64,000 bases of DNA from an uncultured Paracoccaceae bacterium (GTDB taxonomy: Bacteria > Pseudomonadota > Alphaproteobacteria > Rhodobacterales > Rhodobacteraceae): contig CANLEQ010000005.1 in NCBI GenBank assembly GCA_947489705.1, forward strand, positions 62,001 to 126,000, written 5' to 3'. Below are positions 1 through 64,000 of the stretch, piece after piece. A model generated the notes under the pieces. The model worked only from the letters and a program-made list of their open reading frames with translations, searched no databases and was not told where the DNA came from. Both the position numbers and the translations under genes were made by a program. Each line of letters begins with the position of its first letter. Position 1 is the stretch's first letter.

Positions 1-514
1 GGGCCGTCGCCTTGAAGGCGGCCTCGGCGATGTGGTGGCTGTTGAGCCCGCGCACGAGGTCGAGATGCAGGGTGATGCCGCCATGCGTGCTCAGCGCCTG
101 AAAGAACTCGCGGACGAGCTCGGTGTCGAAGGTGCCGATCTTGGGCGTCGGGAACGCCACGTTCCACGCCAGCCAGGGCCGCCCGGAGAGGTCCAGCGCG
201 CAGGTCACGAGCGTGTCGTCCATCGGCAGCGCGCATTGCCCGTAGCGGCCGATGCCGCGCTTCTCGCCCAGCGCCTGGCGCAGGGCCTGGCCGAGCGCGA
301 TGCCGACATCCTCGACGCTGTGATGGTCGTCGATATGCAGGTCGCCCGCGCATTTCACCTTCATGTCGATCAGCGAATGGCGCGCGAGCTGGTCGAGCAT
401 GTGGTCGAAGAACCCGATGCCGGTGGCCATGTCGTAGATGCCGGTCCCGTCGAGATCGACCATCACCGTGATCTCGGTTTCCGACGTCTTGCGGGTGATC
501 GAAGCGGAGCGCAT
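1..514 (-). CDS. hisB: Imidazoleglycerol-phosphate dehydratase, partial (3' end outside window)
   Basis: Reverse-strand reading gives [78 protein letters not shown]..., typical HisB; start codon complement at 512-514. Confidence 0.93.
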
Positions 515-844
515 GGGCCTCTTTCCGGATTGGGGCGATTGCCCCGCGTCTATAGGCGCGGGGCGTCTGCAATGAAAGATCTTCGCACGAAGTGTCTGGT
601 AATCCCCGTCGAACTGGTATGTCGTGGGGAAAAGGCACGCGATCGTGGCGATTTCCCTCCCTGCATGGCAGGGTTGCGAATGTGACACCTCGCAGGCTGG
701 ACGGGATGGGGCTAGGGTCTACGTCACGTTAAGGAAATTCCGGGGCGGGAGGCGACCCGGACATGGCACAGGGACGCGGCGCATCGCGACCCGACAGGCC
801 TGTCTGAACTTCCCGGAGGCCCCACGGCAACGAAGGGAAGCGAC

Positions 845-3499
845 ATGAAAGACGGCCCCACGGATATCGACGCGGTAGAATCCCAGGAATGGCAGGAGGC
901 GATCGAGGACGTGATCGCGCGCGACGGGGCGGACCGGGCGCATTACCTTCTCGACAAGGCGGTGCAGCAGGCGCGCGCGCATGGCGCGACCTTGCCGTTC
1001 TCGGCCACGACGCCCTACCAGAACACGATCCCCGCGGATGACCTGCTTGAGATCCCGGGCGATGCCGAGATGGAAAAGCGCATCCGCAGCATCAACCGCT
1101 GGAACGCGATGGCCACGATCGTGCGAGCCAACAAGGCCTCCGACGGGATCGGCGGGCATATCGCTTCATTCGCGTCGTCGGCGGTGATGTACGATCTGGG
1201 GCTCAACCATTTCTGGCGCGCGAAGTCCGAGGATCACGGCGGCGATCTTGTGTTCTTCCAGGGCCACGTCATCCCGGGCATCTACGCGCGTTCCTTCATG
1301 GAAGGCCGGCTGAGCGAGGAGGATCTGTCGCAGTTCCGGATGGAGACCGGCGGCAAGGGGCTCAGCTCCTATCCGCATCCGTGGCTGATGCCGGAATACT
1401 GGCAGTTCCCGACCGTCTCGATGGGGCTCGGGCCGCTCATGGCGATCTACCAGGCGCGATTCATGAAATACATGGAGAATCGCGGCCTGATCGAGAAGTC
1501 CGACCGCAAGGTCTGGTGCTTCCTCGGCGACGGCGAGATGGACGAGCCGGAAAGCCTCGGCGCCATCAACCTCGCCGCGCGCGAAAAGCTCGACAACCTG
1601 ATTTTCGTGGTGAACTGCAACCTCCAGCGGCTCGACGGGCCGGTGCGCGGCAACCACAAGATCGTGCAGGAGCTCGAAGGATCGTTCCGCGGCGCCGGCT
1701 GGGAGGTCTTCAAGGTCCTCTGGGGCCGCGGCTGGGACGACCTCTTGGAGCGCGACGTCTCGGGCAAGCTGCGCCAGCTGATGGACGAGACGGTCGACGG
1801 CGACTACCAGACGTTCAAGTCCCGCGACGGCGCCTATATCCGCGAGCATTTCTTCGGCAAGTATCCCGAAACCGCCGCGCTGGTCGAGGACTGGACCGAC
1901 GAGGAGGTCTTCGCGCTGCGCCGCGGCGGCCATGACGCGCGCAAGGTCTATACCGCCTACAAGCGCGCGACCGAAACGCAGGGCAAACCGTCGTGCCTGC
2001 TGATCAAGACGGTCAAGGGCTACGGCATGGGCAAGGCGGGCGAGGGGGCCAACACCGCCCACCAGTCCAAGAAGCTCGACGAGGATCAGCTCAAGGCGAT
2101 GCGCGACCGCTTCAAGATCCCGGTCGAGGACGAGGATATCGCCAAGGCGCCCTTCGTCACGCTCAACAACGCACAGAAGGCCTATCTCGCCGACCGGCGC
2201 AAGGATCTGGGCGGGCCGTTCCCGGCACGCTTCACCGGCGCGCCGAGCCTCGAGGTGCCCGGCCTCGACAAGTTCGAGCGCGAGATGAAGGATTCGGGCG
2301 ATCGCGAATTCTCGTCGACCATGGCCTTCGTGCGGATCCTCACGACGCTTCTGCGCGACAAGAAGATCGGCGAGCGGATCGTGCCGATCGTCCCCGACGA
2401 AAGCCGCACTTTCGGGATGGAGGGCCTGTTCCGGTCGGTCGGGATCTACAACCCGCTGGGCCAGCAATACACGCCGCAGGACCGCGATCAGATGTCCTAT
2501 TACAAGGAGAGCCAGGACGGCCAGGTGCTCCAGGAAGGCATCAACGAGGCGGGCTCCATGGCCGACTGGATCGCGGCGGCGACGTCCTATTCGGTCCACG
2601 GCGTGCCGATGGTGCCCTTCTACATCTTCTACTCGATGTTCGGGTTCCAGCGCGTGGGCGACCTTTGCTGGGCGGCGGGCGACAGCCGGGCGCGCGGCTT
2701 CCTTTTGGGCGGCACCGCGGGGCGCACGACGCTCAACGGCGAAGGGCTCCAGCACGAGGACGGGCACAGCCATATCCTCGCCAGTACGGTCCCGAACTGC
2801 ATCAGCTATGACCCGACCTTCAGCTACGAGGTCGCGGTGATCGTGCAGAACGGCATGCAGCGCATGTTCGCCGATCAGGAGGATGTCTATTACTACATCA
2901 CGCTGATGAACGAGAATTACCATCACCCGGCGATCCCCGAGGGCGCCGAAGAAGGGATCCTCAAGGGCCTCTATCGCCTCTCGAAGACCGACAAGCCCGC
3001 CAAGAAGCACGTCAACCTGATGGGGTCGGGCACGATCCTCGTTCAGGCGATGCGTGCGGCCGAGATGCTCAAGGAGGATTTCGGCGTGACCAGCGACATC
3101 TGGTCGGCGACCTCGTTCAACGAACTGGCGCGCGACGGCCAGGATTGCCTGCGTCACAACCGGCTGAACCCCTTCGACGACCCCAAGGTGCCCTACGTCA
3201 CGCAGACGCTTGCGGATGCCAAGGGGCCGGTCATCGCCGCGACCGATTACATGAAGAACTTCCCCGAACAGATCCGCGCCTTCGTCGAGCAGCCCTTCGT
3301 CACGCTCGGTACCGACGGGTTCGGGCGGTCCGACAGCCGCGAGAACCTGCGCCGCTTCTTCGAGGTGGATGCCAACCACATCGCGGCCGCGGCCATGCAT
3401 TCGCTTTTCCAGCAGGGCGACGTGACCCGCAAGGATCTGGAAAAGGCGATGCAGACCTACGAGATCGACGGGTCGAAGCCCAATCCCCGGATCAGCTGA
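845..3499 (+). CDS. aceE: Pyruvate dehydrogenase E1 component, homodimeric type
   Basis: 884-aa ORF; AceE-type sequence (HPWLMPEYWQFPTVSMGLGPL, GDGEMDEPESLGAI, LNGEGLQHEDGHSH); followed by E2 and E3 genes. Confidence 0.96.
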   Translation: MKDGPTDIDAVESQEWQEAIEDVIARDGADRAHYLLDKAVQQARAHGATLPFSATTPYQNTIPADDLLEIPGDAEMEKRIRSINRWNAMATIVRANKASDGIGGHIASFASSAVMYDLGLNHFWRAKSEDHGGDLVFFQGHVIPGIYARSFMEGRLSEEDLSQFRMETGGKGLSSYPHPWLMPEYWQFPTVSMGLGPLMAIYQARFMKYMENRGLIEKSDRKVWCFLGDGEMDEPESLGAINLAAREKLDNLIFVVNCNLQRLDGPVRGNHKIVQELEGSFRGAGWEVFKVLWGRGWDDLLERDVSGKLRQLMDETVDGDYQTFKSRDGAYIREHFFGKYPETAALVEDWTDEEVFALRRGGHDARKVYTAYKRATETQGKPSCLLIKTVKGYGMGKAGEGANTAHQSKKLDEDQLKAMRDRFKIPVEDEDIAKAPFVTLNNAQKAYLADRRKDLGGPFPARFTGAPSLEVPGLDKFEREMKDSGDREFSSTMAFVRILTTLLRDKKIGERIVPIVPDESRTFGMEGLFRSVGIYNPLGQQYTPQDRDQMSYYKESQDGQVLQEGINEAGSMADWIAAATSYSVHGVPMVPFYIFYSMFGFQRVGDLCWAAGDSRARGFLLGGTAGRTTLNGEGLQHEDGHSHILASTVPNCISYDPTFSYEVAVIVQNGMQRMFADQEDVYYYITLMNENYHHPAIPEGAEEGILKGLYRLSKTDKPAKKHVNLMGSGTILVQAMRAAEMLKEDFGVTSDIWSATSFNELARDGQDCLRHNRLNPFDDPKVPYVTQTLADAKGPVIAATDYMKNFPEQIRAFVEQPFVTLGTDGFGRSDSRENLRRFFEVDANHIAAAAMHSLFQQGDVTRKDLEKAMQTYEIDGSKPNPRIS

Positions 3500-3530
3500 G
3501 ATCACCGAAAAAGCAAGGAATTAGAGTACA

Positions 3531-4862
3531 ATGGCAACTGAAGTTAAGGTTCCCGACATCGGTGATTTCGACGACGTCCCGGTGGTGTCCGTCTTGGTCG
3601 CGGTGGGCGATACCGTCGAGAAGGAAGACCCGCTGATCGAGCTCGAATCCGACAAGGCGACGATGGAGGTCCCGTCGAGCCACGCCGGGAAGGTGACGGA
3701 GATCAAGCTTTCCGAAGGGGATTCCGCGTCGCAGGGAACTGTGATCCTGATCCTCGAAGAGGCAGATGGCGACAGCGGCGACGAGGGCGATGCCGAAGGC
3801 GGTGACGACGAGGCCGAACCCGAAGCCGACGAGGCCGAGACGCCCAAGACCACGGGCGGCAGCCAGGAAGGCTACGGCGACGGCGGCCAGGACAACCAGT
3901 CCGCCGCTCCCGAGCCCGCCGGCACCTCGTCGGTGGTCGATACCGGATCGTCGAAGTTCCACGCCTCGCCCAGCATCCGCGCCTTCGCGCGCCGCGTCGA
4001 TGTGGACCTGCGCCGGATCAACGGCTCCGGGCGCAAGGGTCGTATCCTGCGCGAGGACGTGGAGAAGGCGCTGCAATCGGCGGCGCCGTCGCAGCCCGCC
4101 GCGGCCCAGCCTGCGCAGGGCGGCATGGGCATCCCCCCGATCCCGGAGGTCGATTTCTCGAAATTCGGTCCCGTCGAGAATGTCGAGATGAGCCGGATCC
4201 AGAAGATCTCCGGCCCCGCGCTGCACCGCTCGTGGCTCAACATTCCGCATGTCACGCATAACGAGAGCGCCGACATCACCGAGCTCGACAAGTACCGCAA
4301 GGAGCTCGACACTCAGGCCAAGGAGGAGGGGTATCGCGTCACGTTGCTCAGCTTCGTGATCAAGGCGAGCGTCAGCGCGCTCCGGAAGCACTGGCAGTTC
4401 AACTCCTCGATCCATCCCGACGGGGACAAGCTGATCAGGAAGGATTTCTACAATATCGGCTTTGCGGCGGACACGCCCAACGGCCTGATGGTCCCCGTCA
4501 TCAAGGATGCCGACCGCAAGGGGATCGAGCAGATTTCCCGCGACCTGCTGGAGCTGTCGAGTGCGGCGCGCGAGGGCAAGCTCAAGGGCGACGACATGAA
4601 GGGCGCGACCTTCACCATCTCGTCGCTCGGCGGGATCGGCGGGACGAGCTTCACGCCGATCGTCAACGCGCCGGAAGTGGCGATCCTGGGCCTCACCCGG
4701 TCGTCGATGACCCCCGTCTGGGACGGATCGGAATTCCAGCCGCGCAACATGCTGCCGATGTCGCTCAGCTACGACCACCGCGCGATCGACGGGGCGCTTG
4801 CCGCCCGGTTCGCCGCGCATCTGAAATACCTGCTCGGCGACGTGCGCCGGCTGATGCTGTAA
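3531..4862 (+). CDS. aceF: Dihydrolipoamide acetyltransferase (PDH E2), one lipoyl domain
   Basis: 443 aa; lipoyl domain [13 protein letters not shown]1/E3-binding domain ASPSIRAFARRVDVDL, C-terminal catalytic SYDHRAIDGALAARF. Confidence 0.95.
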   Translation: MATEVKVPDIGDFDDVPVVSVLVAVGDTVEKEDPLIELESDKATMEVPSSHAGKVTEIKLSEGDSASQGTVILILEEADGDSGDEGDAEGGDDEAEPEADEAETPKTTGGSQEGYGDGGQDNQSAAPEPAGTSSVVDTGSSKFHASPSIRAFARRVDVDLRRINGSGRKGRILREDVEKALQSAAPSQPAAAQPAQGGMGIPPIPEVDFSKFGPVENVEMSRIQKISGPALHRSWLNIPHVTHNESADITELDKYRKELDTQAKEEGYRVTLLSFVIKASVSALRKHWQFNSSIHPDGDKLIRKDFYNIGFAADTPNGLMVPVIKDADRKGIEQISRDLLELSSAAREGKLKGDDMKGATFTISSLGGIGGTSFTPIVNAPEVAILGLTRSSMTPVWDGSEFQPRNMLPMSLSYDHRAIDGALAARFAAHLKYLLGDVRRLML

Positions 4863-4874
4863 GGGGTCGTTCGC

Positions 4875-6674
4875 ATGGCAGATATCAAGGTTCCCGACAT
4901 CGGCGATTTCGACGACGTGCCCGTGGTGGCCGTGCTGGTCAGCGTGGGCGATACGGTCGAGGCCGAAGACCCGCTGATCGAGCTCGAAAGCGACAAGGCC
5001 ACCATGGAGGTCCCGAGCCCGCAGGCGGGCAAGGTCGTCGAGATCAAGGTCGCCGAGGGCGACACGGTCAGCCAGGGCGACGTCATCATGGTCTTCGAGG
5101 GGGCGGATGAAGACGGTGGCGACGGCGGTGAAGACGAGGGCGGCGGCAAGGAAGAGATCGAGGAGAAGGCCGACGCCGACAAGGCGAAGAAGGACGACAG
5201 CGCGAAGAAGGACGACAGCCCGGCACCGCAGGCGGCCAAGGGCACGTCCTCGGGATCGGGCGACATGCATGCCGATCTGGTGGTGCTGGGATCGGGGCCC
5301 GGCGGCTATTCGGCCGCGTTCCGGGCGGCGGATCTCGGCAAGTCGGTGATCCTGATCGAGCGTTATGCGACGATCGGCGGCGTCTGCCTCAATGTCGGGT
5401 GCATCCCGTCGAAGGCGCTGCTCCATGCCGCGAAGGTCATCACCGATACCGAGGAGCTGGGCCAGCACGGCGTCAGCTTCGGCAAGGCCAAGGTCGACGA
5501 GACCGAGCTTCGCGGCTGGAAGGACGGCGTCGTCAAGCAGCTGACCGGCGGGCTCGCCGGCCTCGCCAAGCAGCGCAAGGTGCAGATCGTCACCGGCCGG
5601 GGCAGCTTTACCGGCCCCAACTCCATCGAGGTCGAGACCGATGACGGCACCAAGACGGTGACCTTTGACCAGGCCATCGTCGCCGTGGGCTCGACGCCCG
5701 TGCAGCTGCCCTTCGTGCCGCATGACGACGAACGGGTGGTCGACAGCACCGGCGCGCTGGAACTCGAGAACATCCCCAAGCGGATGTGCGTGCTCGGCGG
5801 CGGGATCATCGGGTTCGAGATGGCCACGGTCTACGATGCGCTCGGCTCGGAGGTGACGGTCGTCGAGATGATGGACCAGATCCTGCCCGGCGCCGACAAG
5901 GACATCGTCAAGCCTCTGTCGAAGCGGATGGAGGGGCGGCTGAAGGCGATCCGCCTCAAGACCCGCGTGACGGACGTGGAGGCCGGCGACGACGGGCTTA
6001 AGGTCACGTTCGAGGACGAGAACGGCGAGAAGAGCAGCGAGACCTTCGACAAGATGCTGGTTTCGGTCGGACGGCGTCCGCTCGGCGCGGAATGCGCGGT
6101 CGAGAAGGCGGGCGTCAAGGTCACCGATCGCGGCTTCATCGAGGTCGACCACCAGCAGCGCACCAACGTGGACCACATCTTCGCGATCGGCGACGTGGTG
6201 GGCCAGCCGATGCTCGCCCACAAGGCGGTGCACGAGGGCAAGGTCGCGGCCGAGGTCTGCGCGGGCGAGAAGCGCGCTTTCGACGCGCGGGTGATCCCGT
6301 CGGTCGCCTATACCGATCCCGAGGTCGCCTGGGTCGGCGTCACCGAGGCGCAGGCCAAGCAGCAGGGCATGAAGATCCACAAGGGCGTCTTCCCCTGGGC
6401 CGCGTCGGGCCGCGCGCTCGCCAACGGGCGCAGCGAGGGTCTGACCAAGCTGATCTTCGATCCCGAGGACGATCGCGTGATCGGCGGAGCCATCGTCGGC
6501 ACCAATGCGGGCGATCTGATCTCCGAAGTGGCTCTGGCGATCGAGATGGGGGCCGATGCCGTCGATCTCGGCCACACGATCCACCCGCATCCGACCCTAT
6601 CGGAAACCGTGAATTTCGCGGCCGAAATGTTCGAAGGCACGATCACGGATCTCATGCCGCCGAAGAAGAAATGA
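4875..6674 (+). CDS. lpdA: Dihydrolipoamide dehydrogenase (PDH E3) with N-terminal lipoyl domain
   Basis: 599 aa; N-terminal lipoyl domain ([13 protein letters not shown]) then [18 protein letters not shown]...[18 protein letters not shown]-terminal HPHPTLSE. Confidence 0.95.
5184..5219 (+). repeat. Tandem 18-bp repeat (2 copies of gcgaagaaggacgacagc) in the lpdA inter-domain linker
   Basis: Direct reading: 5184-5201 and 5202-5219 are identical; encodes [12 protein letters not shown]. Confidence 0.9.
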
Positions 6675-6679
6675 CCGTC

Positions 6680-6719
6680 GCGCCGGCCGCGTCTCCTCCC
6701 ACGGGGTCGCGGCCGGCGC
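6680..6719 (+). terminator. Strong hairpin downstream of lpdA (terminator or mRNA 3' stabiliser)
   Basis: 12-bp perfect stem gcgccggccgcg / cgcggccggcgc with 16-nt loop, starting 6 nt after the lpdA stop; no clear T-tract. Confidence 0.5.
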
Positions 6720-6840
6720 ACCGGGCCGGCGAGGGATATGCCGGCAACGCCACCACCCCGAGGCACTCGCCTCGACCCTCGTGTGATCGGACCGACGGTC
6801 AGGGTTCGCCACACACCAGACCAGCGAAGGAGATTGCGAG

Positions 6841-7335
6841 ATGGCGCAGAACAACCCCTACGACATGAGCCAGTGGATGAAGGCGTTCGATCCCGAGCAG
6901 ATGCGCCGGATGTGGGACCCGCAGAACATGATGCGCGCCTTCCAGCAGCCGCAGCAGCAGATGTTCGACATGGAGGAGGTGATCCGCGCCAACCAGCGCA
7001 ACTTCGACGCGATGGCCGAGGCGAACAAGTCCGCGGCCGAGGCCTACAAGAGCCTGATCGACAAGCAAATGGATATCTTCAACCAGATGACCGAGAAGGC
7101 CCGCGAGCAATACGACTGGATCGAGCAGAATGCCGGCCCCGATCAGCTCAAGGCCAAGACGGCGGCGATGAACGAAGCCGTCGAAGAGGCCCTCAAGATG
7201 ATGCGCCGCATGGCCGAGGAGGCGCGCAACGCCAACGAGGAAGCCTACAGCATGATGCAGGCGCGCCTGACCGAGGCGACCGGCAAGGTCGAGGCCACGG
7301 CCAAGCGCGCCGCCGGAGCCGCCAAGAAGAGCTGA
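6841..7335 (+). CDS. Phasin-like small protein
   Basis: 164 aa helical, Gln/Met-rich, phasin-like composition (RANQRNFDAMAEANKSAAEAYKSLIDKQMDIFNQM) and Lys/Ala-rich tail; RBS gaaggag. Confidence 0.65.
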   Translation: MAQNNPYDMSQWMKAFDPEQMRRMWDPQNMMRAFQQPQQQMFDMEEVIRANQRNFDAMAEANKSAAEAYKSLIDKQMDIFNQMTEKAREQYDWIEQNAGPDQLKAKTAAMNEAVEEALKMMRRMAEEARNANEEAYSMMQARLTEATGKVEATAKRAAGAAKKS

Positions 7336-7372
7336 GCCTTCGTCGCCGGATGCGCGATGACGTCTGAAATGC

Positions 7373-7394
7373 GGCCGGTCCCTCGGGTCCGGCC
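7373..7394 (+). terminator. Possible terminator hairpin after phasin-like gene
   Basis: ggccgg t ccc tc ggg t ccggcc; no strong T-tract. Confidence 0.35.
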
Positions 7395-7421
7395 GGCTGC
7401 GTCGCGTGTCGCATCCCGCGC

Positions 7422-8801
7422 ATGGTTCCCCAGAACGGCATGAGCATGTCCGAGCCCAAGGGCCCCGTTTCCCTTCTCCAGCCCGTCGAACACGATGCGG
7501 ACCTGCCCGAGACCGCCGATCTGGTGGTGATCGGCGGTGGCATCGCGGGGGTGATGTGCGCCTGGTTCGCCGCCCGGGCGGGGCAGCGGGTCGTGCTTTG
7601 CGAGAAGGGCCGCATCGCCGGCGAGCAATCCTCGCGCAACTGGGGGTGGATCCGGGCGCAGGGCCGCGATCCTGCGGAACTTCCCATGGTGATGGAGGCT
7701 TTGCGCCACTGGCGCGATCTGGCCGCGGAGACCAACGAGGATCTGGGCCTGCGCCAGAGCGGGACCGCCTATCTCGTGCGTAACGAAGCCGACGAGCGGA
7801 GCTATGCCGAATGGCTGCCGCATGCGCGGGCCCACGGGCTCGACACGCGGATGCTTAGCGCGGCGGAGCTTGGCGCGATGATGCCAGGTGCTGTCGAAGG
7901 CCAATGGCGCGGCGCGCTCTGGACCGCCTCCGACATGTGCGCCGAGCCGTGGCTGGCCGTTCCCGCCCTTGCGCGCGCGGCGCGCCGGGCCGGTGTCGCG
8001 ATCCGCGAAGGCTGCGCGGTGCGGCGGCTCGACACGGTCGATGGCCGGGTCGCGGGCGTCGTCACCGAGGCGGGTGCCATACGCGCCGATCGGGTCGTGC
8101 TGACCGGCGGGGCGTGGTCGTCGCTCTTTCTCAGGGCGCACGGGGTCGACATCCCGCAGCTTTCGGTCCGCGCCACGGTCGTGCGGACCGCCGCCCTGCC
8201 GCAGGTCTTTCCCGGGCAGGCGGCCGACGATCGGCTGGCCTTCCGCCGGCGGGCCGACGGCGGCTATTCGCTGGCCGCATCGGCGCAGCACGATTTCATG
8301 CTGGGCCCGGACGCCCTGCGCCATATGGGCAAGTTCTGGCCGGTGGTGAAGGACGACGTCCTCTCGACCGGCCTGCGGCCCGCCGCGCCGCGCGACTATC
8401 CCGACGGCTGGCGCACCGCGCGCGACTGGCAGGCCGACGAGCGGACTCCGTTCGAGCGGCAGCGCGTCCTGAACCCCGAGCCGAGTGCGCGCCACGCCCG
8501 CGGCGCCGTTCGGCGGTTCGGCGCGGCCTTTCCCGGGCTGGGGCCGATCCGGGTCGAGACGTCCTGGGCGGGCATGATCGATTCCATGCCGGATGTCGTC
8601 CCGGTGATCGACGAGGTTCCGACCATGCCGGGCCTCATCGTGCTCACGGGCCTTTCGGGGCACGGCTTCGGGATCGGTCCGGGTGCCGGGCGGGTCGCGG
8701 CCGACCTGGCCATGGGTCGCGATCCGGGCATGGATCTCAGCCGGTTCCGGATCTCGCGTTTCTGGGACGGCACCCCGCTGAAGCCGGGCCTGCATCTCTG
8801 A
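7422..8801 (+). CDS. FAD-dependent amino-acid/amine oxidoreductase (DadA family); start could be 7440 or 7446
   Basis: 459 aa; Rossmann motif ADLVVIGGGIAGVMCAWFAARAGQRVVLCEKG; C-terminal GLSGHGFGIGPGAGRVAADL. Confidence 0.85.
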   Translation: MVPQNGMSMSEPKGPVSLLQPVEHDADLPETADLVVIGGGIAGVMCAWFAARAGQRVVLCEKGRIAGEQSSRNWGWIRAQGRDPAELPMVMEALRHWRDLAAETNEDLGLRQSGTAYLVRNEADERSYAEWLPHARAHGLDTRMLSAAELGAMMPGAVEGQWRGALWTASDMCAEPWLAVPALARAARRAGVAIREGCAVRRLDTVDGRVAGVVTEAGAIRADRVVLTGGAWSSLFLRAHGVDIPQLSVRATVVRTAALPQVFPGQAADDRLAFRRRADGGYSLAASAQHDFMLGPDALRHMGKFWPVVKDDVLSTGLRPAAPRDYPDGWRTARDWQADERTPFERQRVLNPEPSARHARGAVRRFGAAFPGLGPIRVETSWAGMIDSMPDVVPVIDEVPTMPGLIVLTGLSGHGFGIGPGAGRVAADLAMGRDPGMDLSRFRISRFWDGTPLKPGLHL

Positions 8802-8833
8802 CACGGGCCCGGGCCTTGGGGTCGGTTACCGCG

Positions 8834-11128
8834 TCACCGCCGGTTCAGAAGATCGCGATAGACGGCGTTCAGCGCGCCTGCCTCGGCCTCGAGCGTGAAG
8901 GCGCGCGCGACATGCGCCCGGGCCTCGGCCCCCTGCACGCGGAGCCGGTCGGGATCGTCGAGCGCGCCTCCGATCGCGGCGGCGAGCGCCCCTGCATCGT
9001 CGGGCGCCACCAGCGCGCCGGTCCGGCCATCGACCACCAGCTCCTCGAAGGCGCCGACGCGGGTCGCGACGACCGGCACACCGGACGCCATCGCCTCGAG
9101 CGGGGTGAGGCCGAACCCTTCCCAGCGTTGCGGCGCGACATAGAGGTCGAGTGCCGCGTAATGGCCGGCAATGGCATGGGTCGCCACTTCGGGCAGGAAG
9201 CGGATCCGCTCGGCAAGGCCCGTCTCGCGCGCACGCTCCTGAAGGCGCGCGGCGAAGGCGCGCTCGCGGTCGGTGGCCCGCCCCATGACGAGCGCGATCG
9301 CGTCGGGATGGCGCGGCAGGACCTGCGCCATCGCCTCGACGAAAAGGTCCGTGCCCTTGGATGGGCGGATGCGGCCGTAGCAGCCGATCAGGATTGCCTC
9401 CGGGGGCAGGTCGAGCGCGCGGCGCAGCGCGGCGCGATCCGCGGCGGGGGCGAAGGTTTCGGTGTCGATGCCGTGGCGGATGACCGTCGCGCGCCGTTGC
9501 AGATAGGCCGCGCTCCTGTCGGAGGTGGCGATCACCGCATCCATCCGCGCGATCAGCCATCTGGTGAGGCCGGTATGGTGCCGCTGCGAGGCGGAGGTGA
9601 AGACCAGCTTCAGCCGCTTGCGCGCCAGATGTTTCAGCGCCAGCCCGCCCAGCATCTCGACATTGCGCCGCGCGTGCCAGACGCGCGGGACGCGGGCCGG
9701 CAGGGCAAGCAGGCGCAAGAGCGGCAGATGCGGCACGTGAGAGGGCAATCCCGGACCGGTAGCCCGGATGGCGATGTCGCGCGCCTGTAGCGGCACCAGT
9801 CGCACGATCGTGGCCGTGACACCCGACAGACGGCGCTTGAAGTTCGGAGCGATGACGCGCGGGTCGGCCCCCGCGGGCGGCGTCGCGGCGAGCCTCCGCA
9901 GCGCGTCCGCGACCGCCGCCATATCGGGTTTGCGCAGCGTCGCGGGCTCGGCCGCGCCGGCGTGAAGCCGGGCGCCGACCGCCGCCGCGAGATCCGACGC
10001 GCGTTCCACCCGTAGAGCGACATCGCTTGCGATCAGATCGTCGTAGAGGCCCGCGAAATTGGTGACCGACGGTCCGGTCACCGCGTGGCAGCCGAGCTGG
10101 ACCGCCTCGAACGGATTGTGCCCGCCCATTTCCGCGAAAGAGCCGCCGATGAAGGCGACGTTCGACAGGGTGAACCAGAGGCCGAGCTCGCCCAGCGTGT
10201 CGGCGAGGTATATATCCGTCTCGGGCGTCGGCATCTCGCCCGCCCCGCGCCGCGCGACCTGCCAGCCATCCGATTGCAGGGCACGGGCGATCTCCGCGCC
10301 CCTCTCGGGATGCCGCGGCGCGAGGATGAGAAGCAGGTCGGGCGTGTCGCGGCGCAGCGCCTCATGCGTCGCGGACACGATCTCCTCCTCGCCGGGATGG
10401 GTCGACGCCGCCACCCAGAGCGGCCGCACCCCGAGCGTTTCGCGCATTCGCGCAAGCTCCGTGTGATCGACCGGCAGCGGCGGGGAGGCGCATTTGAGAT
10501 TGCCGATCACATCGACACGGCCGGGATCGAGCCCCAGCGCCAGCAAACCCTTGGCGGTCCGCGCGTCCTGCGGCAGGACCAGGGCGATCCGGTCGAGCAT
10601 GTGGCGGGCGAGGGGGGCGATGCGCCGCCAGCGCCGCAACGAGCGATCCGAGAGCCGCGCGCCCACCAGGGCGATCGGGATCGCGCGCAGATGCGCTTCG
10701 GTGATCTGCCGCGGCCAGAGCTCGCTTTCAGTGAGCACGAAGAGATCCGGCCGCCAATGCTCGAGGAACCGGTGTACGGCACCCGCGGTGTCGAGCGGCG
10801 CGAACTGGTGCAGGATGCCCTCGGGCGCACGCCGGGCCACCATCTCCGCCGAGGTGGCTGAGCTCGTCGTCAGAAGAACATGCGCGTCAGCCGACAGCCT
10901 CGCGCAGAGCGGCAGGATCGACATCGCCTCGCCGACCGAGACGGCATGGATCCAGATCAGCCGACCGTCCGGCCGGGGCGATGTGGCGTTGCCCAGACGT
11001 TCGGCCCGGCGCGCGGGGGGCACGCCCTGCGCGCCGAGCTTGGCGGCATCGCGCCGCGCGGCGCGGAGCGCCACCAAGGCCGCGAGCGCGCGATACCCCG
11101 CATAGGCCGCGGCACCGGCAAGGCTCAT
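8834..11128 (-). CDS. Fusion ORF: N-terminal KDO transferase (WaaA/KdtA-like) plus C-terminal LPS-core glycosyltransferase (GT4-like)
   Basis: Uninterrupted 764-codon frame from ATG at 11128 (ATGA overlap with moaA stop); N-half [20 protein letters not shown]...[11 protein letters not shown]...[21 protein letters not shown]-half [18 protein letters not shown]...[15 protein letters not shown]...[26 protein letters not shown]. Confidence 0.85.
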
Positions 11129-12129
11129 CCGCCGGTATGGCTCATGTGTCGGGTCATCTGGCCTTCGGGGCGCGCGCGGGAATAGTCGAAATCGTGGCCC
11201 TTGGGCTTGTGCGAGATGGCCGTGCGGATCGCGCCTTCCAGACCCGCGTCGTCGTCCGAGGCGCGCAGCGGCGTGCGCAGGTCGGCCATGTCCTCCTGAC
11301 CGAGGCACATGTAGAGCTCGCCCGTGCAGGTCAGCCGCACGCGGTTGCAGCTCTCGCAGAAATTGTGGCTGAGCGGCGTGATGAAACCGATCTCCTGGCC
11401 GGTCTCCGCGACCCGGACATAGCGCGCCGGCCCCCCGGTGCGCTTGGGAATGTCGGTGAGGGTGCGGCGCGTCGCGAGTTCGGCGCGCACGTCCTTCAGC
11501 GACCAGTACTGGCCCACACGATCCTCGCCACCGAGATCGCCCATCGGCATCACCTCGATGAAGGTAATCTCCATGTCGCGGCTGGCGCACCAGTCGACGA
11601 GGGTGAAAAGCTCGTCCTCGTTGAAGCCCTTGAGCGCGACCGTGTTAATCTTGACCTTGAGCCCGGCCTTCTGCGCCGCGTCGATCCCTTTCAGGACCTG
11701 CGGCAGGCGGCCCCAGCGCGTCACGCGGGCGAACTTGGCCTCGTCGAGCGTGTCGAGCGAGATGTTCACGCGCCTTATCCCGGCGGCATAGAGGTCGTCC
11801 GCGAAGCGGCTGAGCTGCGATCCGTTGGTCGTGAGCGTCACCTCGTGCAGGTCGCCCGCCTCGAGATGGCGCGACATGCGCCGGAAGAAGGTCATGATGT
11901 CGCGCCGGACCAGCGGCTCGCCGCCGGTGATGCGCAGCTTCTTCACTCCGAGCCGGACGAAGGCCGAGCACATCCGGTCGAGCTCCTCCAGCGTCAGAAG
12001 TTCCTTCTTGGGCAGGAACTGCATGTTCTCGGACATGCAATAGACGCAGCGGAAGTCGCACCGGTCGGTGACGGAGACGCGCAGATACGAGATGGCGCGC
12101 TGGAATGGATCGATGAGGGGCTTGGTCAT
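11125..12129 (-). CDS. moaA: GTP 3',8-cyclase (molybdenum cofactor biosynthesis)
   Basis: 334 aa; radical [15 protein letters not shown]-terminal [23 protein letters not shown]. Confidence 0.95.
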
Positions 12130-12217
12130 GGTTCAAGAGGTAGGGCGCGCGGGGGGCGGCCGCAACCCGGCCCATTGGGCGTTGTGCAGGCGCGGCCGCT
12201 GGATTACGCTCATCGCC

Positions 12218-12718
12218 ATGAGAATGAAGCCCTTTCCCGTCGCGCTCCTGATGATCCTGTCGGGCTGTGCGCAAATTTCGGGCGTCGCGCCGGTCGGCCC
12301 GGGCGCTGTCGGCGCGCGTGGCGAGCGTCCTCCCGCGCCGCCCGCGCCGCCCGCGGAGATCGCCGCGATCGTCTCGGCACCGCCGCCCTCGGGCGGGGCG
12401 CGCACCGCCGACCAGTTCGACACCACGACCGAGGAACAGCGCGCGGCTGCAACCGCCGCGCCCACCGGCGGCGAGGAGCGGCTCGGCGAGGTCGTGGCGA
12501 GCCTCGGCGATCCGACCGAACCGGGACTCTGGATCAAGACCACGCTGGTGGACGAACAGCGATCCGGCCGGCTCGAATATCCGGACTCCGGCCAGAGTGC
12601 CGTGGTCGAACTTCGGCCGCTCGATGCGGATGGCGGCGCGCAGGTCTCGCTGGCGGCGATGCGCCTGCTCGAGGCGCCGCTGACCGACCTGCCGACCCTG
12701 ATCGTCTACGGCAACTGA
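12218..12718 (+). CDS. Putative lipoprotein of unknown function
   Basis: MRMKPFPVALLMILSGC lipobox, Pro/Ala-rich linker, conserved-looking C-terminal domain. Confidence 0.6.
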   Translation: MRMKPFPVALLMILSGCAQISGVAPVGPGAVGARGERPPAPPAPPAEIAAIVSAPPPSGGARTADQFDTTTEEQRAAATAAPTGGEERLGEVVASLGDPTEPGLWIKTTLVDEQRSGRLEYPDSGQSAVVELRPLDADGGAQVSLAAMRLLEAPLTDLPTLIVYGN

Positions 12719-12720
12719 CG

Positions 12721-14328
12721 ATGGGCGATATCGCGGATCGCAGGTTGCTCCCCGAGGATCGCGCGACATTCGCCTGGGACATCCCCGAGAAACTCAACAT
12801 CGCCGAGCGGTGCTGCGACAGCTGGGCCGAGGTCGCGCCCGACCGCGTCGCCATCACCGACGTCGCCGCCGACGGCACCCGGCGGGACGTGAGCTTCGCC
12901 ACCCTGCGCGATCGCTCCGACCGGCTCGCCACGGCCCTCGCGGATCTCGGCGTGACGCGCGGGTCCCGCGTGGCGCTGCTGCTGAGCCAGGGGCCCGACG
13001 TCATGGTGGGCCATTTCGCGGTGATGAAGCTCGGGGCGATCGCGCTGCCGCTCTTCACGCTTTTCGGGCCCGACGCGCTGACCTTCCGTCTCGGCGACAG
13101 TGGCGCGACGGTCGCGATCACCGACGGCGACAACCTCGACAAGCTGCTGGAGGTGGCGCGGCACACGCCCGAGCTCGCGCATGTCGTCTGTACCGACGCG
13201 CAGGATCACGTACCCACCCTCGAGAGCCTGATCGGCGCGGCCACACCGCTCGCCCGCCGGGCGGAGACGGCGCCGGACGATCCGGCGGTGATGATCTACA
13301 CCTCCGGCACGACCGGATCGCCCAAGGGCGTCCTTCATGCCCACAGGTTCCTCCTCGGCCATCTGCCCTGTTTCGAGGTCAATCACCACGGCATCCCGCG
13401 CGACGACGACGTCGCCTGGACCCCGGCCGACTGGGCCTGGATCGGCGGGCTGATGGATCTGGCGATGCCGAGCCTTCATTACGGCATCCGTCTGGTCAGC
13501 CACCGGATGCGGAAATTCGACGCGGATGCCGCCTGGTCCCTGATCGCGGCCGAACGTGTCACCCGGCTGTTCATGCCGCCCGCCGCGCTGCGGATGATGC
13601 GCCATGCCGAGATCCCCCGAGGCGTGGCGGTTCGCTCGATCTCGTCGGGCGGCGAGGCGCTCGGCGCGGATCTGCTCGACTGGGGGGAGAGGGCGCTCGG
13701 CGCCGCCATCAACGAGCTCTACGGCCAGACGGAATGCAACCTCGTCGCGGCGTCGGATGCCGCGCACGGCGTCCTGCGGCCGGGATCTGTCGGCCGGGCG
13801 GTTCCGGGCCACGACGTGGGGGTGCTCGACGGCGACGGGGCGCCGGTGCGCGACACGCTGGGCGAGATCGCCGTGCGTGCGCCCGATCCGGGGATGTTCC
13901 TGCGCTACTGGAACCAGCCCGAAAAGACGCAGGCGAAATTCTCTGGCGACTGGATGCGCACGGGCGATCTGGGAACGATGGATGGCGACGGCTATCTCAC
14001 CTTCGTGTCGCGCGACGACGACGTGATCAATTCGTCCGGCTATCGCATCGGCCCGGGCGAGATCGAGGCCTGCCTCGCGCGGCACGGCGACGTCCTGATG
14101 GCCGCGGTGGTCGGGTTGCCCGATCCCCATCGCGGCGAGGCGATCACCGCCTTCGTGGTGCCGCGGGCGAGGCGCGGCGACCCCGCTTTGGCCGAGGCGC
14201 TGATCGCGCATGTGCGCGACGCGCTCGGGCCTTACGTGGCGCCCCGCGCCGTGCATTTCCGCGAGGATCTGCCGGTGACCGCCACCGGCAAGGTCATGCG
14301 CCGCGCGCTGCGCGAGGCGGCCGTGTAG
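12721..14328 (+). CDS. AMP-binding acyl-CoA synthetase (acetyl-CoA synthetase-like)
   Basis: 535 aa; MIYTSGTTGSPKGVLHAHRF, MRTGDLGTMDGDGYLTFVSRDDDVINSSGYRIGPGEIE, TATGKVMRR. Confidence 0.9.
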   Translation: MGDIADRRLLPEDRATFAWDIPEKLNIAERCCDSWAEVAPDRVAITDVAADGTRRDVSFATLRDRSDRLATALADLGVTRGSRVALLLSQGPDVMVGHFAVMKLGAIALPLFTLFGPDALTFRLGDSGATVAITDGDNLDKLLEVARHTPELAHVVCTDAQDHVPTLESLIGAATPLARRAETAPDDPAVMIYTSGTTGSPKGVLHAHRFLLGHLPCFEVNHHGIPRDDDVAWTPADWAWIGGLMDLAMPSLHYGIRLVSHRMRKFDADAAWSLIAAERVTRLFMPPAALRMMRHAEIPRGVAVRSISSGGEALGADLLDWGERALGAAINELYGQTECNLVAASDAAHGVLRPGSVGRAVPGHDVGVLDGDGAPVRDTLGEIAVRAPDPGMFLRYWNQPEKTQAKFSGDWMRTGDLGTMDGDGYLTFVSRDDDVINSSGYRIGPGEIEACLARHGDVLMAAVVGLPDPHRGEAITAFVVPRARRGDPALAEALIAHVRDALGPYVAPRAVHFREDLPVTATGKVMRRALREAAV

Positions 14329-14333
14329 CGCGA

Positions 14334-15314
14334 CTAGAGCCGCGCCGAATCCATGCCGGGCATCATCAGACCCTTGAGATGGTGCGCGCAGCCCGTCAGC
14401 GCCGCGTAATCGTCCTCCACCCCCCAGATCGCGAAGCGCGTCATGAAGTCCGAGAACCGCCCCTTGGCCCGGAACGCCTCGGCAAATCCGAAGCGCGGGA
14501 AATAGGGCGTCAGCGCGCGGGCCATCCCGCCGATGAGATAGATGCCGCCGAAGGGCAGGTGGGTCAGCGCCAGATCCCCCGTGACGCGCCCCAGTGCCTG
14601 CACGAAGGCGTGCGCCGCCTTGATCGCCACCGGATCCTCTGCCGCGAGCGCCGCCATGATGTCGGCGGAGGGCCGCGCGGCGTCGGTCCCGCTGGCCCAG
14701 GCATAGGTCCGCTCGAAGCCCCGGCCGGACAGCACGTCCTCCACGCCGGGAAAGCCGTGCGCGCTGGTGACGTAGCGGGCCAGCGAAACGTCGTCGTCGC
14801 TCAGCACCGGAAGCGTGACATGCCCGGATTCGCAGGGCGGCACGTAGCGCCCCGTATCGGTGCGAAAGACCGGCACCGCGTTGAACCCGGTGCCGCATCC
14901 GACCACCAGCTTGGCATCGTGCGGTTGAGGCTCCGCCCCGGTCACGAGCGCCTGGAGCTTGTCGCCGGCGACATGATCCATCGCGTGACCTTGCGCCTGC
15001 AAGTCATTGAGAATGGAGACGATCGGCGCCCCGGTGCAGGCCGCGAGATCGTCGCGCGTCATCGACCAGCCGACATTCGTCAGCCGGCCTACGCCGTCCA
15101 TCACGGGTCCCGCCATCGCGACGCATGCCCCGTCGCACCGCGGATCGCCCGCCTCGCGCAGGAATGCCGAGAGGATCGGCCCGAGCGCGGTGTAATCGGC
15201 GATGCGGAACCGGCGGATCGTGTCGGTGCGGACCTCGCCGCCGCTCGCCAGGGCGACACGTGTGTTGGTGCCGCCGACATCGGCGACGACCATGGTCGAA
15301 TTCTCAGGAGACAT
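14334..15314 (-). CDS. glk: Glucokinase
   Basis: 326 aa; VVADVGGTNTRVALA, GTGFNAV, FGGIYLIGGMA. Confidence 0.9.
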   Translation of the reverse strand: MSPENSTMVVADVGGTNTRVALASGGEVRTDTIRRFRIADYTALGPILSAFLREAGDPRCDGACVAMAGPVMDGVGRLTNVGWSMTRDDLAACTGAPIVSILNDLQAQGHAMDHVAGDKLQALVTGAEPQPHDAKLVVGCGTGFNAVPVFRTDTGRYVPPCESGHVTLPVLSDDDVSLARYVTSAHGFPGVEDVLSGRGFERTYAWASGTDAARPSADIMAALAAEDPVAIKAAHAFVQALGRVTGDLALTHLPFGGIYLIGGMARALTPYFPRFGFAEAFRAKGRFSDFMTRFAIWGVEDDYAALTGCAHHLKGLMMPGMDSARL

Positions 15315-15324
15315 CGTCGGGATT

Positions 15325-16650
15325 CTACCTCTGGAGGGCGGTGGACAGGGCGTGATAGGACGCTTTCGGCGTGCGCTTCAAGCTCTTGAAGTCGACGTGG
15401 ACGATGCCGAAGCGGGGGGCGTAGCCGAGGTTCCACTCGTAATTGTCGAGCAGCGACCAGGTGAAGTACCCCTTGACCGGGATGCCCTCGTCGGCGGCGC
15501 GCTTCACGCGGGCAAGATGGGCGTCGAGATAATCCACACGCTTCTGGTCCTTGACCTCGCCGCCGCTCACGCTGTCGTCGCAGGCCATGCCGTTCTCGGT
15601 GACGTAGAGCGGGATGTCGCGGGTATAGCCCTCGTGGACGCGCTTGAGCAGGTGATAGAGCCCGTCGGGATAGATCTCCCAGCCGACCTGGGTCTTGGAA
15701 AGCGGTCCGGTCACCTCTTCGAGATGCGGCCAGGGGCCCTCGGCGGGGGCGATCAGCTTGCGGGTATAGTAGTTCAGCCCGCACCAATCGACCTTCTGGC
15801 CGATGAGGTCCATGTCGTCGTGCCATTTCTCGGGAAGGTGCGGGCCAAGCCCGTCCATCAGATCCTCGGGATAGGACTTGTTGAAGAGGCCGCCGAGGAA
15901 GAACCGGTTGTAGAAGCCGTCATAGGTCCGCGTGGCCTTCGCGGCCGCCTCGCTGCCGTCGACCGGCACCGCGTATTCGAGGTTGCAGACCGCCCCGAGA
16001 TTTTCCATGCCGAGCCCGCGCATCACCTCGATCGACCGGCCATGGGCCAGCAGGACGTGGTGCATGGCCCTTGCCGTGGCGCGGACGTCGCGCAGACCGG
16101 GCGCGTGGTTGCCCGAGAAATGGCTCATCCAGGCGACGCACCAGGGCTCGTTGATCGGGGCGGCGGACCAGACCCGGTCGCCGATCCGCTCCATCACGAC
16201 TTGGGTGAAATCCGCGAACCACCCGGCGATGTCGCGATTGGCCCATCCGCCGAGATCCGCGAGCGCCGAGGGCAATTCCCAGTGATAGAGCGTGGCGGCA
16301 GGCTTGATGCCCCGTTCCAGCAGGCCGTCGACCAGCCGTTCGTAGAAATCCAGCCCTTCGGCATTCACCTTGCCGCGCCCCTCCGGCAGGACCCGCGCCC
16401 AGGAGGTCGAGAAGCGATAGACGTCGAAATTCGCGTCGCGCAGCAGGTCGAGATCCTCGTCCATCCGGTGATAATGGTCGCATGCGATGTCGCCGTTCTG
16501 GCCGCCCACGACATTGCCGGGCGTGGCCGCGAAGGTGTCCCAATGGGTCTTGCCGGCGCCGCCGAAGGAATGCCCTTCGATCTGATAGGAAGAGGTCGAG
16601 GCCCCGAAGAGAAAGCCGTCGGGAAAATCGCTGCGGTTCAGATCAAGCAT
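15325..16650 (-). CDS. Beta-glucosidase, glycoside hydrolase family 1
   Basis: FPDGFLFGASTSSYQIEGHSFGG...NEPWC...LYVTENGMACDD; start at MLDLNRSDFP. Confidence 0.94.
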   Translation of the reverse strand: MLDLNRSDFPDGFLFGASTSSYQIEGHSFGGAGKTHWDTFAATPGNVVGGQNGDIACDHYHRMDEDLDLLRDANFDVYRFSTSWARVLPEGRGKVNAEGLDFYERLVDGLLERGIKPAATLYHWELPSALADLGGWANRDIAGWFADFTQVVMERIGDRVWSAAPINEPWCVAWMSHFSGNHAPGLRDVRATARAMHHVLLAHGRSIEVMRGLGMENLGAVCNLEYAVPVDGSEAAAKATRTYDGFYNRFFLGGLFNKSYPEDLMDGLGPHLPEKWHDDMDLIGQKVDWCGLNYYTRKLIAPAEGPWPHLEEVTGPLSKTQVGWEIYPDGLYHLLKRVHEGYTRDIPLYVTENGMACDDSVSGGEVKDQKRVDYLDAHLARVKRAADEGIPVKGYFTWSLLDNYEWNLGYAPRFGIVHVDFKSLKRTPKASYHALSTALQR

Positions 16651-17060
16651 GGGTCTCTTTCGTTTCAATGGTGCCGAAGGCGGATCATGTCGCGTCTTCA
16701 CCTAGGGGAAAACCCCTTCCCAGCAAGCAGACCGCTCGGCGCCCGGCCGCCGATGCCGGCGCGCCGGTGCGGCTCGGCGGAAATGTTTCGCGCGCGGAAC
16801 ATGCGCGGAGTCGCGCCTGCGCGATGCCGGCCCCCAACGCGGCGCCGGAGGCGGCGGGCGGCATGCCCGATTTCGGCGCATCCGGTGGAATTTCTGGCGT
16901 CATGAAGGTGACTTGCGGAGCTCGGTTGACACGATCGCACCGCTTTGCTTGTGTTTCGACCATGCCAAGAGGGGCCGGACCGCGCTCGCATGACGTTCTG
17001 GCCTTACGCGACCGGTCCGCTAATCTCGGACCGAAATCAATCGATGGGAGGAACCACCCG

Positions 17061-18413
17061 ATGAAACATCTTTTATATGCCGGCACCGCGACACTCGCCC
17101 TGGCCGCCGGCCCCGCGCTGGCGCAAAGCGACCTCGTCTTTCCCAAGGGAGAGGGCCCGTTCAACTGGTCGAGCCTCGAGGAGTTTGCCGCGGATCACGA
17201 CTTCAGCGGAGAGTCGATCTCGATCACCGGCCCCTGGACCGGCAACGACGCCGAACTGGTGGAATCCGTCATCGCCTATTTCGAGGATGCGACCGGCGCG
17301 TCGGTGAACTATTCGGGCTCCGACAGCTTCGAGCAGGACATCGTGATCTCGACCGAGGCCAATTCCGCCCCCAACATCGCCGTCTTCCCGCAGCCGGGGC
17401 TGCTCGCGGATCTGGCCGAACGCGGTTCGGTCGAGCCGCTCGATGCGGAAGTCTCTGAATGGGTCGTCGAGAACTACGCCGCCGGTGAATCCTGGGCCGA
17501 TCTCGCCACGTTCGAGGGCCCGGACGGCAATCCCGCGCTCTATGCCTTTCCCTACAAGGTCGACGTGAAATCGCTGGTCTGGTACGTGCCCGAACAGTTC
17601 GAGGAGGCCGGCTATGAGGTTCCCGAAACCCTCGAGGAGCTCAAGGAGCTGACTGCCACGATCGCCGAGGACGGCACCACGCCGTGGTGCATCGGGCTGG
17701 GATCGGGGGCGGCGACGGGCTGGCCCGCGACCGACTGGGTCGAGGACATGATGCTGCGGGTCGCGACGCCCGAGCAATACGACCAGTGGGTGACGAACGA
17801 GCTTCCGTTCAACGATCCGGTCGTCGTCGAGGCGATCGAGGAATATGGCTGGTTCCTGCAGGACGGATACGTCAATGGCGGGCGCGACGCGGCGGCGACC
17901 ACCGATTTCCGCGATTCCCCGACCAACCTCTTCGGCTTTCCGCCCGAATGCTACATGCACAAGGCGGCGACGTTCATCCCGACCTTCTTCCCCGATGGCA
18001 CGGTTGTGGGCGAGGATGTCGATTTCTTCTACTTCCCGGCGTCCGAAGGGGGGGATCGCCCGGTTCTGGGCGGGGGCACGATGTTCGCCATCACGTCGGA
18101 CAGCGAGGCGACGCGCGGCTTCATCGATTTCCTGCAAACCCCGCTCGCGCACGAGATCTGGGCCGCGCAGGGGGGTCTGCTGACGCCCCATACCGGCATC
18201 AACCCCGAGGTCTTTGCGACCGACAGCACCCGCGCGCTCAACGAGATCCTGCTCGATGCGGATATTTTCCGGTTCGACGGGTCCGACCTCATGCCGGGCG
18301 AGATCGGCGCGGGCGCGTTCTGGACCCAGATGGTCGAGTTCACGACCGGTGCCCAGGACGCCCAGGCGACCGCCGACACCATCCAGGACCGCTGGGAGGC
18401 GCTGAGCGACTGA
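17061..18413 (+). CDS. aglE: Alpha-glucoside ABC transporter substrate-binding protein
   Basis: 450 aa with signal peptide; AglE-like sequence; followed by two permeases, GH13 and ATPase. Confidence 0.88.
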   Translation: MKHLLYAGTATLALAAGPALAQSDLVFPKGEGPFNWSSLEEFAADHDFSGESISITGPWTGNDAELVESVIAYFEDATGASVNYSGSDSFEQDIVISTEANSAPNIAVFPQPGLLADLAERGSVEPLDAEVSEWVVENYAAGESWADLATFEGPDGNPALYAFPYKVDVKSLVWYVPEQFEEAGYEVPETLEELKELTATIAEDGTTPWCIGLGSGAATGWPATDWVEDMMLRVATPEQYDQWVTNELPFNDPVVVEAIEEYGWFLQDGYVNGGRDAAATTDFRDSPTNLFGFPPECYMHKAATFIPTFFPDGTVVGEDVDFFYFPASEGGDRPVLGGGTMFAITSDSEATRGFIDFLQTPLAHEIWAAQGGLLTPHTGINPEVFATDSTRALNEILLDADIFRFDGSDLMPGEIGAGAFWTQMVEFTTGAQDAQATADTIQDRWEALSD

Positions 18414-18469
18414 CGCTCTCGCGGATCAGCCGATCGAGCAGGGGCGTGGCATCGGCCGCGCCCTTCGCA

Positions 18470-18491
18470 TTTCCGGGTATGGCCCCGGAAA
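18470..18491 (+). other. Intercistronic hairpin between aglE and aglF
   Basis: tttccggg-tatggc-cccggaaa, 8-bp perfect stem. Confidence 0.45.
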
Positions 18492-18620
18492 CGCTCTCAA
18501 ATTCTGGCACGCGCGCCGCTTTCCGCCGCTTTTTGGTGTTGCGTTTCGCAAGCGCGTCGGCGCAGGATCGAAGGGGTGCGGACCGCGACATCCGATCCGG
18601 AACGAGGGGGGAATTCGGGC

Positions 18621-19601
18621 ATGCCAGTCGTCTTGCAGGGGCTTCTGACCATCTTGATCGGCGTCGCCGGTTGCGTGGCATATTTCTATCTTTCCAATCT
18701 CGTCCTCGACAAGGTGATCTTCCCCGCGCGGGGCGAGAAGGCCGGGCACAACATCAACCGCGCCAATCAGGTGCGGCCGTGGCTGTTCCTCTTTCCCGCG
18801 ATCTTCGTTCTGGGGCTCTACCTCGTCTATCCGGTGGCGGGATCGTTCATCCGGTCGCTCTACGGGCGCAATCCGGACGATTTCGTGGGCTTCGGCAATT
18901 ACGTGGCGCTGGCGGGATCGCCAGATTTCCGCATTTCGGTCTTCAACAACTTCCTCTGGGTGATCGTGGTGCCGGGCATGTCGACCTTCATCGGGCTCGT
19001 CGTGGCGCAACTCACCGACAAGCTCAGCTGGGGCAACATCGCAAAGTCGCTGATCTTCATGCCGATGGCGATCTCGTTCGTGGGCGCGTCGCTGATCTGG
19101 AAATTCGTCTACGCCAACGACGCCGATATCGGCCTGATCAACGCGCTGCGGGCCATGGTGGGCTTCGACAATCCGATCGACGTGCTGCAGATCCCGTTCT
19201 GGAACAACTTCTTCCTGATGATGATCCTGATCTGGATCCAGACGGGCTTCGCGATGGTGATCCTGAGCGCGGCACTGCGCGGCATTCCCGAGGAGACGAT
19301 CGAGGCGGCGATCCTCGACGGGGCCAATCCATGGCAATTGTTCTTCAGGATCAAGGTGCCGCAGATCATGACGACGATCGTGGTGGTCTGGACCACGATC
19401 ACGATCCTGGTCCTGAAGGTCTTCGATATCGTCTACACGATGACGGGCGGCAATTTCGGGACCGAGATCCTGCCCAGCTACATGATGGATTTCATGTTCC
19501 GCGACGACGGGCGCGCCACGGCCATCGCCTTCGTCATCATGATCATCGTGCTGCCGGTCATGGTCTGGAACATCCGCCAGGCGCAGCGGGAAATGCGATG
19601 A
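18621..19601 (+). CDS. aglF: Alpha-glucoside ABC transporter permease
   Basis: MalF-type permease; EAA-like motif AAILDGANPWQLFFRIKVPQI. Confidence 0.88.
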   Translation: MPVVLQGLLTILIGVAGCVAYFYLSNLVLDKVIFPARGEKAGHNINRANQVRPWLFLFPAIFVLGLYLVYPVAGSFIRSLYGRNPDDFVGFGNYVALAGSPDFRISVFNNFLWVIVVPGMSTFIGLVVAQLTDKLSWGNIAKSLIFMPMAISFVGASLIWKFVYANDADIGLINALRAMVGFDNPIDVLQIPFWNNFFLMMILIWIQTGFAMVILSAALRGIPEETIEAAILDGANPWQLFFRIKVPQIMTTIVVVWTTITILVLKVFDIVYTMTGGNFGTEILPSYMMDFMFRDDGRATAIAFVIMIIVLPVMVWNIRQAQREMR

Positions 19602-19628
19602 GCCGGCTCATGCGCGGGGGGAGGAAGA

Positions 19629-20780
19629 ATGGATAACATCGCCGGAACCAAGTCGTCGCTCACCTGGGCCACGCATCTTTCCGTGGTGATCCTCGTGCTG
19701 TTGTGGCTGATCCCGACGATCGGCCTCTTCGTGTCGTCGTTCCGCGACCGCGACCAGATCTCGGCCTCCGGCTGGTGGGAGGCGCCGTTCCCGGTCGAGC
19801 TGACCGCGCGGGGGCGCACGTCGAGCGAGGCCACGCAGGACGGCGAGATCTTCGTCGTCACCGGCAACATCTACGAGGATCCCGAGGCGCAGTCGTTCTT
19901 TCCCGATGGCGGCGGCGATGTAGTGGCCTTCGGCACGCGCGGCGCGGCGCCCGCCGAGTTCGCTGCGGGCACCGAGGCCGACCTCGGCGACGGCGAGACG
20001 CTGCGCGTCGATCGCGACGGCAGCTATCGCTATACCTCGCCGGAGGATCCGGGCGATCGCGGGCAGCGGGTCTATTTCGCGGCGCAATCGCCGCCGAGCT
20101 TCACCCTGGACAATTACGAGCAGGTCCTGACGGCCGACAACATGACGCAGGCCTTCGTCAACACGCTGACGGTCACGATCCCTGCGACGATCATACCGGT
20201 TCTCATCGCGGCCTTCGCGGCCTATGCGCTTGCCTGGATGGATTTTCCGGGGCGGGGATTGCTGATCGCGATGGTCGTGGGATTGCTGGTCGTACCGCTG
20301 CAGCTCGCGCTGGTGCCGATGCTGAACCTGCACAACCGGATCGGGATCGGCCAGAGCTTCATGGGCATCTGGTTCGCGCATACCGCCTTCGGCATGCCGC
20401 TCGCCGTGTACCTGCTGCGCAACTACATGGTCGGCCTGCCGCGCGACATCATCGAGAGCGCCAAGGTCGACGGCGCGACGGATTTCGAGCTTTTCGTGCG
20501 GATCGTCCTGCCGCTCAGCCTTCCGGCGCTGGCGGCGTTCTCGATCTTCCAGTTCTTGTGGACCTGGAACGATCTGCTTATCGCGAAGGTGTTCTTGCCG
20601 TCGGACGACGCATCGAAAGTGATGACGGTCAAGATCGCCGACGACCTTCTCGGGTCGCGGGGCGGGGACTGGGGGATCCTCGCCACCGCGGCCTTCGTTT
20701 CCATCGCCGTGCCCCTGGTCGTGTTCTTCTCGATGCAGCGTTTCCTGGTGCGCGGTCTTCTCGCAGGATCAGTTAAGTAA
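19629..20780 (+). CDS. aglG: Alpha-glucoside ABC transporter permease
   Basis: MalG-type permease with large extracytoplasmic loop; ESAKVDGATDFELFVRIVLPLSLPAL. Confidence 0.88.
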   Translation: MDNIAGTKSSLTWATHLSVVILVLLWLIPTIGLFVSSFRDRDQISASGWWEAPFPVELTARGRTSSEATQDGEIFVVTGNIYEDPEAQSFFPDGGGDVVAFGTRGAAPAEFAAGTEADLGDGETLRVDRDGSYRYTSPEDPGDRGQRVYFAAQSPPSFTLDNYEQVLTADNMTQAFVNTLTVTIPATIIPVLIAAFAAYALAWMDFPGRGLLIAMVVGLLVVPLQLALVPMLNLHNRIGIGQSFMGIWFAHTAFGMPLAVYLLRNYMVGLPRDIIESAKVDGATDFELFVRIVLPLSLPALAAFSIFQFLWTWNDLLIAKVFLPSDDASKVMTVKIADDLLGSRGGDWGILATAAFVSIAVPLVVFFSMQRFLVRGLLAGSVK

Positions 20781-20783
20781 AAA

Positions 20784-22442
20784 ATGGCCTTTCACGACCC
20801 CTCGAACGACCGCCCGATCGAAGCCGCGGTGCCCGACCCCGATTGGTGGCGCGGCGCCGTCATTTACCAGATCTATCCACGATCGTTCCAGGATTCCAAC
20901 GGCGACGGTGTCGGCGACCTGTCGGGCATCATTCATAGGATGGATTACCTCAAGAAGCTCGGCGTCGACGCGATCTGGATCTCGCCCTTCTTCCGCTCGC
21001 CGATGCGCGATTTCGGCTATGACGTCTCGGGCTTTCGCGACGTCGATCCGCTGTTCGGCTCGATCGGCGATTTCGAGGCGCTGATCCACCGGGCGCATAC
21101 GCTGGGCATAAGGGTGCTGATCGACCTGGTGATCAACCACACCTCGTCCGAGCATCGCTGGTTCCGCGAGAGCCGCGGCTCGCGCGACAATTCCAAGGCC
21201 GACTGGTATGTCTGGGCCGATCCCAAGCCCGACGGCTCGCCGCCCAACAACTGGCTGTCGATCTTCGGCGGCTCGGCCTGGGAATGGGAATCGGAGCGGA
21301 TGCAGTATTACCTGCACAACTTCCTGATCGAGCAGCCGGATCTCAATTTCCACAACGAAGAGGTGCAGGACGAGCTTCTGAACCTCGTGCGCTACTGGCT
21401 CGACAAGGGGGTCGACGGGTTCCGGCTCGACGTGGTGAACTTCTACTTCCACGATCGCGAGCTGCGCGACAATCCGGCCCTCGAGCCCGAGGATCGCAAC
21501 GCCAACACCGCGCCCGCCGTCAATCCCTACAATTTCCAGGACCACCTCTACAGCAAGACGCAGCCCGAGAATCTCCACTTTCTCAAGCGTCTGCGCGATC
21601 TTCTCGACAGCTATCCCGCGATCACCAGCGTCGGTGAGATCGGCGAGAGCCAGAGGGGCATGGAGACGCAGGCCGCCTATACCTCGAACGGGCGGCTGCA
21701 CATGGCCTATGATTTCGACTTCCTCGCCAACACCTTTCCGACCGGCACCCGCATCCGCGCCGTGCTCGAGAAGTTCGACCGGATCGTCACCGAAGGCTGG
21801 GCGTGCTGGGCGTTCTCGAACCACGACACGGTGCGCCACGCGTCGCGTTGGGACCTCGAGGAGGGGCAGCGAAAGCTCTATGCCGCGATCCTGATGTCGC
21901 TGAAGGGGTCCGTCTGTCTCTATCAAGGCGAGGAGCTCGGCCTCACCGAGGCCTACGTGCCCTACGAGGATCTGCGCGACCCCTACGGCAAGCGGTTCTG
22001 GCCGCGCTTCAAGGGCCGCGACGGCGCGCGCACGCCGATGCCGTGGAACACGGATCACAATGGCGGCTTCACCGACGGAAAGCCGTGGCTGCCGGTGGCG
22101 GTCGAGCATGTCGAGCGCGCGGTGAGCCTTCAGGAGAGGGACGAGGGATCGGTCCTGCGGTTCTATCGCGCGATGCTGGCCTTCCGCAAAGCGCATCCGT
22201 CCCTCGTCAAGGGAGAGCTCGAGATCCTGCGGGCCGACGATGACGGGTTGAGCTTCCTGCGCGACGACGGGGTCGAACGGCTCTTCTGCGCCTTCAACCT
22301 GACGCCCCGCGAGATCGAGATCGAGCTGCCCGAGGGTGAGTGGAGCATCGAGGCGGACGCGCCCTTCGCATCGGTCAAGACCGGCGCGACGGTCACGATT
22401 CAACCGTGGGAGGCCGCCTATGCCGTCCCCGCCGGGATTTGA
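20784..22442 (+). CDS. aglA: Alpha-glucosidase, GH13
   Basis: 552 aa; VIYQIYPRSFQDSNGDGVGDL, GVDGFRLDVVNFY, FSNHDTVRH. Confidence 0.93.
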   Translation: MAFHDPSNDRPIEAAVPDPDWWRGAVIYQIYPRSFQDSNGDGVGDLSGIIHRMDYLKKLGVDAIWISPFFRSPMRDFGYDVSGFRDVDPLFGSIGDFEALIHRAHTLGIRVLIDLVINHTSSEHRWFRESRGSRDNSKADWYVWADPKPDGSPPNNWLSIFGGSAWEWESERMQYYLHNFLIEQPDLNFHNEEVQDELLNLVRYWLDKGVDGFRLDVVNFYFHDRELRDNPALEPEDRNANTAPAVNPYNFQDHLYSKTQPENLHFLKRLRDLLDSYPAITSVGEIGESQRGMETQAAYTSNGRLHMAYDFDFLANTFPTGTRIRAVLEKFDRIVTEGWACWAFSNHDTVRHASRWDLEEGQRKLYAAILMSLKGSVCLYQGEELGLTEAYVPYEDLRDPYGKRFWPRFKGRDGARTPMPWNTDHNGGFTDGKPWLPVAVEHVERAVSLQERDEGSVLRFYRAMLAFRKAHPSLVKGELEILRADDDGLSFLRDDGVERLFCAFNLTPREIEIELPEGEWSIEADAPFASVKTGATVTIQPWEAAYAVPAGI

Positions 22443-22454
22443 GGGAGAGAAAAA

Positions 22455-23567
22455 ATGGCCGATCTGAAGATGACCGACGTCGCCAAATCCTATGGCAGCG
22501 TCGAGGTTCTGAGCGACATCAACCTCGACATCAAGCAAGGCGAGCTCATCGTCTTCGTCGGGCCATCGGGATGCGGCAAGTCCACCCTGCTGCGGATGAT
22601 CGCGGGGCTGGAACGGATCACCGGCGGCGAGCTCAGGATCGACGGCCAGGTGGTCAACAACGTGCCGCCGGCGCAGCGGGGCATCGCCATGGTGTTCCAG
22701 TCCTATGCGCTCTATCCGCACATGACCGTGCGCGACAACATGGCCTTCGCGCTCAAGATCGCCAAGAAGTCGAAGGACGAGATCGACGCCGCCATCAAGA
22801 AGGCGGCGCGCATCCTGCAGCTCGAGCCCTATCTCGACCGGCTGCCCAAGGCGCTTTCGGGCGGGCAGCGGCAGCGCGTCGCCATTGGACGCTCGATCGT
22901 GCGCGACCCCAAGGTCTATCTCTTCGACGAGCCGCTTTCGAATCTCGACGCGGCGCTGCGCGTCGCCACGCGGATCGAGATCGCGCAACTCAAGGAGAAC
23001 ATGCCCGACAGCACGATGATCTACGTGACCCACGACCAGGTCGAGGCGATGACGCTGGCCACGCGCATCGTGGTGCTGGCCGGCGGCGGGATCAGCCAGG
23101 TGGGCACGCCGCTCGAGCTTTACCAGAAACCCGAGAACGAGTTCGTGGCGCAGTTCATCGGCAGCCCGGCGATGAACCTCTTGCGCGGCAAGGTCACGGG
23201 CACCGGCGAACGCACCACGATCGAGGTCGAGGGCGGCGGCGTCGCCGTCTCGGATTATCCGACGAACGAGGGCGACATGGGCGCCGAGGTCAAGGTCGGC
23301 GTGCGCCCGGAGGATTTCGTCGAGGCGGAGGGCGAGGAATACATCTTCGAGGGAACGGTGGACATCACCGAGGCCCTTGGCGAGGTGACGCTGCTTTATT
23401 TCGAGACGGGTGCCGCCGCGATGGAGGATCTCGAAAAGGGCGATGCGGCGGTCATCGCCAAGCTGCAGGGCGTGCATGCCGAGCTTCGCGGCCGGACCGT
23501 CAAGCTCGGCGCCGATCCCAGCCGGGTCCATGTCTTCAAGGACGGCAAGTCGCTGCTCTACCGCTGA
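22455..23567 (+). CDS. aglK: Sugar ABC transporter ATP-binding protein (MsmK/UgpC type)
   Basis: Walker [33 protein letters not shown]-terminal TOBE-like region. Confidence 0.92.
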
Positions 23568-23589
23568 TCCGGTCCGTGGCCGGGCGGTC

Positions 23590-23605
23590 TTAACCTCCGG
23601 GTAAC
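23590..23605 (+). promoter_or_regulatory. CtrA-like site (TTAAC-N6-GTAAC, 1 mismatch)
   Basis: ttaac ctccgg gtaac read directly, 11 nt upstream of the next ORF. Confidence 0.35.
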
Positions 23606-23616
23606 CCTGTTCGGCG

Positions 23617-24540
23617 ATGCTCGCCGCCATGGAATGGATCTGCGACGACCTTGACAGGGACGCCTGGTCGTCCCTTGCACGCGACGCGCCGCTCGAGCAG
23701 GCCTGGGCCTACGGAGAGGTGGCGAGCGGGCTCGGCGCGCGCGTGCGGCGCCTGCATCTGGTGCAGGGCGGGCGCGTCGTGGCGCTGGCGCAGGGGATCG
23801 AACGCGGGCTCGGGCCGCTGCGATGTCTCTGGATGCCGCGCGGGGTGCATGTGCTCGAACCCGGAGCGGAGCCGGACCTGACGCACCTGCGGGCGATCCT
23901 GCCGCGGGGCACCTTCCTGCTGTCGCCCGAAGAGGGGATCGCGCTCGGGCGCATGCCACCGCGCGCGGAGGTCGCGCTGCACGAGAGGATGCGCGAGAGC
24001 CTCGCCAAGAAATGGCGCAACAGGCTCTTGGCGGCCGAACGCGCCGATCTGGTCGTCCGGCATCATTCGGGATGCTCCGAATGGCTCCTGTTCGAAGAGG
24101 GCCGGCAACGCCGCGCTCGCGGTTATCGCGCGCTGCCGCCGCTCTGGCTGCGCCGGATGGCGGACGTCGATCCCGCCGCGGTCCAGACATGGATCGCCTG
24201 GCAGGGAGGACGGCGGATCGCCGGCATCACCTGCCTGCGGTCGGGCACGCAGATGCGCTATCACATCGGCTACAGCTCGGAGGCGGGGCGCTCCGTCTCG
24301 GCGCACAACCTGCTGATCTGGCGGGCGATGTGCGCAGGGTACGAGGCCGGCGCCGCACTGCTCGATCTGGGATGCATCGACGCCGCGCGCCTGCCGGGGC
24401 TGACACGGTTCAAGCTCGGCACCGGCGCGAGGGAGATCCCCGCCAGCAAGATCCGCGTGACGCGCGGCTGGAATGCGCGCGCCGCCCGCGCGCGCCGGCG
24501 CGCGCCCGTTGCCGCGGGGGGCGCGCAAGCCCCGGAGTGA
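23617..24540 (+). CDS. GNAT/FemAB-like acyltransferase
   Basis: 307 aa; [20 protein letters not shown]..., [15 protein letters not shown]...[26 protein letters not shown] resembles FemAB-related family. Confidence 0.6.
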
Positions 24541-24604
24541 CGTCGCCCCGGCGTCCGACAGACGCCGTGCGACGGCGGGGCTTTCCATCGCCGCCGGTCC
24601 GTGA

Positions 24605-26095
<1,491 letters not shown>

Positions 26096-26128
26096 GATCA
26101 CAATGACTTGCGCGGCGAAGTTAAGAAA

Positions 26129-27298
26129 ATGACGCCCGATGCGCGGGTTCAGACGGCGATCGAATGCCTCGACCTGATCGTGGCGGGAGAGGCCGCGGAG
26201 CAGGTTCTGACGCGGTGGGCACGCAAGGCCCGCCATGCGGGATCGAAGGATCGCGCGGCAATCCGCGACCTGGTTTTCGACGTCCTCCGCCGGTGGTGGT
26301 CGAGCGCTGCGCGCGGCGGCGGCGAAAGCGGCCGGGCGCGAATGATCGGCTATCTGGCCGAGGAGGGTGCCGATCTCGCGGCCGCGTTTTCCGGGGCGGG
26401 ATACGGCCCTGCGGCCCTCGGCCCGGACGAGGGTCCGGCCGCCGCGCCCGACGGGATCGCAGCCGTCGATTGCCCGCCCGCCTTTCATGCGGAACTCGAA
26501 CGGAGCCTCGGCGAGGCCTTCGCGCCGGTCATGCGGGCGATGCGCGACCGGGCCCCGGTCTTCCTGCGCGTCAACACGCGCGCGGCGACGTTGGACGAGG
26601 CGCGCGCGTCGCTGGCCGCCGACGGGATCGTCACGCGGCCCGCGGCGCTGGCCGCGACGGCGCTCGAGGTGACGGAGCGGCCCCGCGCGGTGGCGCAGTC
26701 GCGGGCCTTTCGCGAGGGCTGGGTCGAGTTGCAGGATGCGGCGTCGCAGGCGGTGGTCGAGATGCTGCCGCTGTCGCAGACGGACAGGGTACTCGATTAC
26801 TGCGCCGGGGGTGGCGGCAAGACTCTGGCGATGGCCGCGCGCCATCGGGCCGTCTATCACGCGCATGACGCGGAGCGGCGGCGGCTCGAGGCGCTCGTGC
26901 CGCGCGCCGAGCGGGCGGGGGCCGCGATCGAGCTCAGGGCCGGGGCGGATCTGGTGCGGGAAGCCCCCTATGACCTGGTGCTGGTCGATGCGCCCTGTTC
27001 GGGATCGGGGGCATGGCGGCGCAGTCCCGAAGGCAAGATCCGGATGACGCCCGAACGGCTGGAGGCGCTTTTGCAGATGCAACGCGAGATCCTCGATACG
27101 GCCGCCGCGCATGTGGGGCCGCGGGGCGCGCTCTGCTATGTCACCTGCTCGCTCATGCAGGTGGAGAACGACGCGCAGGTCGCGCGGTTCGTCGACGCGC
27201 ATTCCCAATTCGCCGTCGAGACCACGCGGCACTGGACCCCGCTCGACGGGGGGGACGGGTTCTATGCGGCGATCCTGCGCCGTCGGGAGAAAGCCTGA
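26129..27298 (+). CDS. RsmB-family 16S rRNA (cytosine-C5)-methyltransferase
   Basis: VLDYCAGGGGKTLAMAA, VDAPCSGSGAWRRSPE, CYVTCSLMQVEND. Confidence 0.9.
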   Translation: MTPDARVQTAIECLDLIVAGEAAEQVLTRWARKARHAGSKDRAAIRDLVFDVLRRWWSSAARGGGESGRARMIGYLAEEGADLAAAFSGAGYGPAALGPDEGPAAAPDGIAAVDCPPAFHAELERSLGEAFAPVMRAMRDRAPVFLRVNTRAATLDEARASLAADGIVTRPAALAATALEVTERPRAVAQSRAFREGWVELQDAASQAVVEMLPLSQTDRVLDYCAGGGGKTLAMAARHRAVYHAHDAERRRLEALVPRAERAGAAIELRAGADLVREAPYDLVLVDAPCSGSGAWRRSPEGKIRMTPERLEALLQMQREILDTAAAHVGPRGALCYVTCSLMQVENDAQVARFVDAHSQFAVETTRHWTPLDGGDGFYAAILRRREKA

Positions 27299-27319
27299 AA
27301 CCGCACGGCCGGGATCGGA

Positions 27320-27334
27320 TTAAGCGATCGTTAA
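27320..27334 (+). promoter_or_regulatory. CtrA box (perfect TTAA-N7-TTAA) upstream of cckA
   Basis: ttaa gcgatcg ttaa, 48 nt before the GTG start of cckA. Confidence 0.6.
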
Positions 27335-27381
27335 CCATTTCAGTGGCATCCCCGGTGGGGTATTCCCTTGAAAGGTCTCGC

Positions 27382-29673
27382 GTGTCCGATATCCGTGCCT
27401 CCATGCCCACTGTGCCACCTGGTTTCGTGACCCGTGTTTCGATCCTTCTGGGTCTTGCGCTGGTCCTGGCGGTCATCGCCTTCATCGTGCCGACACTTCC
27501 GGTTCGGCTGGGCTTTCTCGCGGCGGCCGTTGCGCTCTTGCTGCTGTCGTTGCCGCTGCTGGGGCTGAGCCTGTGGCGGGGCGTGTCCGAGGGGCGCATC
27601 GACGGCACGCTTCAGGCGGTACATGGCAACGATCCGAGCCCCGTCCTGCTGACCGATCCTGCGGGCGTTCTCGTCTGGTGCAACGCGCAGGCGTCAAAGG
27701 CGCTCGGGCTCGGGCAGGGCGGGGGCGTGGTGTCCGCCCTGAGCTCGTCGGCGGCCATGCCCGACGCGCTGATCGCCCGGTTGCTGAGCGCGGCGCGCGA
27801 TCACGGACGCGCCGAGCAGCGGGTGGATGTCGAGGGGCGCGCGCACGATCTGCATGTCGATCGGGTCGGGCCCGACCGGCTCCTGTGGCGGTTCCACCCC
27901 GGACCGGGCCTCGACGCGGACGGTCGCGAGGACGGTCCGCTGCAGATCAGGATCGATGCCGGCGGCTCGATCGTCTGGATCTCGCCGCGTCTTCTTGAGC
28001 GTCTGGACCATCCGCCGGCGCATGTGGATGGCCTGGTCGAGCGGCCGCCGCTCAAGCTCAACGCGGCGCAGACGCTCAAATGCGACGATCAGGCCCTGCG
28101 GTGCTGGGTGACGGGCCGGGCGGTCGGCGACGACTTGCGCGAAATTTCGTTCCAGCCGGTGCCGCAGGAGCGCGAGGACACCCAGTTCGACACGCTCCCC
28201 GTTCCGCTTCTGGAGATCGAGGAAGACGGCACGGTCGCCAAGGCCAACCGGCTGGCCCGGCAGCTTCTGTCGCTGGAGACAGGCGAGACGGTGGCGCTCC
28301 ACAATCTCTTCGAGGGGCTCGGCCGTCAGGTGGGCGACTGGCTGGGCGATGCCTTCGACGGACGCGCGCGCGGTCGGCCCGAGGTGATGCGCGCTTCGCG
28401 TGCCGAGAACGACCTCTTCATCCAGGTGACGCTGGAACAGGTGGGCGAAGGGCCCGATACGCGGATGATGGCGGTCCTGCATGACGCGACCGAGATGAAG
28501 CGGCTCGAGGCGCAGTTCGTGCAGAGCCAGAAGATGCAGGCGATCGGCCAACTCGCCGGCGGCGTCGCGCATGATTTCAACAACCTGCTGACCGCGATCA
28601 GCGGCCATTGCGACCTTTTGCTGTTGCGCCACGATCCCGGCGACCAGGATTTCGCGGATCTCGAGCAGATCAATCAAAACGCGAACCGGGCGGCGGCGCT
28701 TGTGGGGCAGTTGCTGGCATTTTCGCGCAAGCAGAACCTACGGCCCGAGATCCTCGACCTGCGCGACATCCTGTCGGATCTGACGCATCTGCTGAACCGG
28801 CTCGTGGGGGAACGGGTCAGGCTGTCGTTCAGCCATGGACCCGACCTGCGCATGGTGCGCGTCGACCGCCGGCAGCTCGAGCAAGTGATCGTCAACCTCG
28901 TGGTCAATGCCCGCGATGCCATGCCGAAGGGCGGCGACGTGAAGGTGATCACCCGCACCCTGACGCTGGAGACCCCCGAGGCGCATGACCGCGTCGAGGT
29001 GCCCGCGGGACGCTACGCGCTGATCGAGGTGGTCGATCAGGGGACCGGCATTCCCGAGAGCACGATCACCAAGATCTTCGAGCCGTTCTTCACCACCAAG
29101 AAGACGGGCGAGGGGACGGGCCTCGGCCTGTCCACCGCCTATGGCATCGTCAAGCAGACCGGCGGCTACATCTTCGCGCGATCCGAGCTCGGCAAGGGCA
29201 CCACCTTCTCGATTTATCTGCCGATCTCGGACCATGCGGCGATCGCGCTGGCCCCGGTCGACAAGGCCAAGGAGATCCAGAAGCCGCAGGCGGAAGGCCG
29301 CATCCTGCTGGTCGAGGATGAGGCCCCGGTACGCGCCTTCGCCACCCGCGCGCTCAGGATGCGGGGGCACGAGGTGCTCGAGGCCGAGGATGCCGAGGCC
29401 GCGCTTGCGATCTGCAGCGACGCGTCGGTCGAGATCGACGTGTTCGTGACCGACGTGATCATGCCGGGACGCGACGGGCCGTCATGGGTCCGCGAGGCGC
29501 TCGAAACCCGCCCCGATACAAGGGTGATCTTCGTATCGGGTTATGCGGAGGAAAGTTTCACCGAGGCGCAGGCCGCGATCCCCAATTCCACCTTCCTTCC
29601 CAAGCCCTTTTCCCTGCGCGACCTGACCGCGACCGTGGAGGCGCAACTCAAGGCACCGTCGCGGCCGGATTGA
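27382..29673 (+). CDS. cckA: Cell-cycle hybrid histidine kinase CckA
   Basis: Two N-terminal TMs, PAS-like region, GGVAHDFNNLLTAISGHCDLLLLRH, HATPase, C-terminal receiver VTDVIMPGRDGPSWV, FVSGYAEESF...IPNSTFLPKPFSL; GTG start. Confidence 0.9.
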   Translation: MSDIRASMPTVPPGFVTRVSILLGLALVLAVIAFIVPTLPVRLGFLAAAVALLLLSLPLLGLSLWRGVSEGRIDGTLQAVHGNDPSPVLLTDPAGVLVWCNAQASKALGLGQGGGVVSALSSSAAMPDALIARLLSAARDHGRAEQRVDVEGRAHDLHVDRVGPDRLLWRFHPGPGLDADGREDGPLQIRIDAGGSIVWISPRLLERLDHPPAHVDGLVERPPLKLNAAQTLKCDDQALRCWVTGRAVGDDLREISFQPVPQEREDTQFDTLPVPLLEIEEDGTVAKANRLARQLLSLETGETVALHNLFEGLGRQVGDWLGDAFDGRARGRPEVMRASRAENDLFIQVTLEQVGEGPDTRMMAVLHDATEMKRLEAQFVQSQKMQAIGQLAGGVAHDFNNLLTAISGHCDLLLLRHDPGDQDFADLEQINQNANRAAALVGQLLAFSRKQNLRPEILDLRDILSDLTHLLNRLVGERVRLSFSHGPDLRMVRVDRRQLEQVIVNLVVNARDAMPKGGDVKVITRTLTLETPEAHDRVEVPAGRYALIEVVDQGTGIPESTITKIFEPFFTTKKTGEGTGLGLSTAYGIVKQTGGYIFARSELGKGTTFSIYLPISDHAAIALAPVDKAKEIQKPQAEGRILLVEDEAPVRAFATRALRMRGHEVLEAEDAEAALAICSDASVEIDVFVTDVIMPGRDGPSWVREALETRPDTRVIFVSGYAEESFTEAQAAIPNSTFLPKPFSLRDLTATVEAQLKAPSRPD

Positions 29674-29741
29674 CGGGCGCCGTTAACCGACGCGAGGGTA
29701 TGGTCTTGATTTGTTCACCGTGTTCCTCCACATGGTTATGA

Positions 29742-29756
29742 GAACGGGTCATGAAC
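29742..29756 (+). promoter_or_regulatory. SOS box (GAAC-N7-GAAC), alphaproteobacterial LexA site, upstream of recA
   Basis: gaac gggtcat gaac, 50 nt before the recA ATG at 29806. Confidence 0.75.
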
Positions 29757-29805
29757 AAACGCATGATTGCCGCTGCGCCGTGGACATGGAATAAGGAATT
29801 CGAAA

Positions 29806-30879
29806 ATGGGCAAGGCTGGACTTTTGGACATGGCTGAAAAGCAGAATACCGACAAGCAGAAGGCGCTTGATTCCGCACTGGCCCAGATCGAACGGCAGTT
29901 CGGCAAGGGTTCGATCATGAAGCTCGGCGGCGAGAATGCGCTGCCCGACATCGAAGCGACCTCGACCGGATCACTCGGGCTCGACATCGCGCTCGGCATC
30001 GGCGGACTTCCCAAAGGGCGGATCATCGAGGTCTACGGTCCGGAAAGCTCGGGCAAGACGACGCTGACGCTGCACGCGGTGGCCGAAGAGCAGAAGAAGG
30101 GCGGGGTCTGCGCGTTCGTCGACGCGGAACACGCGCTCGATCCGCAATATGCGCGCAAGCTGGGCGTCAATCTCGACGAATTGCTGATCTCCCAGCCCGA
30201 TACCGGGGAACAGGCGCTGGAGATCACCGATACGCTCGTCCGGTCGGGCGCCGTCAGCATGGTCGTGGTCGATTCGGTCGCGGCACTCACGCCCAAATCC
30301 GAGCTAGAGGGCGATATGGGCGACAGTTCGGTCGGGGTTCATGCGCGCCTGATGAGCCAGGCGATGCGCAAGCTGACCGGGTCGATCAGCCGGACCGGCT
30401 GCATGGTGATCTTCATCAACCAGATCCGCATGAAGATCGGCGTCATGTTCGGCAGCCCCGAGACCACGACCGGCGGCAACGCGCTGAAATTCTACTCCTC
30501 GGTGCGCCTCGATATCCGCCGCATCGGCTCGATCAAGGATCGCGACGAGGTGGTCGGCAACCAGACGAAGGTCAAGGTCGTCAAGAACAAGGTCGCGCCG
30601 CCCTTCAAGGTCGTCGAGTTCGACATCATGTACGGCGAGGGCATCTCCAAGATGGGCGAGCTGATCGATATGGGCGTGAAGGCCGGCATCGTCGACAAGT
30701 CGGGTTCCTGGTTCTCCTACGGCGACGAGCGGATCGGCCAGGGGCGCGAGAACGCCAAGATGTTCCTGAGAGAGAATTCGGCGATGGCGCTGGAGATCGA
30801 GGACAAGATCCGCGCCGCGCACGGCCTCGATTTCGACGGCCCGAAGAGCACGAACGACGAGGACCTGCTCGAGGAGTGA
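29806..30879 (+). CDS. recA: Recombinase A (start could be 29767 or 29830)
   Basis: [65 protein letters not shown]. Confidence 0.97.
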
Positions 30880-31018
30880 TCGGTTCGCGGCCCCGGGGGC
30901 GGCGTCTTCCCGGACGCTGCGCCGAGATTGGAATCATGGCGCCGCCCGCTTGCCGCTCGGGGCGCGGAAGGATAGACGTCCGGGTCAAAGCCTGGACGCC
31001 GAAGGACCCGCGCACGAC

Positions 31019-33676
31019 ATGCATAGCCTGAACGATATCCGGTCGACCTTCCTCGATTTCTTCGTGAAGAACGGTCACACCGAGGTGCACAGTTCGCCTC
31101 TGGTTCCGCGCAACGATCCGACGTTGATGTTCACCAATTCGGGGATGGTTCAGTTCAAGAACCTCTTCACGGGCGTCGAGACCCGCGAATATTCGCGTGC
31201 CACGACCAGTCAGAAATGCGTGCGCGCCGGCGGAAAGCACAACGATCTCGACAATGTCGGCTATACCGCGCGGCACCATACGTTCTTCGAGATGCTTGGG
31301 AATTTCAGCTTCGGCGATTATTTCAAGGAAGAGGCGATCGTCTTTGCCTGGGACCTGATCACCAAGGAATTCGGCATCGATCCGAAGCGCCTTCTGGTCA
31401 CGGTCTATCACACGGACGACCACGCGGCCGAGATCTGGAAAAAACATGCCGGCCTGACCGACGACCGCATCATCCGCATTCCCACCAACGACAATTTCTG
31501 GATGATGGGCGAGACCGGCCCCTGCGGCCCGTGCTCGGAGATCTTCTACGATCATGGCGATCATATCCCCGGCGGGCCTCCGGGCAGCCCCGACGAGGAC
31601 GGCGACCGGTTCATCGAGATCTGGAACCTGGTCTTCATGCAATACGAGCGGCTCGAGAACGGCACGCAGCGCGACCTGCCGAACCAGAGCATTGATACCG
31701 GCATGGGATTGGAGCGGATCGGCGCGCTGCTGCAGGGCAAGCACGACAATTACGACACCGACCTCATGCGCTACCTCATCGAGGCGTCGGCCCATGCCAC
31801 AAATACCGATCCGGACGGGCCCGGCAATGTCCACCACCGGGTGATCGCCGATCATCTGCGCTCGACATCGTTCCTGATCGCGGACGGCGTCCTGCCGTCG
31901 AGCGAGGGGCGCGGCTATGTGCTGCGCCGGATCATGCGCCGCGCGATGCGGCACGCGCATCTTCTGGGGGCCGCCGATCCGGTGATGCATCGCCTGGTCC
32001 CGGCACTGGTGCACCAGATGGGCCAGGCCTTCCCCGAACTGGGGCAGACCCAGCGGATGATCGAGCAGACCCTGCTGGGCGAGGAGACGCGGTTCCGCCA
32101 GACGCTCGAGCGGGGGCTGAAGCTTCTCGACGATGAGATCGCGACGCTTCCCGAAGGCGCCGATCTGCCCGGCGAGGCCGCGTTCAAGCTCTACGACACG
32201 TTCGGGTTTCCGCTGGACCTGACGCAGGACGCGCTGCGCGAGAAGGGTCGCGGCGTGAACACCGAAAGCTTCGATTCGGCGATGGCCGCGCAGAAGGCGC
32301 AGGCCCGCGCGGCATGGGCGGGATCGGGCGAGACCGCGGATGCCAGCGTGTGGTTCGACATCGCGGAACGCCACGGCATCACCGAATTCTTCGGCTACGA
32401 CACGCTCGAGGCGGAGGCACAGGTCACCGCAATCGTGCGTGACGGCGCGCCGGTTTCGACGGCGACGGCGGGCGACAGCGTCCAGATCGTCGTCAACCAG
32501 ACGCCGTTCTACGCCGAGGCGGGCGGGCAGGTCGGGGATAGCGGACAAATGGTCGGCGATGGCGCGCGGCTGAGGATCACGGATACCAAGAAGGTCGCGG
32601 GGGTGTTCATCCACTTCGCCGAGGTCGAGGAGGGCGAGATCTTGGTCGGCGCCGCGGTGCAGCTCGCCGTCGAGGCCGATCGTCGGCAGCGGATCCGCGC
32701 GAACCATTCGGCCACGCATCTGCTGCACGAGGCGTTGCGCCAGAGGCTGGGCGATCACGTGGCACAGCGCGGATCGCTCAACGCGCCCGAGCGTCTGCGC
32801 TTCGATTTCAGCCACACGGCGGCCTTGAGCGCGGCGGAGATCCGCGACGTCGAGCGCGACGTGAATGCCTATATCCGCCAGAATTCCCCGGTCGAGACCC
32901 GTATCATGACGCCCGACGACGCCCGTGCCCTGGGGGCGCAAGCGCTCTTCGGCGAGAAGTACGGCGACGAGGTTCGCGTGGTCAGCATGGGGCGCGCCGA
33001 TACCGGCAAGGGGGTCGACGGGAGAACCTGGTCGATCGAGCTTTGCGGGGGCACGCATACCGCGCATACGGGCGAGATCGGGCTTTTCGTAATTTTGGGC
33101 GACGGCGCGTCCTCGTCCGGGGTGCGCCGGATCGAGGCCCTGACCGGCGAGGCGGCGTTCGATCATCTCCGCGAGCGGAACGAACGTCTGGGTCAGGCGG
33201 CTGCGACCCTGAAGACGCAAGCCCTCGACGTGCCCGAGCGGGTTCGCGCGCTCATGGACGAACGCAAGTCCCTGTCGAACGAGGTGGCGCAGTTGCGCCG
33301 CGACGTCGCGATGGGGGCGGGGTCGTCGGATGGTCCCGAGGCGCGGAAGGTGGGGGATATCACCTTCGTCGCACAAGTCCTCGGCGGCGTCGGTGGCAAG
33401 GATCTGCCGGGTCTGATCGACGCGCAGAAGGCGCGCCTGAAAAGCGGCGCGGTTCTGCTGATCGCGGGCGATGACGGCAAGGCGGCCGTGGCGGCCGGGG
33501 TCAGCGATGACCTCACCGATCGGCTTTCGGCGGTCGACATGGTGCGCGTCGCGGTCCAAGAACTGGGCGGCAAGGGCGGCGGTGGCCGGCCGGACATGGC
33601 ACGAGGCGGGGGCAGGGATATCGCCCGCGCCGATGCCGCCATCGCATCCGTCGAAACCCTGATCGGAGAAGTCTGA
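31019..33676 (+). CDS. alaS: Alanyl-tRNA synthetase
   Basis: [63 protein letters not shown]-terminal [13 protein letters not shown]. Confidence 0.97.
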
Positions 33677-33978
33677 TGGCAGCACTCTGGATTGCGCATG
33701 TGCGCGTCACCGACGAGGAGGCCTATTGCCGTTACGCCGCGCTCGCGACCGAGGCGATCGCGGATCACGGCGGAACCTTCATCGCCCGCGGCGGGCGGTA
33801 CGTCCGGCTGGAGGGGCCCGATCGTCCGCGCAACGTGGTCGCACGATTCCCGAGCGTCGAGGCGGCCGAAGCCTGCTATCGATCGGAGGCGTACCAGACT
33901 GCGCTCGGCCACGCGAAGGGTGCCGCCGAACGGGAGCTGGTGATCGTCGAGACGACCGAGGATCAGGCGGAACGCTGA
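33676..33978 (+). CDS. DUF1330 family protein, translationally coupled to alaS (TGATG)
   Basis: 100 aa; WIAHVRVTDEEAYCRYAALATEAIADHGGTFIARGG...SEAYQTALGHAKGAAERELVIVE. Confidence 0.82.
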   Translation: MAALWIAHVRVTDEEAYCRYAALATEAIADHGGTFIARGGRYVRLEGPDRPRNVVARFPSVEAAEACYRSEAYQTALGHAKGAAERELVIVETTEDQAER

Positions 33979-34433
33979 AGTCTGCGAAACGCGCTCAACC
34001 AGATCGCGGCCAGCAGGACGGAAAAGACGGCGTTCCACGACGCCATCGACAGGCCCGCGAAAGACCAGGCAATCTCGTCGCACATGACGATGCGGTCCAT
34101 CACATCGGTGGAGAGCAGGTCCGCCCCGGACAATCCGCCGAGGCTCTGACCGCCGGAACACGAGGTCGGGCCTTCCCACCAGCCGCGTTCGACGCCGCTG
34201 TGATAGACGCCGATCGCGGCGGTCGTGAGCATGGCGATCGCGCCCGTCAGTGCGACGAACCGGTTGGACCACAGAACGGCCACGATCCCGGCGACGATCG
34301 CCACGACATGCGGCCAGCGCTGCCAGAGGCACATCTTGCAGGGCGCATACCCCATGGCCTGGAATGCGTAGGCGCCGGCCAGAAGGGCGAAAGAGCCGAG
34401 GGCCGCGATCCACATGCGATGCGTCGCGCTCAT
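33963..34433 (-). CDS. Disulfide bond formation protein B-like
   Basis: 156 aa; CKMCLWQRWPHVVAIV, four-TM DsbB-like; second Cys pair SCSGG...RIVMCDE. Confidence 0.82.
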   Translation of the reverse strand: MSATHRMWIAALGSFALLAGAYAFQAMGYAPCKMCLWQRWPHVVAIVAGIVAVLWSNRFVALTGAIAMLTTAAIGVYHSGVERGWWEGPTSCSGGQSLGGLSGADLLSTDVMDRIVMCDEIAWSFAGLSMASWNAVFSVLLAAIWLSAFRRLQRSA

Positions 34434-35008
34434 ATGAACCTCAGGACGACGAAACCGCCGACCAGCAGGACGATGCAAGCGGTGAAGACGGCGCCGAGAC
34501 GGCGCTCGATGAAATCGCGGATCGGCTCGCCGAATTTCCACAGCAAGGTCGCGACGACGAAGAACCGCAATCCCCGCGCCAGGACCGACGCCACGAGGAA
34601 GATCGGCAGCGACAGACCCGTCGCGCCGGACAGGATCGTAACGACCTTGAACGGAAACGGCGTGATGCCGGCGATCAGCACGGCCCATGCCCCCCAGGCA
34701 TTGTAGGCCGCCGAGAATTCGCCGAACCGGGCATCCTTGCCGTAAAATTCCAGAACGGGGCGGCCGACCTGCTCGAAAAGCCCGAAGCCGATCCAGTAGC
34801 CCGCGAGCCCGCCGAGGACCGACGCCGCGGTGCAGAGCGCCGCGATCACGAAAGCGCGGTTCGGTCGCGCCAGGATCATCGGGATCATCAGGATGTCCGG
34901 CGGGATCGGAAAGACGCTGCTTTCCACGAATGCCACGATCGCCAAGGCCCACATCGCATGACGATGAGCGGCCAGTGACAGGGTCCAGTCGTAAAGGCGT
35001 CTGATCAT
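34430..35008 (-). CDS. YqaA/VTT-domain membrane protein
   Basis: FVESSVFPIPPDILMIPMILARPNRAF, ITPFPFKVVTILSGATGLS; ATGA overlap with the DsbB-like gene. Confidence 0.8.
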   Translation of the reverse strand: MIRRLYDWTLSLAAHRHAMWALAIVAFVESSVFPIPPDILMIPMILARPNRAFVIAALCTAASVLGGLAGYWIGFGLFEQVGRPVLEFYGKDARFGEFSAAYNAWGAWAVLIAGITPFPFKVVTILSGATGLSLPIFLVASVLARGLRFFVVATLLWKFGEPIRDFIERRLGAVFTACIVLLVGGFVVLRFI

Positions 35009-35068
35009 GGGCGCTCTAGATACGGATCGCGAGTTTTGGTCAAGCCGCAACAGGCACGCAGCCCACGC

Positions 35069-35533
35069 TCATCCGGCGCCGAGATCCGTCCAGTTCCGCC
35101 GCAGGGCGAGTCGCGCGAGGTCGAGCACCCGTGGAGAGGTCTCGATCGCACTCACCGCCAAGGCGTCGACATCGATCCACGACGCCGCGTCGACATCGTC
35201 CGCGGGCGCGGGGTCGCCCTCCGGATCGGCGCAGAGAACCGCGGCGAGCAGGTAATGGTGGGTCAGCCGGCCATCCGCCGCGTGACGCAGGACATCGATA
35301 TTGGTAAGATACCCCAAGGGCCGGGCAGTCACGCCAGTTTCCTCGCGAAGCTCCCTGGCCGCCGCCGTCAGGGCGGTCTCGCCCCATTCGACATGACCGC
35401 CCGGAAATCCCCAGAGACCCGCATTGGGCGCATTCCTGCGCCGGACCAGAAGCACGGCTCCGTTCCGAACGACCACCGCCAGCGCGCCCAGCTTGGGCAT
35501 TCCTGTCATCGCGGAATCGACTTCCTTGCTCAT
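35069..35533 (-). CDS. NUDIX hydrolase
   Basis: Nudix box [24 protein letters not shown]. Confidence 0.92.
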
Positions 35534-35586
35534 TCGCCCTTTTCTCGGGTCCGGTGCCGGGCTAAACCCTGCCGCGGTGGATACTT

Positions 35587-35672
35587 GCCCGTGTGGCGGA
35601 ATGGTAGACGCAGGGGATTCAAAATCCCCCGCTGGAAACAGCGTGCCGGTTCGAGTCCGGCCACGGGTACCA
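35587..35672 (+). tRNA. tRNA-Leu (anticodon CAA)
   Basis: gcccgtg...ggggattCAAaatcccc...long variable arm...ggttcgagtcc...cacgggt-a-cca; acceptor stem pairs. Confidence 0.95.
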
Positions 35673-35812
35673 CCTTTCCCGCAGCCTTTGCGGGAGTGCC
35701 GGCGACGGCCCGATTCTGGCTGATCGGGGCAGGAGCCTTTCCTACGCTCGATGAACCACAGTTTCGCGATGCAGCAAGCTCGCGGGGAAGCCACGGATCA
35801 CGGCCCGCTCGA

Positions 35813-36586
35813 TCATCTGGGTTCTGCGCCCAGGCGGTGAAGGCGCGCCTTCAGGCCTTCGGGAACCACACCGCTCAGCATCGTGACGATGCGGTTCGGA
35901 AGGCCCGGAACGACGCCGCGTTCGCCCGCCATCGTGGCCTTGTATCCCGCCTCGGCGACCTTGGCGACGTCGCCCTTTTCATGCTGCGCGATCGGCGCTT
36001 CGGTAAGGTCGTTTTCCTCGCGATGGAAGATCGGGGTCTCCGTGGGACCCGGCATGAGGCAGGTGAGGCTCACGGGGATGTCGCGCCACTCGTCCTGCAG
36101 GGCGTAGCAGAGGCTGTTGAGATAGGCCTTCGTGGCGTCATAGATCGCGTCGAAAGGCCCCGGCACGTAGCCGCCGATCGAGCCCGTGACGAGGATCCGG
36201 CCCGCACCGCGCGCCGCCATCTTGTTGCCCATGCGGTGCAACATCATCGTCGTCTGCAGGATGTTCAGGTCGATCAGCCGTTTGACATCCGCCCAATCCT
36301 GATCGGCGAAGGCGTGGCCGAGTGCACGCCCGGCATTGGCACAGAAAAGATCGATCTCGCGATCCGCGATCCTGTCCCAGAATGCCTGCACGCCGTCGCG
36401 ACCCGAGAGGTCGACGACCATCGCCTCGACATCCGCGCCGAGCGCACGAAGCTTGTCGGCGGCCGCGTGTATTTCCTCCTCGTCCGCGCAGATGATCAGA
36501 TCATGCCCGTCCTGCGCCGCGATTCGCGCCAGTTGATAGCCGATGCCGGTCGAGGCACCGGTGACGACGGCGAGCTTGTCAGCCAT
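35813..36586 (-). CDS. SDR family oxidoreductase (tandem copy 1)
   Basis: [36 protein letters not shown]. Confidence 0.9.
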   Translation of the reverse strand: MADKLAVVTGASTGIGYQLARIAAQDGHDLIICADEEEIHAAADKLRALGADVEAMVVDLSGRDGVQAFWDRIADREIDLFCANAGRALGHAFADQDWADVKRLIDLNILQTTMMLHRMGNKMAARGAGRILVTGSIGGYVPGPFDAIYDATKAYLNSLCYALQDEWRDIPVSLTCLMPGPTETPIFHREENDLTEAPIAQHEKGDVAKVAEAGYKATMAGERGVVPGLPNRIVTMLSGVVPEGLKARLHRLGAEPR

Positions 36587-37370
36587 TCGAATTCTCCTTC
36601 GGTTCGGCCATGTCGCGGTGCAGGCGCGCAAGAACCGAGTCGGGGACGACACCGCTCAGCGCGGACTGGACCTTCGTCATCAAGCCCGGCGACACGCCGG
36701 AGCAGCCCGCCTTCAGCGCCGCCCAGCCGTCGCGGGCCACCTTGGCCGGATCGGCCTTGGAATCGCTCTGGCCGACGGGGGTGTCGTCCATGTCGGCGCG
36801 GTGGAAGAATTCGGTCTCTACCGGGCCCGGCATGAGGCACGTGACGCTCACCCCCGTCTCCTTCAGCTCGTTGCGGATGCCGTAGCTCAGCGTGTCGAGA
36901 TAGGCCTTTGTGGCGTTGTAGACCGCCTGGAAGCTGCCCGGCATCTCGCCTGCGATCGAGCCGGTGATCAGGATCCGGCCCTGACCCGCATCGCGCATCG
37001 CGCGCGCGGCGCGCTGCACGACCGCGGTGGTGCCGGTGACGTTGAGGTGGATGACCTCCTCGATCCGGTCGGGCGATTGATCGAGAAACGCGTCGCCCAA
37101 ACCGCGGCCCGCATTGGCGAGCATGTAATCGACCGGCCGGTCGCCGATCGCCGCCCAGAGCGCGTCGACGCCGTGGGCGGTTGCAAGATCGGCCTGGACC
37201 GCCTCGACATTCGTTCCGTCCCGCCGCAGATCCTCCGCGGCCGCCACGATCTCCGCCTCGTTCGAGGTGACGATGAGATCGCAGCCGTCTTCGGCAGCCA
37301 GCCTTGCGAGTTCGAAACCGATACCGGTCGACGCCCCGGTAATGACGGCGAGAGCGCGGGCGGCCATCAA
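36579..37370 (-). CDS. SDR family oxidoreductase (tandem copy 2)
   Basis: [37 protein letters not shown]; similar along its length to the downstream SDR. Confidence 0.9.
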
Positions 37371-38551
37371 TTCGCCTGCGTTCCGGGCTTGAGAACGACC
37401 TTGGTCCAGTCATTCTGATTATAGCGGAAATTCTTGTATCCCTCCGCTGCCTGCTCGAGCGGCAGACGGTGCGAGATCAGGAACGTCGTGTCGAGTTCGC
37501 CGTCGCCGATCCGCCGCAGGAGGTCGTCGAGGTATCGCTGCACATGGGTCTGGCCCGACCGCACCTGGACGCCCTTTTCCATCAGCGCGCCGAGCGGGAA
37601 CTTGTCGAGCATGCCGCCATAGACGCCCGGAATGGACACGGTTCCGCCCTTGCGCACGCACATGATCGCCTCGCGCAGGGCATGGGCGCTGTCGGCGCCG
37701 ATGCCGATATTCTGCTTGATGTTGTCCATGACCGTATCGGGGGCGAAGCCGTGGCTTTCCATGCCCACCGCGTCGATCACCGAATCAGGCCCCATGCCGC
37801 CCGACATCTCGGTCAGGGCTTCGAGCACGTTGGTCTGCTTGAAATCGACGATCTCCGCGCCGAGCTTCCTGGCGAGGGCCAAGCGGTTGGGATATTCGTC
37901 GATCGCGATCACGCGTCCCGCGCCCATCGCAAGCGCCGACTGCACCGCGAATAGGCCGACGGGCCCGCATCCCCAGACGGCGACGGTATCGCCCTCCTGG
38001 ATGTTCGCGTTCTCGGCGCCTTGCCACCCCGTGGGCAGGATATCCGACAGGAAGAGCACGTCGTCGTCGTCCATCCCGTCGGGAATGACAATCGGTCCAA
38101 CATCCGAGAAGGGGACGCGGACATATTCGGCCTGACCGCCCGGATAGCCGCCCGTCAGGTGCGAATACCCGAAAAGGGAACTGACCGAATGGCCGTAGAG
38201 CGCCTCGGTCATGTCCTGCTTCTCGGCGGGATTGGTGTTGTCGCAGGCCGAATAGAGCTTGCTTTGGCAGAAAAAGCAGCTGCCGCAGGAGATTGTAAAC
38301 GGAACGACCACTCGCTGCCCCTTCTTGAGGGTGCTCTTCGGGCCGGTCTCGACCACACGGCCCATGAATTCGTGCCCCAGGATGTCGCCGGAGAGCATGC
38401 CGGGGATAACCCCGTCATAGAGGTGAAGGTCGGAGCCGCAGATCGCGGTCGAGGTGACTTCGATGATGGCATCGCGAGGATTGACGATCTCGGGATCGGG
38501 AACCGTGTCCACGCGGACGTCGTGCTTGCCGTGCCAGGTCAATGCGCGCAT
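37367..38551 (-). CDS. Zinc-dependent alcohol dehydrogenase (formaldehyde-dehydrogenase-like)
   Basis: 394 aa; [22 protein letters not shown]...[59 protein letters not shown]. Confidence 0.93.
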
Positions 38552-38562
38552 GTCGTATCCTT

Positions 38563-39225
38563 TCAGGCCGCCGAGGGGCGGTTTGCGTTTGTGGCGATCT
38601 CGCCGGTTTCCAGCAGCATCTTCAGACGCTTGAGGTCGCGCCGCGCCTGAAGGTGCGGCTCGGCCTGGAGCGATTTGGCCACGAACCGGCCGAGTTCGCC
38701 TCCGGGCGAGAGGTATTCCAGATCGAGCACGACTTCGGTGCCGCGCCCCGCCGGTGCGTCGCGGAGGCTGACGCTGCCGCGATGCTCGATGTCCGATGCC
38801 TCCGTCGTCTCCCAGGCGATTCGCTCTCCGTCGCGGTCCTCGGTGATCCTGGTAACGAGGGATACGTGGCGCCCGGCGGGAGCGGCGATGGTCCACCGCG
38901 TGAGATCCCCGTCCATAGCGACGTCATGCACGCTCTCCATGACCTTCGAGAGGTTCGAGAAGTCGCGCCAGAAGGCATAGATCTCGGATCGGGGGCGATC
39001 GATGGTGATGGTCCGCCCGGTTACGGTCCGAGGTCCGCTCCGGCCGCGCAGGGCCCGGGCGGGGGCCGTGTCGGGCGGGCGGTGGGCAACACGATTTCGG
39101 CCGCTCTGCTGGTAGAGACCATAGCCGACCGCGCCGAGGAGGAGGCCGAGCCCTCCTGCGAGCCAAAGGGTGCTTGGGTCGAAATCGCGGGACCTGCGCC
39201 GCGTCGGGAGATAATCTCGATACAT
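38563..39225 (-). CDS. SRPBCC (polyketide cyclase/dehydrase-like) protein with N-terminal TM
   Basis: [17 protein letters not shown] then [32 protein letters not shown]...[12 protein letters not shown]-type C-terminus. Confidence 0.82.
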
Positions 39226-39288
39226 GTCTGAACCCGCTTCCTGTTCTCGTGACGAGGATCGACGCCCATCATGGGCATTCACAGGGTC

Positions 39289-39314
39289 AAGCGACGAGCG
39301 CTGCCGCCGGTTCC
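39289..39314 (-). promoter_or_regulatory. Putative ECF-sigma-type promoter GGAAC-N17-GCTT upstream of the SRPBCC-ADH-SDR-SDR operon
   Basis: Complement gives ggaac cggcggcagcgctcgtc gctt; 5' of the SRPBCC start (39225). Confidence 0.3.
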
Positions 39315-39375
39315 TTGGAAGCCGCGGGCGTTTGCAGAACGGAACGCGCATGTTGATGGGAGCCGAACATGCGAA

Positions 39376-39401
39376 CGCCCGCCCCGAAGACGGGGCGGGC
39401 G
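39376..39401 (-). terminator. Terminator-like hairpin downstream of the DUF3618 gene
   Basis: cgcccgcccc-gaagac-ggggcgggcg, 10-bp perfect stem, ~28 nt past the stop. Confidence 0.6.
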
Positions 39402-39428
39402 CCGAGACTGTCGCGAAGGCGTGTTCCC

Positions 39429-40478
39429 CTAGCTGCGGGACGGACCCAGATCTTCCTTGCGGGCTTCGTCGCGCGCCGCGTCGGCAACGCGCTTGACGGC
39501 GCCTTCGGTGCGATCCACGGCAGCGTCAGCGGCGGTGCCGCTGCCCTGCGTATCGCTGTCGGCCCGGTCCTTCATCTGACGCGCAGTGGCATCGGCCTCG
39601 TCGCGGGCCTCTTCGCCGACATGCCGGGCTTCGTCCAGCGCGGCTCCCGCGACACGTTCGACCTTGGCCCGTTCCTCATGGAAGATGCGTTCGGCTTCGT
39701 CGTAGAAATGATCGCTTTCCTCGCCGAAATAATCATCTTCGTAGCGGGTGCGAGGCAGTCCGCCCGCAATCGCCGCGCCGACCGCGAAGGCAAGCGCGCC
39801 CGCGACGAGAGGATGCTCTTCGAAGAAGTCCACCGCCCTGTCCGCGCCCTGGCTCATCCCGCGGCTCGCCTGCTCGCTTGCCGCGATGGCGCGCTCTCGG
39901 GCCGCGATGATCCGCTCGCGTGCATCGGCGCTCATCCGCTCCGTTCCTTCGGAGAGGCGACGCGACATTTCGGACGAGCGATGGCGGACCCTGCCGACGG
40001 CGTCCGACGCATTCGCGCCGGCCATATGTCTGCGGGCGCGCATCTTCTGTCCCATCGAGGGGCCGTGATCCGCATCGCTGATCCAGTTCGGACCGTCGCC
40101 CTCGGGAACGGGGCCGCGGGGCCCGATGGAGGCATCGCGATCCGCCCCGTAGGCGGTCTTTCGCGTGCCGCCCATCGTCAAGTCGTCGTCGCCGCTGCGC
40201 CGTGCCGTCCGCTCGATACGGTCGGCGCTCGGCCCGTGGCCGAAGATCAGCCAGCCGAGGCCGATGCCGGTGACGGCAAGGGCCAGCGGATTCTCGCGGG
40301 CGGACAGGGAAACAGACCGGCCCCATTCGCCACCGTGACCGCGGACGGTGTCGGTGACGCTTCGGAAGATACTGTCGGGCGAGAAGGTATCCTGAAGGGC
40401 GACGATCGTCTCGTGAAGGTTCTCGCGGTCGCGCTTGAGCTCCGCTTCGATCTCTTCTGGGGTTTGATTGTTGCTCAT
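39429..40478 (-). CDS. DUF3618-like protein with two glycine-rich membrane segments
   Basis: 349 aa; EEIEAELKRDRENLHETIVALQDTFSP N-terminus; ARENPLALAVTGIGLGWLIFG and FEEHPLVAGALAFAVGAAIAGG. Confidence 0.75.
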   Translation of the reverse strand: MSNNQTPEEIEAELKRDRENLHETIVALQDTFSPDSIFRSVTDTVRGHGGEWGRSVSLSARENPLALAVTGIGLGWLIFGHGPSADRIERTARRSGDDDLTMGGTRKTAYGADRDASIGPRGPVPEGDGPNWISDADHGPSMGQKMRARRHMAGANASDAVGRVRHRSSEMSRRLSEGTERMSADARERIIAARERAIAASEQASRGMSQGADRAVDFFEEHPLVAGALAFAVGAAIAGGLPRTRYEDDYFGEESDHFYDEAERIFHEERAKVERVAGAALDEARHVGEEARDEADATARQMKDRADSDTQGSGTAADAAVDRTEGAVKRVADAARDEARKEDLGPSRS

Positions 40479-40479
40479 G

Positions 40480-40899
40480 TCAAAGCGCTTTCTTTACGGC
40501 TTGGCCGTCGCGTTCCAGGTTCTCTGCGGTTCGCGTCGGCGCGAGCGAGGTGAGTTTGAGGTCGTTTACGCCCTTCTTGGCGAGGCCCGCGGCGATCACC
40601 GCGAGCACGACGCCGACGAGGAGCGCCGCCCATCCGGCATCGAGGCCGAGTTCGGCAATCGCCACGACGAGCGCGCTTGCAAGCACGTTCAACGCGACGA
40701 GCAGGATCACAACGCCCGCGACGATCATGCCGATGGCCGCTCCGGCATGTTTCACGTTGCGGTCCATCTCGGCGCGAAAGAGGTTAATCTCCCCGCGCAG
40801 AAGCGCGATGACGTGTTGCACGGCATCGCCCAGCAAAGTGCCGCTGTCGCGGATCTGCCGGCGGGCGCTGTCGGGTTTGGAGGTTTCGGTCGTCGACAT
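40480..40899 (-). CDS. Phage-holin-family (YqjE/DUF1469-like) membrane protein
   Basis: 139 aa; LLGDAVQHVIALLRGEINLFRAEMDRNVKHAGAAIGMIVAGVVILLVALNVLASALVVAIAELGLDAGWAALLVGVVLAVIA. Confidence 0.75.
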   Translation of the reverse strand: MSTTETSKPDSARRQIRDSGTLLGDAVQHVIALLRGEINLFRAEMDRNVKHAGAAIGMIVAGVVILLVALNVLASALVVAIAELGLDAGWAALLVGVVLAVIAAGLAKKGVNDLKLTSLAPTRTAENLERDGQAVKKAL

Positions 40900-41534
40900 C
40901 AGGTTTCTCCCGGCGTCTTGGTGGTGGTTGAAGGCGTCGCGGCGGTACCGGGCGTCCCGGGCGTGACCGGCGCGGTTGACGCGCTCGGGACGGATCCGAC
41001 GGGTCGGGCCGGCGTCGCAGGAGGCGGCGTGCCTTGACGCAGATCCGAGGGATCGGTCCGGGAAGTGCCGGATGCGCCGATCGAGCCGGTTCTGTCGCTC
41101 TGCCGCGGCGTCGCGGCGGAGGCTTTGGCGAAACGGCTTACCGCGAAGCCAGCAAGTGCCGCACCGCCCAGGAATGCGAGCGGATTGCGACGGGCGAACG
41201 AACTGGCATCGGTCGCCAGCTCTCCCAGGTCGCGATTCTTGATCGCCTCGGAGGCATCCGCGAGGGACGCGGCGATCTGGCCGAAGGACTTTTCCTGCGG
41301 CGACCCGCTGCGCATGTCGTCCGCAGCCTTGCGCAAGGCATCCGCAATACCGGACATTTCCTTGGCTACGCCGCTCTTGGCGCGGTCCGCTTGTGAATAT
41401 GCCTCCTGCTGGGCGCGGTGGCTCAGGTCGTCGGCGGTCTCATAGGCATCATCGCGAAGACGTTCGGCGGCGCGCTTCGCATCGGCGCCGGCCTCCCGGT
41501 CCACACGACGATCGTCGGGATCGGTGTCGTTCAT
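40899..41534 (-). CDS. YqjD/ElaB (DUF883)-like membrane-anchored protein
   Basis: 211 aa; acidic/helical N-terminus, ARRNPLAFLGGAALAGFAVSRFAKAS anchor, Pro/Thr-rich tail; RBS gagga. Confidence 0.6.
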   Translation of the reverse strand: MNDTDPDDRRVDREAGADAKRAAERLRDDAYETADDLSHRAQQEAYSQADRAKSGVAKEMSGIADALRKAADDMRSGSPQEKSFGQIAASLADASEAIKNRDLGELATDASSFARRNPLAFLGGAALAGFAVSRFAKASAATPRQSDRTGSIGASGTSRTDPSDLRQGTPPPATPARPVGSVPSASTAPVTPGTPGTAATPSTTTKTPGET

Positions 41535-41548
41535 AATGTTGTCCTCAA

Positions 41549-41617
41549 TCAGGCGATGAATGTTATGACGGCGAGAACGATGGCCACTAAACCAACGAGA
41601 TAGATTAGGCTGTTCAT
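41549..41617 (-). CDS. Small hydrophobic microprotein, 22 aa (MNSLIYLVGLVAIVLAVITFIA)
   Basis: Read on the minus strand; AGGAA 8 nt upstream of ATG; below the ORF-track cut-off; 14 nt upstream of the YqjD-like gene. Confidence 0.55.
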   Translation of the reverse strand: MNSLIYLVGLVAIVLAVITFIA

Positions 41618-41650
41618 AGTCGGGGTTCCTGCTGTCGTTTCTTAACGACC

Positions 41651-41675
41651 AAGCCTCAACTGCGCGTGAGGTTCC
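41651..41675 (-). promoter_or_regulatory. Putative ECF-sigma-type promoter GGAAC-N16-GCTT upstream of the microprotein/YqjD-like operon
   Basis: Complement gives ggaac ctcacgcgcagttgag gctt. Confidence 0.3.
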
Positions 41676-41926
41676 GTGAGCGGGCAACCGATCGGCCGAG
41701 TCGTGCTCGTCTGCGACGCCGAGCGAACCGATCACGCCGTCGCGCCCCGGTGAGGGTCGATGCCGATGCGGGGTCCTCATGGGCGCACAGGGGACCGGGG
41801 CCGAGCGAAGGTTCGCTGACCGGGAGCCGAGACGGGCTCCCGAGGCGCATGGCGACCATGACGGAGCGGAAAGAGGATAGGTCGGGGCTGGTCGTATCGG
41901 CGTGCCCGGAACGGGAAAGCGCTAGG

Positions 41927-43513
41927 TCATTCCCATTCGATGGTTCCGGGCGGTTTGGACGTGATGTCGTAGGTCACGCGATTGATGCCGGGTACCTCGT
42001 TGATGATCCGGGTGGCTGTCTCGCCGAGAAATTCGTGGGAAAACGGATAGAAATCCGCGGTCATGCCATCGACCGACGTCACCGCGCGCAAGGCGCATGC
42101 GAAATCGTAGGTGCGCCCGTCCCCCATGACGCCCACGGTCCGCACCGGCAGGATCGCGCAGAACGCCTGCCAGATCTCGTCGTAGAGGCCGTGCTTGCGA
42201 ATCTGGTCGATATAGACGGCGTCGGCGGCGCGCAGTATGGCGAGCTTCGGCCGCGTGATCTCGCCGGGGCAGCGGATGGCGAGGCCGGGGCCGGGGAAGG
42301 GGTGGCGTCCGATGAAGGTGGGCGGCAATCCCAGTTCGACCCCGAGGGCGCGCACCTCGTCCTTGAAGAGTTCGCGCAGAGGTTCGACCAGCTTGAGGCC
42401 CATCTTGGCCGGCAATCCGCCGACATTGTGGTGCGACTTGATCGTCACCGAGGGGCCGCCGCTGAACGAGACGCTTTCGATCACGTCGGGATAGAGCGTG
42501 CCCTGCGCGAGGAACTCTACCCCGCCGATCTCCCTGGCATGTCGGTCGAACACGTCGATGAAGAGGCCGCCGATCACCTTTCGCTTGGTCTCGGGGTCCG
42601 ACACCCCGTCGAGCCGGTCGAGAAACAGGTCCGACGCGTCGGCATGGATCAGGGGCAGGTTATAGTGGTCGCGGAACATGCCCACGACTTCTTCGGCCTC
42701 TCCCTTGCGCAGCAGGCCGTGATCGACGAACACGCAGGTGAGCTGGTCGCCCACCGCCTCGTGGATGAGCATGGCGGCAACGGACGAATCTACGCCTCCG
42801 GACAACGCGCAAATGACCTTGCCGTCGCCCACCTGCTCGCGGATCGCCGTGACCGCCTGCTCGCGATAGGCGCCCATGGTCCAGTCGCCGGTGAAGCCCG
42901 CGATGCGGACGAAATTCTCGAACAAGGTTCGCCCGTTCGGCGTGTGATGCACCTCGGGGTGGAACTGGACCGCATAGAACTTGCGATCGGTATCGGCGAT
43001 CACCGCGAAGGGCGCGTGCGGGGACGTGCCGCAGACCTCGAAGCCGGGGGCGATGCGGGCCACGTGGTCGCCATGGCTCATCCAGACCTGTTCGCGCCCG
43101 GCGTCGAACCATCCCTCAAAGAGATCGGTCCGCGTATCCGTCGGCGTGACCCAGGCACGCCCGAACTCGGCCGTACCGGCGCCGCGCTCCACGTGACCGC
43201 CGAGCATCTGCATCATCACCTGCTGCCCGTAGCAGATGCCGAGAACGGGAATGCCGAGCTCGAAGAGCCGCGCGGGGGGGCGGGGTGCGTCCGCGTCGCG
43301 AACGCTGGCGGGTCCTCCCGACAAGATGACGGCAAGCGGGGCGAATTCATCCAGAAACGCGTCCGTCACGTTCTGGAACGGATGGATCTCGCAATAGACA
43401 TTCACCTCCCGCAGGCGGCGGGCGATCAGCTGCGTGACCTGGCTGCCGAAATCGACGATCAGAAGCTTCTGATGTTCGGCCTGATGGGCGGGGGCGATGA
43501 CGCTGTCGTTCAT
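41927..43513 (-). CDS. guaA: GMP synthase (glutamine-hydrolysing)
   Basis: 528 aa; [42 protein letters not shown]-terminal KPPGTIEWE. Confidence 0.97.
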
Positions 43514-43538
43514 GCTTTTCGCTGGTAGTGCAGCCTTT

Positions 43539-43564
43539 GTCGACGCGCAAGCGCGCGCGTCGAC
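43539..43564 (-). other. Hairpin in the guaA leader / DUF6477-guaA intergenic region
   Basis: gtcgacgcgc-aagcgc-gcgcgtcgac, perfect 10-bp stem, 25 nt upstream of guaA. Confidence 0.45.
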
Positions 43565-43711
43565 CGGATAACGGCAGGCAGGAGATTTCGGGGTGCGATC
43601 AACCCGAGACGGATCCCCTCGCGGGAAGATCCGGCGCTCAAGCGCCCGGCCGCGACGGAGATCCGGGAGGCACGACGCCCGTGAAGATCCTGCCGGATAG
43701 TGTCGGGAGGG

Positions 43712-44002
43712 TCAGCCGTCGACGCTTTGCGCCATAGCCGCGCGCTCGCCGAGAAGGGCCACAAGGACGTCCACGTGGCGGGCCGTCGTATAACTCGCTT
43801 CGCAGGCCTTGCGCTGTTCGTTGATGCGATCTTCGAGGGTAAAGAGCTCGTCCAGATACCACCTGCCCTCGACCGGTGCGGGGCTGCCGATGATTCGACC
43901 CAGCGCCGCCGTACGGTCATAATCGATCAACCCGAATCGGGCAGCACTGAGCAGTAGACGCGGACGCCGCAGATTCGCCAGCCGGCTGTGGATATCGGAC
44001 AT
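43712..44002 (-). CDS. DUF6477-like small protein
   Basis: 96 aa; MSDIHSRLANLRRPRLLLSAARFGLIDYDRTAALGRIIG...RHVDVLVALLGERA. Confidence 0.65.
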   Translation of the reverse strand: MSDIHSRLANLRRPRLLLSAARFGLIDYDRTAALGRIIGSPAPVEGRWYLDELFTLEDRINEQRKACEASYTTARHVDVLVALLGERAAMAQSVDG

Positions 44003-44135
44003 TCAAACCTCCTTCACTGTCATGGGGAAGGAGTGACACAACCTTAAGATGTGTTGCGAAAACTGGCTGAATCAGCACGGTCGCACGAAACTTGGTTAAT
44101 TCTTTGTCAGCAATGTGGGCAAAGCAGCTATTCTG

Positions 44136-44151
44136 TTAACCAACCGCTAAC
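44136..44151 (+). promoter_or_regulatory. CtrA-like site (TTAAC-N6-CTAAC, 1 mismatch)
   Basis: ttaac caaccg ctaac in the divergent DUF6477/DUF6456 intergenic region. Confidence 0.35.
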
Positions 44152-44189
44152 AAATACAACTAAGGGTTGTATACGTGAGTGGAGGAACC

Positions 44190-44252
44190 ATGGGGAAAAC
44201 CCTGTGGATTAAACGCCGAATGGTTGTGCTGAACTGGGGAACGGACAAATGA
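44190..44252 (+). CDS. Putative 20-aa leader peptide (MGKTLWIKRRMVVLNWGTDK) coupled to the downstream gene
   Basis: ATG preceded by GGAGG; TGA overlaps the next gene's ATG (ATGA). Confidence 0.45.
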   Translation: MGKTLWIKRRMVVLNWGTDK

Positions 44253-45295
44253 CAACAAGTGCGAGCGACCAACTTCCGGGTTGGGTGCCTGATACGGCAC
44301 GGCTGTATCTGAGACATGTGGTGGATGGAGAATCGATCAGGGCGTTGGCCCGGCAATCGAACTGTCATGCATCGACGGTGTTGCGACAGATCCGGCGTTG
44401 CGAGCAACTTCGGGACGATCCCCTTATCGACCATGCGTTGCAGCGCCTCGGGCGGCAGCGAGCGGGTGCCGAAGGGCCCTGCGGGACAAGTGGAGCCGTT
44501 CCTATGAAGTTCGCCAAGATCGACAAAGGGCCAAGTGAGGACGTGATCGCAACCGAGGCGCGCAGGATCCTGCGCCGCCTGAATGAACCGGGGGCCTGCC
44601 TAGCGGTTGCGGAAGGAATGGAGAAGGCGGTCGTCGTGCGTGAGACCAAGGACGGTCAGACCGTCCGAACGGCGACCGTCGATACCGAGATCGCCGAAGC
44701 CATGGCGCTCAAAGGCTGGATCGCCACCAACGGAACCGGGCGCATCGCGCGATACCATCTCAAGCCCGCGGGCCGGGTCGCGCTCAAGGACATTCTGGAG
44801 GAGATGGCGTCCCCGCATGTCGACGCGGACGAGCCCGATCCTCGCGGAATGCGTTATGGCGCGGCAGAAAGCCCGCTCATGATGCTGGCGCGGCGGCGCG
44901 ACAAGAACGGCGAAGTCTTCCTGACCGACGATCTCGTCCGGGCGGGAGAGCGTTTGAGGGAGGACTTCGAACTTGCGCGGATGGGCGGAGGGCCCGAGCA
45001 GAACTGGGAGGAGATGATGTCCCAGACGGACGCTCCCGAACTCGATGCCGCGATCTTCCACGGCCCGGGCACCGATGCCGCACGGGCAAGGGTTCATGCC
45101 GTGATGCAGGATCTGGGTCCCGGCCTCGGCGATGTCGTCCTGCGCGCGTGTTGCTATCTCGAAGGTATGGAGTCGATCGAGGCCCGCATGGGCTGGGCCG
45201 CGCGATCCGGCAAGATCGTCCTGCGGATCGGCCTCCAGCGCCTCAAGCGGCATTTCCAGCAGACGCAGGGGGCGTTGTCGCCGATGATCGGCTGA
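44249..45295 (+). CDS. DUF6456-like protein with helix-turn-helix-like N-terminus
   Basis: 348 aa; N-term GESIRALARQSNCHASTVLRQIRRCE; C-term VVLRACCYLEGMESIEARMGWAARSGKIVLRIGLQRLKRHF. Confidence 0.7.
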   Translation: MTTSASDQLPGWVPDTARLYLRHVVDGESIRALARQSNCHASTVLRQIRRCEQLRDDPLIDHALQRLGRQRAGAEGPCGTSGAVPMKFAKIDKGPSEDVIATEARRILRRLNEPGACLAVAEGMEKAVVVRETKDGQTVRTATVDTEIAEAMALKGWIATNGTGRIARYHLKPAGRVALKDILEEMASPHVDADEPDPRGMRYGAAESPLMMLARRRDKNGEVFLTDDLVRAGERLREDFELARMGGGPEQNWEEMMSQTDAPELDAAIFHGPGTDAARARVHAVMQDLGPGLGDVVLRACCYLEGMESIEARMGWAARSGKIVLRIGLQRLKRHFQQTQGALSPMIG

Positions 45296-45358
45296 ACCTC
45301 TGGGAGCGGGGCCCGGCCGGTCTGTTCCGGCCGGGTCCCTCATTTCACATTAAGGCGG

Positions 45359-46861
45359 TCATTCCGCCGCTTCGACCGGCGTATCGTCGGTGATCGGCAC
45401 GGCGTTCACATCGGAATCCATCTGCTCGTTCGCCCGGCGCACTCCCGCAGCATAGTCGGGATGCACCCGTTCCAGCACGGCGTACCAACGTTCCTTGACC
45501 GAGTCCGAGCAGGGACCCATCGCGGCGGCATAGTTGCCGTAGAGCCGCTCCTTCTGCTCGTCCGAGAACATCTCGTAGAGTTTGCGCGGCTGGACGAAAT
45601 CGGCGTCGACATAGTCCTGATCGTACCGCTCGGCATTTCCGTCGATCCTGAGCGGCGGCTCTTCGACCGTCCGGGTCGCCGTCGGGCCGCCATACTGGTT
45701 CGGCTCGTAATAGGCGTCGGGATTGCCGAAATCGTTGGTGAAGAACCGCATCGCACCATCCTTGTGATAGTGCTGGACGTTGGCATTCTTCGCCGCGTTG
45801 GCGGGCAATGCCTCGTAATGAGTCCCCAGGCGATACCGGTGCGCATCGGCATAGGCGAAGATCCGGCCCTGCAGCATCTTGTCGGGGCTGAAGCCGATGC
45901 CCGGAACGATGTTCGAAGGCGAATAGGCCGCATTCTCGACCATCTGGAAGTAGTTGTCGGGGTTGCGGTTCATCTCGAGCTCGCCCACTTCGATCAACGG
46001 GTAATCACCGTGCGGCCAGACCTTGGTCACGTCGAACGGATTGTACTCCTGCTGACCGGCCTCTTCTTCGGGCATGACCTGGATGAACAAAGTCCATTTC
46101 GGGAAATCGCCAGCCTCGATCGCGTTGTAGAGTTCTTCCTGATAGGCTTCGCGCGTCTTGCCGATCAGGGCCTCGGCCTCGGCGTTCGTGTAATGCTTGT
46201 GTCCCTGCTGGGTCTTGAAGTGAAACTTCACCCAGTACCGCTCGCCGCGATCGTTCCACATGCTGAACGTGTGGCTGCCATAGCCATTCATGTGCATCGG
46301 CGAGGTCGGAATGCCACGGTCCGACATCAGGATCGTCACCTGATGGACGCTCTCGGGCTGCCCGGCCCAGAAGTCGAACATCGCTTCGGGCGAACGCAGG
46401 TTGGTCTTGGGGTGACGTTTCTGGGTCCGGATAAAATCGGGGAACTTGTAGGCGTCGCGCACGAAGAAGATGGGGGTGTTGTTGCCCACCATGTCCCAGT
46501 TGCCGTCCTCGGTATAGAACTTCAGGCTGAAGCCGCGCACGTCGCGCTCGGTATCGGCCGCGCCGCTTTCGCCCGCGACGGTGGACCAGCGCGACAGGAC
46601 TTCGGTCTGGGTGCCGGGCTGGAACACCTTGGCGCAGGTGTATTTCGTGATGTCATGCGTCACCCGGAAGGAGCCCATGGCGCCCCAGCCTTTCGCGTGG
46701 ACCACCCGTTCGGGGATCCGTTCGCGGTTCTGATGCGCAAGCTTTTCGATCAGCTGGTAGTCTTGCAGCAGAACAGGACCGCGTGCGCCCGCTGTCTTGC
46801 TGGTCTCGTTCGTGGGGACGGGCGCGCCGCCCGTCGTGGTGAGACGTGGCTTATCGGCCAT
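45359..46861 (-). CDS. katA: Catalase (heme, small-subunit clade)
   Basis: 500 aa; [66 protein letters not shown]. Confidence 0.96.
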
Positions 46862-46909
46862 TGTGTTCTCCTCGAAAAATTAGGGTATTCTACGACCGAG
46901 ATGGGCTTC

Positions 46910-46929
46910 GGGCTGGATTAATCTAGCCC
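46910..46929. repeat. 20-bp near-perfect palindrome between divergent katA and sensor kinase
   Basis: gggctggattaatctagccc; only one symmetric pair deviates. Confidence 0.55.
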
Positions 46930-46949
46930 TTGCTGCAAAGAAGCCCGCC

Positions 46950-48044
46950 ATGACAGGTTTTGATGACATGTACGAGCCGGACTGGATAGAGCGCGAGCGC
47001 CGCGCCACCCTTCAAAGCTACGGTCTCACGTCCGAAGACGATACCGGTTCGCTCGACGAGATCGTTCGCCTCACGGCGCGCCTGCTGGACAAGCCGGTGG
47101 TCTTCGTATCCCTGATCGAGTCCGACCGACAATGGTTCCTTGCCCGGCACGGCGATCTTGGCGGCCGGAGCATGCCGATCAGCATGTCGATCTGCCGCCA
47201 CATCATGGAAGCGCCGGGCGTGACGATCATCCCCGATACGCTGAAGGACGACCGAACCCGCGACAATCCGATCTGCAAAGGGGAGAGAGGGTTTCGGTTC
47301 TACGCGGGAACCCCCCTTGTCGCCCGCAACGGTCGCAGCCTGGGCGCCTTCGCGACACTGGGATACGAGCCGGCAGAGCTCAGCGAGCTCGGCGTCGAGG
47401 TCCTGGAACTGCAAGGCCGTCAGGTGATGGCGCAGCTCAATCTGCGCAAGGCGCTGCGCCGGGCCGACGTGATGCGGCGCGAGGTCGATCATCGGGTGAA
47501 GAACTCGCTGCAATCGGTCGCATCGCTCACGCGCATTCAGGCGCGTCGCGTCGTCTCGGAGGAAGCCCGCGATGCGCTCGAAAGCGTCAGTCGCCGGATC
47601 AACACGGTCGCCGCGCTGAACCAGCAGCTCTATGCCTCCGACAGCGACCAGACCGTCGAGCTCAAGCCGTTCCTGCGATCGGTTGCGGATCTGATTCGCG
47701 AGAGCATCTCCGACGCGGTCACGGTGGATCTCGAAGCGCAGGAGCTCAAGATCGACGCCAGCATGGCAGGGGCGCTCGCGATCATCGTGAACGAATTCAC
47801 CACCAACTCCGCCAAGCACGCCTTCGAGGACGGCATGACGGGGACGGTGACGATGACGGCGCGGCTGGCGGCGCCGGGGCAGTTCACCCTCATCTGTCGT
47901 GACGACGGCCGTGGATACGACCCCGGAACCGCCGGAACGGGTCTCGGAATGGCCATTCTCGACAGCGCCGTCGACCAGATCAACGGCGAGAAGATCCTCC
48001 TGGACGGGCCCGGCTTCGGGATTCAGGTGACCTGCCGCCTCTAG
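46950..48044 (+). CDS. GAF-domain sensor histidine kinase (HisKA_2/HWE type)
   Basis: 364 aa; GAF region [60 protein letters not shown]. Confidence 0.85.
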
Positions 48045-48144
48045 CCTGAGTTGCACCCTGCGCAAGGTCGCCATGACGCAGGGTCCGCACCTTGGACAAG
48101 AGACGAGATGTGGCTTAGATAACTCGGCAAGGAGGACCGCTTTC

Positions 48145-49092
48145 ATGCCACGCGATCTCAAGATTCCCGACCAGCGCCATCCCGAGAAGGCAAGGCGCGC
48201 GGATACGGCACGCCAGAAGAAACCGGACTGGATCCGGGTGAAGGCGCCCAGTGGCGAGGGATACAAGGCCACACGCGACATCATGCGCGAGCACAAGCTC
48301 GTCACCGTATGCGAAGAGGCCGGCTGCCCCAATGTCGGCGAATGCTGGTCCCAGGGCCATGCGACGATGATGATCATGGGCGAGATCTGTACCCGCGGCT
48401 GCACCTTCTGCAACGTCGCGACGGGGCGGCCCGACGCGCTCGACGTGTTCGAGCCCGGCCGCGTGGCGGATGCCGTCAAGAAGCTCGGGCTGAACCATGT
48501 CGTCATCACCTCGGTGGATCGCGACGATGTCGACGATGGCGGAGCGGCGCATATCGCGCAGACGATCCGCGCGACGCGACGGCAGAGCCCGGGAACGACG
48601 ATCGAGGTTCTGACCCCCGATTTCCTGAAATGCGGCCCGGAGGCGCTCGAGACGGTCGTCGCGGCACGCCCCGACGTCTTCAATCACAATCTCGAGACCG
48701 TGCCTGGCCTCTATCCCGAGGTGCGGCCGGGCGCGCGGTACTTCCATTCCCTGAGGCTGCTCCAGCGCGTCAAGGAACTCGACCCGTCGCTCTTCACCAA
48801 GTCGGGCATCATGGTCGGTCTCGGGGAGGAACGTCAGGCCGTGCTGCAGGTCATGGACGACATGCGTGCGGCGAACGTCGATTTCATCACGGTCGGTCAA
48901 TACCTGCAGCCGACGCCGAAGCACCATGAAGTAAGCCGCTTCGTCACGCCCGAGGAATTCGCGGGCTACGAGAAGGCCGCATGGGGCAAGGGATTTCTGA
49001 TGGTGTCCGCCACGCCGCTCACCCGGTCGAGCTATCATGCGGGCGACGACTTCGTGCGGTTGAAGGCCGCGCGCGAGAAGGCTCTGGCCTGA
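48145..49092 (+). CDS. lipA: Lipoyl synthase
   Basis: [62 protein letters not shown]. Confidence 0.97.
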
Positions 49093-49224
49093 GATCTGCG
49101 CCTGCCGAAGGGGGGCGATCAACTTTCAGCGCTGAACGCTGCGCGTCGTGGCGTGAGTTAGAGATTGTCGCAAACGGGATCGCCCGGGCTGGGCGCCCGG
49201 ACGGAGTGTAAGGCGGGTGGGGGC

Positions 49225-49794
49225 TTAGCGACCCCAGCTCCGGACCGGGCCGCAATCCATGTGTACGAAGTTCGACGAGGAGTACCGTCCGACGCCGCCC
49301 GCCGCACAGGCGGATGCCGCACGGGACATCTGGGCGACCGAACGCGAGCTCATCCGCAGATCTGCCGCTTCGCCTTTCAGGTGCCGCGAATTCTTGGCAA
49401 CCCCGGAAGACCGGCTGCGCAGCATGTTGTTCGTCTCGGGCGAGCGATAGCCGGAGATCAGCGTATAAGCCTCGCTCGTGTCCATCATCCGGTGCGCCGC
49501 TGTCATGATGTCGAGCGTGCGCGTGTCGATGGGCTTGATCTGCCCGTTGCGCCAGTCGCGCATGAAGTGATTCACCTCGACGAGGGCGTCCTTGAGATAG
49601 TTGCCGTCGACCCAGTAGACCGTATCCATGCTCTCGCCGGTGCGGCCGTTGTACATCTTGATCCGCCGGACGTCGCCGGCGCCGCGCAAGAAACCGAACG
49701 CATTGGCGTATGTGGGTGCCGCTGCCACCGTCGTGGCTGCGAAAGCCCCCAGAAGGGCACGCCGTGTCAGTCCCGTCGACCGTGATGTTTCCAT
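49225..49794 (-). CDS. DUF882/YcbK-like (M15-type) murein endopeptidase, Tat substrate
   Basis: 189 aa; Tat-like TRRALLGAFAATTVAAAPTYANA; SGYRSPETNNMLR...SRHLKGEAADLR. Confidence 0.88.
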   Translation of the reverse strand: METSRSTGLTRRALLGAFAATTVAAAPTYANAFGFLRGAGDVRRIKMYNGRTGESMDTVYWVDGNYLKDALVEVNHFMRDWRNGQIKPIDTRTLDIMTAAHRMMDTSEAYTLISGYRSPETNNMLRSRSSGVAKNSRHLKGEAADLRMSSRSVAQMSRAASACAAGGVGRYSSSNFVHMDCGPVRSWGR

Positions 49795-50126
49795 GAGAAT
49801 CTGTCCCGTTTTTTGGTTTTACCTGCCAACCGCGTTGATCGCGGCTTTTGCGTAGCCTCATCTTGTACGGGAATTTATGGCACGGCTTTTGCCATCCACC
49901 AAGGGGGACGTGCAGCGAAATTAAAATTGGTTCCCTCGGTTCGGCAGGAATTTGCTCAAAACTTCTTGGTTAATCCCTGCTTGCGGATTGCAGGCGATGT
50001 GTTGCGCGAAGGGCACTTTTGGTCAGGCGATCGGTCGGCTCAGGAGTGTTCGGTCATTGTTTGTTAGGAATTGACGCATGAGATCGGAGGGCCGGACGCT
50101 CATGCCGACTCGCCGAGGGAATATTT

Positions 50127-51725
50127 ATGGCCATCGCCGTCACTTCACGCCGCCTGATGCTGGCGCTGGCACTCGTTGCGGGCATGGGACTCGCCTCGGC
50201 GTCGGGCTCCGAGATAACCGCGTTCAAGCAGGCCATCGCGGTCGAGGCAGCGTCCGACGCGGAGCTTTCCGCCTTCTACCGGTCCAACGATTATCGCCCG
50301 ATCTGGACCGGGGCGGGTGCCGCGGACCTCGCGCGGCGTGAAGCGTTTCTTACAGCGGTCGGGCAGGCGGATCTGCATGGCCTTCCGCGGGGGCGCTACG
50401 ACGTCGACACCCTGCGCCGCGTCATGCAAAACGCGCGCAGCGAGGGCGAGCGGGGGCAGGCGGAGGTCGAACTCAGCCGCCTTTTCCTGCGTTTCGCGCG
50501 CGATCTGGAGACCGGAATTCTGGTGCCTGCTGCGGTCGACGCGGATATCAAGCGCGAGGTGAGGGTTCGCGAGGCCGGCGAACTGCTCGCCGGTATCGCG
50601 CGCGCGGCCCCCCATGCGTTTCTTAAATCGCTGACGCCTTCCGCGCCCGAATATACGCGCCTCGTTCGCGAGAAGATCGCTCTCGAGCGCACCATCGCGC
50701 AAGGTGGTTTCGGTCCGACAGTCGGCGATACGCGCGTGGCGCTCGGCGATAGCGGGCCGGGAGTCGTGGCCGTTCGCGATCGGCTGATCTCTTTGGGATA
50801 TATCGGCCGCAGCGCGACAGGTGTCTTCGATGCCGATCTGAAGCACGCGGTCGAGGCGTTCCAGCGCGACCACGGCTTGGAAGAGGACGGTATCGTCGGC
50901 GGCGAAACCCTTTCGGAGATGAACCGCAGCGCGTCGGACCGGCTCGGACATGTCCTGGTTTCCATGGAGCGGGAACGCTGGATGAACCGCGATCTCGGCG
51001 CCCGACATGTCTCGGTCAACCTGACGGATTTCAGGACCCGTATCGTCGAGAATGGCGAGATTGCCTTCGAGACCAGGTCCGTGATCGGCAAGGACGCGGA
51101 CGGCCGCCGCACTCCGGAATTCTCGGACGAGATGGATCACATGGTCATCAATCCGAGCTGGTACGTCCCGCGCTCGATCGTGGTGGATGAATACCTGCCG
51201 GCATTGCGGCGCAATCCTTACGCGCTCGGATATCTCGAGATCACGGATCGGCAGGGCCGGGTGGTCAACCGAGGCCGCGGTTTCGCGCAGTATAGCGTGC
51301 GAACTTTCCCGTTCTCGATGCGACAGCCGCCCGGGCCGCGCAATGCGCTTGGACTCGTGAAGTTCATGTTTCCAAACAAGTACAACATATATCTTCATGA
51401 TACGCCTGCAAAAAACCTGTTCTCGAACACGGTTCGCGCATATTCCCACGGCTGCATCCGCCTGAGCGATCCGTTCGAGTTCGGATATGCAATTTTGTCG
51501 GCGCAATCCGACGACCCCGAGGCGGAATTCCAGCGTCATTTGCGCTCGGGCCGGGAAACCCGCGTCAATCTCGAAACGCCGATTCCGGTGCATCTGATCT
51601 ATCGCACGGCGATCGCCAAGCCGGAGGGCGGTATGGAGTACCGGCGCGATATCTACGGGCGAAATGGTCGCATTCTCGCCGCGCTCCAGGCAGCGGGGGT
51701 GGCGTTGCCCGGCCCGGGAAGCTAG
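50127..51725 (+). CDS. L,D-transpeptidase (YcbB/LdtD-like) with peptidoglycan-binding domain
   Basis: 532 aa; PG-binding [22 protein letters not shown]; YkuD motif [14 protein letters not shown]. Confidence 0.92.
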
Positions 51726-51760
51726 CGTCTCGTCCTGTCCACGATAGGCTGAGGTCATCC

Positions 51761-52852
51761 ATGCCCCTGAAACTCGGTGAGATTGCGAAGGGACTGAACG
51801 CGAGGCTCGAAGGCGATGCGGCCCTGCGGATTACCGGAGCGGCCGAGCCGTCGGATGCGGGGCCCGAGGATCTGGCGCTTGCCATGACCCCGCAATATGC
51901 CGAGCGGCTGGGCCAGGGTCGCGCCAGGGCCGCCATCTTGTGGGAGGGTGCCGACTGGCAGTCCCTCGGCCTCGAAGCGGCGCTCTTCGTCCAACGTCCG
52001 CGCCTTGCGATGGCGCATTTGAGCGCGATGATCGATCCGGGCCCCGAGATCGCCGTCGGCATTCACCCCACCGCCGTGATCGATCCTTCCGCGACGCTGG
52101 GATCGAACGTCGCGATCGGCCCGTTCGTCGTGATCGGCCGGGACGCACGGATCGGGGCGAATGCACGCATCTCGCCCCATTGCACGATCGGAGCGGAGGC
52201 GCGTCTGGGCGAGGATGCGCTGCTGCACCCCAACGTCACGATCCAGCACGCCGTCGCGATCGGGCCGCGCTTCATCGCGCATCCCGGCGCCGTCATCGGT
52301 GGCGATGGCCTGTCCTTCGTCACCCCGGAAATGTCGGGGGTGGAGCGGGCGCGCAAGACGATGGGCGATCAGGGGGAGATCCAGCAGCAATCCTGGACCC
52401 GCATCCATTCGCTCGGAACCGTGGTCATCGGTGACGACGTCGAGGTCGGATCCAATACCACGATAGACCGCGGCACCATTCGCGCAACGCGGATCGGCGA
52501 CGGCTGCAAACTCGATAATCTGGTGCAGATCGCACATAACGTCGTGATGGGTCGGCACTGCCTCGTGGCCGCCCTGAGCGGTATCGCGGGCTCGACGATC
52601 GTGGGCGACCGCTGCGTCATGGGAGGATCGTCGGGCGCCGCCGACAATCTCAGGATCGGCGACGACGTGATCCTCGCCGGTGGGACCAAGGTGACATCGA
52701 ACGTTCCCTCGGGCCGGGTGATGATGGGTTATCCGGCCGTGCGGATGGACCAGCATGTCGATATCTACAAGGCGATGCGACGCCTTCCCCGTTTCATGAG
52801 GCAGTTTGCTGCAGGGCAGAAAGCTGTTTCAAAAGAGCCTCCGAGCGACTAG
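51761..52852 (+). CDS. lpxD: UDP-3-O-(3-hydroxyacyl)glucosamine N-acyltransferase
   Basis: 363 aa; hexapeptide repeats; [56 protein letters not shown]. Confidence 0.94.
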
Positions 52853-52880
52853 ATCTGCCGCCATGCATAGGGGGCTGGAT

Positions 52881-53147
52881 ATGGCCGGAGAGATCAAGGA
52901 AAAGGTTATCGCGATCATTGCCGAACAGGCGATGCTGCAACCTTCGGACATAGAGATGACGCAATCGCTGGACGATCTCGGGATCGATTCCTTGGGCGTG
53001 GTGGAAGCGATCTTTGCCATCGAGGAAGAATTCGACATTTCGGTGCCGTTCAACGCGAACGATCCCGGAGCCAGCGAATTCGACGTGTCGACCGTCGCTT
53101 CGATCGTCGGCGCGGTCGAAGGGCTGGTGGCGGCGCAGAAGGCGTGA
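52881..53147 (+). CDS. Acyl carrier protein
   Basis: 88 aa; LDDLGIDSLGVVEAIFAIEEEFDISVPFN (DSL phosphopantetheine site). Confidence 0.9.
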   Translation: MAGEIKEKVIAIIAEQAMLQPSDIEMTQSLDDLGIDSLGVVEAIFAIEEEFDISVPFNANDPGASEFDVSTVASIVGAVEGLVAAQKA

Positions 53148-54352
53148 GACGTGTCGTCATCACCGGGGCGGGGACGATCAATGCCCTCGGCGCGTCGGTC
53201 GCGGCCACGCTCGAGGCGATGCGCGAGGGCCGCTGCGGGATCGGTCCCTTGCAGATCCGCGATCTCGACCGCCTTTCGGTGCAGATCGGCGGCCAGATCA
53301 TCGGCTACGACGAAACCGCACATTTCAACCGCCAGCAGATCAATCTCTACGACCGGTTCACGCAATTCGCGCTGCTCGCCGCGCGCGAGGCCATCGACCA
53401 GTCCGGTCTGACCTTCAGCGGCGAGTTGGCGGCGCGGTCCGGCGTGGTGATGGGCACCTCCGGCGGCGGTCTGAACACCCAGGACGACAATTATCGCGCC
53501 GTATACGAGGAGGGGAAGAACAGGGTCCATCCCTTCGTGGTTCCGAAGCTGATGAACAATGCCGCGACCAGCCATGTCTCCATGGAGCACAATCTCAAGG
53601 GGCCGAGCTTCACCGTTTCCACCGCCTGCGCGTCGTCGAACCATGCGATCGGTCAGGCTTTCCAGATGGTGCGCACCGGTCTGGCCGACGTGATGGTGAC
53701 CGGCGGGACCGAGGCGATGCTCTGCTTCGGGGGCGTCAAGGCATGGGAGGGGCTGCGCGTCATGTCGAAGGATGCCTGCCGCCCGTTCTCGGCCACGCGC
53801 AACGGGATGGTGCAGGGCGAAGGCGCCGGAATGTTCGTTCTGGAGGAATACGAGCATGCCAGGGCACGCGGTGCGGATATCCTGGCCGAGATCACCGGCT
53901 TCGCGATGTCGTCCGACGCCGCCGATATCGTGATGCCGTCGAAGCAGGGAGCGGCGCGCGCGATCATGGGGGCGATGCGCGACGGCGCCATTCCGCTCGA
54001 TGCCGTGGGGTACATCAACGCCCACGGGACCGGCACCGCGGCGAACGACAAGACCGAATGCGCGGCCGTGGCGGACGTTTTCGGCCATCATGCGAACGAT
54101 CTGATGATTTCGAGCACGAAATCCATGCACGGGCATCTCATCGGAGGGACCGGCGCGGTCGAATTGCTGGCCTGCATCATGGCGTTGCGCGACGGCGTCG
54201 TCGCACCGACGATCGGCTACGAGGAGCCCGACCCCGAATGTGCGCTCGACGTGGTTCCGAACGAGGCACGCGAGGCGGATATCGAGGTCACTCTCTCGAA
54301 TGCCTTCGCGTTCGGCGGGCTCAACGCGGTTCTCGCGCTGCGCCGGATCTGA
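53144..54352 (+). CDS. Beta-ketoacyl-ACP synthase (FabF/NodE-like), GTG start
   Basis: 402 aa; active-site STACASSNHAIGQA, NAHGTGTAANDKTE, STKSMHGHLIGGTGAVE; GTGA overlap with ACP stop. Confidence 0.93.
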   Translation: MRRVVITGAGTINALGASVAATLEAMREGRCGIGPLQIRDLDRLSVQIGGQIIGYDETAHFNRQQINLYDRFTQFALLAAREAIDQSGLTFSGELAARSGVVMGTSGGGLNTQDDNYRAVYEEGKNRVHPFVVPKLMNNAATSHVSMEHNLKGPSFTVSTACASSNHAIGQAFQMVRTGLADVMVTGGTEAMLCFGGVKAWEGLRVMSKDACRPFSATRNGMVQGEGAGMFVLEEYEHARARGADILAEITGFAMSSDAADIVMPSKQGAARAIMGAMRDGAIPLDAVGYINAHGTGTAANDKTECAAVADVFGHHANDLMISSTKSMHGHLIGGTGAVELLACIMALRDGVVAPTIGYEEPDPECALDVVPNEAREADIEVTLSNAFAFGGLNAVLALRRI

Positions 54353-54386
54353 GCAGGGCGCCCGCCTCAGGGCGCCCTTCGCAAGG

Positions 54387-55118
54387 TCAGGGCTGCGTCG
54401 GCGTCGGAGCCGAGCTGCCGGCATTCGCGTCGCGCACGGCATCGTATCCCGCGGTGAACCCCGAAAGCGACACGGAAAGGTCGATCGTCTGGTCCGGCGC
54501 CGCGGCCGGAACGATGGTCAGCACCGCTTCGACGCCCCGGCGGAACGCCGTAACGTCGGCATCGGTGAAACCGATGCGTGCGAAACAGCCGGCTTCGGCG
54601 CAGAAATCGAAGGGGTAACGCTTCGCCTGGTTGCCATCGACACTCATCGTCAATTGCCGCGTCAGAAGGGTTTCCAGCGGAGTGATGACGGTGGCGCCGG
54701 CCGATGCCTGCTGACCCTCGGGGAGGGGAAAGACGCTGATCTCTGCCACGGCATTGCCGTTGTCGTCGCGGAGCAGCTGGTAGAGCTGACACGGATCCGC
54801 CCCGCTTTCGGTCCGGATGCAGCGCTGCTGCCAATCGCCGTGTTCGCCTGAGGTGTAGGTGCGACCGACCTGATTTTCGGGCTCGACCTCCTCGCCCATC
54901 GAAAGATCGCCCGCCACGCCCTCGGCCGAGGCGTCGGAGCTATCCTGCGCTGCGCCGCCCGTCCCGGCGTCGTCGGACTGCGCGTCGGGGGTGGTCGATG
55001 TTTCCGAGGGTGCGGCGCCGCTCTCGCCGGTCGCATCCGTTTCCTGAGCCTGCACGCCCATGGGCCAGGCAAGGGCCACGAGGGCGGCCAGCGAGATGGT
55101 TTTCATAAGCTGAGACAT
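54387..55118 (-). CDS. Invasion-associated locus B (IalB)-like periplasmic protein
   Basis: Signal peptide, acidic Ser/Thr/Asp linker, GDWQQRCIRTESGADPCQLYQLLRDDNGNAVAEISVFPLPEGQQ... Confidence 0.8.
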   Translation of the reverse strand: MSQLMKTISLAALVALAWPMGVQAQETDATGESGAAPSETSTTPDAQSDDAGTGGAAQDSSDASAEGVAGDLSMGEEVEPENQVGRTYTSGEHGDWQQRCIRTESGADPCQLYQLLRDDNGNAVAEISVFPLPEGQQASAGATVITPLETLLTRQLTMSVDGNQAKRYPFDFCAEAGCFARIGFTDADVTAFRRGVEAVLTIVPAAAPDQTIDLSVSLSGFTAGYDAVRDANAGSSAPTPTQP

Positions 55119-55208
55119 GTTGCTTCCGTCTTCATCAAGGTATGCTTTCGGGCATTTATCAGGTCGGGCAAGCAGTGTCAGTCACGATTTGGTCCCGATC
55201 CCGTGACG

Positions 55209-55282
55209 CGAAAAAGGCCCCTCCTGAAAGGGGCCTTTGACATCGTTCCGGAATTCCCTGCTGGACTGGCCAGCTTGTTATT
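55209..55282 (-). ncRNA. Candidate small RNA or attenuator leader upstream of ialB
   Basis: Minus-strand promoter TTGACG-N17-TATTTT (55312-55317 / 55289-55294) followed ~75 nt later by a T-tailed terminator hairpin. Confidence 0.4.
55213..55238 (-). terminator. Rho-independent terminator (minus-strand orientation)
   Basis: aaaggcccct-cctgaa-aggggccttt; complement ends ...ggggcctttttcgcg. Confidence 0.75.
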
Positions 55283-55288
55283 CGAGAA

Positions 55289-55317
55289 AAAATAGAAGCA
55301 AAGATCTGACCCGTCAA
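55289..55317 (-). promoter_or_regulatory. Putative sigma70-type promoter TTGACG-N17-TATTTT
   Basis: Complement strand reading; -35 5/6 and -10 4/6 to consensus with 17-nt spacer. Confidence 0.45.
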
Positions 55318-55447
55318 CGCGGATGAACGCCGCACTTCGTTCGCAAAGCGCGGGTATTTTGGGCGTAAACGACCTTGATCGGGCATCCTGCAGGCCGGGC
55401 GCGAAATCGATGCCGTACCCCGGCGGAGAACCCGTCCGCGGCCGGGA

Positions 55448-57913
55448 TCACTCCGCCGGCCTGAGCGTCGTGATGCCCACCGCCGCTGCCCGCGCGAGTG
55501 CCGGGTCGAGCGTCATCGGGATGTATTCCCCGCGGCGCCAGAGCTCGCCCAGATCATCGTAATGCCGCGACAGCGGGTGCCCCGATTGACCGGTCGAGAT
55601 GATGAAGACGGATGAATCCGGATCGGCGAAATCGTATATTCCGCGAAACGTCGCGCCATGGACGTTGCGGAACGGGTCCGGACCGGTCCCCGCCGTCATG
55701 CCGCGCAGCAAAGTGTTGTCCCCGCCCGAGGTCGATTGGCGGATGTTGACCAGCCATGACAGGCCCGCAATCTCGCCAAGCACGGGATGGGCGTGCACGG
55801 CCTCGTGCGCATCGCCCCAGCGCAGCGATTCCAGAGCGGTCCCGTACCGCTCGGAGATCCAGATGAGCGCATCGTCGAGCGCCATCCGCGCGATATCGCT
55901 GCACGTCTCCTGTTGCGTGGACTGAACCACGTTGCACCACGCCGATGCGCCGTTGACGTCGCGATAGACGCGTTCGATGAAGAGCGGCTCGAGATGGGTG
56001 ATTTCGTCGGCCAGCGGGCCGAGCTCGTCGCGGATCAGGCGTTCCTGCAGCGCGCGCATCCATGCGGCATAGATCAGCGGCTCGGGCAGGTGTTCGTTCA
56101 TCTCGCCGTTCCAGCTCGCCAACAAGTCGAGCGCGCGCTGGCGCAACCGCTCGGGCGTGCCTTCGGGGGCGGCTTCTCCGGTGAACCAGAGATCGGCACC
56201 GACCAGCGGAAGCAGCAGCCGGGCGGTGAAGCTCACGGTGTCGAGCTGCGTCTCCATGAAGCTTTCGCGGGTGTGGACCTCGCGCCCTTGCATCAGCCTC
56301 CGCCAGCGCTGCACGCGCTGCGTGTCGCCCCAGTGGTAAGACACGTGAAGCGGGAAGGGCCTGTCCACCATCTTGTTGTTGGTGTTGCCGACGATGCCGC
56401 CCTCGGGCGCCACGAATTCGGGATTGGTCGTATAGGGCAGCGTTCCGTTCCAGCGGTTCGCGGCAATCCAGCCGGGTGTCGGAAGCCGGCCCTTCGACTG
56501 GTGCGCCTCGTCGCGGCGGGGGGCGGCACCGATCATCTTCATAGCGATGTCCTCGCGGTCCACCAGCGTCAGGTTCTGGCTCGGCGCCACGAACCCCTCC
56601 ATCGCGGCGAGCCCCTCCTCGACGCTTCCCGACCGCATGAGGTCGAACCCGGCACTCGCCGAGGTGTCGGTGCCCGACAGGACGGTCAATGCGACCGATG
56701 CCACATGACCGGGCGGCGTGATCGCGCCGAGGTCGAAATGGCTGCCGGGCAGGATCGGCCCGTTCTCGGACCACCGCAGGGTGAGGGTGATGGGATCGGC
56801 ATCCTTGATGCGGACGATCGACGTGCGGCTGCGCATCTTGCGATATCCGTCAGGGGTCAGCACCTCGGTGGGATCGTCCGGGTTCAATCGCTCGATATGG
56901 ACGTCCGTGTCGTCGAGGTAGGACGAGGTGAGGCCCCAGCCCAGCCGTTCGGACCGTCCCAGAAGGACGATCGGCGTTCCGGGTATGGTGGCACCGATGA
57001 CCCCTCCGGTCTCGAGGTCCAGCCGCGCGAGGTACCAGACCGACGGTGCGGTCAGGCCGAGATGCGGATCGTTGGCCAGGAGCGTGCCGCCGGTCGCGGC
57101 GCGCGACGGCGCGGCGGCCCAGGCGTTCGACGCCCCACCGAGACCGGGGGGGCGCACCGGATAGAGCGCGTCCTCGGGTGCCGCGGCGGCGTATCTCACG
57201 CCCGCAGCGCCGGGCGCGAGCGACGCATATTCCGGCAGGCTCGCAATGCCGTTGCCCCGCGGGTTCGGCAGGATGTCCGACACCCGGTCGTCGTCTTCGA
57301 GCTCGAGCGAGACGCGGGCGCGCAAGACCTCCTGCTGGAGATGCGAGTTGAGCTGGAGCGCCATCAACTTGCCGAGTGCCAGCGAATCCGCCGGCCGCCA
57401 AGGTGCTATCTCCGGCGAAAAGAGAAAGAATTCAGGCGCACCTCGGCCGCGCGCGCCCTCGTTGACCTGGGCGAGCCAGGCATTCACCCCTCGCGCATAG
57501 GCTTCGAGGGCCGCGATGGCATATGGGCTCTGGGCCTCGACCGACCGCGCGGCGAGATTGTAGAGGTCGAGCCTGCGCATCAGCTCGTCGGTGCGGGCCG
57601 TCCGGACGCCGAAGATCTCGCTGAGCCTTCCCTGCACGGTTCGGCGCAGCAGCATCATCTGCCAGAGCCGGTCCTGCGCATGGGCAAATCCGAGGCCGTA
57701 ATAGACGTCCGTGTCGGCATCGGCGAAGACATGCGGCACGTCGGCATTGTCGCGTACGATCTCGACGGGGCCCGAAAGTCCTGCAAGTTCGAAGCTCGCA
57801 TCGTAGTCGGGCAGGCTGCGCGCGGCGAACCAATAGCCGATCACGGCGGCAAGCCCCACGGCGGCGATAAGTCCGAGAAGCAGCCGCAAGGACCAGCGAA
57901 AGAGCGATGCCAT
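55448..57913 (-). CDS. Penicillin acylase family (Ntn hydrolase)
   Basis: 821 aa; VEIVRDNADVPHVFADADTDVYYGLGFAHAQDRLWQM; ASNAWAAAPSRAATGGTLLANDPHLGL. Confidence 0.92.
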   Translation of the reverse strand: MASLFRWSLRLLLGLIAAVGLAAVIGYWFAARSLPDYDASFELAGLSGPVEIVRDNADVPHVFADADTDVYYGLGFAHAQDRLWQMMLLRRTVQGRLSEIFGVRTARTDELMRRLDLYNLAARSVEAQSPYAIAALEAYARGVNAWLAQVNEGARGRGAPEFFLFSPEIAPWRPADSLALGKLMALQLNSHLQQEVLRARVSLELEDDDRVSDILPNPRGNGIASLPEYASLAPGAAGVRYAAAAPEDALYPVRPPGLGGASNAWAAAPSRAATGGTLLANDPHLGLTAPSVWYLARLDLETGGVIGATIPGTPIVLLGRSERLGWGLTSSYLDDTDVHIERLNPDDPTEVLTPDGYRKMRSRTSIVRIKDADPITLTLRWSENGPILPGSHFDLGAITPPGHVASVALTVLSGTDTSASAGFDLMRSGSVEEGLAAMEGFVAPSQNLTLVDREDIAMKMIGAAPRRDEAHQSKGRLPTPGWIAANRWNGTLPYTTNPEFVAPEGGIVGNTNNKMVDRPFPLHVSYHWGDTQRVQRWRRLMQGREVHTRESFMETQLDTVSFTARLLLPLVGADLWFTGEAAPEGTPERLRQRALDLLASWNGEMNEHLPEPLIYAAWMRALQERLIRDELGPLADEITHLEPLFIERVYRDVNGASAWCNVVQSTQQETCSDIARMALDDALIWISERYGTALESLRWGDAHEAVHAHPVLGEIAGLSWLVNIRQSTSGGDNTLLRGMTAGTGPDPFRNVHGATFRGIYDFADPDSSVFIISTGQSGHPLSRHYDDLGELWRRGEYIPMTLDPALARAAAVGITTLRPAE

Positions 57914-58002
57914 GATGCCTCGGGTACGATGTGCGGGGCGTTTGACCCACGCCCCCGATGGGTTAGACAGGCCATAGACAATCTGATTGCAGAGGTGAAG
58001 GC

Positions 58003-58866
58003 ATGGCGAAGATCGCGTTTCTCGGGCTGGGTGTGATGGGCTATCCGATGGCGGGCCATCTTGCCGCCGCCGGGCATGACGTAACCGTCTATAACCGGAC
58101 GGAGGCCAAGGCCGAGGCCTGGGTGAAACAGCACGGCGGCGCGCACCGGACTTCGCCCCGCGCGGCTGTCCAGGATGCCGAATTCGTGATGACCTGCGTC
58201 GGCAACGACGACGACCTGCGCAGCGTCTGCGCAGGGGAGGAGGGCGCGTTCGCCGGCATGGGGCCCAATGCCATTCTCGTCGATCACACGACCGTCTCGG
58301 CCCGGGTCACGCGCGAGCTGGCCGAGCAGGTTGCGGGCCGGTTCATCGACGCGCCGATCTCGGGCGGTCAGGCCGGGGCGGAGAAGGGCGCGCTGTCGAT
58401 CATGTGCGGCGGCTCCGAGGACGCCTTCGCGAAGGCCGAGCCGATGATGAACGTCTATGCCAAGATCTGTCGCCGTATGGGAGAGACCGGGGCGGGACAG
58501 ATGACCAAGATGTGCAACCAGATCGCCATCGCAGGTCTGGTCCAGGGCCTCTCGGAGGCACTCAACTTCGCCGAGACGGCCGGGCTCGACGGCCGCGCGG
58601 TGGTCGAGGTGATCAGCCAGGGCGCCGCGGGTAGCTGGCAGATGGAGAACCGCTACGAGACCATGATCGACGACAAGTTCGACCACGGCTTCGCGGTCGA
58701 CTGGATGCGCAAGGATCTCGGGATCTGCCTCGAGACGGGTGACGAGATCGGTGCGGCGTTGCCGGTGACGGCCCTTGTCGACCAGTTCTACAAGGACGTG
58801 CAGAAGCTCGGCGGCGGGCGCTGGGATACCTCCGCCCTGATCAAGCGGCTTCGCGCTTTGGGATAG
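58003..58866 (+). CDS. NAD(P)-dependent beta-hydroxyacid dehydrogenase (GarR/HIBADH family)
   Basis: 287 aa; IAFLGLGVMGYPMAGHLAAAGHDVTVYNRT, DAPISGGQAGAEKGALSIMCGG. Confidence 0.92.
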   Translation: MAKIAFLGLGVMGYPMAGHLAAAGHDVTVYNRTEAKAEAWVKQHGGAHRTSPRAAVQDAEFVMTCVGNDDDLRSVCAGEEGAFAGMGPNAILVDHTTVSARVTRELAEQVAGRFIDAPISGGQAGAEKGALSIMCGGSEDAFAKAEPMMNVYAKICRRMGETGAGQMTKMCNQIAIAGLVQGLSEALNFAETAGLDGRAVVEVISQGAAGSWQMENRYETMIDDKFDHGFAVDWMRKDLGICLETGDEIGAALPVTALVDQFYKDVQKLGGGRWDTSALIKRLRALG

Positions 58867-58875
58867 CGCGCGCCT

Positions 58876-60390
58876 TCAGCCGTTGCCGCGGCGCCCGGCG
58901 AACCGCGCGGCATCCTCAGCCGCGCGGCGCAGGGCGCGGGCCTTGTTGACGGTTTCCTGGTATTCCGCTTCGGGATCGCTGTCGTGGACCACGCCGCCGC
59001 CCGACTGGATGTAGAGGGTCTTGTCCTTCACCACCGCGGTGCGCAGCGCGATGCACATGTCCATGTCTCCGCCGGCCGAGAAATAGCCCAGACCGCCGCC
59101 ATAGACGCCGCGCTTTTCGGGCTCGAGCTCGTCGATGATCTCCATCGCGCGCACCTTGGGCGCGCCCGAGACTGTGCCCGCCGGCAGACCGGCCAGCAGC
59201 GCCGACAGCGCGTCATGCTCGTCCGACAGTTCGCCCACGACGTTGGAGACGATATGCATGACGTGCGAGTATCGCTCGATCACGAATTCCTCGGTCGGAC
59301 GCACCGTGCCGATTTTGGAGACGCGGCCGGTATCGTTGCGGCCGAGATCGAGCAGCATCAGGTGTTCCGCGAGCTCCTTCTCGTCGCTCAGGAGGTCATG
59401 CTCGAGGGCGCGATCCTCCTCGGGCGTGGCGCCGCGCGGACGGGTGCCGGCGATGGGCCTGATCGTGACCTCGCCCCCCATCACCCGCACGAGGATCTCG
59501 GGGCTGGCGCCCACCACCTGAAATCCGCCGAAATTGAAGAAGAACATGAAGGGCGACGGGTTCGTGCGCCTGAGCGAGCGATAGAGGGCGAAGGGCGGGA
59601 GGTCGAAATCGAGGCTCCATCTCTGCGACGGCACGACCTGGAAGATATCCCCCGCGGCGATGTAGTCCTTTGCGCGCCGCACCACGTCGAGATAGCCCTC
59701 ATGCGTGAAGTTCGAGCGCGGCTCCACCGCGGCCCCGGCCTCTCCCAGGTCGCGCGCATCGGCGGGCGGCGCCCGGTCGAGGTCGCGCAACGCGTCCATC
59801 ACCCGCTCGGCCGCCTGCGCATAGGCCGCCCTCGGCGAAAGCCCCGCATCCGCCCAGGCCGGCGCGACCACGGTGACCTCGCCCTTCACGCCGTCGAGAA
59901 CCGCGACCACGGACGGACGCAGCATCATCGCGTCAGGCAGCCCGAGCGGATCGGGATTGACGTCCGGCAACCGCTCGACGAGCCGGATCATATCATAGCC
60001 AAGATAACCGAAAAGACCCGCGCAGGACGCGGGAAGGTCCGGTGGCAGGTCGATCCGGCTCTCGGCGATGATCCGACGCAAGCTGTCGAGGGGCGAGCCC
60101 TCCATCGGCTCGAACGCGGTCTCGTCGAACCGTGCCTGGCGGTTCACGCGACTGCTCTCCCCCCGGCACTCCCAGACAAGGTCGGGCTTCATGCCGATGA
60201 TCGAATACCGCCCGCGTACCTCGCCGCCGGTGACGGATTCGAGGATGAACGTATCGCGTCCCGCCTGGGCGAGCTTGAGCATCAGCGATACGGGCGTGTC
60301 GAGATCGGCCGCGATGCGCGCGTGGACGACCTGGCTGCGACCCGACGCGTAGGCTTCGGCGAAGGTCTCGTAATCGGGCGTCAGCCGCAT
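58876..60390 (-). CDS. trpE: Anthranilate synthase component I
   Basis: 504 aa from MRLTPDYETFAEAY; PIAGTRPRGATPEEDRALEHDLLSDEKELAEHLMLLDLGRND; GAPKVRAMEIIDELEPEKRGVYGG. Confidence 0.95.
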   Translation of the reverse strand: MRLTPDYETFAEAYASGRSQVVHARIAADLDTPVSLMLKLAQAGRDTFILESVTGGEVRGRYSIIGMKPDLVWECRGESSRVNRQARFDETAFEPMEGSPLDSLRRIIAESRIDLPPDLPASCAGLFGYLGYDMIRLVERLPDVNPDPLGLPDAMMLRPSVVAVLDGVKGEVTVVAPAWADAGLSPRAAYAQAAERVMDALRDLDRAPPADARDLGEAGAAVEPRSNFTHEGYLDVVRRAKDYIAAGDIFQVVPSQRWSLDFDLPPFALYRSLRRTNPSPFMFFFNFGGFQVVGASPEILVRVMGGEVTIRPIAGTRPRGATPEEDRALEHDLLSDEKELAEHLMLLDLGRNDTGRVSKIGTVRPTEEFVIERYSHVMHIVSNVVGELSDEHDALSALLAGLPAGTVSGAPKVRAMEIIDELEPEKRGVYGGGLGYFSAGGDMDMCIALRTAVVKDKTLYIQSGGGVVHDSDPEAEYQETVNKARALRRAAEDAARFAGRRGNG

Positions 60391-62255
60391 CAGTTGAATT
60401 GCGCGTTGACGGCCTGGATGGCCTGCTGGTTGAGCTCGATGCCCTTCTGCATCTCGAGCGCGCTGGTGAAGGCTTCGGACATGTCCTGCGCGATGCCCTG
60501 ACCCGTCGCGCGGACGACATTGCTGCGCACCTCCTGCGCATCCTCCGCCCCGGGGTCGGGAATGTTGATCTCGTCGACACGCACGATGACGGCGCCCTCG
60601 GGCATGGTCAGCATCCGTAATTCGCCCTCGTCCATGGCGAAGGCCGTGGTCACCAGCGCATCGGGCATGCCCTCGAGGAAGCCGTCGCGGAACACGCCCG
60701 CCTCGCGCGTCAACGTGCCGTCCTGTTCGGCGAGGGCGGCACCGCCCCGCACCTCTGTCATGATCTCCTCGGCCTTTTCGGAGAGCCGCGCCTGGAGCCG
60801 CTCGGCGGTCCACGCCTGCACCACCTGCTCTCTCACCGCCTCGAACGGCTGGAGGGTCGGCTCGACGATCTCGTCCACGCGGAGTGCGAAGAGGCCGCCG
60901 TCCGACAGCTCGTAGAGCGCGGGGAAGTCTCCCTCGCTGGTCTCGGCCGCGATTTCCCGGAAGGTGTCGTAGGCGTCGATTTCCTGACCGGAAACGGAGG
61001 CGATCTCGGGCGAATAGAGGATCTCGTTGGTCTCGAACGCGGTTTCCTCGCCGATCTCCTCGAGGGTGGCGCCGCTCGCCAGGAGATCCTCGATGGGCTC
61101 GATCTCGCCCTCCACCCGACGCCGCGCGGCATCTGCGGCGAACTCGGCGCGCAGGTCGCCCTCGACATCCTCGAACGGCGTCTCGGTCGCACGCAGGATC
61201 GCGTTGACGCGATAGAGCGCCGCGCCGAGATCGATCTCGACCGGCCCGACCACGCCCGTGTCCTGCGCGCCGAAGACCGCCTCCGCGGCCGCCTCGCCGA
61301 GATCCTCCCGCGCGACCTCGCCGAGATCGATGTCCTCGAGGGTCAGTCCGCGTTCCTCGACGAGCTGATCGAAATCCTGCTCGCCGGCCTCGATCGCTTC
61401 GGCCGCCGCCGCCGCCGCATCGGGATCGGAGAAGACCAGACGCTCGACCAGGCGCCGCTCGGGCTGGTTGTATTCGGCCGCGCGCTCTTCGTAAAGGCGG
61501 CGAAGATCCTCCTCGTTCACGCCCGTCTCGTCGACGATCATGTCGGGGGTCAGCCAGCTATAGGTGATGCGCTTGCGCTCGGGCAGGGTGAACATTTCCG
61601 CATGGGCATCGTAGAAGTTGCGCAGCACGCCGTCCGACGGATCCGGGATCGGCCGGTCGAGGTCGTCGCGGCCGAGGCTCAGGACCGACAGGTCGCGCGT
61701 CTCGCGCGCATAGGTGTAGAGGACGTCGACGAAGGCGTCGGGCGGCTGGATTCCCGCGACCAAAGCACCCTGAAGCAAGCTGCGCGCGATCTCCTCGCGA
61801 AGGCTCTCTTCGTATTCCGAGACCGTGATCCCGGCGTTCCGCAGCGCGAATTCGTAGGCTTCGCGGTCGAACGACCCGTTGACGCCCTGAAAGGCCGCCG
61901 TGTTCACGACCTCGTCGCGGATCTGCGTATCGCCCACCGAAAGGCCGAGCTCGGAGGCCTCGTCCTCGAGCGCGGCGAGCCCCAGGAGCCGCTGCAGGAC
62001 GGCCGCGTCGAGCCCGTATTGCTGGACCTGCGCGAAGGTCATCCGCTGGCCGGTCTGCTGCTCGATATTGCGGATCTCCTGCTGCAAGGCGCGGGCGTAA
62101 TCGTCGATCTCGATCTCGGTATCGCCGACGCTGCCCGCCTGGCGGACCGTGCCGCCGAAATTGGTCGCGCCGAACCCGGCGAGGCCGACGATCAGGAGCA
62201 GCAGGACGACCCAGACGAGCCCCCTCGAAATCGCTTTGCCCGTGCTTTTCGCCAT
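60390..62255 (-). CDS. Peptidyl-prolyl cis-trans isomerase (PpiD/SurA_N type)
   Basis: 621 aa; single N-terminal TM, SurA_N-like and parvulin-like regions. Confidence 0.85.
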   Translation of the reverse strand: MAKSTGKAISRGLVWVVLLLLIVGLAGFGATNFGGTVRQAGSVGDTEIEIDDYARALQQEIRNIEQQTGQRMTFAQVQQYGLDAAVLQRLLGLAALEDEASELGLSVGDTQIRDEVVNTAAFQGVNGSFDREAYEFALRNAGITVSEYEESLREEIARSLLQGALVAGIQPPDAFVDVLYTYARETRDLSVLSLGRDDLDRPIPDPSDGVLRNFYDAHAEMFTLPERKRITYSWLTPDMIVDETGVNEEDLRRLYEERAAEYNQPERRLVERLVFSDPDAAAAAAEAIEAGEQDFDQLVEERGLTLEDIDLGEVAREDLGEAAAEAVFGAQDTGVVGPVEIDLGAALYRVNAILRATETPFEDVEGDLRAEFAADAARRRVEGEIEPIEDLLASGATLEEIGEETAFETNEILYSPEIASVSGQEIDAYDTFREIAAETSEGDFPALYELSDGGLFALRVDEIVEPTLQPFEAVREQVVQAWTAERLQARLSEKAEEIMTEVRGGAALAEQDGTLTREAGVFRDGFLEGMPDALVTTAFAMDEGELRMLTMPEGAVIVRVDEINIPDPGAEDAQEVRSNVVRATGQGIAQDMSEAFTSALEMQKGIELNQQAIQAVNAQFN

Positions 62256-62329
62256 ACCGCTCGCTCCGCCGCAATGAGTGTCGTCGCGGGTCTACAGGCG
62301 CATGACGCATCCCGCAAGATCGCCCGGTT

Positions 62330-62890
62330 TCAGGGGATGATGCGGGTGTATTTGGTCCCTTCGAGGGTCGCGCCCGCGATGAGGCCCGCCTGTCCAAAGA
62401 TCACGCCGATCACCGGCGTCAGCGACGTCGTGGTCGTCGCCGACAGGTTGCCGCCACGATCGCGCACCGCGTATTCGATGTCGGCGCCCGCCTCGTAACC
62501 GCTCGAATTGCGGAAATCGTAGAGTGCGTCGTTGGTCATGAAGAACAGGACATGCGCATATTGCTGCGCCCCGATCTGCAGGCCCACATTGGCCGTCGCC
62601 GCGGAATAGTAGTCGATGGGCATGCCGTCGACCACCAGGGCACCGCGACCGTAGCTTCCGCCGACGCCGAAGCCGGCCTTGGTGATGAGCGGCATCACCA
62701 GGATACCCGAGGCCTTGTCGCGCAGGTCACGGGTCGAAGGATAGTTGGAATAAAGATATTCGAGCGTGGAGGCCACGCGCGCATCTATGTTCTGGCTGCC
62801 GCGGCTCGAAAGGCCGTTGCTGCACCCGGCGGTGGCGAGGATCGTCGCGCCGCCCCCTGCCAGAAATGCCCGGCGGGTTGAAAATGTCAT
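62330..62890 (-). CDS. SYLF-domain (YSC84-like) lipoprotein
   Basis: 186 aa; Tat/lipobox STRRAFLAGGGATILATAGC; KASGILVMPLITKAGFGVGGSYGRGALV. Confidence 0.85.
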   Translation of the reverse strand: MTFSTRRAFLAGGGATILATAGCSNGLSSRGSQNIDARVASTLEYLYSNYPSTRDLRDKASGILVMPLITKAGFGVGGSYGRGALVVDGMPIDYYSAATANVGLQIGAQQYAHVLFFMTNDALYDFRNSSGYEAGADIEYAVRDRGGNLSATTTTSLTPVIGVIFGQAGLIAGATLEGTKYTRIIP

Positions 62891-63033
62891 TGGGAAGGTC
62901 CCTCTATACTGCCGATTGCCTGCTTGGACGGCGGCCTTTCGCGACCGCTCTGGAAATACCTATATCCACAGGCGCGCATGCTGTCATCCTTTGCGATGAA
63001 CCGAAGCGGGGAATTGCCGCTCCGGCGCCGGAT

Positions 63034-64000
63034 TCACCCGTTGAGAAGCCGTGCCGCATCGCGGGCGAAATAGGTCAGGATGCCGTCGCATCCCGCGCGT
63101 TTGAAACCCTGCAGGGTTTCGAGCATCACGGCCTCACCGTCGAGCCAGCCCCGCTCGGCCGCGCCCTTGAGCATCGCGTACTCGCCGCTGACCTGATAGG
63201 CGAAGGTCGGTACGCCGAAATCGCGTTTCACACGGGTGCAGATGTCGAGATAGGGCATGCCCGGTTTGACCATCACCATGTCGGCGCCCTCGCCGAGGTC
63301 GCGCTCGACCAGGCGCATGGCTTCGTCGGTATTGCCCGGATCCATCTGGTAGGTCTTCTTGTCGCCGGTGAGCGCACCCGACGCGCCCACGGCGTCGCGG
63401 AACGGGCCGTAGAAGGCCGAGGCGTATTTGGCGGTGTATGACATGATAGCGACGTCCTTGAAGCCGTCGGCCTCGAGTGCCGCGCGCATGGCCCCGATCC
63501 GTCCGTCCATCATGTCGGACGGGCCGAGAATGTCGGCGCCGGCACGCGCCTGCGCCAGGGCCATCCGGACCAGCGCCGCGACGCTTTCGTCGTTGACGAT
63601 CACGCCATCGCGCACAATCCCGTCATGGCCGTTCGCGTTGTAGGGGTCAAGCGCCACGTCGGTCATCACCGCGATGTCGATCCCGGCCTCCTTGATCGCG
63701 CTGACCGCGCGGTTCGACAGGTTGTCGGGGTTCCACGCCTCCTCGCAGGTCTCGGTCTTGAGCGAGGCATCGGTGTAGGGAAAGATGCAGATCGCGGGAA
63801 TGCCCAGATCCGCCGCCTCGCGCGCCGCCTCCACCAACAGATCGACGCTCAGCCGTTCGACGCCCGGCATCGAGGGCACGTCGTCGCGTTCGCCGGTCCC
63901 GCCGCGCACGAAGGTCGGCCAGATGAAGTCACTCGTTTGGAGCCCTGTCTCACGAACCAGTCGGCGAAGCGGCTCGGTGCGGCGCAGCCGCCGGAATCTG
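63034..64000 (-). CDS. hemB: Delta-aminolevulinic acid dehydratase, partial (5' end outside window)
   Basis: RFRRLRRTEPLRRLVRETGLQTSDFIWPTFVRGGTGERDDVPSMPGVERLS...; frame open to the window edge. Confidence 0.95.
   Translation of the reverse strand, partial: RFRRLRRTEPLRRLVRETGLQTSDFIWPTFVRGGTGERDDVPSMPGVERLSVDLLVEAAREAADLGIPAICIFPYTDASLKTETCEEAWNPDNLSNRAVSAIKEAGIDIAVMTDVALDPYNANGHDGIVRDGVIVNDESVAALVRMALAQARAGADILGPSDMMDGRIGAMRAALEADGFKDVAIMSYTAKYASAFYGPFRDAVGASGALTGDKKTYQMDPGNTDEAMRLVERDLGEGADMVMVKPGMPYLDICTRVKRDFGVPTFAYQVSGEYAMLKGAAERGWLDGEAVMLETLQGFKRAGCDGILTYFARDAARLLNG

Follow-up and report, generated by a model that had tools for sequence, protein, structure and literature searches.

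What do a 22-codon hydrophobic reading frame and the three small genes behind it do for an alphaproteobacterium, and how are they related to the yqjD and yqjE genes of E. coli? The locus lies in a 64,000-nucleotide stretch of DNA from an uncultured Paracoccaceae bacterium, here called the window. A preliminary description, made from the sequence alone, had reported three minus-strand genes that abut or overlap by about 1 nt, with a 22-aa hydrophobic ORF ahead of them and a hairpin behind. The reading frames were all found in place, and so were the three membrane-anchor segments that it quoted. The features are as follows.

41651-41675, minus strand: candidate sigma-EcfG promoter, GGAAC-N16-GCTT, agreeing with the consensus at 7 of 8 scored positions, 58 nt upstream of the microprotein ATG
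41549-41617, minus strand: microprotein MNSLIYLVGLVAIVLAVITFIA, 22 aa, single-span
40899-41534, minus strand: gene A, 211 aa, no Pfam family
40480-40899, minus strand: gene B, 139 aa, Phage_holin_3_6 (PF07332), the family of E. coli YqjE
39429-40478, minus strand: gene C, 349 aa, DUF3618 (PF12277) with two conserved anchors (residues 61-82 and 216-242)
39375-39402, minus strand: perfect GC-rich hairpin 3' of gene C, no U tract
38563-39225, minus strand: downstream SRPBCC-family gene, a single hydrophobic span at the N-terminus, outside the conserved unit

The microprotein gene (microORF) and genes A, B and C form a single minus-strand array with joints of 1 nt. Genes A and B have 1 nt in common (TGATG), and B and C abut without overlap, 1 nt lying between them (TGACATG); from the microORF stop to the start of gene A there are 14 nt. 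The hairpin after gene C (about 39402-39375) is real, with z = -2.75 against shuffled sequences, but it is no textbook terminator, because a U run is absent after it. The SRPBCC gene was considered as a member of the module and dropped, as no homologue of it is present at other A-B-C loci.

Genes B and C belong to the families that had been proposed for them. Gene B, described as holin-like and akin to YqjE, matches PF07332 at 1.1e-25 (90.3 bits, cut-off 28.4), and E. coli YqjE matches the same family at 3.5e-21. Their kinship was judged by this common family, a comparison between a profile and the single YqjE sequence being set aside as uninformative. Gene C, described as a DUF3618 protein with two anchors on one chain, matches PF12277 at 5.1e-7 (30.3 bits, cut-off 24.9), and both anchors are conserved class-wide, with P64, W76, P223, G227 and G234 invariant among 27 diverse sequences. 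The anchors of A and C are only mildly hydrophobic, scoring 1.4-1.9 by Kyte-Doolittle, so that insertion of these proteins into the membrane, as opposed to peripheral binding, is uncertain. In AlphaFold models of low confidence (pTM 0.31 for A and 0.26 for C), the helix is broken at the proline ahead of each anchor. NCBIfam gave no real match for any of five proteins, and PHROGs none for A, B or C. PADLOC returned two marginal matches only, both to gene B (E near 0.008-0.01), which were taken as chance.

Gene A had been called YqjD-like, that is, a DUF883 protein, and here the preliminary description was right only in part. Its product has zero Pfam matches, neither PF05957 nor PF19029 appearing even at E<=1. 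PF05957 was likewise absent from 55 gene A relatives (E<=0.01) and from the whole genome of the window, and on these grounds membership of gene A in DUF883 was ruled out. The protein is laid out as acidic amphipathic helices (residues 1-112), a glycine-zipper anchor (113-140) and a disordered tail rich in P, T and S. A profile of the 55 relatives aligned with 24 DUF883 proteins over 29 anchor columns only (probability 91%). Sphingomonad-type relatives, so typed by sequence, were joined to gene A over 121 columns (probability 99%), and matched DUF883_C (PF19029) at about 2e-4, under the gathering score. The anchors of gene A and of DUF883 may have a common origin; the N-terminal domain that carries the function in DUF883 proteins is different or absent in gene A. 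Unlike the anchor of the DUF883/YqjD-ElaB-YgaM proteins, which usually end in RR, that of gene A is not at the extreme C-terminus: 71 residues follow it (family median, 37). The N-terminal acidic helix has a net charge of -8, and DUF883 N-termini are likewise mildly acidic. Twelve of the 55 relatives weakly resemble amphipathic apolipoprotein helices, a likeness that we treated as one of composition. When the gene A profile was run against solved structures, it returned only helical bundles and apolipoprotein chains (best 7e-7, a designed coiled coil), and this too was read as compositional.

Scanning GTDB contigs with gene A as sole query gave 170 relatives. Among the best 80 of these, A, B and C occurred in the same order and on one strand at 80 of 80 loci, a conserved synteny and one well beyond chance. 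The hosts include Rhodobacterales, Rhizobiales, Devosia, Bradyrhizobium, Acetobacterales and others. The preliminary description had assigned the unit to Rhodobacterales, which is correct for the linkage of the microprotein to gene A at the loci examined, but not for A-B-C, which is spread over Alphaproteobacteria. Gene A was detected in 21 of 289 sampled alphaproteobacterial genomes and DUF3618 in 12 of 241, all 12 falling among the 21 with gene A; sampling was by similarity to A1, and very divergent forms are missed by it. As most sampled genomes are without the module, it is dispensable in the class.

Further clusters were noticed in this survey. The window's genome carries a full paralogous A-B-C cluster (L007:6044-8203, on G000:C11), whose microORF (about G000:C11:55971-56004) has an intact frame with ATA at the start-codon position, possibly a rare start or a sign of decay. 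A third, partial cluster in the same genome (L008:37-1171, on G000:C59) consists of B and a short C only, and lies near a resolvase-like ORF and one of 961 aa that looks like a Tn3-family transposase. One A-B-C cluster was found in a MAG labelled Chloroflexi (L058), probably through contamination or transfer. On Rhodobacterales plasmids (L004, L005) the cluster adjoins a divergent BrkB/YihY gene, as in the Actinoplanes DUF3618-HolinX cluster.

The microprotein does lead the gene set, as had been proposed. In 25 of the 35 Rhodobacterales loci that could be assessed, a hydrophobic ORF stands immediately 5' of gene A; in this count, L012 and L016 are truncated by contig ends. Operon-linked copies (25 distinct sequences) have 22 codons in every case, and their pN/pS is 0.35, whereas the two alternative frames on that strand give 0.83 and 2.07; the 15 sequences of the MHNVFYL subgroup have a value of 0.14. 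The family core reads (I/F)Y(L/I)(V/I)G(L/V)(V/I)VV. A degenerate pattern of this core was found in 20 of 289 alphaproteobacterial genomes, and the reversed pattern had no match among the matches listed in the same scan. Core-pattern matches were mostly ORFs of 22-24 aa, many with an SF(F/L)GLR-type or similar end. The constant length, the low pN/pS and the relatives of 22-24 aa elsewhere in the class argue that the microORF is a real protein-coding gene under purifying selection. At L118 and L187, from another family, the microprotein gene is followed immediately by a PF07332 gene (1.2e-28) and a DUF3618 gene (PF12277, 2.9e-14), without gene A. The genome G401 is of the window's genus, and at its locus L139 the microprotein and promoter have letters in common with the Palleronia rufa locus L036, which makes Palleronia the probable source of the window. 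A literature search returned nothing on the microprotein sequence or on 'nutrient deprivation-induced protein', and the 22-aa microprotein is an overlooked family, unlisted in databases.

Other settings of the microprotein were also seen. At eight loci from several families (L112, L115, L117, L120, L124, L125, L131 and L132), a 24-aa copy directly precedes the gene of a membrane protein of about 270-330 aa that starts with a ...DW(G/A)...AGA... segment. Three such membrane proteins were compared with Pfam; two had no match and one matched DUF6069 weakly, below cut-off. A third copy in the window's genome, MNRIIYIVGLVVIVVAIVSFVL, is free-standing, away from any A-B-C cluster (L126, G000:C3:130403-130436, minus strand).

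A stress role had been suggested for the locus, and the sequences upstream of the family point the same way. The motif GGAAC-N16/17-NGTT, which has the form of published sigma-EcfG sites (PMC6599016), is present upstream of gene A at 70 of 102 distinct loci, as compared with 1.2 in shuffled sequences and 11 on the reverse strand. It occurs in 52 of 78 gene A upstreams versus 10 of 203 upstreams of other genes, with the remaining large ORFs at these loci as background (p=6e-27; related loci were counted as separate, so that p-values overstate independence). A separate sample from the window's family had it in 15 of 18 cases. Free-standing microprotein genes have it as well (12 of 23, versus 0.1 expected). 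Exact sites mostly lie 71-95 nt before the start at operon loci; for most free-standing microprotein genes the distance to the conserved core is 49-93 nt. The window itself offers only GGAAC-N16-GCTT as its best site: its placement is as in relatives, but its -10 element is weak against the consensus GGAAC-N16/17-CGTT and does not fully fit. The exact site is also missing in many microprotein-bearing Rhodobacterales loci.

The window's genome encodes NepR (PF18557, 2.7e-14), and the ORFs that flank it (L199) were read as EcfG and PhyR from their sequences, not by HMM. Because the operon stands behind sigma-EcfG promoters, as judged by family-wide enrichment, micro-A-B-C is very probably a membrane module of the general stress response. 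On the promoter sequences, the A-B-C operon is new as a sigma-EcfG-linked unit. This link was absent from the preliminary description, and our literature search found nothing that joins EcfG with 'phage holin family protein'. The switch of the alphaproteobacterial general stress response is well known, and many of its targets are without a function; in S. meliloti, 150 of 202 rpoE2-dependent genes had no predicted function (PMC3616915). The present analysis adds to these targets one conserved unit and, with its promoter signature, a family of microproteins that had been overlooked, both directly testable.

Among known systems, E. coli yqjCDEK also encodes small inner-membrane proteins in one operon under a general-stress sigma factor, with an anchored helix protein adjoining a PF07332 protein (PMC10746276). 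It differs in that its YqjD matches DUF883 and DUF883_C in a Pfam search, whereas gene A is without DUF883 and has a long tail beyond the anchor. The third gene here is a two-anchor DUF3618 gene, versus YqjK (PF13997) in E. coli, and the leading gene is the microprotein, versus YqjC. Control would be by sigma-EcfG here, and yqjD has a sigma-S promoter (PMC10746276). By analogy, micro-A-B-C resembles the sigma-S-driven yqjDEK in layout and regulation, not by family as far as gene A is concerned. P. aeruginosa PA3040-PA3042, likewise a stress operon of three genes, encodes a YqjE-like protein and a helix protein with an anchor, and is switched on in stationary phase and upon envelope stress (PMC11302039); but PA3040 contains DUF883, no domain is recognised in PA3042, and no microprotein is reported there. 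In Actinoplanes (ACSP50_3381-3383), a DUF3618 gene adjoins a Holin-X gene, and the DUF3618-HolinX-BrkB genes rise upon sigma-H expression (PMC11205660); a BrkB/YihY gene is present there, and gene A and the microprotein are not described. These comparisons suggest a recurrent layout, an anchored helix protein with a holin-III protein under the stress sigma factor, in alphaproteobacteria as well as gammaproteobacteria. Actinobacteria have a related pair, DUF3618 and holin-III, and the protein families used differ in part between the groups. YohP and other small membrane proteins that E. coli makes under stress are, like the microprotein, under 30 aa, and are linked there to starvation and stationary phase (PMC12719787). 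The alphaproteobacterial microprotein has its own core and sits in operons, and the likeness is one of size and stress context.

From what the sequences give directly, namely operon layout, conservation, coding of the microprotein and promoter enrichment, we infer a model for membrane insertion, assembly and physiological effect. We consider it reasonably probable that micro-A-B-C is a sigma-EcfG-controlled operon making a stress-induced scaffold at the inner membrane. The four genes would be transcribed as one sigma-EcfG operon of the general stress response, and all products would go to the inner membrane or bind membrane. The gene B product would be a holin-superfamily-III hairpin protein in the inner membrane; A and C would be long acidic amphipathic helices tied to the membrane by short glycine-zipper anchors that start with a proline. 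Self- and co-assembly of these products would most likely give a scaffold that covers the inner membrane and makes it stiffer, so that fewer ions leak when cells are not growing. Such an operon is likely to be part of membrane protection at growth stop. The role would resemble the one proposed for E. coli YohP, for which raised cardiolipin, lower fluidity and lower membrane potential were reported (PMC12719787).

Other readings of the locus were weighed against this scaffold. The preliminary description had linked it to ribosomes: gene A, like YqjD and ElaB, would keep 70S/100S ribosomes tethered at the membrane during stationary phase, with B and C helping. The shared layout, in which gene A adjoins a YqjE-family gene, the distantly related anchor and a promoter logic like that of yqjD speak for it. 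However, it is the N-terminal part of YqjD that associates with the 30S subunit (PMC10746276); in gene A this part is replaced by the unrelated acidic helix, and PF05957 is missing from A and from the genome. As the 30S-holding half of YqjD has no recognisable counterpart in gene A, the ribosome link is unsupported, and we consider this reading quite unlikely. The products could instead form a complex that acts on the cell envelope or on biofilm, tuning adhesion and surface polysaccharide and not the physics of the membrane, as is reported for PA3040-3042, which reduces biofilm only if the whole operon is overexpressed (PMC11302039). Those effects were strain-dependent and the third gene there is unlike gene C, and such a role is unlikely.

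A true permeabilising holin, with A and C as antiholin-like regulators in a lysis or secretion cassette, is suggested by the name of the family of gene B, holin superfamily III (PF07332). YqjE is toxic when overexpressed (PMC11302039, PMC10746276), and overexpression of YqjD/YqjE arrests growth (PMC10746276), but that of PA3040 and PA3041 leaves growth uninhibited (PMC11302039). The absence of PHROGs matches, the class-wide conservation with stress promoters, and the annotated loci, in which no lysin is seen adjoining the cluster, make this reading most improbable. Finally, translation of the microORF might regulate gene A in cis, the peptide itself being inactive. Its position just 5' of A (14 nt), and its absence from that place in Rhizobiales loci, would fit a leader peptide. 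Its amino acids, though, are conserved over the full length with synonymous change (pN/pS as above, down to 0.14 in one subgroup), and the related 22-24-aa genes of other families stand alone or precede other membrane-protein genes, with sigma-EcfG sites of their own. A leader peptide is very unlikely on this evidence. Possibly, though we would put it somewhat short of an even chance, the microprotein belongs to a class-wide single-span family of 22-24 aa directly under sigma-EcfG, acting as a general-stress effector at the inner membrane and serving in Rhodobacterales as the lead gene of the holin_3_6/DUF3618 scaffold operon.

Downstream of the array, the SRPBCC gene (38563-39225, minus strand) has its own sigma-EcfG-like site, GGAAC-N17-GCTT, at 39289-39314 on the minus strand. 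A zinc alcohol dehydrogenase gene (37367-38527) comes next after it.
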